Below are positions 1-37,455 of a stretch of DNA of 37,455 nt, in pieces. This stretch comes from Microgenomates group bacterium ADurb.Bin219 (GTDB taxonomy: Bacteria > Patescibacteriota > Microgenomatia > UM-FILTER-40-11), in contig MWCH01000010.1 in the NCBI GenBank assembly GCA_002069945.1, positions 1 through 37,455 on the forward strand, read 5' to 3'. Under the pieces are notes generated by a model that saw only the letters and a list, made by a program, of their open reading frames with translations, did no database searches and had not been told where the DNA came from. Each line of letters starts with the position of its first letter. Position 1 is the stretch's first letter. The position numbers and the translations under genes are program-made.

Positions 1-1281
1 TTTCCCGACCGGAGAAAACAATTCAAATTTTATTTTAATTCTTGCAATATAAATGGCGGCAATTGAAGAAACCGAAATTATTGCCGTCGCCAAAGCCACT
101 CCGTTATAACCGAATTTTATTCCCAAAACCGGCATTAATATCCAGGTCAAAACAAGCCACATAATCATTAATTTGAAAGTTTTTTTGATCAGACCGATTG
201 CGTTTAAAAGATTGGTCATTGAAGTGGAAATTAAAGCCCAAGCACTGTTAAAACAATAAAGATACAAAGCCAATATCGCCGGTTCCCATTTGGCATAGCG
301 GGGAATTATCTTGACCAAATCAGAAGCTAAAACCGAAAAACCGACTAAAATCGGGAACGTGGTAAAGCTTAAAAAAAATAAAGATTTTTCTACTGCTTTT
401 TGAAGGCTTTTCCCGTCTTCCTGCATCCGGGCAAACGCCGGAAAAGCGACTTTGGAAACATTATCCATTAAAAATCTTAAGGGTAGTTCCGCCCATTTTT
501 TTGCCCAACCGAGATAGCCCAAACCAGTTGTCCCGATAATTTTGCCTAAAAATACAGTCATTAAATCATCTTTCAAAACGGCGATAATTGTATTCGCCTG
601 GTAGGGTAAACCGAATTTTAAAAGCCTTGATAAGGAATCCTGATTTAAAGCGATCCCAATTCGCCAAGGACTGATAATATACATCACCGCTAACCCGACA
701 ACTCCCCGGGCCAAAACGGCAATCGTAAAACTGGTAATTCCAAAACCTTTCCAAGCCAATACAACCGCCAAAATATTAAAAATGACCGTTTCCAAAATCT
801 GAGGAATAACCAATAAATTAAACTTTAAACTTCTCTCTAAAAGCACCGAAGGAATTGTCTTAAGCGAGGACAAAAAAAGAGAAATCCCCAAAGCGTAAAC
901 CAGATAAACGGAAGACTGGCTTAATCCATACCATTTCTGAGCCAAAGGAGAAAAGCCAACTATCATAATCAATAAAAGCAAAACCAACATTTGTTGGATT
1001 AAAAAAGTTGTTTTTAGATCCTCTTCGGTTATTGACTTCTTTTTTTGAATAAGAGCGGCAGCCAAGCCGATATCGGAGAAATAAGCAAAAAAATTGACAA
1101 AAGCGGAAACCAGATAAAAAACCCCAAATACTTTTGGCTCCAAAAATACCGTTAAAAGGAAACTGGAAACAAAAGAAATTATTTGAATTAAAAAACTTCT
1201 GGAAACGAGGGCCAAAAAACCGGTTAACGATCTTTCTTTAACCGCCTCAAGACTAACATCCCCCTCTTTTTCATTAAACAT
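1..1281 (-). CDS. Wzx-type polysaccharide flippase, 3' end cut by window edge
   Basis: Multi-spanning protein of the polysaccharide biosynthesis (Wzx/RfbX, MOP superfamily) type, expected to flip polyprenyl-linked glycans across the cytoplasmic membrane. About 427 codons are visible and the frame is open to base 1, so the C-terminus is missing. The N-terminal part shows the family hallmark DIGLAAALIQKK followed by ITEEDL, after a Phe/Val-rich first helix pair, and a later LPYQANTIIAVLKDDL segment. ATG codons exist at 1287 and 1281; I prefer 1281 because an extended -10 sequence (1289-1297) ends seven bases before it, whereas 1287 would lie only one base from the -10. It follows the GT-C gene ending at 1315 with a short gap and is the last visible gene of the glycan cluster. 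Family assignment is firm; substrate is unknown. Confidence 0.85.
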   Translation of the reverse strand, partial: MFNEKEGDVSLEAVKERSLTGFLALVSRSFLIQIISFVSSFLLTVFLEPKVFGVFYLVSAFVNFFAYFSDIGLAAALIQKKKSITEEDLKTTFLIQQMLVLLLLIMIVGFSPLAQKWYGLSQSSVYLVYALGISLFLSSLKTIPSVLLERSLKFNLLVIPQILETVIFNILAVVLAWKGFGITSFTIAVLARGVVGLAVMYIISPWRIGIALNQDSLSRLLKFGLPYQANTIIAVLKDDLMTVFLGKIIGTTGLGYLGWAKKWAELPLRFLMDNVSKVAFPAFARMQEDGKSLQKAVEKSLFFLSFTTFPILVGFSVLASDLVKIIPRYAKWEPAILALYLYCFNSAWALISTSMTNLLNAIGLIKKTFKLMIMWLVLTWILMPVLGIKFGYNGVALATAIISVSSIAAIYIARIKIKFELFSPVGK

Positions 1282-1288
1282 AACCATA

Positions 1289-1297
1289 ATTTTATCA
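1289..1297 (-). promoter_or_regulatory. Extended -10 promoter for the flippase gene
   Basis: On the minus strand the sequence TGATAAAAT (TGn plus a TATAAT-like hexamer) ends seven bases before ATG 1281. No convincing -35 was seen. The placement predicts transcription starting at or next to the start codon, i.e. a leaderless mRNA. Confidence 0.5.
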
Positions 1298-1314
1298 CAT
1301 TACGCCTCTTAAAT

Positions 1315-2742
1315 TTACTTTTCCAGGATAACGGTAAACTTATAAATATTATCTTGAAAATCAGAAGGTTTATCAAAATCCTCAAAGTAACATCTAAGCG
1401 AATCGTTTTGATAAACAAACGACGGTCCGTTGCATCCGGAAAGGGCATGTTTTGCCTGGGTGCTGGTTCCTCCCCATTCTACGGAAGGAGAAGAATAATT
1501 TTTATCATTCAAAAAGAATAAACTGGCGTTTTCGGGTAAGACCGGATACTCGTTCTTAAGATTGATTAAAATTTTGTGGGCGATTTTTGCTCTGGTAACC
1601 CCCCAATAAAACTTGCTATAAAAATTAACGGTCAACAATGAAATTCCCAAATATAAACTGAGAAAAAACCATTTAAGTTTGGTTTTGAAAAATATCGGGG
1701 AAAGAAATCCGGCTAAACCAAAAAACGGTATTTCAAGATAAAAGGCAAACCGATGATTTACCAAAAAAACAAAGGGCAATAAAGTAATTAAAAACCATCC
1801 GGCAAAGAAAAAACAAAGTTTTAGTTTTTCTCTGTCTTTCTGTTTTTTTCCGCCGAATAATTTTACGGCTTCAACAAAAATAAGCCAAAAGATTATTGCT
1901 AAAAGAATAATCTCCAACTTGCCAAAAAAAGGATAAGTCTCAAAGAATCTTGGATTAATTTTTGGGAAAGAAATAAAATCAATCAAATTTTCCGGAGCGC
2001 CGATTCCCCAGCTTAAAAACCAAAAATAATTATTAAAAATCACTTTAGGAGAAAAACTTATAAGGTAAATGGTTTTGTCGGGAATAATTTTATACCACCA
2101 CCTTATCCCCAAATAAGCAGTCAGGACAACAAAGAAAGGCCAGACTTTTTTGAAGTTTTTATCTCTTATAAATTCAAAAAGAAAAATCACCAAAGGCAAA
2201 GTAATTGCCGTTTCTCGACTCAACAGGGCAAGGATAAAGAAAAATAGTGACCAATTGCTTTTTTTAAGATAAAAAAAGACAGTTAAAAAGTAAAAAAGAC
2301 CGGTTAATAATTCCTCTATTCCCCAAAGAAAACTGAGAGTAGTGAAATGAAAAGAAGAAACAGCATATATAAACGTTGCCAAAAAAGCTTCTCCATTATT
2401 TTTAAATAGTTTTTTAAATATATTGAAGATCACCAAAATAGTTAAAGAAAAAATCAGAAAATTAAAAAAATGATATAAATAACAGTTTAGGCCGAACACT
2501 ACCTGCCCTAAAAAAGAGTAAACTTGGACTGTCAACGGCCGGTAAAAACCTATTGAACCTAAACTTTTAAGAGAAAAAAAGTGCAAAAAGGAAGTTAAAT
2601 TATCGGCTTGCCCTAATTTAAAGTGAAAAAAATCATCTTGAGAAAAATAAGCCAAAAAAGTTTGCCGGAAAAGGAAAGCAGAAAAAACAATTAAACCCGC
2701 AAGAGCAAGATTAAGTTTATTATTAAGTATTTTCTTAATCAT
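1315..2742 (-). CDS. TMTC-like GT-C membrane glycosyltransferase
   Basis: 475-residue polytopic protein resembling GT-C glycosyltransferases of the TMTC/PMT type, which use polyprenyl-phosphate sugars on the outer face of the membrane. After the first helix (about residues 11-30) comes an Asp-Asp pair (D36-D37, in SQDDFFHF) in the first external loop, then YRPLT at 67-71 and YHFFN at 90-94, the pattern expected of the family. About ten hydrophobic segments follow, and a short Ser/Asn-rich tail of roughly 90 residues ends the protein. The start chosen is the ATG at 2742, which overlaps the TGA of the upstream GT2 gene (ATGA); a frame extension to 2781 is unlikely. Last gene of the 8454-1315 unit. 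Donor and acceptor cannot be told from sequence. Confidence 0.75.
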   Translation of the reverse strand: MIKKILNNKLNLALAGLIVFSAFLFRQTFLAYFSQDDFFHFKLGQADNLTSFLHFFSLKSLGSIGFYRPLTVQVYSFLGQVVFGLNCYLYHFFNFLIFSLTILVIFNIFKKLFKNNGEAFLATFIYAVSSFHFTTLSFLWGIEELLTGLFYFLTVFFYLKKSNWSLFFFILALLSRETAITLPLVIFLFEFIRDKNFKKVWPFFVVLTAYLGIRWWYKIIPDKTIYLISFSPKVIFNNYFWFLSWGIGAPENLIDFISFPKINPRFFETYPFFGKLEIILLAIIFWLIFVEAVKLFGGKKQKDREKLKLCFFFAGWFLITLLPFVFLVNHRFAFYLEIPFFGLAGFLSPIFFKTKLKWFFLSLYLGISLLTVNFYSKFYWGVTRAKIAHKILINLKNEYPVLPENASLFFLNDKNYSSPSVEWGGTSTQAKHALSGCNGPSFVYQNDSLRCYFEDFDKPSDFQDNIYKFTVILEK

Positions 2743-3449
2743 GATGTAAAACGGAACTTGACCAGAGTCGCAATCGCCCAAAAAGCATCCCTGGCCTTTA
2801 TTTTCTTGCCCTCCTGATAATCTCTCGGTTTGGTTTCAATCGGAACTTCAAAAATTTTTTCTCCCTTCTTCAAAATCTTGGCGGTAATTTCCGGTTCAAC
2901 TTCAAACCGGTTGGAAACCAAATTTAAATCTTGATAAATCTCTTTCGTCATCATTTTATAGCACGTTTCCATATCCGTCAGCTTGGAACCATAAAGTAAA
3001 TTCGTCAAAAAAGATAAAAAACGGTTCGCCAAATAATGAAGAGGCAGAGGAGTTTTGTTCTTACCGAAAAAAACCAATTCTAAAGTCTTTAATCTGGAGC
3101 CGTAAACAACTTTTGTTTTTCCGGCGATAATCGGAGCCAATAAACGGGAATAATCTTGCGGGTCATATTCCAAATCGGCATCCTGAATAAGTAAAACGTC
3201 ACCTCTTGCTTCCTTCAGCCCGGTTCTAATTGCCGCTCCCTTACCTAAATTTTTCCGGTGAAATAATTTTTTAATATTATTACCTTTTAATTTCTTAATC
3301 TCTTCGCTTGTTCCGTCTTTTGAATTATCATCAACAATAATAATTTCCTTACCCCATCTTGTGGGCAATAAGGCTTCCTCAACTCTTCCGATTATCTCTT
3401 TGACAGTTCTCTTTTCGTTGTATGCCGGAATAAGAATTGTTAATATCAT
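2739..3449 (-). CDS. GT2 polyprenyl-phosphate glycosyltransferase (DPM1-like)
   Basis: 236-residue cytosolic glycosyltransferase of family GT2, most like dolichol/undecaprenyl-phosphate mannosyltransferases. It probably moves a sugar from a nucleotide donor to polyprenyl phosphate. Visible motifs are IPAYNE (7-12), the nucleotide-binding VDDNSKDGT (39-47), LGKGAAIRTG (68-77) and the metal-binding DAD (90-92) in QDADLEYDP. There is no C-terminal membrane anchor, as in the short DPM1 form. It overlaps its neighbours on both sides by four bases (ATGA at 3446-3449 and 2739-2742), so its product is presumably supplied to the GT-C proteins in the same unit. Which sugar is used is not determined. 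Confidence 0.88.
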   Translation of the reverse strand: MILTILIPAYNEKRTVKEIIGRVEEALLPTRWGKEIIIVDDNSKDGTSEEIKKLKGNNIKKLFHRKNLGKGAAIRTGLKEARGDVLLIQDADLEYDPQDYSRLLAPIIAGKTKVVYGSRLKTLELVFFGKNKTPLPLHYLANRFLSFLTNLLYGSKLTDMETCYKMMTKEIYQDLNLVSNRFEVEPEITAKILKKGEKIFEVPIETKPRDYQEGKKIKARDAFWAIATLVKFRFTS

Positions 3450-5155
3450 CTAAAAAAACAAAACCTTTTTTTTAAAACCAAAAAGGCCAATAGGACAATT
3501 GATGAAAATAGACTGACTAAATCAGCAAAGTAACGAATCTTACTTTCGGAAAATTTTATTTTTATACTACTTTTGCCGGCCGGAACCGGAATTAAACTAT
3601 CTCCATAAGGAGGATTTATCCCAATTGGAACTTTTCTGCCGTTTACGGTTGCTGTCCATCCGGGAAAATAATAAGAATGAAAAATTACCTCTCCGGGTTC
3701 CGATGTAATTACCTCTGCTTCATAATCAATGCTTGAAAGTGATCGATAAGATATTTTTCCTTCGTTAATCTCTAATTTTTTTTCCGGAAGAGAAGTAGGT
3801 TTTTTCATAGTCCAAATGGTCAAGGGCAAATAATCTTCGCTATAATTTAAATATTCTTCTGATAATTTCTGACTTTCTCCTTTACTGGTTCGGTTGGCAA
3901 AAAAACGAAGAAGATAATAATCATCATCAACGAAGAATTGCTTTTCCGGCTTAAAATAACCTGCCGTCAAAAAAACTGCCGATAATGCTAATAGAACAGA
4001 TAAAGTAACACCTTTCCTTCCAACCAATAAATCAGAAATTAAACCGATCAGAAATGAGGAAGAAAAACTTGTCAGCATCAAAAAACGCCAAGGAAATTGA
4101 ATATAACTGCCCAAGGGCAAGATTTTCCACAAAAAACCCGAACGGATGTTCATAAAAAAGATACTTACAAAAAAAATTCCGATGTTTAAATAAATAACGG
4201 AGTTGTCCTGTCGAATCTTTAATCTTTTCCCTAGCAAGAAAAAGGTAATTGCAATCAAGACCACGAGTAAGTTGGTTATTCCAATCTGAAAAGACATTCC
4301 GTCATTCGGTCCCCAAAGTGAAGCGCCGTATCCCCACGAAGGAATAACTAATTGCTTGAGAAAGGGAAAATGGTCAAAGGGATTGAAGGGGGTTCCCGCT
4401 TGGACAAATTTCTTTTCCGCAATCGCCGGAAACCAATAATAAAATGAAATAGATAGCCCAAAAAGAAAGGCAGCCATAATCACTAAGAAAGTAGAAATCT
4501 TTTCCTTTTTTTGTCCGATAATAACTAAGGCAAAAATTACAACTATTGGCAAAAAAATTATCGCCGTTAAGTTGTGGTTCAAGATAAGGCCGCCGACCGA
4601 AAAAGCAAAAAAAACAAAGTTTTTACAGCTTCTCTTCTCTGTTAAATTAATCAGCGTCAACAAAACTAAGGGCATAAAAACAAAACTCCATAATTCGCCC
4701 AATGCTCCTCTGACATAGAGATTAACTGCACGGTAAGGCGTAAAAAGATAAACAATTGCCCCAAAAAAAGAGCTTGACCTGCTAAAATATTTCCTCATTA
4801 GAAGAAAAAAAACTAATCCCGAGATCGGCACGCTCAGAATAAAAAGCAGTTTTAAGGACCAAATAAGACTGATTCCGAAAAAAAAATGAAAAAAAGACCC
4901 TAAATAAAAAGGCAAGGGATAATAAAAGTTAAATAATGGATAGCCATAATTAAAACTTACATCAGGAGCCCAACGAGGTGGAATTTGGCCACTTGAAAGG
5001 GCTCTTACCATCTGGTAGAGATTGGCAATTTGTGGTTCGTCATGAAAAGGATAAAAGCCCGGGTAGAATAACGGCCGAATAATTATCAAAGAAGCCAGGA
5101 AAATTAATGAACACCAAATAAAATCTTCATCTAGTAGTCTTTTTATCTTTATCAT
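3446..5155 (-). CDS. PTPS-related polytopic membrane protein, tandem copy 3
   Basis: 569-residue membrane protein of the group labelled '6-pyruvoyl-tetrahydropterin synthase-related' (Pfam PF10131), a GT-C-like family despite its name. The first external loop has H39-D40-E41 and a Gln two residues on, then PPRW (59-62) and GYPLFNFYYPLPFY (71-84). Around ten helices follow, then a soluble beta-rich tail with YYFPGWTATVNGRKV, similar to the C-terminal domain of YfhO-type proteins. It is the third of three tandem paralogues (with 5127-6815 and 6787-8454). Its start overlaps the upstream gene by 29 bases and its TGA overlaps the GT2 start by four. Likely an extracytoplasmic glycosyltransferase; no activity can be assigned. 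Confidence 0.78.
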   Translation of the reverse strand: MIKIKRLLDEDFIWCSLIFLASLIIIRPLFYPGFYPFHDEPQIANLYQMVRALSSGQIPPRWAPDVSFNYGYPLFNFYYPLPFYLGSFFHFFFGISLIWSLKLLFILSVPISGLVFFLLMRKYFSRSSSFFGAIVYLFTPYRAVNLYVRGALGELWSFVFMPLVLLTLINLTEKRSCKNFVFFAFSVGGLILNHNLTAIIFLPIVVIFALVIIGQKKEKISTFLVIMAAFLFGLSISFYYWFPAIAEKKFVQAGTPFNPFDHFPFLKQLVIPSWGYGASLWGPNDGMSFQIGITNLLVVLIAITFFLLGKRLKIRQDNSVIYLNIGIFFVSIFFMNIRSGFLWKILPLGSYIQFPWRFLMLTSFSSSFLIGLISDLLVGRKGVTLSVLLALSAVFLTAGYFKPEKQFFVDDDYYLLRFFANRTSKGESQKLSEEYLNYSEDYLPLTIWTMKKPTSLPEKKLEINEGKISYRSLSSIDYEAEVITSEPGEVIFHSYYFPGWTATVNGRKVPIGINPPYGDSLIPVPAGKSSIKIKFSESKIRYFADLVSLFSSIVLLAFLVLKKRFCFFR

Positions 5156-6815
5156 TGGGATACAGAATCACTAATAATATTAATCCGGTAAAGGAAATTA
5201 AAGAAAGTGAATTAGCAATTTCTCTTAAGGGTGTATTTTCAAACCAGCCAACAACGGTATGTTTTCCTTGTGGAACAGTAAGTTGAATCAAACCTAAATC
5301 ATTATCATGGCTAAAAGGAACTGCTTGCTGGTCCACCAAGACTATCCAGTTGGGAAAATCAAAAACGGGAACCCTTACCCTTACCGGCTCGCTTCCAATC
5401 GTTTCAATCGTAAATCTCCAAAAATCTGATCTTTTACCGAACTCTGTAATTTTTGCCTGCCCTGAAACTACCCATGGCGAATCTGGAGCCAAAGTCTTGG
5501 GATATTGCCCAACTTGAATTGGCAGATAATCCATAAGCGTCGCCATTGATTGAGTTTTATAACTTTCTCCTGAAAGAATTAAATCATCAGTTGTTAAGTA
5601 ATTTTTTTGTGGACGGAAATAACTGATATTTAAGATAATTGTTAATAAGATAACTACAATGGCGATAAAATATTCCCTTTCTTTAAATAAACTGACTAAG
5701 CTCCCTACCAAAAAAGAACCAAAAAACATCGCCAATGCCAAAAATCTCCAGGGAAATTGGATAAAAGATACCAAAGGCAGTCTATCCCAAATAAAAACAG
5801 ACTTCCCGTGGGTCAAAAATACGACCAAAGACCAAAAGAGAAAGAGCAAAATAACCGGCAAAAATTTCCGTTCTTTTTTTTTAAAATATTTAATTAGACT
5901 TAATCCGCCGGCAATTAATGCCAACGGCCACTGAGGAAAACCAAGCTGAAATGACATATCATCAACCGGCCCGGGTCTTGACGGACCATATTCGAATGAC
6001 CGGTCAAAAAAAAGTTGCCTTATCGTGGCAAAGTGATTATGAAAATTATAATAATCTGTAGTTAACGTCTGGATTTTAACCAGATTTTCTTCTAAAAATG
6101 CCGGAATGATAAAAAATGATGAGAGCCCAAAACTCCAGACAAAAATTAAAAAAACTTCCTTCAATTTTTTCATTTTCCCAAACTTAACAAGCCAAAAGAT
6201 TGACCAAACAAGCGCAAACGGAGTAAAAACAAAAGTCATTATATTATGAGAAAGGAAAAGTCCAGATAAAGATAATATTCCCATAACAAAAAAAGAAAGT
6301 TTCTCTTCTCTAATAAATTTATAAAGACTTAGAAAAATTAATGGAAAAAAAACCACTCCCCAAGATTCAGTCATCGCCCCCCTGACATAAACCTCAACCG
6401 CGTGGTAAGGCGCATAAGCGAAGATAACTGCGCCCGTTATTGCCGGCCATTTCCCGAAAAACTCCTTCAGAAGAAGATAGACAAAAATACCGGAGGCAAC
6501 TAAAGTTAATAAAAACAAAATCTTGACCGAAGAAATAAAACTTAAGCCGAATATTCTAAAAATTACCCCCAAATAATAGGCAAAAACCGGATGGTAATTA
6601 TAAAGGGGGTGGCCGTACCCCGCTCCCATATCCGAAACCCAACGGCAGGGTAGTTGTCCGTCATAAAAACATTTCTCCATTTGATAAAGACGCATGATTT
6701 GAACATCGTCATGCATCGTAAAATAGCCACTTTTGGCCAGCGGTATACAAGTACCCAAAAGAAGAATCAACAAAAACAGAAAATATTTACTTTCTTTTTT
6801 GAACCAGTTTTTCAT
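5127..6815 (-). CDS. PTPS-related polytopic membrane protein, tandem copy 2
   Basis: 562-residue paralogue of its two neighbours. The first loop shows H35-D36-D37 with Gln at 39, CRWV (57-60) and GYGHPLYNYHPVFAYYLG, followed by about ten hydrophobic helices. The internal QFPWRFLALA segment is shared with all copies. The C-terminal soluble part contains FDFPNWIVLVDQQAVPF and a LIQLTVPQGKHTV strand pair, the same fold as the other copies. The HDD pair after the first helix is in the position of the catalytic acidic residues of GT-C enzymes (inference). Both ends overlap neighbours by exactly 29 bases (6787-6815 and 5127-5155), with no visible Shine-Dalgarno, which suggests translational coupling. 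Confidence 0.78.
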   Translation of the reverse strand: MKNWFKKESKYFLFLLILLLGTCIPLAKSGYFTMHDDVQIMRLYQMEKCFYDGQLPCRWVSDMGAGYGHPLYNYHPVFAYYLGVIFRIFGLSFISSVKILFLLTLVASGIFVYLLLKEFFGKWPAITGAVIFAYAPYHAVEVYVRGAMTESWGVVFFPLIFLSLYKFIREEKLSFFVMGILSLSGLFLSHNIMTFVFTPFALVWSIFWLVKFGKMKKLKEVFLIFVWSFGLSSFFIIPAFLEENLVKIQTLTTDYYNFHNHFATIRQLFFDRSFEYGPSRPGPVDDMSFQLGFPQWPLALIAGGLSLIKYFKKKERKFLPVILLFLFWSLVVFLTHGKSVFIWDRLPLVSFIQFPWRFLALAMFFGSFLVGSLVSLFKEREYFIAIVVILLTIILNISYFRPQKNYLTTDDLILSGESYKTQSMATLMDYLPIQVGQYPKTLAPDSPWVVSGQAKITEFGKRSDFWRFTIETIGSEPVRVRVPVFDFPNWIVLVDQQAVPFSHDNDLGLIQLTVPQGKHTVVGWFENTPLREIANSLSLISFTGLILLVILYPNDKDKKTTR

Positions 6816-8454
6816 ATTTTAACAAAACAATAACAAAAATTAACCCCAGAATTGTGGCAACGTCGCCGATAACGCGGATCGGAGTCCTTTTCAATTTCGC
6901 GAAAATTTGGTGCTCGCCGCGAGGAACCGTAAAGGTGATTAATCCCAGATAATTATTATAGTCAATTAAAACTTCTCTGCCGTCTACATAGACCTTAAAG
7001 CCGGGAAAATAGAAAAGCGGAAGTCGAATTTCCGCTTCCTGACTGGCAACATTTATTTCTCCTTTTTGCCAGTCGGATCCTTTGTTATACGAGGTAATCC
7101 GAACGTCTCCTTTGATTATTGTTGGTTGATCTGGAGCCTTAGTCGCCGGAGGCATTTTGGCAAAAATTGGCAAATAATCAAAAATACTGATCGTTAATTG
7201 TTTTTCCCAACTTTCCCCGGAAAACTTCTGCGTATCAGAAATGTCGTACCACTCTTTGGGTCTAAAATAAAAAACGTTAAGGAAAATTACTCCCCCAATT
7301 ATTATAAAAAGCAAGAAAAATTTGATTTTAATTCCTTTTACAAAAGAAATCACTGAACCGGAAATTACCGAAGTAGCAAAAATTACTAAAGTTAAAAATC
7401 GCCAAGGGAATTGAAGGTAACTTAAAAACGGCAACCGGTCCCAAACAATAACCGAGCGCTGGTGAGCCATAAAGGCTCCAGTCAAAAAAATTAGAAATAA
7501 AAAAATAATTACTTTTGACATCTTGATCGATTTATACTTTAAAGAAATAATGGCCATGGCGATGAAACTAAACAACCAGTGAAAAATTCCAATATAAAAG
7601 GAAAGATCATCATATGAACCAAGCTCGCTTGAGCCAAAACCCCAATGGGTAATTGTGAAAAGCTGGCGCAGAGAAACAAAGTGCGCCAGATAATTAAAGT
7701 AGCCCATGATCATCGTTTCCGTATGAGCAAACCTTTTCTCAAAAATTAAAGGCAGAATAAAAAATCCAGCTAGGCAAAAACCCAAAATCCCACCTAAGAA
7801 GATTTTTACAAGCAAGTTTTTCTTTTTTTGCTGCCAAAGAAGAAAAATTATCCATAAACCGCTGATCGGAATAAAAATCAGGGAAGTAATGTTATGGGTA
7901 ATCAAAAGACCGGCTAAAGAAAAGGAGAAAAAAACAAGATATTTTATTTTTTCACTTTTAATAAATTCAAAGATCGACCAAAAAATTAAGGGTAAAAATA
8001 TCAACGCCCAAAATTCACCGACTGCTCCCCGAGTATAGACGTCTGATGCCCGATAGGGAGCGTAAATGTAAAAGACGGCACTAACTAATCCTCCCCAATC
8101 TCCCCACAAAGAGCTGCCCAATAGAAACATCGCCAACCCGGAAAATACAAAACTTAAAATGAAGCCAATTTTTACCGAATCTAAAATAGAGAAACCTAAA
8201 AGGTGAAATCCTTCCATTATGTAGTAAGGCAACGGAGAATAATAGATAAACTGAGGATAACCATAACCGTAACCCATATCCGGAACCCAACGACAAGGAA
8301 TTTGCCCGTCATTTATACACTTGTCCATTTGCAGAACTCGCATCGCCTGCATATCATCATGCATTGGAAAATAACCAGGCCTTAAAAGTGATCGAAAAGA
8401 GAAAAAAGAAAGTAAAATTAAGAGAAAAACAAGCCCAAAAAACCTACCTTTCAT
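6787..8454 (-). CDS. PTPS-related polytopic membrane protein, tandem copy 1
   Basis: 555-residue first member of the tandem trio and first gene of its transcription unit. It has H32-D33-D34 with Gln at 36, PCRWVPDMGYGYGYPQF and SPLPYYI in the first loop, the shared LQFPWRFL segment, roughly ten helices, and a C-terminal soluble domain with YFPGFKVYVDGREVLI and ITFTVPRGEHQI. The paired Phe-Pro-Gly and beta strands resemble the C-terminal domain of YfhO-like proteins (family knowledge). The ATG at 8454 is set by an extended -10 that ends six bases upstream; there is no Shine-Dalgarno. Function is probably transfer of a polyprenyl-linked sugar outside the cell, unproven. Confidence 0.78.
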   Translation of the reverse strand: MKGRFFGLVFLLILLSFFSFRSLLRPGYFPMHDDMQAMRVLQMDKCINDGQIPCRWVPDMGYGYGYPQFIYYSPLPYYIMEGFHLLGFSILDSVKIGFILSFVFSGLAMFLLGSSLWGDWGGLVSAVFYIYAPYRASDVYTRGAVGEFWALIFLPLIFWSIFEFIKSEKIKYLVFFSFSLAGLLITHNITSLIFIPISGLWIIFLLWQQKKKNLLVKIFLGGILGFCLAGFFILPLIFEKRFAHTETMIMGYFNYLAHFVSLRQLFTITHWGFGSSELGSYDDLSFYIGIFHWLFSFIAMAIISLKYKSIKMSKVIIFLFLIFLTGAFMAHQRSVIVWDRLPFLSYLQFPWRFLTLVIFATSVISGSVISFVKGIKIKFFLLFIIIGGVIFLNVFYFRPKEWYDISDTQKFSGESWEKQLTISIFDYLPIFAKMPPATKAPDQPTIIKGDVRITSYNKGSDWQKGEINVASQEAEIRLPLFYFPGFKVYVDGREVLIDYNNYLGLITFTVPRGEHQIFAKLKRTPIRVIGDVATILGLIFVIVLLKYEKLVQKRK

Positions 8455-8460
8455 TAACTC

Positions 8461-8469
8461 ATTCTAGCA
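8461..8469 (-). promoter_or_regulatory. Extended -10 promoter, leaderless geometry
   Basis: Minus-strand TGCTAGAAT lies exactly six bases before ATG 8454, in the 38-base gap after the stop of the upstream gene. With the usual -10 to +1 distance the first transcribed base would be the A of the ATG. No good -35 is visible. It would split the glycan cluster into two units. Confidence 0.55.
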
Positions 8470-8492
8470 TAAATCTTCAATTCGTAGTTTGT

Positions 8493-10517
8493 TTAAATTA
8501 TTATCTTGACGTCCTTTTCTTCCGAACACTGCAACGGTAAAACTTTTTCTTCCTCGTTTTTACCTTGCATAACTACTTCCGCTTTAATGCAAAAAAGCTC
8601 TGGTTTCTCTTTTTGGATTGATCTAATAATCCTTGAAACTTCTTCGTTCCCTTTACCCTTTATAACTAGGTAGTCTACCTCCCTCAAGTGGACACCGGAA
8701 ATTAAATTTGCCTTATCAATTCCTTCCTGCCCAAGGGCTGGATCCAAGTAGCCGGCGAAACGAACAAAGTGATCCGGTACAACTTTTCTTAATCGCAAAT
8801 CGATTACTTCGGGATTTTCCCCGATTACCTCAGATAAGCTTTTAAGAGCCTTACTCCAGTCAAACATCACCCGTGGAAACATATAAACCATTTGCCACTT
8901 CCCTCTTTCGGCTAGGATTGTCCCATCACTCCTTTGCAATCTTTTGAGCGGAAGAGATCCCTCTCTAGTGATTATTTTGGCCGAAGGATCATATCCCAAC
9001 CATAAAAGATCCCAATTCCAAACTTGCCGCCATTGATTGTTAACTTTTAAAAAGGAGATTTCCGGCTCATGACTTAAAATTCCATATTTCGTTTCATAAA
9101 CTACCTTATACTTTGCCTTGGCGGACTGAGAATCATTTTTTAGCTCAAGTAACTCAGTCTTGATGTCTCTCGTTCCCAAAGTCTCAAGAAAATACTCAAG
9201 GGAATCAATAAATTGCTTCTCTGAAAGATTTTTCCTCTCGTCAGGGATGGTACTCCGATAAAGCTCATGGTAAGCCCTGGTGGCAAAAAACCTTCCTACA
9301 GCTTCGACATCACCGACCGGATTTCTGGCCGAAAGAGAAGAAAACAAAAACGGAAAGCTTAAGCAAGAAAGTAAAAATAAAAATTGCTTGTGTTTTTTTA
9401 AGAAGAAGACGGTAATTAAAATAAAAAATGGAATCGTCGGCATCAAGTAGCGGGGAAAAAAGACAAAATGGTCTATCAGCAAAAAAACGCAAGTTAAGCA
9501 GGAAAGATAGAAAATACTGATTTCCCTTTTCTTGAACGACAAAAAAATTACGGGCAAAAGTAAAATCGTTCCTACTGGCAAAATTAACGAGGCACCGCCA
9601 ATGGTCTTTTCTTTTGTCCACCACCAACCCTGATAGGAATTTGAAAAAATATTTTTCCAGACCAATAAATAATCCCTAGGGCCTGATAATTTTAAGGGAT
9701 CCATGTAAAAACTGAATTGCTTCTGGTGAAGTCTTAACCAAGGAATCGGATTGGGGTGTTTGATAAAGTAGCAAAAAAAGGCAAGCACGTATCCGGCAAA
9801 AACTGAAATCAAATAGCCGCTAAAACCAACAACCTTCCTCTCTTTCTCTTGCTTAAAATAAATAATGGATTCCAATAAAAAAACAAAGGGCGTATAAATT
9901 CCTGGTTTTGTCCCGGTTGCTAAACCCAAAAAAAGTCCTGAGGTAATTAAGTATTTTTGCTGCCTTTTTAAAAGAAATTTGACGAAAAAGAAAGCGTGAA
10001 CCAGATAAAAAAACATTAACGGCAGATCTAGCATGGTCTCCCCTATTTGTGTCGATACGAAAGGGGTGACCAGGAAAAAGAGTACCCCCAGCAGGGAAAG
10101 AGATGTTTCCTTAAGAATTTCTTTACCTAAAAGAAATAAAAAACCAGCTGAAAACAAATAAAGAACAATGCTAATCCAATATGGATTACCTAAATATTTT
10201 TCCGCCAATCCGTATAGATACTTTCCGAAAGGCGGCATCTCGTAATTGATATTAAAATGGTTTTCTCCTTCCGCCAAACGGTAACCAACAAATTTATAAA
10301 GCTCTCCGTCAGAAATTCCGCGGGTACTGTTGGGATAGTTCCATTGCGAATGATAATACAAGCCTTCATAATATTCCGGCTCATATCGGTAGAAAAAAAT
10401 GTGCCTTTGAAAAAAAAGAATAATCCCTAAAACTAAAATAATCAACAAAAACAAGAAAGCATTCGGCACTGTTTTTAATAAGGAAACTGAAGTAATTAAG
10501 TTTTTCTTAATTCCCAC
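8493..10517 (-). CDS. PMT/GT39-like membrane protein fused to an NTF2-like/PBP N-terminal-like region
   Basis: 674 residues, GTG start overlapping the preceding stop by 11 bases. Residues 1-395 are a GT-C membrane domain of the GT39/PMT type: ISDGELY (68-74) in the first loop, YEMPPFGKYL (92-101) like the PMT His-Pro-Pro-Gly-Lys motif, and ETMLDLPLMFF (160-170). Residues about 401-515 look like the NTF2-like N-terminal domain of PBP2a-type transpeptidases (MecA_N), with TKYG at 476-479, FLKVNNQW (489-496) and VWNWDLL (499-505). Residues about 516-620 resemble the pedestal that follows it in those PBPs, including DGTILAERG (531-539), VPDHFV (580-585) and ISGVHLREV (606-614). The transpeptidase domain, including SxxK, SxN and KTG motifs, is absent. 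The fusion reading rests on remembered family patterns, not on a search. Confidence 0.75.
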   Translation of the reverse strand: MGIKKNLITSVSLLKTVPNAFLFLLIILVLGIILFFQRHIFFYRYEPEYYEGLYYHSQWNYPNSTRGISDGELYKFVGYRLAEGENHFNINYEMPPFGKYLYGLAEKYLGNPYWISIVLYLFSAGFLFLLGKEILKETSLSLLGVLFFLVTPFVSTQIGETMLDLPLMFFYLVHAFFFVKFLLKRQQKYLITSGLFLGLATGTKPGIYTPFVFLLESIIYFKQEKERKVVGFSGYLISVFAGYVLAFFCYFIKHPNPIPWLRLHQKQFSFYMDPLKLSGPRDYLLVWKNIFSNSYQGWWWTKEKTIGGASLILPVGTILLLPVIFLSFKKREISIFYLSCLTCVFLLIDHFVFFPRYLMPTIPFFILITVFFLKKHKQFLFLLSCLSFPFLFSSLSARNPVGDVEAVGRFFATRAYHELYRSTIPDERKNLSEKQFIDSLEYFLETLGTRDIKTELLELKNDSQSAKAKYKVVYETKYGILSHEPEISFLKVNNQWRQVWNWDLLWLGYDPSAKIITREGSLPLKRLQRSDGTILAERGKWQMVYMFPRVMFDWSKALKSLSEVIGENPEVIDLRLRKVVPDHFVRFAGYLDPALGQEGIDKANLISGVHLREVDYLVIKGKGNEEVSRIIRSIQKEKPELFCIKAEVVMQGKNEEEKVLPLQCSEEKDVKIII

Positions 10518-12039
10518 TATTTAAAATTTCATAAAATAATAAATTCTCCATGGCACCGGTTTTTAAATTCTCTGCCTTAGCGTAAGCAGCTATCAGTCTT
10601 AACTTTGATGTATCTTTAATCTCAAAACGGGTGTCATTCACTAACAAGAACACCCTACTATCCACTAAACCATTAAGCAACTTATCAGGAATTTCTTTGA
10701 TTGGGTAACCAACACCAATAATGGTAATATTGGGAACTTTCTCCAGATAAATTTGTAAGCCGTCAGGCAGAGTCCCAAAATAACCCTCAGTACCAATCAA
10801 AACTTTTCGGTTTTTTGCCACCTCTTTAAGATAAATCGACGCTTCATTAATTCCATAACCAGCAGTCCACATTTCTAGGTATCCGCTTCTTTCATTCTCC
10901 GGTAGCCAAGCCCTTGCCGGCTGACTAGTTAAAAGAAAAAGTTCATAAATGGGAAAAATAAATATCGCAATTCCAAAAATCACCGCCAGCGATTTTCGTT
11001 TGATACCTAATATTTTCTCTAAGCTGTAAGCGGCAAAAATTAAAAAAACAGGTAGCGAAAACAATACATATCTGGCGGTAAAAACTTTGGCCACGGCACA
11101 TTGAGCCACTAGCGGCAGAACAAGCCAGCTAAGCAAAAATACCCCTTTTTTTCTTTCCCTTCTCAACATTCCCAAAATTCCCAAAAGTCCCAAAATAAAA
11201 ACCGTTGGAGTCGTTAAAGTCCAAAACCAATTAATCACGTTTTTAAAGTTGCTAAGAAAAGGACTAAGCGGGTGTTTTAGAACTTCACCGAAAGAGAAAA
11301 GATAATCTTTATTCCTAATCGCAATCATATGAAATTCCGGTCCCAAGCGGAGAAAGTTATAAATTGCAATTCCAAAAAGATAGATAATCATCCATAAGAT
11401 TACTATTTTACCCAATCGAAGTAACTGTCCTTTTCGATTAAAATCAAAAAGAAACAACGTCACCGGTAAAAGAAGAGTAAAAAAGATTGCCGGAGATTTG
11501 GTAATTAAACCTAAGCCAAGAATTATCCCGCTAATCATCGTTAAATCGAGCCTTGGTTTTTTAACTAACCAAACACTAAATACTAAAAACCAGATGCCAA
11601 AAAACGACAACAGACCATCAGCTAAAGCCAGACGGTCAAAAAAGAAGGCAAAAGGCGAAGTAAGATAAAAAATCACCGCAAAAGTGGAAAAGCAACTATT
11701 GCTAAAAAGCAAGTAGCTTAAAACAAACATCCCTACCATCGTTCCGAATCCGGAAATGACTGAAAGCATTCTCCCGGCAACTAAAGGATCCTTAAAAACT
11801 TTCAAAAAGGGAATCACTAACCACATAAACAAAGGTTGTTTCCCGTCGGAAAGCGGTAAAAACCTGAGAGTGCTTTCCGCTCTCATTACTTGGGCCCACC
11901 TGATATAAATCGCTTCGTCGGCAAAAACGGGAATAACGGTTAAATTGAATAACCGCGTAAAGAAATAAGCTAAAATTAAAAAAGCGGCCAGAAGTAAAAA
12001 TTTAGAATTCAGTTTAAGAAAAGATTTAAGATTTAACAT
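10507..12039 (-). CDS. PMT_2/ArnT-like GT39 glycosyltransferase
   Basis: 510-residue GT-C enzyme of the dolichyl-phosphate-mannose protein mannosyltransferase superfamily (PMT_2). It likely transfers a sugar from polyprenyl phosphate to an acceptor outside the membrane. The key acidic pair D41-E42 sits in VFADEAIYIRWAQ right after the first helix; the second loop has SDGKQPLFMW (64-73), the ArnT/PMT-type substrate loop; and FDRLALADGLLSFFG gives the next conserved Asp. About twelve helices are followed by a soluble tail of about 150 residues with LIGTEGYFGTLPDGLQIYL. The ATG at 12039 is five bases after the stop of the GT2 gene. It overlaps the next gene by 11 bases. Substrate unknown. Confidence 0.85.
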   Translation of the reverse strand: MLNLKSFLKLNSKFLLLAAFLILAYFFTRLFNLTVIPVFADEAIYIRWAQVMRAESTLRFLPLSDGKQPLFMWLVIPFLKVFKDPLVAGRMLSVISGFGTMVGMFVLSYLLFSNSCFSTFAVIFYLTSPFAFFFDRLALADGLLSFFGIWFLVFSVWLVKKPRLDLTMISGIILGLGLITKSPAIFFTLLLPVTLFLFDFNRKGQLLRLGKIVILWMIIYLFGIAIYNFLRLGPEFHMIAIRNKDYLFSFGEVLKHPLSPFLSNFKNVINWFWTLTTPTVFILGLLGILGMLRRERKKGVFLLSWLVLPLVAQCAVAKVFTARYVLFSLPVFLIFAAYSLEKILGIKRKSLAVIFGIAIFIFPIYELFLLTSQPARAWLPENERSGYLEMWTAGYGINEASIYLKEVAKNRKVLIGTEGYFGTLPDGLQIYLEKVPNITIIGVGYPIKEIPDKLLNGLVDSRVFLLVNDTRFEIKDTSKLRLIAAYAKAENLKTGAMENLLFYEILNSGN

Positions 12040-12044
12040 TTGAA

Positions 12045-12806
12045 TTATTGGTTATAGCGGCCTTTTATATCATTAATCTTAACCCGAATAATCTGTTCCA
12101 GCATTTCAACTGATTCTTTTGAATAACTTCTCTCTTTTCCCTTACTGACATCGCGATCGAACCATTCTACCGGCACTTCTTTAATTTTATAACCGCTTTT
12201 TTCCGCCAAAAAAAGTAATTCCACATCAAAAGAAGTAACTTTCCAGCCCTTAACCTTCTCCGACTCTTTAAAAAACTGCAGCCTCGGAAAAAGCTTTTCG
12301 GCAATATCCTTTCTGAAAACCTTAAAACCGCATTGAGTATCATCGATATCCCGGAGTAAAATTATTTTTCTAAAATTTCTAAATACGCTTGAGCCAACTT
12401 TTCTTATCAGGGAAAAGTTTTCCCTCTCCAGGCCCCTTGAACCGATGACAATTTCATATTTATCAAAAAAAGGAATTAATTTTGCCAATTCTTTAATCGG
12501 CGTTGATTGATCCATGTCGGTAAACAAAACAAACTCGCCTTTCGCCTTTTTAATCCCCTGCCAAATAGCGAAAGGTTTGCCTCCGTGTTTATTAGCTATA
12601 AGGGAAAAACCTTCTTGTTCTTTTATTGATTCCTTAATAATTTCTGTACTTCCGTCATTGGATCCGTCATCGGAAATTATGACTTCCCAAGCAAAGTTTT
12701 GTTTGCTTAAGTAATCCAATACTTCATCTAAAACTCCTCTTTGCAGATTTTCCTTTTCGTTATAGCAAGGAATAATTATTGATAAATATGGTTTCTTGTT
12801 ATTCAT
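12045..12806 (-). CDS. GT2 polyprenyl-phosphate glycosyltransferase (ALG5-like)
   Basis: 253-residue GT2 enzyme, closest in motifs to dolichyl-phosphate beta-glucosyltransferases (ALG5 group). It shows IIPCYNEKENL (11-21), SDDGSNDGS (45-53), HGGKPFAIWQGI (74-85) and TDMDQSTP with the D97xD99 metal site, then the characteristic DTQCGFKVFRKD and EVPVEWFDR strands near the C-terminus. No membrane segment is visible. It lies in the 18307-8493 unit with five-base gaps on both sides, between a GT-C gene and a PMT gene, and would provide the lipid-linked sugar donor for them. Sugar identity (Glc or other) is not decidable by eye. Confidence 0.88.
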   Translation of the reverse strand: MNNKKPYLSIIIPCYNEKENLQRGVLDEVLDYLSKQNFAWEVIISDDGSNDGSTEIIKESIKEQEGFSLIANKHGGKPFAIWQGIKKAKGEFVLFTDMDQSTPIKELAKLIPFFDKYEIVIGSRGLERENFSLIRKVGSSVFRNFRKIILLRDIDDTQCGFKVFRKDIAEKLFPRLQFFKESEKVKGWKVTSFDVELLFLAEKSGYKIKEVPVEWFDRDVSKGKERSYSKESVEMLEQIIRVKINDIKGRYNQ

Positions 12807-12811
12807 AATTA

Positions 12812-14335
12812 TTAGTTTAGATTAAGCCTCTCTCTTTTTTGAACTGTAATGTCGCCCCAGAAATAATCTTTGACAATCTTGCCGATTGTATCCTGTCTTT
12901 CTAACCAGGCGGCCAGGAATTGAGGATTTTCTCCGTCTGGTTCGGATAAAGTATAAAGGTTTTTAACCAAATTGGAATTTGGTTCCCGACCGAATTTTTC
13001 CTTCCCGTACCAACGAAAGAGATAAGAATATGAATAGTAGATCTGCGGCGGAACGTAGGCGTCATAATTAAAATCCTCATTTTTCGCATCCGCGTAAATC
13101 CAATCAATCGCCTTAAGCTGGGCTTCCAATTTAATACCGATCCCGTTCCTGAGATAGTTCTTAAGATTTTTAACATTGACAAACAAAAAAGTTAACAAAA
13201 ACAATCCGACAATAATTTTGGTAATCGTATTTTTTTCGTAAAGCTGCCAAAGAATTGCCGCCAAAAAAATAATAAACGCGGGAATCACTCCGGTAAAATA
13301 ATAATCCCAAATATAACCGTGATTGCCCTGGTAAAAAATAAAACCGACCAAAGGCAGAAACAACCAAATCGCCAACATTTTCCCTCCGGCGGAAAAAATC
13401 TTTTTCCTAAAGAAAAATACTCCGGCCAACAATATGATTAAGGTAACAAGCCTAAAATATCCCGCTTCCGGAAAAATTTTCCCGATAAAAACATCGTTAT
13501 ATGTCAAAAGCCTTAATTTCAATACTTTAACAAACGAAAGCTTAAAACTTCTGTCCAAAACTAAAAACTTTTTAAAGGCGTCAACTAAGATACCCTGATG
13601 CCGCCAATTAAATATTATCTGGGGCAGTAAGGTTAAGAAAAAGGCAAATCCGGCAAAAAATAAGTTTCTTAAACCTCCCGATTTCTTTCTTTGCCAAACC
13701 AAAATAAAAAAGGTTGCCGGCAAAAACCAAACAGCCGAGGCTGCTTCCAGTTGTAAACATAAACCAATAATAAAACTGGCAATAACCAAACTCAATTTAT
13801 TACCTTTCATAAATCGGAGTAAAAAAATCAAAGCCGAAAGAGTAAAGAAAGGCAAAGGATTGGGATTGGCCAACCAGCGGGAAAAAGTCACCAAGTTATA
13901 GGAAAAACCATAAAGAAAAGCGCTGATTAAACCCACTTTACGATTGTAAATTTTTGTTCCCAGATAATAAATTAAAAAGATTGCCCCAACGGTTAACCAG
14001 GATAAAAACGCGGCTACAAAAACCGGGCTGCCTCTTCCAAGCCAGTAAAACGGAGCCAACAAATAATAATAAAAAGGACCTAAAAAAATTCCTTCAATTC
14101 CCGTAACCGGACCGATTAAAAAAAATCTCTTATAATGAATAAGATCCCAAATAACCAATGCGTCTCTTCCTTGGTCGTACCAAAAACCCAAAAGCTTATC
14201 CAAGCGGTAAAGTCTTAAAAAGGCGGAAAAAAACAAAATTGCCACCAATAATAAATATTCTGTTTTGTGTGACGTAATTTCACTTTTCAAAACCGAAAGC
14301 CGGGACATTAAAAAATTGGGGTATTTTTTTTTCAT
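12812..14335 (-). CDS. GT39-like GT-C membrane protein (YDQGRDAL type)
   Basis: 507-residue polytopic protein, paralogue of 16086-17603. After the first helix comes FWYDQGRDALVIWDL (D54 and D58), then LIGPVTGIEGIFLGPFYYYL and, further on, WLANPNPLPFF. This is the pattern of a bacterial GT-C group distantly related to RgtA/ArnT enzymes. The ATG at 14335 overlaps the previous TGA (ATGA) and has purine-rich AAAGGAAAG just upstream, so I prefer it to a TTG at 14359. The C-terminal 90 or so residues are soluble, with IDWIYADAKNEDFNYDAYVPPQIYY. It probably transfers sugars from polyprenyl phosphate on the outer face of the membrane. Specificity unknown. Confidence 0.78.
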   Translation of the reverse strand: MKKKYPNFLMSRLSVLKSEITSHKTEYLLLVAILFFSAFLRLYRLDKLLGFWYDQGRDALVIWDLIHYKRFFLIGPVTGIEGIFLGPFYYYLLAPFYWLGRGSPVFVAAFLSWLTVGAIFLIYYLGTKIYNRKVGLISAFLYGFSYNLVTFSRWLANPNPLPFFTLSALIFLLRFMKGNKLSLVIASFIIGLCLQLEAASAVWFLPATFFILVWQRKKSGGLRNLFFAGFAFFLTLLPQIIFNWRHQGILVDAFKKFLVLDRSFKLSFVKVLKLRLLTYNDVFIGKIFPEAGYFRLVTLIILLAGVFFFRKKIFSAGGKMLAIWLFLPLVGFIFYQGNHGYIWDYYFTGVIPAFIIFLAAILWQLYEKNTITKIIVGLFLLTFLFVNVKNLKNYLRNGIGIKLEAQLKAIDWIYADAKNEDFNYDAYVPPQIYYSYSYLFRWYGKEKFGREPNSNLVKNLYTLSEPDGENPQFLAAWLERQDTIGKIVKDYFWGDITVQKRERLNLN

Positions 14336-16089
14336 CTTTCCTTTTTTTCCTTTAACCAAACATTAATTAAAATCAAACACCAAATTCCCAACGTTCCCAA
14401 TGAAACGAAATTAAAGAAATTTTCAATCGGACTTTGAACAATCTTCCAACTAATCCTATTAATTCCTTTGGCTAAATAAATATTTCTCAGGCATAATTTT
14501 CCCTGACAATTTTCTAGCCCGGAAAAGTTTTTGTTGTTCAATCCTATTTTATATATTCCCGGAAAGAATTCCAAGTTCAAACGCAAGGTAACATTTTCAT
14601 TATTGATCTGTTTAATTATAATTTCCCCTGAATTATTTTTTCTTGAGACAGTATAATCCAACGGCCGATGAGATAAAGCAGTCAAAAATTCGTCTTGGAA
14701 ATTACAGGCTGATTTACTTTCTTTATTTAAGATATCATCGTTAACCATCGTTGGAGCAAAACGAGCTGGATGATTTTTTCCGAAATCAATGTATTTATTA
14801 ATATTTAGCACAGGCTGAGCCAAAAGATGGTTCCGATTTCCCAGGAAACCAATTAAAATCAAAATCAAAAAAATTGAAAAAAATAAAGTTCTGTTTTTTA
14901 TTCCCTTCAATAAATGTGCGCTTAAGGCGGCGACTGCCAGTCCTGAGACTCCCAAAAACCGCCAGGGAAACTGCAAATCACAAAGAATCTTACTTCTTCT
15001 CCAGAAAAATGAGGATAACGATAATGTAAAAAAAATACTTCCCAAAGATAACAATAACCAAAAGATTATCCAATAATCTAACTCTTTTTTCTCTCTTATG
15101 AAAGTTTTCAATAAATATAAGATCGAAAAGATTATTACCAACCATTGAGCATAGCCAAGAGAAAAGGACATCAAATCACCTTTTTCTCCCGGCATTGAAC
15201 CGCCATAGCCCCATTTGGAACGGACTATTTGACCAACCGTCGGAAAATGGTCCAAACAATTGACTACATTTTGTGATCCCAATCTGACAAATTTTTTTTC
15301 AAAAAACATCGGCCCCAGAAAAAAAGAAGACAACGTCAGAGAACTCAGGACCAAAAGCAAAAACAATTTCGCCTTTTTTATTGAAAAATCTTTGTCTGTC
15401 CAAAATTTTGCCAAAATAAATAACAAAACAACAGGGAACAAAAGAACAATGGCAAAATTATGAGAGATTAAAAACATAACCATAAGAATTACCACAAAAA
15501 AAGAGAGAAACCAAAAATTAAAACCAATCTGGTTTTTCTTTTCCAACTTAATAAACAATTTACTTAGAAAAAAAAGTAAAACCGGCAATAAAGTATAAGT
15601 CAGAAACTCCGGGCTGAAACGGACATAAACCAACAAAAACCGATAGGGTAAAAATAGATATAAAAATCCGCCCAAAAAACTCGCGGCGTAATTTTTTGTC
15701 TCCTTATAAAGCCATAAATAAAAAAATATCGGACCGAGAATAAAACTAAGAGAAGCCAATAATTTTAAACAGACAACTACATCTTTGAATATTAAGTTTA
15801 AAACCAAGGCAAGATAATAAATTAGAGGATAAAAAAAATTGAAGACCGGAACTCCGCAAAAGTAATTAAGACTACCCGCCCAACGAAGCGGAAAATAGCC
15901 TTCTCTAGTTGTCTGGATGGCATCAAAAACTCTGGCAATATGGTAATCGCCGTCATGAGTCGAAATTGCATAATATTTAAACAAACCCTTTGCACAAAAC
16001 AAGCCTAAGAAAAACAAAACAACTATTGAAAGAAAACAAATCTTCTTTCCGGACCAAAAATCTTTGAAGAATATTCTTTTCGTTATCAC
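14332..16089 (-). CDS. PTPS-related polytopic membrane protein, dispersed fourth copy
   Basis: 585-residue member of the same family as the three tandem proteins at 3446-8454 but more diverged. The first loop contains H45-D46-G47-D48 (STHDGDYHIARVFDA) instead of HDDxQ, then FPLRWAGSL (66-74) and FCGVPVFNFFYPLIYYLA. The shared LQFPWRFLGVSG segment and a C-terminal beta-rich part with LEFFPGIYKIGLNNKNF are present. It overlaps the upstream GT-C gene by four bases (16086-16089) and the downstream one by four (14332-14335), so it is strictly coupled to a GT39-like paralogue on each side. Likely a surface-glycan glycosyltransferase; inference only. Confidence 0.75.
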   Translation of the reverse strand: MITKRIFFKDFWSGKKICFLSIVVLFFLGLFCAKGLFKYYAISTHDGDYHIARVFDAIQTTREGYFPLRWAGSLNYFCGVPVFNFFYPLIYYLALVLNLIFKDVVVCLKLLASLSFILGPIFFYLWLYKETKNYAASFLGGFLYLFLPYRFLLVYVRFSPEFLTYTLLPVLLFFLSKLFIKLEKKNQIGFNFWFLSFFVVILMVMFLISHNFAIVLLFPVVLLFILAKFWTDKDFSIKKAKLFLLLVLSSLTLSSFFLGPMFFEKKFVRLGSQNVVNCLDHFPTVGQIVRSKWGYGGSMPGEKGDLMSFSLGYAQWLVIIFSILYLLKTFIREKKELDYWIIFWLLLSLGSIFFTLSLSSFFWRRSKILCDLQFPWRFLGVSGLAVAALSAHLLKGIKNRTLFFSIFLILILIGFLGNRNHLLAQPVLNINKYIDFGKNHPARFAPTMVNDDILNKESKSACNFQDEFLTALSHRPLDYTVSRKNNSGEIIIKQINNENVTLRLNLEFFPGIYKIGLNNKNFSGLENCQGKLCLRNIYLAKGINRISWKIVQSPIENFFNFVSLGTLGIWCLILINVWLKEKKER

Positions 16090-17603
16090 TTCTGATAATG
16101 GATGAGTTTAAAAAGTCTTACTCCCCAAGGAAAGCTCCATTCTTGTTCAATTTTTGACCAGCCGAAATTGGCAATACCTGCTTTGGCATTGGTTACCGGA
16201 TCGCAAACCGGATCTTCGCAAACGACAAACAATTGCTCGGTCACCGTTTCTTTATATTTTTGCGGATCAATTTGCCGGGGCGGTTTACCCCAAAGCTCCA
16301 AAAAATATTCATAGCCGGCCTCGTAATTTTGCTTTGCAATCAGGGCAAAATTATAAGGCAAATCACCGGCCAGCTCAATAATCTTCCTGTCGATTTCCTC
16401 TACCTTCCTCATTTGGTCATTGGGCGGATATTTTAGCGGGTTTTCCGCCAAACTTAAAATCAGCACAATCAATATCAAAATCGGCGAAAAATATTTCCAA
16501 AAACGATGAAAATTTACCGCTTGGAAAACTATCCAGCCGGCCATTAAAAAAATTCCCGGGAATAAAAAACCAAAATAATGGTCGTAAATATGCTGCTTAT
16601 ATAGTCCCATTCCCAAAAGTCCAATCGCCAACCAAGCCCAAACTAACAAAACAGCTTTTCTTTTTAAGAAAATTCCTTTTTTGTGAAATATAAAAACGAC
16701 TGCCGATAATCCAAAAATTATTGCCAGCCAAAAACCAAAAGTTTGATTTTTCCCGGCCAAAAGATCCGTTACCAGTGTTCGCCATAGCGGCCACAAATTG
16801 GGAATCGCTTTATAAAATTTAAAATTAACCGTTGTTTGCCGTTCGGAAAAGAATTTATAAAAAGAGTTGTAATTTAAAAAGTTGTGACGTAAATCAAACC
16901 AGACTAACGGCAAAACCGTTAACAGCACAAAGCACAAAGCGCAAAATCCAAAGTTGAAAAAAAGTTTTTTAATTTTTTTATCTTTATCTTTTCCTTTCTT
17001 TAATTCCGCCAATTTTAGCAAAAAGAAAATTCCTGCTACCGGAAGTAAAAGTAAGCCCAGGTAATGAGATTGGATCGCAAAAGATAAGGTAATACCTATT
17101 ATTGTTAGCCATTCATACTTCTCTTTTTGCCAAAACTGCCAAACCCCCCAAATCGTCAAAAGGGCAAAAAATGGCATTACGTTAGGATTCCAGGAAGAAC
17201 GGTTGTAGATAATTGCCACCGGCGAAATGGCGTAAAAAAAAGCCGAAATCAAGCCTATTTTTCCCGAAAACCATTCCCGGCCGCAATACCACAAAAGAAT
17301 TGTTGTCCCAACACCGAAAAGAGCTACTCCGATTGAAGGACCGACTGTTCCCAAAACAAAATAAAAAGGCAACATTAAATAATAGTAAAGCGGGCCCAAA
17401 TACATATTGCCGATTGAGGTTTGAGGACCAATCAAAGTAAATTTTCCGTTTCTGACCATTCTCAACCAAACCAAAGCGTCCCGGCCCTCATCACCCAAAA
17501 AGGTCATATAGCCGGAAATTTTATAAAGCCTGAAAAAGGCCGAGATTAAGACAATAGACAATAAAAGCCAATGTTTTCTGGCTAAACGAAAAATGTTTTT
17601 CAT
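16086..17603 (-). CDS. GT39-like GT-C membrane protein (GDEGRDAL type)
   Basis: 505-residue paralogue of 12812-14335. First loop: TFLGDEGRDALVWLRMV (D38, E39, D42), then LIGPQTSIGNMYLGPLYYYLMLPFY and SSWNPNVMPFF, matching the sister protein motif by motif. About ten to twelve helices are followed by a soluble tail of about 100 residues containing EQLFVVCEDPVCDP, a Cys pair that could form a disulfide outside the cell. Its ATG overlaps the TGA of the GT2 gene 17600-18307 (ATGA), and its own stop overlaps the start of the next gene in the same way. A polyprenyl-phosphate-sugar-dependent glycosyltransferase is the best guess. Confidence 0.78.
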   Translation of the reverse strand: MKNIFRLARKHWLLLSIVLISAFFRLYKISGYMTFLGDEGRDALVWLRMVRNGKFTLIGPQTSIGNMYLGPLYYYLMLPFYFVLGTVGPSIGVALFGVGTTILLWYCGREWFSGKIGLISAFFYAISPVAIIYNRSSWNPNVMPFFALLTIWGVWQFWQKEKYEWLTIIGITLSFAIQSHYLGLLLLPVAGIFFLLKLAELKKGKDKDKKIKKLFFNFGFCALCFVLLTVLPLVWFDLRHNFLNYNSFYKFFSERQTTVNFKFYKAIPNLWPLWRTLVTDLLAGKNQTFGFWLAIIFGLSAVVFIFHKKGIFLKRKAVLLVWAWLAIGLLGMGLYKQHIYDHYFGFLFPGIFLMAGWIVFQAVNFHRFWKYFSPILILIVLILSLAENPLKYPPNDQMRKVEEIDRKIIELAGDLPYNFALIAKQNYEAGYEYFLELWGKPPRQIDPQKYKETVTEQLFVVCEDPVCDPVTNAKAGIANFGWSKIEQEWSFPWGVRLFKLIHYQK

Positions 17604-18307
17604 TTGATTTTCCTTCTTAACCTTATCAAATCAGATAATCCGGAAATAATAACTTTTAAACTGGAACCCGTTTCCTGTCCGGCTTGCCGGGGATAATGGT
17701 GAACGCCAATTTCCACCATTTTAAAACCGGCTCTTTTGGCTTTAATTAAAAATTCGGAGGAAATAAAAGGTCCTCTTTCGGCTTCCAATTTCGGAATCGT
17801 TTGGACTACTTTTTTGCGGAAAAGTTTAAAACCGCAATCGGTATCTTTAACCTTCATCCCAAAAAGCGTCCAAACCGCCAATTCCCAAATTTTTGAGCCC
17901 ATTATCCGGTAAAAAGGAACTGCTCTTTTCAAATAATAACCGATAACCAAGTCAGCGCCGGTTTTTTCCTGCTTTTCAATAAATCCGGATATTTCCGAAA
18001 AATCAAACTGACCGTCCGAGTCAATAAATGTAATCCATTCGTATTTACTGCTATACATCCCCGACTTTAAGGCCGCTCCGTAACCGCGATTAGGGGAATG
18101 GTTGATTACTTTAATGAAATCGAATTTTTTGGCCAAATCGGAAGCAATTTTTCCGGTATTATCTTTCGAGCCGTCATTGACAATAATTAACTCGTATTTT
18201 TCCGCCACCTTTTTTAAAACAGGAACTGCTTTCTCAACCGTATTCTTAAGATTTTCTTCCTCGTTATAACAGGGAAGAAAAAGAGAAAGTTCCTTCAATT
18301 TCTTCAT
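17600..18307 (-). CDS. GT2 polyprenyl-phosphate glycosyltransferase
   Basis: 235-residue GT2 enzyme of the DPM1/ArnC-like group and first gene of the long glycan unit. Motifs: LFLPCYNEEENL (9-20), IVNDGSKDNT (42-51), NRGYGAALKSG (73-83), the D96xD98 metal site in FIDSDGQFD, and DTDCGFKLFRKK. The late VGVHHYPRQAG-like strand (IGVHHYPRQAG) is common in polyprenyl-phosphate sugar synthases. There are no C-terminal helices. The start is fixed by an extended -10 six bases upstream of ATG 18307; there is no Shine-Dalgarno. It overlaps the GT-C gene downstream by four bases, so the two are probably a donor-synthase and transferase pair. Confidence 0.87.
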   Translation of the reverse strand: MKKLKELSLFLPCYNEEENLKNTVEKAVPVLKKVAEKYELIIVNDGSKDNTGKIASDLAKKFDFIKVINHSPNRGYGAALKSGMYSSKYEWITFIDSDGQFDFSEISGFIEKQEKTGADLVIGYYLKRAVPFYRIMGSKIWELAVWTLFGMKVKDTDCGFKLFRKKVVQTIPKLEAERGPFISSEFLIKAKRAGFKMVEIGVHHYPRQAGQETGSSLKVIISGLSDLIRLRRKIK

Positions 18308-18313
18308 AAAGCT

Positions 18314-18322
18314 ATGATAGCA
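18314..18322 (-). promoter_or_regulatory. Extended -10 promoter of the long glycan unit
   Basis: Minus-strand TGCTATCAT ends six bases before ATG 18307 (spacer AGCTTT). It lacks a recognisable -35. It sits in a 63-base divergent region shared with the plus-strand promoter at 18337-18364. The geometry predicts a leaderless transcript. Confidence 0.55.
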
Positions 18323-18336
18323 TAATTTGGCTAAAT

Positions 18337-18364
18337 TTTACTTCCTCAACAAATTTGATATCAT
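18337..18364 (+). promoter_or_regulatory. Promoter for the plus-strand GT-C gene
   Basis: A weak -35 TTTACT (18337-18342), 16-base spacer and TGA-TATCAT extended -10 (18356-18364) lie six bases before the GTG at 18371. Transcription would begin at the start codon, so this is again a leaderless arrangement, here on a GTG. Confidence 0.5.
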
Positions 18365-18370
18365 TAAGGG

Positions 18371-19480
18371 GTGACTAAGGTTAAAAAGGAAATAATCTCT
18401 CTCGCTCTGGCATCAATCTTGGCTACTTTTATTGTCTGGCTTCCGTTTATCTTCGGTTCCAACGGCGGCATGTTAACCGTTTTTAAAAACTACGACGGAC
18501 CTAATTATCTTGTTGTGACAAAATCCTGGTACGATAAGACTTTTATCTCTTCTCGTTTTTCGCTTCCCCTCCCCGCAGAATATTACCCCGCCCATCTCCC
18601 CGGCTATCCTTTTATTATTTCCATTCTTGATATCTTCTTGCCCGGTCCTTGGGCAATGCTGGTTTCCACTTTAATCTTCAGCGTTTTTTGCTCCCTTGTT
18701 TTTTACCTGTTTTTGCTGAAATTCAAATTATCGGAAAATCCTTTCTGGCTTTCCTTGATTTTTTTGGCCTTACCGGCCCGCTGGGCAGCCGTTAAAGCAG
18801 TCGGCAGTCCAGAACCTCTTTTTATTTTTGCCATTTTAGCTTCTTTTTATTTTTTCAAATCGGAAAAATATTGGCTGGCCGGAATTTTCGGCGCTTTGGC
18901 TCAAGTCACAAAAAGCCCGGGAATTCTTCTTTTTGCCGGTTATTCAATTTATCTTTTTAAAGATATTAAGAGTGTCGGGGATTTTGGGGAAAAATTCAAA
19001 AAAATTGTTCCCTTGCTTCTCATTCCCTTGTCGGCTTTGGCTGTATTTCTTTTTTACCAAATCCGCACCGGCGATTTCTTGGCCTATTTCCATTCGGGTG
19101 ATAATTTTCATTTGGTCTTTTCGCCCTATCAAAGTTTTAGTCAAAACCGCAGCTGGTTGGGAGATTTTTGGCGGGAAGATATGGTTTGGCAATATTTACT
19201 TGGCGCACTCGCGGTAATTTTTCTGTTTAAGCAAAAGTTTTATGATTTGGCCGGTTTTGCCGGAATTTTCTTTGCGGCCACTCTCTTTGTAGCCCATCGG
19301 GATTTGGCCAGATATTCGCTCCCTCTTATCCCTTTTTCTTTAATTGCTTTTGACAAATTCTTGCAAAAGAGAGAATTTAAAATTGCCTTGTTGATAATTC
19401 TTCCGGCAATTTACCTTTACGCTATCAACTTCATCAGCCACAATACTGCTCCGGTTGCGGATTGGAGTCCATATCTTTAA
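18371..19480 (+). CDS. PIG-V-like GT-C mannosyltransferase-like protein
   Basis: 369-residue polytopic protein with a GTG start at 18371. The start is supported by the promoter that ends six bases upstream; AAGGG directly abuts the GTG and is too close to act as a Shine-Dalgarno. In the first external loop it has FKNYDGPNYLVV (38-49), corresponding to the WDxxxY-type acidic motif of PIG-V-like GT-C enzymes, then YYPAHLPGYPFII (71-83), GSPEPLFIF and TKSPGILLFAGY. About nine to ten helices are present and there is no large soluble tail. It is the only plus-strand gene of the glycan region and diverges from the GT2 gene at 18307. Likely uses a polyprenyl-phosphate sugar; acceptor unknown. Confidence 0.72.
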   Translation: MTKVKKEIISLALASILATFIVWLPFIFGSNGGMLTVFKNYDGPNYLVVTKSWYDKTFISSRFSLPLPAEYYPAHLPGYPFIISILDIFLPGPWAMLVSTLIFSVFCSLVFYLFLLKFKLSENPFWLSLIFLALPARWAAVKAVGSPEPLFIFAILASFYFFKSEKYWLAGIFGALAQVTKSPGILLFAGYSIYLFKDIKSVGDFGEKFKKIVPLLLIPLSALAVFLFYQIRTGDFLAYFHSGDNFHLVFSPYQSFSQNRSWLGDFWREDMVWQYLLGALAVIFLFKQKFYDLAGFAGIFFAATLFVAHRDLARYSLPLIPFSLIAFDKFLQKREFKIALLIILPAIYLYAINFISHNTAPVADWSPYL

Positions 19481-19487
19481 GATCCTC

Positions 19488-19507
19488 AATTCGTACTTCG
19501 AATTTTT
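19488..19507. terminator. Possible short terminator between convergent genes
   Basis: AATTCG (19488-19493) and CGAATT (19499-19504) form a six-pair hairpin with a five-base loop, followed by a T run to 19507. It lies in the 25-base gap between convergent genes. The stem is short and AT-rich, so the call is weak. Confidence 0.3.
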
Positions 19508-20627
19508 ACTTTTTCTTCCAAATCACCCGGGAGTACATGAAGTAGTTGTAGGGAACGACAACAAAACCAACCGCTAAAAATAAATAGATCTGGCGCCATT
19601 GATCACCAAAGAGTTTTGCCAATCCGCCGACAACAATCCCCTGAAGCAAAACCGCCCCCAAAGAAGATAAGTTAAATTGTAAAAATTTCAAAACAATCTT
19701 TTTAGCGGAGTCAATTTTCCTGTCGCTGAAAGTCCAAAGGTTATTCATAATAAAGTTAAAAACAATGGAAATTTCCGAAGCCGCGGAAGCAGCCCAGCCC
19801 GGATTTAAACCCAAACGGTAAAATATTTCCAAAAAAGTCGCGGTTAACCCATAACTGATAAAACCGATAGTTGCATACTTTACAAATCGCTGTGAACGCT
19901 CAAGACGAATCTTGGTTGCCTGAACAAGAGTTTCCAAAATATCTTTGATAAATTGGGCGTTAAAACCGACTTTGGCTTTTCCCGCTTTTCGGTCTTCGTA
20001 AACAGCCGGTATTTCAATAAATTTTGCTCCTGTCTTTGACAATTCGTAAATCATCGTAGATTGAATAACAAATCCTTTGACGTTTAAGCGACTAAAATCC
20101 ACTTTTTCCAAAACATTTTTTACCCGGATTGCCTTAAAATTACCGGCCAGGTCTTTAACTTCTCTGATTCCGCCCCAGTAATAGTTGATTAAATTATTGG
20201 AAATAAAATGGGTCAATTTTCTAAAACAATTGAAATTATCGCTTCCTCCTTTAGCATGTCTTGAGGGAACAACAACATCATATCCCTCTTCAATCTTTTT
20301 CAGCATTAAAGGAATATATTTGGGGTTCCATTGAAAATCCACATCGTTGGGAATAACAATATCGGCCTTCAGTTCCTTAACGGCGTATTGATAGGCTTTG
20401 ATCAGGGAAACCCCCAATCCCCTCGGCGTTTCCAACAATTCCAAATTTTTGTATTTCTTCATCAATTTCCTGACGACCTCACCGGTTCCGTCGGGAGAAT
20501 GGCTATCAACGATTAAAGTATAAAAATCATATTGGGAATTTTCTTTGGCAATTTCAGCCAAAGTCTCAATCATCCGGCCGACAATTTCTTTTTCATTGTA
20601 AGTAGTAATTAGGTGAACAACTTTCAT
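19506..20627 (-). CDS. GT2 polyprenyl-phosphate glycosyltransferase fused to a GtrA-like membrane domain
   Basis: 373 residues in two parts. Residues 1-235 are a DPM1-like GT2 domain with ITTYNEKE (7-14), VDSHSPDGTGE (40-50), RGLGVSLIKAYQ (69-80) and the D95xD97 site in PNDVDFQWNP. Residues from about 245 to 370 form a GtrA-like four-helix domain starting QRFVKYATIGFISYGLTA and including NFIMNNLWTFSDR, the usual GtrA signature. The fused form is known from Patescibacteria and archaea; it makes a polyprenyl-phosphate sugar, with the GtrA part thought to help move it across the membrane. The ATG overlaps the UDP-glucose dehydrogenase TGA, with AGGAG about seven bases upstream as a Shine-Dalgarno. 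Confidence 0.88.
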   Translation of the reverse strand: MKVVHLITTYNEKEIVGRMIETLAEIAKENSQYDFYTLIVDSHSPDGTGEVVRKLMKKYKNLELLETPRGLGVSLIKAYQYAVKELKADIVIPNDVDFQWNPKYIPLMLKKIEEGYDVVVPSRHAKGGSDNFNCFRKLTHFISNNLINYYWGGIREVKDLAGNFKAIRVKNVLEKVDFSRLNVKGFVIQSTMIYELSKTGAKFIEIPAVYEDRKAGKAKVGFNAQFIKDILETLVQATKIRLERSQRFVKYATIGFISYGLTATFLEIFYRLGLNPGWAASAASEISIVFNFIMNNLWTFSDRKIDSAKKIVLKFLQFNLSSLGAVLLQGIVVGGLAKLFGDQWRQIYLFLAVGFVVVPYNYFMYSRVIWKKK

Positions 20628-21916
20628 CTGCCTACTCCTTTATAAATAAAATTTAATGATTCAACTTTATTTTTATCTAAAATATTGCGGCTGTCAAAAA
20701 TAAAGTTGCCTTTCATCAGTTTTTTAACCTTCTTAAAATCCATTCTCGCAAATTCCTCTGTATCTGTCAAAATAAGCAAGATATCCGCTCCTTTAGCCGC
20801 TTCGTAACCATTCCGACCATAATTTATTTCCGGATAAAGACGGCGGGTATTTTCCATCGCTAAAGGATCGTAAGCCATAATTTCCGCTTTTTTTTCTTTT
20901 AAAATCTCAATAAACTTCAACGCGGCCGACTTGCGGATATCGTCGGTTCCTTTTTTACAAGCCAATCCGAGAATCCCGATTGTTTTTCCAGAAAAAGAGC
21001 CAAATTCTTTCTCCAACCGTTTTAAAATTTCTTCAGGCCGCCGCAAATTCAACTCGTGCATTTTTCTAAAAATTGATTTTTTTAAACCAACCTTGTCCGC
21101 ATACGCCGCCAAAGCCGCTACGTCTTTGGGAAAACAACTGCCGGCATAACCCAAACCAGGATACCAATAATGCAAACCGATTCTTTTATCCAAACCGATT
21201 CCCTTAAGAACTTCATTGATATCCGCTCCGGACTTTTCGCATAAATCGGCAATTTGGTTGGCAAAAACAATTCTTAAGGCCAAATAATTGTTGGCGGCAT
21301 ATTTAATCATCTCGGCGGCGGTAATGCCCGTTAATAAAAACGGTGCCTTAAAATCACGGTGAATGGTTTTCAAAATTCCGATTGCTTTTTTGTCGCTGGC
21401 GCCGATAACAACCCTGTCCGGCCGCCGGGTGTCTTCAATCGCCGAACCTTCCCTTAAAAACTCGGGGCAAAAACCCAAACTGAAGTGAGCCGACTTTTTC
21501 TTCTTTTTTTCCAAAATCCGGCCGACCCTGGCGGTTGTTCCCGGCAAGACCGTGCTTTTAACCGCCACGACAGTATAACCTGTTTTTAAATTCTTGCCGA
21601 TTTCTTCCGCCGCTTCAAAAACCTGGCTTAAATCAATATCGCCGTTGGTTTTTGAGGGCGTACCGACACAAATAAAAATGACTTCCGAGTTGGGAATCGC
21701 CTCTTCGTAACTGGTAGTCGGAATTAATTTCCCGGAAGCCAAATCCTTTTCTACCAATTCTTCCAATCCGGGGTCGTAAAAATGAGTTTTCCCTTTTTTT
21801 AAGGCCTCATTTTTCTTTTTGTCTTTCCGAACGACATAAACCAAATGGCCCAAATCGGCTAAAACCGAAGAAAAAGCCAAACCGACATAACCGGCACCGA
21901 CAACCGAAATTTTCAT
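20624..21916 (-). CDS. ugd: UDP-glucose 6-dehydrogenase
   Basis: 430-residue cytosolic enzyme that oxidises UDP-glucose to UDP-glucuronate with two NAD+. N-terminal Rossmann motif GAGYVGLAF (7-15), FICVGTP (81-87), STVLPGTT (121-128), GFCPEFLREGSA (148-159), K205 and N209 in AEMIKYAANN, and the catalytic C261 in GYAGSCFPKDV are all present, followed by the C-terminal GILGLACKKGTDDIR. Length is normal for the family. It may belong to the GDP-mannose/UDP-N-acetyl-sugar dehydrogenase relatives, but the motifs fit UDP-glucose dehydrogenase best. It heads a two-gene unit with the GT2-GtrA fusion, which suggests uronic acid use in the surface glycan (inference). Confidence 0.92.
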   Translation of the reverse strand: MKISVVGAGYVGLAFSSVLADLGHLVYVVRKDKKKNEALKKGKTHFYDPGLEELVEKDLASGKLIPTTSYEEAIPNSEVIFICVGTPSKTNGDIDLSQVFEAAEEIGKNLKTGYTVVAVKSTVLPGTTARVGRILEKKKKKSAHFSLGFCPEFLREGSAIEDTRRPDRVVIGASDKKAIGILKTIHRDFKAPFLLTGITAAEMIKYAANNYLALRIVFANQIADLCEKSGADINEVLKGIGLDKRIGLHYWYPGLGYAGSCFPKDVAALAAYADKVGLKKSIFRKMHELNLRRPEEILKRLEKEFGSFSGKTIGILGLACKKGTDDIRKSAALKFIEILKEKKAEIMAYDPLAMENTRRLYPEINYGRNGYEAAKGADILLILTDTEEFARMDFKKVKKLMKGNFIFDSRNILDKNKVESLNFIYKGVGR

Positions 21917-21924
21917 TAGGAAAA

Positions 21925-21930
21925 AGTATA
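21925..21930 (-). promoter_or_regulatory. -10 box for the ugd unit
   Basis: Minus-strand TATACT lies eight bases before ATG 21916, inside GTTATATACTTT. No Shine-Dalgarno is seen before the ATG, so a leaderless or nearly leaderless transcript is likely. A -35 is not evident. Confidence 0.4.
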
Positions 21931-21972
21931 TAACAAAATTTTTTTTTCGGAAATAGTAATTTTCTCGATGTG

Positions 21973-21981
21973 TGCTATAAT
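21973..21981 (+). promoter_or_regulatory. Perfect extended -10 for the GATA-like finger gene
   Basis: TGC plus a consensus TATAAT (21976-21981) predict a start near 21988 and a leader of about 47 bases. The leader ends in a strong Shine-Dalgarno, AGGAGG at 22023-22028, seven bases before the GTG at 22035. CTGGA and TCCAG in the leader could pair and partly cover the ribosome site. Confidence 0.65.
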
Positions 21982-22034
21982 CAGTCTGGAGTTAAAAAAG
22001 AAGCTCTTTCAAAATTCAATCCAGGAGGAAGAAA

Positions 22035-22559
22035 GTGAAAAAGGCCGATGTCACCAAATTTGAACAGGATAGCGCTGAATACATTGTCATGCATGCACTT
22101 TGGCAAAAATCACGAGGAAGAGCTCCGTCTGCCTCTTATTGGTGGATGAGAAATCCCAAAAAAGCCCTCCAATTTGCCAAAAAGGCAGCCTATTTTCCCA
22201 TCAGGAGTACTTATCTTGAAGGGGCAAGACTCGCAAAGTACTGTTGCTCCGAATGTGGAGCAACAAATTGCAAGCTTTGGAGAGAATGGCAAACATCGCC
22301 TCCAAAATTACTTTGTGCCAGATGTGCCGCCAAGGATCAGAAGAAAAGTATACGAGGGATTGATCAGGAGGGAACAATCGCTTCAAGACCTTTGGGCCAC
22401 ATGACCAAGGGAATGATCTATGAAAGAACCGACCAAATCGGCAGGTTTGTCCCGGCCTTACCGACCGAAAATGAAAAAGACTACTGGGGCTATTCCGCAG
22501 CTCCCACTTTGGCAATAAAATGGTGGCGGGAACTTCCCACTTTATCAACCGAATCGTAA
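22035..22559 (+). CDS. Unrecognised 174-residue protein with a GATA-like Cys4 zinc finger
   Basis: Function not recognised. The GTG start is fixed by AGGAGG seven bases upstream. In the middle, C71-x2-C74 and C94-x2-C97 enclose a GATNCKLWREW stretch and LLCARCAAK; the spacing of 19 residues and the Leu-Trp-Arg after the first Cys pair resemble eukaryotic GATA fingers. Two further cysteines are at 70 and 79. The N-terminal 65 residues are basic and aromatic (SASYWWMRNPKKALQFAKK), and the C-terminus has YWGYSAAPTLAIKWWRELP. No membrane segment or signal is visible, so it is cytosolic and perhaps nucleic-acid binding. It is a single-gene unit with its own extended -10 promoter and a strong terminator, unlike its neighbours. 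Confidence 0.8.
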   Translation: MKKADVTKFEQDSAEYIVMHALWQKSRGRAPSASYWWMRNPKKALQFAKKAAYFPIRSTYLEGARLAKYCCSECGATNCKLWREWQTSPPKLLCARCAAKDQKKSIRGIDQEGTIASRPLGHMTKGMIYERTDQIGRFVPALPTENEKDYWGYSAAPTLAIKWWRELPTLSTES

Positions 22560-22574
22560 GACTCTTTTTTAACC

Positions 22575-22606
22575 AAGGTCATTGAGTAATCAATGACCTT
22601 TTTTTT
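22575..22606 (+). terminator. Rho-independent terminator
   Basis: An 11-base perfect stem (AAGGTCATTGA at 22575-22585 with TCAATGACCTT at 22590-22600), a GTAA loop and a run of eight T. It ends the finger-protein gene and separates it from trmD. Confidence 0.9.
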
Positions 22607-22646
22607 AAATATATCATTGTTAAAAACAAAAACAAAAAAATATTCT

Positions 22647-23348
22647 ATGAAAATAGATATCCTGACCTTGTTTCCGGGAATGTTTGACGGTCCTTTTGCC
22701 GAATCAATCATTAGGCGGGCCCAAGACAAATCCCTTGTTGAGATTAATATCCACAATTTAAGAAAGTGGGCCAAGGACAAAAGGGGAACAGTAGATGACA
22801 GGCCGTATGGCGGCGGGGCGGGAATGGTAATGATGATTGAACCGATTACAAAGGCGCTGGAATCACTCAAAGTTAAAAGTCAAAAATTAAACGTCAAAAG
22901 TAAAAAGAAAAATTCAAAAGTTGTTTTGCTTTCACCCAGAGGAAAAGTTTGGAACCAAAAAATGGCCAATGATTATTCAAAACTGGACCATTTGATTTTG
23001 ATTTGCGGGCATTACGAAGGGATAGACGAGAGAGTCAAACAGCTGCTTGATGAAGAAGTTTCCATCGGCGATTATATCTTAACCGGCGGGGAAATACCGA
23101 CGATGGTCTTGGTCGACTCCCTTGTCCGCCTTATCCCCGGTGTCCTGGAAAAATCAGACGCCACAAAAAACGAATCTTTCTCCAATATTCAACTATTGGA
23201 ATATCCTCAATACACCCGTCCGGAAAATTTTCAAGGTCAAAAAGTGCCTAAAATCCTTTTGTCCGGTGATCCAAAAAAGATTAACAAATGGCGGGAAAAA
23301 GAAGCTTTAAAAATTACCAAGAAAAACAGGCCTGATTTATTAAAATGA
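22647..23348 (+). CDS. trmD: tRNA (guanine-37-N1)-methyltransferase
   Basis: 233-residue SPOUT-family enzyme that methylates G37 of tRNAs with S-adenosylmethionine. It has [10 protein letters not shown] (4-13), [11 protein letters not shown] (52-62; Ala replaces the common Pro), LSPRGK (95-100), [11 protein letters not shown] (120-130), [11 protein letters not shown] (139-149), D171 in the catalytic region and LEYPQYTRP (184-192), so it looks complete. The ATG at 22647 matches the family N-terminus; an upstream in-frame ATG lies in the terminator stem and is rejected. The leader is A-rich with no Shine-Dalgarno. Residues about 75-91 are a Lys/Ser-rich insertion encoded by AAAGT-type repeats. 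Its TGA overlaps the next ATG by four bases. Confidence 0.95.
22869..22919 (+). repeat. AAAGTYAAAA-type degenerate repeats inside trmD
   Basis: Inside trmD, between [15 protein letters not shown] and VVLLSPRGK, the DNA consists of imperfect copies of AAAGTTAAAA / AAAGTCAAAA / AACGTCAAAA. It encodes an in-frame basic stretch ([17 protein letters not shown]). Similar units appear at 36069-36135. Confidence 0.6.
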
Positions 23349-23608
23349 TCATCAAAAAGAAAATTTGGCCGGAATATTTTGAAAAAATTAAATCAGGAAA
23401 GAAAAAATTTGAAGTCCGGATGGCGGACTTCCCAATTAATGAAGGTGATACTTTAATTTTAGAAGAATATGACACAAAAACAAAAACTTATACCGGTAGA
23501 TCAATTACCAAAAAAGCCGGCTATATTTTAAAATTCAAACTGGATAGTTTTGGTCAGGAAGAAGAAATCAAAAAGAACGGACTTATGGTAATCCAATTGG
23601 AAGATTAA
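23345..23608 (+). CDS. DUF3850/ASCH-like small protein
   Basis: 87-residue protein matching, from memory, the DUF3850 family within the ASCH/PUA-like superfamily, which is expected to bind RNA or modified nucleotides. Key stretches are [19 protein letters not shown] (7-25), where the Gly-Lys-Lys-x-Glu-x-Arg segment is the conserved core, [13 protein letters not shown] (31-43) and a C-terminal GLMVIQLED strand. The ATG overlaps the trmD TGA (ATGA), so the two are co-translated; a role linked to tRNA or RNA modification is inferred from that coupling only. It converges on the GT4 gene and their stop codons overlap. Confidence 0.75.
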
Positions 23609-24747
23609 ACATTCCTTAAAATGTTGTAAATTTGAGAAGAGATTCTTTCGCCGGAAACCATTTGTCTCAAACATTCTCTGGTTTTTGCCGGAACTTCCAT
23701 TCCCGACGTTTCCAATATTTTTTTTGAGACCGTTTTAACCGAATCAAAATTTATAATCCAATCCTTTAATCCCAAACTTTGAAAAGTTTCTGCCACTCCC
23801 ATATTGGAATTGACCAAAGCCGGAGTTCCAGAAGCAATCGCTTCCTGGGGAACATTTCCATAAGTTTCGAAGTAGGAAGGACTTAATATAATACCCATCT
23901 TTGCGTAAAAATTCCCCAATTTACTACTATCCATTGGTTTGATAAACCTAACATTTTTAATCCCTTCGCCAATCATTTTTTTGGCTTTCTGTTTTTCAGA
24001 AACCAAATTAATAATCAAGTCATTTTTATTTTGATTATATTTTGCCAGTTTTTTAATAAATTTTGGATTTTTAATTTTTGACCATCTCCCCACAAACCCG
24101 ATGTTTTTTCGCAAGCCAATATCTCTAATCTTAAAAAAATGGTCCGCTATGGGATTGGGGACTACTGCGCTTTTGTTGATTTTGTGGCCGAAGACTTCAT
24201 TCTCAACGGTTTTTCTCGCCAACATTGACGGAAACAAGTAAAAAAGTCTGTCGTTATCGAAAGTCCTTTCCATGTCTTTCATCAGATTTCTTTGTTTCTC
24301 CGGCCAGTGAGAAGTTTCTTTTGAGAGAATTCCATGATAGTGCAATACCACCGGAATCTTGGTTTCCGACGCCGCCAAAAACAAACACCAAGGAACGTAA
24401 TAAGTTCCATTAATTAAAACCAAATCGGGCGATTCCTTTTTGATTATCTCGAAATAACTTTGGATCAAGTCTCTATAGCCTTCCTTAATCTGGTCAATGT
24501 TTTCAGCTTTTGAAATCAATTCCTTAAAGTCAGATATATTTTTTCCATTAAGAGAAACCATGGAAAAGTTTTTGGGATTTTGATCAGTAAAAACTCCCTG
24601 GGAAACAACGTTGGGATCGGTTAAAATCTTAATTCCCACAATCTTCAAATTATTTTTTTTCTCCCTTCCTAAATTATTGACAAGCACCCAAAAAGCTTGG
24701 CCAATCCCTGCCAAGTATGAAGTTTGAATATTGGTTAAAATTTTCAT
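23605..24747 (-). CDS. GT4-family (GT-B) glycosyltransferase
   Basis: 380-residue cytosolic or membrane-associated glycosyltransferase of the GT4 type, which adds sugars from nucleotide donors to lipid-linked or other acceptors. The N-terminal domain contains VVLHYHGILS (133-142). The C-terminal domain starts near NIGFVGRWSKIKNPKF (215-230) and has the EX7E motif, E294 to E302, in SYFETYGNVPQEAIASGTPALV. Length is normal for the family. It is monocistronic: the promoter lies about 30 bases upstream and the stop codon overlaps that of the convergent DUF3850 gene, leaving no room for a private terminator. Confidence 0.88.
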   Translation of the reverse strand: MKILTNIQTSYLAGIGQAFWVLVNNLGREKKNNLKIVGIKILTDPNVVSQGVFTDQNPKNFSMVSLNGKNISDFKELISKAENIDQIKEGYRDLIQSYFEIIKKESPDLVLINGTYYVPWCLFLAASETKIPVVLHYHGILSKETSHWPEKQRNLMKDMERTFDNDRLFYLFPSMLARKTVENEVFGHKINKSAVVPNPIADHFFKIRDIGLRKNIGFVGRWSKIKNPKFIKKLAKYNQNKNDLIINLVSEKQKAKKMIGEGIKNVRFIKPMDSSKLGNFYAKMGIILSPSYFETYGNVPQEAIASGTPALVNSNMGVAETFQSLGLKDWIINFDSVKTVSKKILETSGMEVPAKTRECLRQMVSGERISSQIYNILRNV

Positions 24748-24779
24748 ATAAACTTGATTTAATAATTATACCTATAATC

Positions 24780-24808
24780 ATTATAGCTGTTTTTGGTAAA
24801 AAATGCAA
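24780..24808 (-). promoter_or_regulatory. Promoter for the GT4 gene
   Basis: Minus-strand TTGCAT (24803-24808), a 17-base spacer and a consensus TATAAT (24780-24785). A second TATAAT lies at 24765-24770. Either gives a leader of about 10-25 bases without a clear Shine-Dalgarno. The remaining AT-rich gap up to 24991 shows no gene, RNA or repeat that I can support. Confidence 0.65.
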
Positions 24809-24991
24809 CCCAGCTCTATTAATTAACTAAATTGAACTCATAATTAAGTCCATTTGGTGTATTATTCTTTTGATTTTAAGAATATGTCTTTTGTTATTCA
24901 TAGACCTATAGCTATTATTAATTGGCTTACAAATCTTATTTATCTTTTCAACTTTGAGATTAATTACCTTTATCGAAAGTGACCAAAAAAA

Positions 24992-25264
24992 CTAGGCCCT
25001 AAGAAGAAGAAACCAGATAACCAGGAAACCAAAGATTGCCGTTGATAAATATTCCAAAAATACCCGGAGGTGCAAATCCCCCATTAGAGAATGATGAATT
25101 ACTCCCCAAACAAGAAAAGCCAATCCGGTAAGGGCAACCACCACCAATTGAAAAGAACCGACAAACCGAAAATACCAAAAAGCCGCCAAGCCGATAAATA
25201 AAATAATTGCCAAAATCAAATAATGGCCAAAATAGTCCCTCAGTTTATTTAATAATTCGTTCAT
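24992..25264 (-). CDS. Small three-helix membrane protein, function unknown
   Basis: 90-residue hydrophobic protein not recognised. After a short amphipathic start (MNELLNKLRDYFGHY) there are three membrane segments, around residues 15-32, 37-54 and 68-87, with HHSLMGDLHLR in the loop between the second and third. The compact length and three helices suggest an accessory or structural membrane protein. It starts 18 bases after the stop of the CAP-domain gene and a T-rich run follows its own stop. No Shine-Dalgarno; a TAGAAT hexamer lies ten bases upstream, so it could be transcribed both with the CAP gene and alone. Confidence 0.7.
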   Translation of the reverse strand: MNELLNKLRDYFGHYLILAIILFIGLAAFWYFRFVGSFQLVVVALTGLAFLVWGVIHHSLMGDLHLRVFLEYLSTAIFGFLVIWFLLLRA

Positions 25265-25282
25265 CTTAATTTATATTCTAGC

Positions 25283-26215
25283 TTAAATAACCGCTCCCTG
25301 TTTGGAAATTAAAGCCAATAAAATTATAAATCCCAAAAACAGCAATTGGGCAAAACTCCGGCCGGAAAGACGGGGAGTTTTTCTTTCCGAAACCAAGATA
25401 AAATCAAAGAAGAAAGCGCCGAAAATCACTCCCACCAAGAAGATGCTGAGAATTTTGGTTAAGGAAAAAGGGTTGATTATCGGCACAAATTGTCCTTCAA
25501 CCTTATTGGTGACCGTTTCCTGGGTTGTGGCCGGAATTGCCGGCTGATTGACAGCCACAACCGGCGGATTTTCCGCTTTAACCGGCTGAGACTCAACTGC
25601 CGGCGCCTTGGCGACTGCCGGCGAGGGTTGAACAACCGGTTTATTGGCAACTGCCGTCGCCTGGCTGCCGAAAAGCTGGACTACCAGCGTTGTTTCCACC
25701 CCCAAAAGGCTGCCGTCAACAACCGCCACCCCGATTTCCTGATACTTGCCGTTAACAATATTTTCCTTATGCGAAGGCGAATTCATCCACGCCTGGACTA
25801 CCGATTCCGGATCCTGAAAATCACGCGCCAGATTCTCTCCGGCATAGCGGTATTTATAACCGACTTCCTTAAAAAAAGACCATGGATCCCGACCGGAAGG
25901 TGAATTATGCGCCCAATAATTAAAGGCAAACATATCGCCGGCTTTTCTCCTGGCCGCTTCCGAAAGCAAACCGTTTAATTTTAAAGGCGGAAGCCCCAAC
26001 TCTGCCCTCTTTTGATTCGTCAATTCAATAATTCTTTCCGGCGTAATATTGGAAGAAAAACCCAAAACTTTTACTCCGGTTAAATTGAAAAAATTAATAA
26101 AGATTTGCGAACAAACAAAAATCAGAGTCAGAAAAGAAAAAAACTGCGGTTTAAGCAATTTTGCCCGATAATTATTGCTGCGGTTGGGAATAAAAAGATC
26201 AAACAAATAGGACAT
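25283..26215 (-). CDS. CAP (SCP/PR1)-domain surface protein with membrane anchors
   Basis: 310 residues. A hydrophobic N-terminal segment at about 23-45 is followed by a CAP domain at about 57-184 with NQKRAELGLPPLKLN, H103 in YWAHNSPSG, the GEN motif at 126-128 and H149 in SPSHKENI, the usual metal-site residues of the fold. After it comes a Pro/Ala/Val-rich linker (190-240), then two helices (about 252-274 and 288-304). This makes it an extracellular domain tethered to the membrane. Bacterial CAP proteins are found in spore, biofilm and envelope roles, but no activity can be assigned. The ATG at 26215 is fixed by a complete promoter with leaderless geometry. Confidence 0.87.
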   Translation of the reverse strand: MSYLFDLFIPNRSNNYRAKLLKPQFFSFLTLIFVCSQIFINFFNLTGVKVLGFSSNITPERIIELTNQKRAELGLPPLKLNGLLSEAARRKAGDMFAFNYWAHNSPSGRDPWSFFKEVGYKYRYAGENLARDFQDPESVVQAWMNSPSHKENIVNGKYQEIGVAVVDGSLLGVETTLVVQLFGSQATAVANKPVVQPSPAVAKAPAVESQPVKAENPPVVAVNQPAIPATTQETVTNKVEGQFVPIINPFSLTKILSIFLVGVIFGAFFFDFILVSERKTPRLSGRSFAQLLFLGFIILLALISKQGAVI

Positions 26216-26221
26216 TAATTA

Positions 26222-26251
26222 ATTATCGGCCCAAGAGGGTATAAATGTCAA
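26222..26251 (-). promoter_or_regulatory. Promoter of the CAP gene, leaderless geometry
   Basis: Minus-strand consensus -35 TTGACA (26246-26251), an 18-base spacer and GATAAT (26222-26227), which ends six bases before ATG 26215. This is the best complete promoter of the leaderless type in the window. Confidence 0.7.
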
Positions 26252-26310
26252 AAACGAATATGCCGATTCTGAAAAATTTGACCGATAAGGTTTGATTTTT
26301 AATCCGAAGA

Positions 26311-27237
26311 TTAATCCTGGTCTTTTCTCAGTTTATAGAAAGCGCCGACAAGAAGAATCAATCCCAATCCGCCCAAAAAGTAAGGCCATTTTGATTTGGG
26401 CGTATTTTCACCTTTGACTTCACCTTCGGTTGCTCCGGCTCCGGCCAATTCTCCTTCTTCCTCCGAATCCTGATCGCCGGTCGGACCTTCTTTGGGTAAC
26501 CGAACCACCGTTCCCGAACTTCCGGATTTAACGGTTTGACCGGTAGTCGCGCCGGCGACCTGACCGGCACCGACAACTCCAGGAGCATCGGTAACGACAT
26601 CAGAAGCGTTTCCGGCGTGATCCAAGGCTCTTAAAGCGAAATAATAGTCAACGTCCCAATCCCCGCCGATTTCGCGGGATTTCGACTCACCCGGAGCGCA
26701 ACCGACTTCCGCAACCAGGGTACCGGAATCAGCCGTAAATGAAATTTCTTTAGATCTGTAAATATAGACTTTCTCAAAATCAATATCCGCCGGACATTTA
26801 AAATACAATCTGAAGACGGTAGCGTTAATTCTTTCTTTCCGATAATCCTCTACTTTACCCGGCGCCGTTGTATCTAAGGTCAGCTCAACAGTGTCGCTGT
26901 TCTTGGTGGTAGCACCGCTGACCGCCTGGGCATAAAATTGATATTTTCCTTCACCGGAAAAATCTTCTCCCCGCGTCTGAAATTTACCGGAATAATCGGT
27001 TTTATCTTTATCCGCCGTTTGTTTCCAGTCGGCCGCTCCTTCTTTCTTTATAAACAAATTGACTTTAATGGTCGCCTGGTCGGTTTCAATAGCGGTATAA
27101 AAAATCTGGAAATCGGTTGTATTGACCATACTGGGCGGCTGATTAAGAACAATATTCAACTCGCCGGCAAAAGCAGGAGTCGTAAAAACAAAAACCGTAA
27201 TGATTAAACTTAAAAAGATCTTAATTATTTTTTTCAT
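26311..27237 (-). CDS. Exported Ig/FnIII-like protein with a C-terminal membrane anchor
   Basis: 308 residues. Signal peptide at 1-24 (ends TPAFAGE), a first beta-sandwich module around 26-122 (LNQPPSMVNTTDFQIFYTA onward), and a second FnIII-like module around 124-215 with TAPGKVEDYR and YYFALRALDHAGN. A Gly/Glu-rich linker (215-281) leads to one helix (284-302) and a short basic tail. It is membrane-anchored on the outside; a structural or partner role for the giant protein next door is inferred from the 17-base overlap with that gene (27221-27237). LPKEG at 247-251 is too far from the helix to serve as a sorting signal. Exact domain family is not certain. Confidence 0.78.
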   Translation of the reverse strand: MKKIIKIFLSLIITVFVFTTPAFAGELNIVLNQPPSMVNTTDFQIFYTAIETDQATIKVNLFIKKEGAADWKQTADKDKTDYSGKFQTRGEDFSGEGKYQFYAQAVSGATTKNSDTVELTLDTTAPGKVEDYRKERINATVFRLYFKCPADIDFEKVYIYRSKEISFTADSGTLVAEVGCAPGESKSREIGGDWDVDYYFALRALDHAGNASDVVTDAPGVVGAGQVAGATTGQTVKSGSSGTVVRLPKEGPTGDQDSEEEGELAGAGATEGEVKGENTPKSKWPYFLGGLGLILLVGAFYKLRKDQD

Positions 27238-30200
27238 AGTCTTTTTTGCGATCAGCCATTCCTCTAAGTGAAAAGCCTAAAATTATAAAAGCAATCGCCA
27301 AAATCAGATAATCGTTAGGGGAGCCGGCCGCCGGTAAAACTTCGCCTGTGCTCGCGCCCAAAACCGAACCGACAATATTGGCAGACAAAGATAAAACCTG
27401 ACCAACCGGAACCTTTGAATAAGCCAGACCGCTGTTAACACCGAGACCGGTTCTTATTTGTTTTCCGGAAGCATAAGCGATATTGGTATAAGTACTCCCC
27501 TGGTTTCCCGAAGGAATAACCGCCTGGTATTCAATAACATTCACTTCTCCAGAGCTTAAATCACCCAAACTCCAAATCAAAATTGAACCGGTAATTACCG
27601 GAGTTGCCGAGGCGCCGTCAATTTTTCCCGAACCGGAAACGTAGGTAAAGCCAAAGGGCATCACGTCCATCACTGTTCCGTTGGTTAGCATTCTCTTGCC
27701 GTTGGTCACGGTTAAAGTATAAGTAACCGTCTCTCCGGCCGAAGCCCCGCTGGTTTTATTGTTGGTTTTTGTTAAAGCTAATTCAGCCGGAGCCACATTA
27801 AGGAAATCTTTTTCAAAATCGGCGCCGGAAGTTAAGTTCATTTCGTCGGTTATCCGGTAATCGTCCTGGGTAGTAAATCCGTCTGTCGGCGAATAGCCGT
27901 TAATCTGGGGATCTTTCAAATCCTCTTTTACTCTATAAGTTCCTGAGGTAAGATTACCGAAAAGGTAACATCCGGCTTCTCCGGTTTCGGCAACAAGAAC
28001 TTCTTCCCATACTTCTTCACATCGGTCATCAAAAGCGGCAACCGTCAATCCGTCCTGCTGGCGGCAAGTTTTCTTTTCCAAGATTAAAGTTACGCCGCTG
28101 ATTCCGATTTCGCCTTCCTCTTTTACTCCGTCTCCGTCCAAGTCGTCATATTTGCAGGCATTAATTTGGCCAAGTTTGAAATTACCGAAATTATATTCCG
28201 GACCTTCAACCATATTTTGGGAAACAGAAAATCCTAACGGGTTGGAATCCGGTAAAGTGACTAAATGACATGCCGGCTCGATCGGATACGTTTGAAGCCA
28301 ACCCGATTTTTGAATCTCGCAAACTCGATAGGTACCCATAACTAAATCTTCAAACCAATACCAGCCAAAATGTAATGGGTCCGAATCCGAAGAAGTTGTC
28401 GTCTTTAGTTCGCCAGTATCCCATAAAGAGTTATTGTTTTGGTCAATGAAGATCTCCCAGCCGGGAAGCTTTTCTTCATCATAATCAACCATCCCATCGC
28501 TATCCAAGTCGTCCCATTTATAACCATGGATAGATCCGTTCTGATGATTGCCAACATAGCAAACCAGTCTTTGGCCGGGATTAACGATAACTGATTCACC
28601 ATTCGCTGGAGCGGCAACTTCCACAAGCATGAAATTGTTAACGTCATTATTGCTCTCACAATAAGTAACGGTATGCTCCCAACCAATCTTAGTATTTTCC
28701 GTCAGAATATAGTTACCGGAAGCCAAATCAAATAAGGTACTGCCGGAGTTGTCGGTCGTCTGAGTTGTGGCGCTACCACCGACTTTTGTCATAACCATCT
28801 CCCAATCGGAAAGATATGGTTCGTCTGTATCTTTAACCCCGTTTCCGTTTAGGTCATTAAATTTATAGACAGTAATCTTTCCTCGATTGACATTGCCAAA
28901 TTCAAGTTCATTATTGGAGTGTATATCGTCGTGAATAGTGATACTCTTGCAATTATCGGAAGTAATCTGCCAGCCTGATTGCTCAATCTCTTTTACCCAA
29001 TAAGTTTTTCCTTGATAAAGACCTTCAAACTTCGCCCGACCGGGTAATCCCGTTGACTCATCGGTAACGGCACTCGTCAACGGTGTGCCGGTGCAAGTTT
29101 CGTTATCATAGAGCTCCATTGTCCAACCATTAAGAGTATTTTCCCCTGTGTCCCAAGTATTATTCATGTTATCGTCTTCATATTTCAAAACATATAAAGG
29201 CAATGATTTTCGAGTATTGGTTATGGTGCAATTTTTGTCTTCACCGGCGGCCAAAACAATATGGCCGGTGGAATCGCAATCACCGCCAAAGACGGCGGTG
29301 TAATTATTTAAATCGGTCCCTGTCCCGGCTGTCTCTGTAACCGCATGATTATAACCAATATCTACTCTCAGCAGATTTGAGGTAAAGTTATTGCCAACAT
29401 CGGTACCAACCTGATTGCCATCAATAAATAAATTAAACAATCCGGGATCATCAGACGGTGAAATCAATTTGGTTACGGTCAAGGTTGGGATTTTTGTATT
29501 GGTAAAAGTACAAACGACAGTCTCGCCCGCTTCCAAACTAATATTGGCTAAATTTCCGGCCGCGGCGCTTGGACCGCTATTTTGATTCGGATCAAGACAG
29601 GTAATATTAGTTAAATTCCAGCCGGTCGAAACGGTTTCCGATACCGAATACTCACCCGAAGCAATCCACCCGCTTTCAGTTGACTCACCGTCACTTAGAT
29701 TAAGATTGGTTCTACTCCAACTCGGATCAAATTCAAAAGACTGAGTTGATCCATCGGGCAAAGTTTGTTTTTCAATAATGATTTTGCCGCCTTCTAGCTC
29801 AACCGTGGCATCGTCTGTTTTTGTATCTTGAGAACCTTCGTTATCAGTACCAACCGCTTCTACAACGTCCGTATAAAAACCAGGAGCACCGCTAACTGCA
29901 CCAGTAAACTTACAAGTATATTTACCACCGTTGGCCAAAATGGTAACCCCTGTCTTGCAGGTTCCATTATTGTTTAAGTTGCCATAAACATCATCTGTGA
30001 GGCTGGTTAAGGTTACATCCTCTTTACTATTGTTCTTTATCTCGACGGTAAACTCGACATCACCACCCGGAACCGGTAGTAAAGTTGTGCCGGCGGTCTT
30101 GGTCACTTCAATAGACGGTTTAACGTCAGAAAAGTCAACCGTAGCGTCATCATCGTCAGTCGCTTCGGTCTTGTCATTATCAACCGCTTTGCCGGTAAAG

Positions 30201-32512
30201 ACATTGTTGTGGTCAGCTCCGGAATGATCTCCTTCAACCCATGTGGTAATGTCAAATTCACAAGAAGCACCGGCAGCCAGGACAATGCCAACGGCACAGT
30301 CGGCATCACCGGTCAAAGTACCGTAAACAGAATCTTCAAGACTGGTAATGGTAACCGGTTCTTCGGTGGAGGTGTTTTTAACTTCAAAGGTAAAGGTCAC
30401 ATTGCCGCCGGTTTCCGGAACACTGGTGGGATCGGCGGTCTTGGTCACTTCAATAGACGGTTTAACGTCAGAAAAGTCAACCGTAGCGTCATCATCGTCA
30501 GTAATACCACTGGCGGTTGCAGTCACAATATTGGTATGGTTTTGTCCCGCTTCTCCGGAAATATATTTGGTAAATTTGCATTCGTAATATCCTAAAGAGA
30601 CAATTGTTTGTGGCACGTCGCAGGTCCCCACTCCATCTAGATCTCCAAATTTATTATCAGAAAGAGAGGTTAAATTTATCGACACAGCGCTGGGATTTTC
30701 AACTTTAACCGTAAATTCTACATTACCGCCGGTTTCGGGAATCGAAGTCGGGTTAGCAGTTTTTAAAACATTCACGCTTAATTTGGAATTAGTAAAGGTA
30801 CACGTGATTGTCTCACTGGGATCCAATTCCAAACTTGCGGCAGTTTCCGTATCACCAATCGAGCTAATACAGGAAGAAACCGTATTCCATCCGCTGATTG
30901 CCGTTTCCGCAACCGAATATGTGCCAGCCATTAATTCCTGTTCATTTGGAGTAGCCGTGTCAGTAAGACTAAATCCGGAATATCCCGAACCGGTAGTCGT
31001 AAAGTTAAAGCTCTGAGAATCTCCGGAAGGATTAGTTACTTTGTCAACAACAATTTTTCCTTGCTTATACGAGTTGGTAAAAGTACAAACTACTGAGTCA
31101 ACTGTATTGCCCGCACTCCCTATTACAATATTTGAGATATTAGTTCCAATGCCACTAAGATATGACGAACCGTTTTTCGCACAATTCCAGAAAGTAGAGT
31201 AATCATTGATATTAGTTCCCAAGCCGGCTGTTTCCGTAATGCTATAAGTTCCAAGATCTACGGCAAGAATGCCCGTATTACCATCTCCACTTATTGATGG
31301 ATTAAGACTGGTTGGACCAGAAATTGTAAAGTTCCAATTTGTTAATGAATTGTTTGGATCTACGTCCTTATAAATTACCAAGATGCCTTTGTTGTTGCGA
31401 ATAATAATACAATCAGACGGATCGGAGTTTGGTTGCTCCGAAGGATAAGAACAAACATCTAATAAACTGGCACTCAAAGGGCCGCCGACATCTTCCAATT
31501 GGATCGCACAAGTTACTTTGGCATCTAAAGGATAGTCCTGACCCGTAATGAAAGGATCATTGTTGGCTAAAGACATTTCGCATGTGCTGGAAATTCCAGT
31601 AACTAAAGCGCTATCAGCGCAACGATCGACCCTTTTATCACTACAGCTATAAAGTCGCGGACTATCCTCAATTTGAATCCTATCGCCCTTCCAGGTAACG
31701 CATAGAGAATAATTGGCGTAACCGTCGTTGTCTGTATCAAATAACGAGCAAGCGTCTGCCGTATTGGATCCAGAAAGAGAAGTAATATCCCAATTCCAAT
31801 AGACATTCAGGGGATCTATTGAACTTAAATCTCGACAAAGCAAGGTTAAATCTTTTTGGCCCGGTTCATCGTTTGCTCCATCTGCGTCAGGTACGGGAGT
31901 ACAAGAAAAAGAGGCAGCTAGAGTTGATAGTTGAAGAATCGACTGGGGAGGTATAGTCGTTGGCGTTGGCAGAGAAGTTGTTGGTGTAAGTACAATTGTA
32001 GGAATAATCGTTGGAATCTCAGTCGTACAAGAACCATTATTTAACCAGTCCTCTTCTGCTGTCGTTAAACTTAACTCGCTTATTCCACCATTAAAATAGT
32101 CAGTAACGATACCCTCAGATAAACAAAACCATTTGGCAACCTTAGTCGCTTCTTCTTTATTTTTGCTCGCCGAAATTTTAACAATTGCTCTTTTAACGGT
32201 ATCGGCAACGCAAGTTCCTCCCGCGGAACAAGTTCCGGCGTAAATTGAAACAGGGTTAGTACCGGCAGTGCTTTGAATCTCCGTTTTTGTTGAGGCTTTC
32301 CAGAAAAAATTGTAGCCTTCGGAGTCCCAAGGCTTATCGAGTGAAAAATCAAAAGTATTTGAGCCCGGAGTGTAATTGGCGGAGACGGTAGGAGAAGCGG
32401 CAAAAGCTTTCTTGACCAAAAAAGGAACTACCGGAGCGATAGTGTTAATAAAAAGATTTACCGCCGTTAAGAGAGAAACAACTTTCTGAAAACGACTTGC
32501 TTTTTTTGACAT
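27221..32512 (-). CDS. 1763-residue modular surface protein with LPAAG sorting signal
   Basis: Very large exported adhesin- or S-layer-like protein. Order of parts: long signal peptide (1-39, ends KKAFA), unique Cys-containing region (40-375) with a Thr/Pro linker at 164-190, prealbumin/SpaA-like modules at about 376-480 and 484-577, three DUF11-like modules (579-682, 685-797, 799-905), two more prealbumin-like modules (908-1006, 1009-1101), four SdrD B-like modules with Asn/Asp-rich loops such as DLNGNGVKDTDE (about 1105-1208, 1211-1322, 1326-1444, 1448-1572), and a last DUF11 module (1577-1685). LPAAG (1726-1730), a hydrophobic helix and a basic tail end it, the layout of a sortase substrate although canonical is LPxTG. 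The sortase gene is just upstream. A consensus promoter drives it. Confidence 0.9.
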   Translation of the reverse strand: MSKKASRFQKVVSLLTAVNLFINTIAPVVPFLVKKAFAASPTVSANYTPGSNTFDFSLDKPWDSEGYNFFWKASTKTEIQSTAGTNPVSIYAGTCSAGGTCVADTVKRAIVKISASKNKEEATKVAKWFCLSEGIVTDYFNGGISELSLTTAEEDWLNNGSCTTEIPTIIPTIVLTPTTSLPTPTTIPPQSILQLSTLAASFSCTPVPDADGANDEPGQKDLTLLCRDLSSIDPLNVYWNWDITSLSGSNTADACSLFDTDNDGYANYSLCVTWKGDRIQIEDSPRLYSCSDKRVDRCADSALVTGISSTCEMSLANNDPFITGQDYPLDAKVTCAIQLEDVGGPLSASLLDVCSYPSEQPNSDPSDCIIIRNNKGILVIYKDVDPNNSLTNWNFTISGPTSLNPSISGDGNTGILAVDLGTYSITETAGLGTNINDYSTFWNCAKNGSSYLSGIGTNISNIVIGSAGNTVDSVVCTFTNSYKQGKIVVDKVTNPSGDSQSFNFTTTGSGYSGFSLTDTATPNEQELMAGTYSVAETAISGWNTVSSCISSIGDTETAASLELDPSETITCTFTNSKLSVNVLKTANPTSIPETGGNVEFTVKVENPSAVSINLTSLSDNKFGDLDGVGTCDVPQTIVSLGYYECKFTKYISGEAGQNHTNIVTATASGITDDDDATVDFSDVKPSIEVTKTADPTSVPETGGNVTFTFEVKNTSTEEPVTITSLEDSVYGTLTGDADCAVGIVLAAGASCEFDITTWVEGDHSGADHNNVFTGKAVDNDKTEATDDDDATVDFSDVKPSIEVTKTAGTTLLPVPGGDVEFTVEIKNNSKEDVTLTSLTDDVYGNLNNNGTCKTGVTILANGGKYTCKFTGAVSGAPGFYTDVVEAVGTDNEGSQDTKTDDATVELEGGKIIIEKQTLPDGSTQSFEFDPSWSRTNLNLSDGESTESGWIASGEYSVSETVSTGWNLTNITCLDPNQNSGPSAAAGNLANISLEAGETVVCTFTNTKIPTLTVTKLISPSDDPGLFNLFIDGNQVGTDVGNNFTSNLLRVDIGYNHAVTETAGTGTDLNNYTAVFGGDCDSTGHIVLAAGEDKNCTITNTRKSLPLYVLKYEDDNMNNTWDTGENTLNGWTMELYDNETCTGTPLTSAVTDESTGLPGRAKFEGLYQGKTYWVKEIEQSGWQITSDNCKSITIHDDIHSNNELEFGNVNRGKITVYKFNDLNGNGVKDTDEPYLSDWEMVMTKVGGSATTQTTDNSGSTLFDLASGNYILTENTKIGWEHTVTYCESNNDVNNFMLVEVAAPANGESVIVNPGQRLVCYVGNHQNGSIHGYKWDDLDSDGMVDYDEEKLPGWEIFIDQNNNSLWDTGELKTTTSSDSDPLHFGWYWFEDLVMGTYRVCEIQKSGWLQTYPIEPACHLVTLPDSNPLGFSVSQNMVEGPEYNFGNFKLGQINACKYDDLDGDGVKEEGEIGISGVTLILEKKTCRQQDGLTVAAFDDRCEEVWEEVLVAETGEAGCYLFGNLTSGTYRVKEDLKDPQINGYSPTDGFTTQDDYRITDEMNLTSGADFEKDFLNVAPAELALTKTNNKTSGASAGETVTYTLTVTNGKRMLTNGTVMDVMPFGFTYVSGSGKIDGASATPVITGSILIWSLGDLSSGEVNVIEYQAVIPSGNQGSTYTNIAYASGKQIRTGLGVNSGLAYSKVPVGQVLSLSANIVGSVLGASTGEVLPAAGSPNDYLILAIAFIILGFSLRGMADRKKDYEKNN
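30091..30160. repeat. 70-base direct repeat, copy A, in the surface protein gene
   Basis: Identical in every base to 30433-30502, 342 bases (114 codons) away. It codes for the junction DDDDATVDFSDVKPSIEVTK between two DUF11-like modules. This is an intragenic module duplication with recent sequence homogenisation, not a mobile element. Confidence 0.9.
30433..30502. repeat. 70-base direct repeat, copy B, in the surface protein gene
   Basis: Second copy of the identical 70-base unit at 30091-30160. The modules on either side have diverged much more than this junction, so homogenisation is limited to the hinge. It could support module gain or loss by recombination. Confidence 0.9.
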
Positions 32513-32532
32513 AACAGTGGTTTGTTTCCAGA

Positions 32533-32561
32533 ATTATATCCTATATATCTAGCCATGTCAA
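32533..32561 (-). promoter_or_regulatory. Full consensus promoter for the surface protein unit
   Basis: Minus-strand TTGACA (32556-32561), a 17-base spacer and TATAAT (32533-32538): both hexamers match consensus exactly with the optimal spacer. The predicted leader is about 14 bases with no clear Shine-Dalgarno. It is the strongest promoter in the window, fitting a highly made surface protein. Confidence 0.85.
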
Positions 32562-32640
32562 ATTTTCAACGATTTAAATTGCCTCGAAAAAATCACCTGG
32601 AGAAATCGTCTTTGCCTAGCTTATATCCAATAATTATATT

Positions 32641-33285
32641 TTAATTATTGATCTCTTTTTTCTTTGCTCTGACAATAAGCCTTTTAAGAGTAGTCCCGGG
32701 AGGATAACAGGTTTGTAAAGTTAAAATTTCTTCTTCGTCCGAGTCCAAATAATGAATTGCTTCCGGAAAAACGACCTTTTTTTCAATTACTTCATAACGG
32801 AAAAGACTGTTCTTGTAAAAAATGTCAATTTCATCCCCGTTTTCCAGTTTGCCTAGCAGATAAAAAACGGCATTATATTGCCGAAAGTTCAAAAACGAGT
32901 CGGTTGAATGGGCAAACAAATAAATATTCCTTCCCCCTCCCGGAAAACCGGTTCCTTTAGCGTGGGCAACGCCCTCCTTTAAAACCGGAAGATAACCTTT
33001 TGAATCAAAGGGGCTGACTTCGGCAAAAATCTTGGCGTTGGCCTTAATCTTGGGAATTACTATCCCAAAATTCAAATCGACCGGTTCAATATATTTTGCT
33101 TTTTCGTCAAAAAAAAGCCGGTCGTTGTTTGTCTGCTCGGTATCCGTGTTCGGATCGGAAACCAGATAAGAAACTCCGGAAAAATTTTTGATCTGGTAGT
33201 TTATTTCCAAAATTAAAGGTTTGGTAAAAATCAACAGTAATAACAAAATTCCCAATAAAATGGCGATATTCCCGATTTTTTTCAT
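32641..33285 (-). CDS. Sortase
   Basis: 214-residue membrane-anchored transpeptidase of the sortase superfamily; subclass not assigned (class D/E-like by length). A single N-terminal helix (about 6-26) is followed by the catalytic domain: H126 in YLFAHSTDS, C193 in TLQTCYPPGT and R202 in LKRLIVRA form the expected His-Cys-Arg triad. It cleaves a sorting motif in exported proteins and joins them to an envelope acceptor; the LPAAG protein encoded directly downstream is the obvious candidate. The ATG at 33285 is nine bases after the galE stop, so it is probably transcribed with galE and the VanZ-like gene, while its presumed substrate has its own strong promoter. Confidence 0.9.
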   Translation of the reverse strand: MKKIGNIAILLGILLLLLIFTKPLILEINYQIKNFSGVSYLVSDPNTDTEQTNNDRLFFDEKAKYIEPVDLNFGIVIPKIKANAKIFAEVSPFDSKGYLPVLKEGVAHAKGTGFPGGGRNIYLFAHSTDSFLNFRQYNAVFYLLGKLENGDEIDIFYKNSLFRYEVIEKKVVFPEAIHYLDSDEEEILTLQTCYPPGTTLKRLIVRAKKKEINN

Positions 33286-33294
33286 CAGCGTTTT

Positions 33295-34278
33295 CTACTG
33301 GTTAAATCCTTGTGGATTTGCCCTGTGCCAATTCCAGGCGGATTTAATAATTGTTTCCAAATCGGAAAATTGCGGCTCCCAACCTAAAATCTTTTTGATC
33401 TTGCGGTTGTCGGCATAAATGGCATCAGGATCTCCGGGTCTTCTGGCGCCAATTTCAACTTTAAAATCAACCCCTGATATTTTTTTAATTCTTTCTAAAA
33501 TTTCCTTATTAGAGTAACCGCTGCCGGTTCCGACATTAAAAAAGTTGCTTTCTCCGTTTTTGAAAAGATATTCGAGGGCTTTAATATGGGCCGAAGCCAA
33601 ATCCGACACATGGATATAATCTCGAACGCAGGTTCCGTCTTTAGTGCGGTAATCCTCGCCGAAAAGGGTAAATTTTTCCCTTTGCCCTAAAGCAACTTTC
33701 ATTGCCAGAGGAATGATGTGTGTTTCCGGCTCGTGGTCTTCCCCGATTTTTCCCTCAAGAGAGGCGCCGCAAGCGTTAAAATAGCGCAAGCAAACATTTT
33801 TTATACCGAAAATCCGGTCATACCAGTTTAAAATTTTTTCAAACATCAATTTTGACTCTCCGTAAACCGAAACCGGTTTTTTCTCTTCTTCTTCGGTAAC
33901 CGGCAACTTTTCCGGATAGCCGTAAATTGCACAGGTAGAGGAAAAAACAATCTGTTTTACCTCGTATTTGACCATTGTCTCCAGTAAATTAAGACCGGCT
34001 TGGAGATTGTTTTCAAAATATTTTGCCGGGTTGGTCATTGATTCTCCGGCAAGAGCATAAGCGGCAAAGTGGACAACACCGTCTATCCGGTTCTTTTTAA
34101 AAACCGCCTCCACCTCTTTTTTTTTCAATAAATCTCCGGTAATTAAAGGACAGGAAACCGCTTCTTTATGACCGTAAACCAAATTATCAAAAACCAAAAC
34201 CTCAAAATTCTTTTTTTGAAGAGCCTCAACCGTGTGGGACCCGATATAACCGGCGCCGCCGGTGACAAGAATTTTCAT
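33295..34278 (-). CDS. galE: UDP-glucose 4-epimerase
   Basis: 327-residue extended SDR enzyme interconverting UDP-glucose and UDP-galactose (or the N-acetyl forms). Present are the NAD-binding GGAGYIGSH (7-15), FAAYALAGES (71-80), SST at 113-115, the catalytic Y139 and K143 in YGESK, LRYFNACGAS and RRPGDPDAIYAD. The RYFNACGA segment and KDGTCVRDYIHV are typical of GalE rather than of dehydratases. Length is normal. It starts three bases after the VanZ-like stop and is followed at nine bases by the sortase gene. With ugd it is one of only two nucleotide-sugar enzymes in the window, so it probably feeds the glycan cluster. Confidence 0.93.
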   Translation of the reverse strand: MKILVTGGAGYIGSHTVEALQKKNFEVLVFDNLVYGHKEAVSCPLITGDLLKKKEVEAVFKKNRIDGVVHFAAYALAGESMTNPAKYFENNLQAGLNLLETMVKYEVKQIVFSSTCAIYGYPEKLPVTEEEEKKPVSVYGESKLMFEKILNWYDRIFGIKNVCLRYFNACGASLEGKIGEDHEPETHIIPLAMKVALGQREKFTLFGEDYRTKDGTCVRDYIHVSDLASAHIKALEYLFKNGESNFFNVGTGSGYSNKEILERIKKISGVDFKVEIGARRPGDPDAIYADNRKIKKILGWEPQFSDLETIIKSAWNWHRANPQGFNQ

Positions 34279-34281
34279 TCT

Positions 34282-34725
34282 TTAAATAATTTTTAACTTT
34301 TCAAATAATTTTCTCCATCTTCCCGGCAATAAGGGAGAAATTTCCGTAACCAAAAAAGCGCCAAAAAGACTTCCCAAAGAATCAACCGTCACGTCAAATA
34401 GCCGACCGCTCCTCCCGCTAACAAAGGTTTGGTGGTATTCATCACTCATTGAATAAAGAATGGCCAAAAACAAGGAAAGATAAACCAATTTATATTTATC
34501 GGTTTTAATTAAAGAGTTCTTAAAAGCCCGGTAATAAAGCAAAAACAATAAGGTATATTCCGAAAAATGGGCTGCTTTTCTAAAAATAAAGTCCTGCCAG
34601 CTGATTTGGGAAACTTCCAATTTATGAAAGCTGGAAAGCCAAAAAATCAACCCCATCCAGAAAAAAACCGGCAGCCAATAGTAAAAAAAACGATTAATTG
34701 CTTTCCTGTTCAATAAAGACAACAT
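34282..34725 (-). CDS. VanZ-like membrane protein
   Basis: 147-residue small membrane protein of the VanZ family. It has helices near 15-32, 50-65 and 77-93, then the family signature SDEYHQTFVSGRSGRLFDVTVDSLG and a last helix. The usual start is taken as the ATG at 34725 (MLSLLNRKAINRFF); a TTG nine bases earlier would add three residues. VanZ-like proteins are linked to teicoplanin resistance in enterococci but are widespread in envelope gene clusters with no known activity, so no resistance role is claimed. It lies just upstream of galE and the sortase, with a three-base gap. The 65 bases before it show no clear promoter. Confidence 0.85.
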   Translation of the reverse strand: MLSLLNRKAINRFFYYWLPVFFWMGLIFWLSSFHKLEVSQISWQDFIFRKAAHFSEYTLLFLLYYRAFKNSLIKTDKYKLVYLSLFLAILYSMSDEYHQTFVSGRSGRLFDVTVDSLGSLFGAFLVTEISPLLPGRWRKLFEKLKII

Positions 34726-34790
34726 TAAAATCAAAAATAACGATTAATAACACTATCTTAAACCAAACTTTGCTATTTTAAAAACAAAGA

Positions 34791-36143
34791 TTAGAAAGTA
34801 TCAATTTTTATCTTCTGGCCCCGGTTTTCTTTAACAAGGAAAAATCCGGACAAGCCCAATAAAAGCAATCCGGCAAAAACAAAACTCCCGGCCGCAATCT
34901 TAAATTTTTCCTTACTCCCGTTTTTGGCCAAAGGACTTGGAGTCGGCGTTATTTGGGCACCCAAAACTACAGGAGTTATTTTGTTCCGCTGTAAATCAAG
35001 CAAAGCTTCCTGGTCTTTGAGTTTGAGAAAGTCGGTCGGCGAAATTTCCGTCTCGGTTGGGATTAAGGTTAAGACCGGTGTTAAAGTCGGTGTCAAAGTT
35101 GCAACCGAAACAAAACAGGTTGGATTGGCACTATCCGGCGTGGGATTGGTTTCACACCAATTATTGCCGCTATCTTTTGACCAGGATTTACCTTTAGTTG
35201 AAGATGAATACGCTTTTTTGTCCTTTTCCGCCTGGGAGCCGTCCAATAACCGAACGTCGTCGCCGTCATTATTAAGAAAAAAATCGGAAAGAAAGATCCG
35301 TTTATAACTTTTGCCGCCGATTTTTTCCGAGATCATTTTGGGTGTCTGGCCGCTTTCGGCAACATCATCTATATACCAGCCGGACAAATCAACCTCGGAG
35401 CTATTATCGTTGTAAAGCTCAACCCATTCGTTGCCCGACTCCGGCCAAGCCAAAAATTCGGAAAGGTAAATATGGGAATAAGAATTTGGCACAGGCGTAT
35501 TGGTAGGAACAGGGGTTGAAGTCGGTAAAATTATGGCTACAGTTGGTGTCGGTGTAGTTGTCGGTAAGGGCGTAGCCGTCGGAATAATTTGGTTTGAGCC
35601 ACCAGGGGTCGGATCCAGTTTCTCTGCGTAGAGACTGCCGCCGTCGGGAATCTTCCCCCAGCTTTTATTTTCCGAAGATCCGGAATAAGCCAAACTATCA
35701 ATTTTTACCGGTGTTGAAGAGTTGTCCCAAAGACTGATTTCCTCACTCCCGGAATTATTCAAAGAAAACGAAGAGTGGTTGTTTCTTCTAATTAATAACC
35801 AGCTTTTTCCATTGATAACGGTACCCGACGAAGCGTAATCGGTCGTAATTATCAACTCGTGATTATCCAAATCTTTTAACCTATAACCGGAAACGTCAAT
35901 CGCCGTTTCGCCATTGTTATACAGCTCAACCCATTCGTTGGCCACATCGTCTCCGACCGGATCCGGCAGAATTTCATTAATAACCACTTGGGCAAAAATA
36001 TTGGCAGAGAAAAGAGGAAAGGAAAGAAAAAAAAGGAAAATAACCAATAACCCCTTTTTTATTCCCAAGTTTACTTTTGACTTTTGCCTTGCTCCCTTTT
36101 GGAAATCCCTTCGGGAAGTAACTTTTAACTTAATAGTTGACAT
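34791..36143 (-). CDS. Exported protein with two lamin-tail domains and a C-terminal anchor
   Basis: 450 residues counted from ATG 36143. Hydrophobic signal segment at about 31-51 (ends NIFAQ), first lamin-tail domain (LTD) at 52-180 with VINEILPDP and NEWVELYNNGETAIDVSGYRL, a Thr/Pro-rich linker (187-220), second LTD at 225-343 with YLSEFLAWPESGNEWVELYN and VDLSGWYIDD, another Thr/Pro linker, and a helix at 417-437 with basic tail. LTDs are beta-sandwich folds found in secreted bacterial proteins and nucleases. It is membrane-anchored outside, probably structural. The start is uncertain: ATG 36143 overlaps the M23 gene by 14 bases, but a TTG at 36068 gives a normal signal peptide and leaves the repeat-rich 36069-36129 as spacer. 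Confidence 0.82.
   Translation of the reverse strand: MSTIKLKVTSRRDFQKGARQKSKVNLGIKKGLLVIFLFFLSFPLFSANIFAQVVINEILPDPVGDDVANEWVELYNNGETAIDVSGYRLKDLDNHELIITTDYASSGTVINGKSWLLIRRNNHSSFSLNNSGSEEISLWDNSSTPVKIDSLAYSGSSENKSWGKIPDGGSLYAEKLDPTPGGSNQIIPTATPLPTTTPTPTVAIILPTSTPVPTNTPVPNSYSHIYLSEFLAWPESGNEWVELYNDNSSEVDLSGWYIDDVAESGQTPKMISEKIGGKSYKRIFLSDFFLNNDGDDVRLLDGSQAEKDKKAYSSSTKGKSWSKDSGNNWCETNPTPDSANPTCFVSVATLTPTLTPVLTLIPTETEISPTDFLKLKDQEALLDLQRNKITPVVLGAQITPTPSPLAKNGSKEKFKIAAGSFVFAGLLLLGLSGFFLVKENRGQKIKIDTF
36069..36135. repeat. Short AAAGT-type repeats and a small hairpin at the LTD gene start
   Basis: Read on the minus strand this holds AAGTTAAAAGTTACTT and CAAAAGTCAAAAGTAAACTT, the same unit found inside trmD, with CTTCCCGAAG between them. 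It is either the N-terminal 25 codons of the LTD gene or a spacer between two genes. Confidence 0.5.
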
Positions 36144-37365
36144 GTAAATAATAGGTGTTCAAATTATCTTCGTTGTGTTTAACCCGGACGTATTGCAAAG
36201 TACAACCACCGACAAAACTGCCCCAATAAAGCTCACCGGCCTTAACAGCTTTGACTTCGGTATTGGCGCCTTCAACATCAATCCCGTTGTGAAATTTATA
36301 AATTTTACCGACCCAGGTATGTTGGGTTGCCCAGGTATTGCCGTATCCCTGATTTAAAATAATTTTGGGGTTCATCGGCCAATTCCAACCGCCGCCGGGA
36401 TTGAAAGCGTCTCCATCGCCGCTGCCGCAAGCCGATCCGGAACAATTCAAATAATCTATCCCGCCGCGGAGAAAAGAAAACGGATTTTCGGTATTGCCGG
36501 TTCCGTCTCCTTTAACGACCATAAAATGAAGGTGAGTTCCGCTGGAGTTGCAGGAGGCTCCGGAAATGACGGAAGCAATCCGCTCGCCTTCGGAAACATT
36601 TCTGATCTTTTTTTCATTACCTTCTCCGGAAAGGATTCCGGTAATGGCAACCAGTTCCGCTCTAGCCTCGGCAATTAATTTCTCATAAATCGCCTGCTTG
36701 CCTTTGGTTTCCTCCAATAATTTTTTTCGGCTGGCAATTTGGCTGGACAAATTGGCTTTTTGAAGATCAAGCTGCTTTTTTAAAACGACCAATTTTGCCT
36801 GCAATTGTTCTTTTGTCTGTTTTTGCTCGTCATAATTGACCTTGGTCTCCTCCATGGAAAGCAAGAGTTTGCGGTCGTTAAGCTGAATAATTCTGAGGTA
36901 TTTGCTCTTGGCCAAAAACTCGCTTAAGTTTTTTGATCCGAAAAGCATAGTCATCGGATTAACCAAGCCCATCTTGTAGGTTAAGTTAATTCGGGCAATG
37001 AAAATCTTGGAAACATAATCAAGCGACTCGTTCAGCCGGTTAATTTTGGCCGAAAGACCGGCAATTTCGTCTTCAAGAACCGCAATCTGGGTTTCCGCCT
37101 GGTTAATTTTAATCCGGGTCGTTTTCTCCTGAAGAGTCATCGTCTCAATCGCCTTTTGTAAATCGCCGAGGTCTTTTTGGGCCTTATCCCTGGCCGCCTC
37201 GCAAACCGCAATCATGTCGGAATATTCTTTTTCACTGCGTCCTTTGGGAAGCGGCTCACACTCCAAGGCTAAAAGAGAAGAAAAACCCCATGCCGGAGAA
37301 AGAAAGAAAATTATGGCTAAAAACAGACCAGCCAATTGCCTTCTGAAGAATAAATTATTTTTCAT
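36130..37365 (-). CDS. Coiled-coil murein hydrolase with circularly permuted M23 motifs
   Basis: 411-residue exported protein of the EnvC/PcsB-plus-M23 type, expected to cut or help cut peptidoglycan during division or growth. Signal peptide at 1-34, then a long coiled coil at about 52-240 rich in Glu, Lys and Gln. The peptidase part has a reversed order: GASCNSSGTHLHF with H278 and H280 (normally the last motif of an M23 domain) comes first, then the Ser/Gly linker 308-326, then FHNGIDVEG with H359 and D363 and YYLHVNY with H408 at the very end. All five metal or catalytic residues are therefore present. The ATG overlaps a TGA of an upstream frame (ATGA). Confidence 0.87.
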   Translation of the reverse strand: MKNNLFFRRQLAGLFLAIIFFLSPAWGFSSLLALECEPLPKGRSEKEYSDMIAVCEAARDKAQKDLGDLQKAIETMTLQEKTTRIKINQAETQIAVLEDEIAGLSAKINRLNESLDYVSKIFIARINLTYKMGLVNPMTMLFGSKNLSEFLAKSKYLRIIQLNDRKLLLSMEETKVNYDEQKQTKEQLQAKLVVLKKQLDLQKANLSSQIASRKKLLEETKGKQAIYEKLIAEARAELVAITGILSGEGNEKKIRNVSEGERIASVISGASCNSSGTHLHFMVVKGDGTGNTENPFSFLRGGIDYLNCSGSACGSGDGDAFNPGGGWNWPMNPKIILNQGYGNTWATQHTWVGKIYKFHNGIDVEGANTEVKAVKAGELYWGSFVGGCTLQYVRVKHNEDNLNTYYLHVNY

Positions 37366-37454
37366 CGACTGGATTTTGAAAAACGTCGGACGGAAAAAAT
37401 ACTTCCCAAACCGTTAATCCCTATAGGAGACAAGCCCATCATCGAGTTAATCAT
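37362..37454 (-). CDS. Partial frame entering from the right edge (C-terminal end of an unknown gene)
   Basis: About 30 codons open from the window edge, ending in a TGA that overlaps the ATG of the M23 gene (ATGA at 37362-37365). The visible residues include GLSPIGINGLGSIFSVRRF. The other two frames are closed by stops. The overlap style matches that between many genes here, so a real upstream gene is plausible, but the piece is too short to name. Confidence 0.45.
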   Translation of the reverse strand: MINSMMGLSPIGINGLGSIFSVRRFSKSSR

Positions 37455-37455
37455 G

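Follow-up and report, generated by a model that had tools for sequence, protein, structure and literature searches.

A PMT-type membrane glycosyltransferase of Microgenomates carries the NTF2-like and pedestal half of PBP2a-type penicillin-binding proteins without the transpeptidase

To our knowledge, the N-terminal half of PBP2a-type penicillin-binding proteins (PBPs) is known only as a support for the transpeptidase, and there is little experimental knowledge of envelope biosynthesis in Microgenomates. In the closest described systems, SEDS polymerases are activated when the pedestal of a class B PBP contacts their ECL4 (PMC8765783), and structures of PBP2a contain muramic acid or a peptidoglycan analogue at a site that is annotated as allosteric (PDB titles 3zfz, 3zg5). 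In Streptococcus, the divisome recruits capsule synthesis, i.e. another polysaccharide system (PMC10233549). Here, we analysed a stretch of 37,455 nucleotides from a Microgenomates genome (the window), which contains a gene where selection retains the PBP2a-type half without a transpeptidase, on a sugar-transferring enzyme.

The gene lies on the minus strand at 8493..10517, starts with GTG and encodes 674 amino acids, as defined by the ORF call, Pfam and alignment. Residues 1-395 (9333..10517, minus strand) form a GT-C membrane glycosyltransferase module, delimited by Pfam, hydropathy and the AlphaFold2 helices. A preliminary description of this DNA had proposed a GT39-like membrane enzyme, and this assignment holds: for the window protein alone, Pfam matches PMT_2 above the cut-off at residues 113-245 (E 6.8e-10) and PMT just above it (E 7.6e-5), and hydropathy together with the AlphaFold2 helices gives a multi-pass core with about 11 transmembrane segments. 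PMT_2 is also found in 13 of the 22 fusion members introduced below. The protein belongs to the PMT/ArnT GT-C superfamily and is not a SEDS protein; among the Pfam families listed for it and for the 22 members, the SEDS family (FTSW_RODA_SPOVE) is absent. The first extracytoplasmic loop (residues 45-110; 10188..10385, minus strand, placed by the alignments) is the most conserved part, with a mean pairwise identity of 52%, and includes the motifs HSQW (56-59), RGISDGELY (66-74, including D70) and YEMPPFGKYL (92-101). D70 is invariant across 29 aligned sequences, and E93, the glutamate of ExPPxGKYL, is absent in two of the 22 aligned fusions and also in the forms of a family designated f28. As in the PMT/ArnT superfamily, D70 and E93 are taken to be the catalytic acidic residues. 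Because the invariant first-loop aspartate of the superfamily is kept, the GT-C part is, as judged from its sequence, probably active with a polyprenyl-phosphate sugar, which the enzyme would take at the outer face. With about 11 segments, both the loop that bears D70 and the C-terminal module would lie outside the cell. The last transmembrane helix (residues 377-395; 9333..9389, minus strand, from hydropathy and the AlphaFold2 helices) carries the PBP-like module and would stand in for the single anchor helix of a PBP.

The preliminary description had also proposed to look for further GT39-MecA_N fusions in Microgenomates, and more than 20 relatives were found. Among 94 related genomes, five others have the same architecture, the nearest with 43% identity in the C-terminus. 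From 374 genomes of the class, a full-protein profile recovered at least 22 full-length fusions without interruption (L015-L036, 610-718 aa). It also recovered a few that a contig end or a frameshift disrupts, and many shorter relatives, about 390 aa long, which comprise the glycosyltransferase only. In a GTDB-wide scan, fusions occurred in records named Shapiro-, Davies-, Collier-, Roizman-, Gottesman-, Levy-, Curtiss- and Woesebacteria, all of them Microgenomates lineages, and the nearest relative of the window protein came from Candidatus Shapirobacteria DeMMO6_54 (51%). No fusion was detected outside the class in 380 genomes of the phylum by a scan via glycosyltransferase motifs, which is tied to this glycosyltransferase family and would miss the same module on other glycosyltransferases elsewhere. 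As for MecA_N itself, almost every match in the class sits on such a glycosyltransferase: of 19 matches in the 374 class genomes, 18 fall in genes of the fusion family and one in a 112-aa frame of f28. A search of these genomes for a donor or partner, a MecA_N-type PBP that includes a transpeptidase, yielded none. Among the 380 phylum genomes, MecA_N gave two matches, the window gene and an ORF of 287 aa. This ORF (G479:C16:18246-18470, L181) belongs to another lineage of the phylum and matches weakly. In a tree of the glycosyltransferase domain only, 24 fusions fall into one clade (SH-aLRT 99) with the glycosyltransferase-only protein L109 nested inside, so that a single fusion followed by a single loss is enough; the fusion is a single clade that was inherited within the class. 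Distant glycosyltransferase-only relatives occur in archaea (Borrarchaeota, Njordarchaeota, Bathyarchaeota and Thermoproteota; L131, L135, L142-L149). In a Chisholmbacteria record (L116:4393-7224) and in two other Patescibacteria (L133:3803-6655, L047:6653-9391), the glycosyltransferase-only relative is fused at its N-terminus to a membrane protein of about 540 aa, which is similar to the YfhO-like protein adjoining the window gene.

The C-terminal extension of the fusions shares homology with class B PBPs of the PBP2a/PBP3/PBP5 type across their entire non-penicillin-binding half, which comprises the NTF2-like domain and the pedestal. In the window protein, an NTF2-like MecA_N domain (residues 400-505; 9003..9320, minus strand; Pfam, profiles and Foldseek) is followed by a shortened class B PBP pedestal (residues 506-674; 8496..9002, minus strand), which stops where the transpeptidase domain usually starts. 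A position check located all motifs that had been quoted, namely TKYG (476-479), FLKVNNQW (489-496), VWNWDLL (499-505), DGTILAERG (531-539), VPDHFV (580-585) and ISGVHLREV (606-614), and the interval 8658-9317 does correspond to residues 401-620. DGTILAERG (8901..8927, minus strand) is the counterpart of the pedestal motif RGxIxDRxGxxLA, and the last pedestal strands (residues 645-674; 8496..8585, minus strand) are the counterpart of GGxLxIxDxxGxVxxxxxxxKxDGxDVxL. A pedestal had been correctly recognized, but its extent had been underestimated, as the shortened form is not only the start of one and runs to the last residue. Likewise, the claim that no transpeptidase motifs follow is right with regard to the domain, but not to the letters, as the SxxK tetrapeptides SFLK, SIQK and SEEK do occur in the C-terminus. 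We rejected these as chance, there being no transpeptidase domain around them. According to Pfam, the transpeptidase PF00905 is absent from all 22 fusion members, and it was not found anywhere on the contig of the window. Because this domain is missing, the window protein is not a PBP, although its C-terminus is homologous to PBPs.

The homology was followed at the level of single sequences, where the evidence for the window protein is marginal, and of the family, where it becomes decisive. A phmmer search of the PDB with the C-terminal 273 residues returned weak matches, the best seven of which were all MecA_N-type PBPs (B. subtilis PBP3, 7bn9, E 0.0028; PBP2a, E 0.04-0.06). A family profile of 22 homologous fusions (690 positions) searched against the same database reached E 6.3e-32 for B. 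subtilis PBP3 (7bn9), 1.6e-27 for PBP2a, about 7e-23 for E. faecium PBP5 and 5.5e-20 for PBP4. The alignment with PBP2a pairs profile positions 388-689 of 690 with chain residues 4-305 and spans the whole NTF2 domain and the pedestal, finishing at the LT with which the transpeptidase domain starts. Pfam detects MecA_N in 17 and PBP_dimer in 13 of the 22 members (best E for PBP_dimer 1.1e-19), and the NCBIfam models MECA_PBP2A and PBP4(5) match 21 and 18 of them, respectively, with a best E of 4.4e-23. According to the alignment, the Gottesmanbacteria pedestal is complete, from ARRGSIISSDKKPLAED through YDGxxGxExxxNxxLKGxNGGxLxxxDxxGxVxxxxxxxxKxDGxD; in the lineage of the window, the middle is shortened and the final strands are retained.

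Structure prediction, which had been suggested as a check along with Foldseek, gave confident models for both the window protein (AlphaFold2, mean pLDDT 90.9, pTM 0.88) and a Gottesmanbacteria member (mean pLDDT 92.5, pTM 0.88). For a two-module protein, a pTM of 0.88 suggests a fixed relative placement of the glycosyltransferase and the PBP module, at least in the models. In Foldseek searches of the PDB with the two models, the 50 best matches listed were all MecA_N-type PBPs, with best E values of 8.7e-11 for the window protein and 9.9e-15 for the Gottesmanbacteria member. The RMSD was often 8-13 Å across the whole unit, and 4.9 Å over 321 columns for PBP5 (9d25); we attribute the high values to differing angles between NTF2 domain and pedestal. 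Taken together, family profiles, structure prediction, Foldseek and more than 20 relatives of the same architecture bear out the assignment to MecA_N and a PBP pedestal, and the overall architecture, as judged by sequence and structure prediction, is near certain.

Since there is no catalytic domain, the C-terminal unit can only bind or regulate. By analogy, we propose that the NTF2/pedestal module acts as a docking and regulatory platform that would keep the enzyme close to newly made peptidoglycan or to SEDS/divisome partners, or alternatively as a gate of its active site, a proposal to which we give an even chance. The result would be a wall-associated acceptor that is glycosylated at sites of wall synthesis. 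Docking or gating is favoured over an acceptor-binding domain or a remnant by the precedents of pedestal-SEDS contact and of the allosteric site in PBP2a. The pedestal is shortened in the lineage of the window, reduced to a stub in f28 and absent in L109, so that its role is dispensable in places. A more specific version, which we regard as rather doubtful, is that the protein is a one-polypeptide analogue of a SEDS-class B PBP pair, in which the transpeptidase-less pedestal would provide a PMT-type GT-C enzyme with its own allosteric activator or sensor of peptidoglycan; if true, this analogue would couple envelope decoration to wall synthesis in ultra-small bacteria. A comparison of the neighbourhoods showed that most fusions do not adjoin peptidoglycan genes. 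The only exception is the genome G193 (L077:6064-16860). There, the fusion gene has a DUF4012 protein on one side and, downstream of it, recO, a class II aminoacyl-tRNA synthetase, mraZ, a class B PBP and a Mur ligase, a position that borders a dcw-like cluster. A Rosetta-stone test found no separate PBP beside glycosyltransferase-only relatives in 20 neighbourhoods, so that a PBP partner is not generally supported by gene neighbourhood. In the window's own genome, another contig encodes a class B PBP that includes PBP_dimer, and three more proteins with a transpeptidase look by eye like class A PBPs; all of these show that peptidoglycan synthesis exists, and nothing more.

Of the competing readings, the most tenable, which we consider possible but less probable than docking or gating, takes the module as an acceptor-recognition domain of the glycosyltransferase that binds a glycan or protein acceptor and is unrelated to sites of wall synthesis. 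Many GT-C enzymes have extracytoplasmic C-terminal domains. The gene context in the window and several other genomes, a polysaccharide cluster that includes GT2, GT-C and flippase genes, speaks for this reading, and we counted this position, in the window and some others, against docking. In the window, the fusion gene is one of several consecutive GT-C and GT2 genes, which are bordered at one end by a gene for a Wzx-like flippase: upstream, it overlaps a PMT_2 glycosyltransferase gene (10507..12039, minus strand; Pfam), followed by a GT2 gene (12045..12806, minus strand; Pfam) for a possible polyprenyl-phosphate sugar synthase, and downstream lies a gene for a YfhO/PTPS_related-like membrane protein (6787..8454, minus strand; sub-threshold Pfam match). 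Both GT2 and GT2-GtrA genes are present in the window, and nearby GT2 genes could make the polyprenyl-phosphate sugar donor. A large surface protein of 1763 aa with SdrD_B, SpaA and DUF11 domains, encoded at 27221-33285 (minus strand) next to a sortase gene, also fits an acceptor domain and is a possible wall-anchored target of glycosylation, and the pTM of 0.88 would agree with a module that is fixed relative to the glycosyltransferase. On the other hand, the locus of Gottesmanbacteria, and partly that of Curtissbacteria, is conserved with an HD hydrolase, an EamA transporter and housekeeping genes and has no glycan cluster, and the paralogues of about 390 aa work without such a domain. Elsewhere in the window (34791-37365, minus strand), a gene for a lamin-tail-domain protein of 450 aa overlaps an M23 peptidase gene.

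It is unlikely that the module is a functionless remnant, decaying since an ancient fusion with a full PBP. Erosion does occur: besides the shortened pedestal in the lineage of the window and the loss in L109, some proteins of f28 (L039-L042) consist of the glycosyltransferase and an NTF2-like stretch of no more than about 60 residues, a stub that is an intermediate stage of erosion. The PBP-like module also evolves faster than the glycosyltransferase part, with mean pairwise identities of 26% and 25% in the module versus 33% in the enzyme. A decaying remnant would, however, not be expected to show purifying selection, under which the pedestal stands in the one close pair that could be used (pedestal codons only, other pairs being too divergent; dS 1.36, dN 0.15, dN/dS about 0.11). 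Moreover, the fusion is kept in seven of seven species of one Gottesmanbacteria genus, one deep clade retains the module, and two members yield confident folded models.

Far less probable still is convergence, i.e. an unrelated NTF2-like domain plus beta structure that came to resemble a PBP. The window protein taken alone leaves some room for it, as its MecA_N match stays below the Pfam cut-off (E 0.0066) and PBP_dimer was not found; the profile, however, reaches E values down to 6e-32 across the entire NTF2-pedestal unit, in order and up to the domain boundary, and relatives match PBP_dimer at E 1e-19 and PBP4(5) at E 4e-23. An assembly chimera or a misjoining of genes is the weakest explanation and has a negligible chance, since, although every member comes from a metagenome-assembled genome, the identical junction recurs in over 20 independently assembled genomes of several lineages.

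The preliminary description knew of no report of such a fusion, and in agreement with this we found no description of it in the open-access literature; the architecture may be listed in automated domain databases. The stand-alone role of the NTF2/pedestal unit, be it peptidoglycan sensing, docking or glycosyltransferase activation, is now directly testable, and the fusion offers a handle on envelope biosynthesis in the tiny uncultured Microgenomates.

Compared to known systems, the fusions share with PMT/ArnT-type GT-C enzymes (PMT_2 PF13231, PMT PF02366) the GT-C core, the invariant first-loop aspartate and the PPxGKYL region, but they add a PBP-derived module, which is missing from the closely related proteins of about 390 aa in the class. 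With class B PBPs of type B3, which contain MecA_N (PBP2a, B. subtilis PBP3 and the enterococcal PBP4/PBP5), they have in common the succession of transmembrane helix, NTF2-like domain and complete pedestal. In contrast to these PBPs, the fusions have no transpeptidase domain, their anchor is a multi-pass glycosyltransferase instead of one helix, and the pedestal is shortened in the lineage of the window. The pairs of SEDS protein and class B PBP (RodA-PBP2, FtsW-FtsI) likewise place a multi-pass membrane glycosyltransferase beside a PBP pedestal, a likeness that is one of analogy only (PMC8765783); unlike these pairs, the fusion holds both modules in one polypeptide and does so without a transpeptidase.
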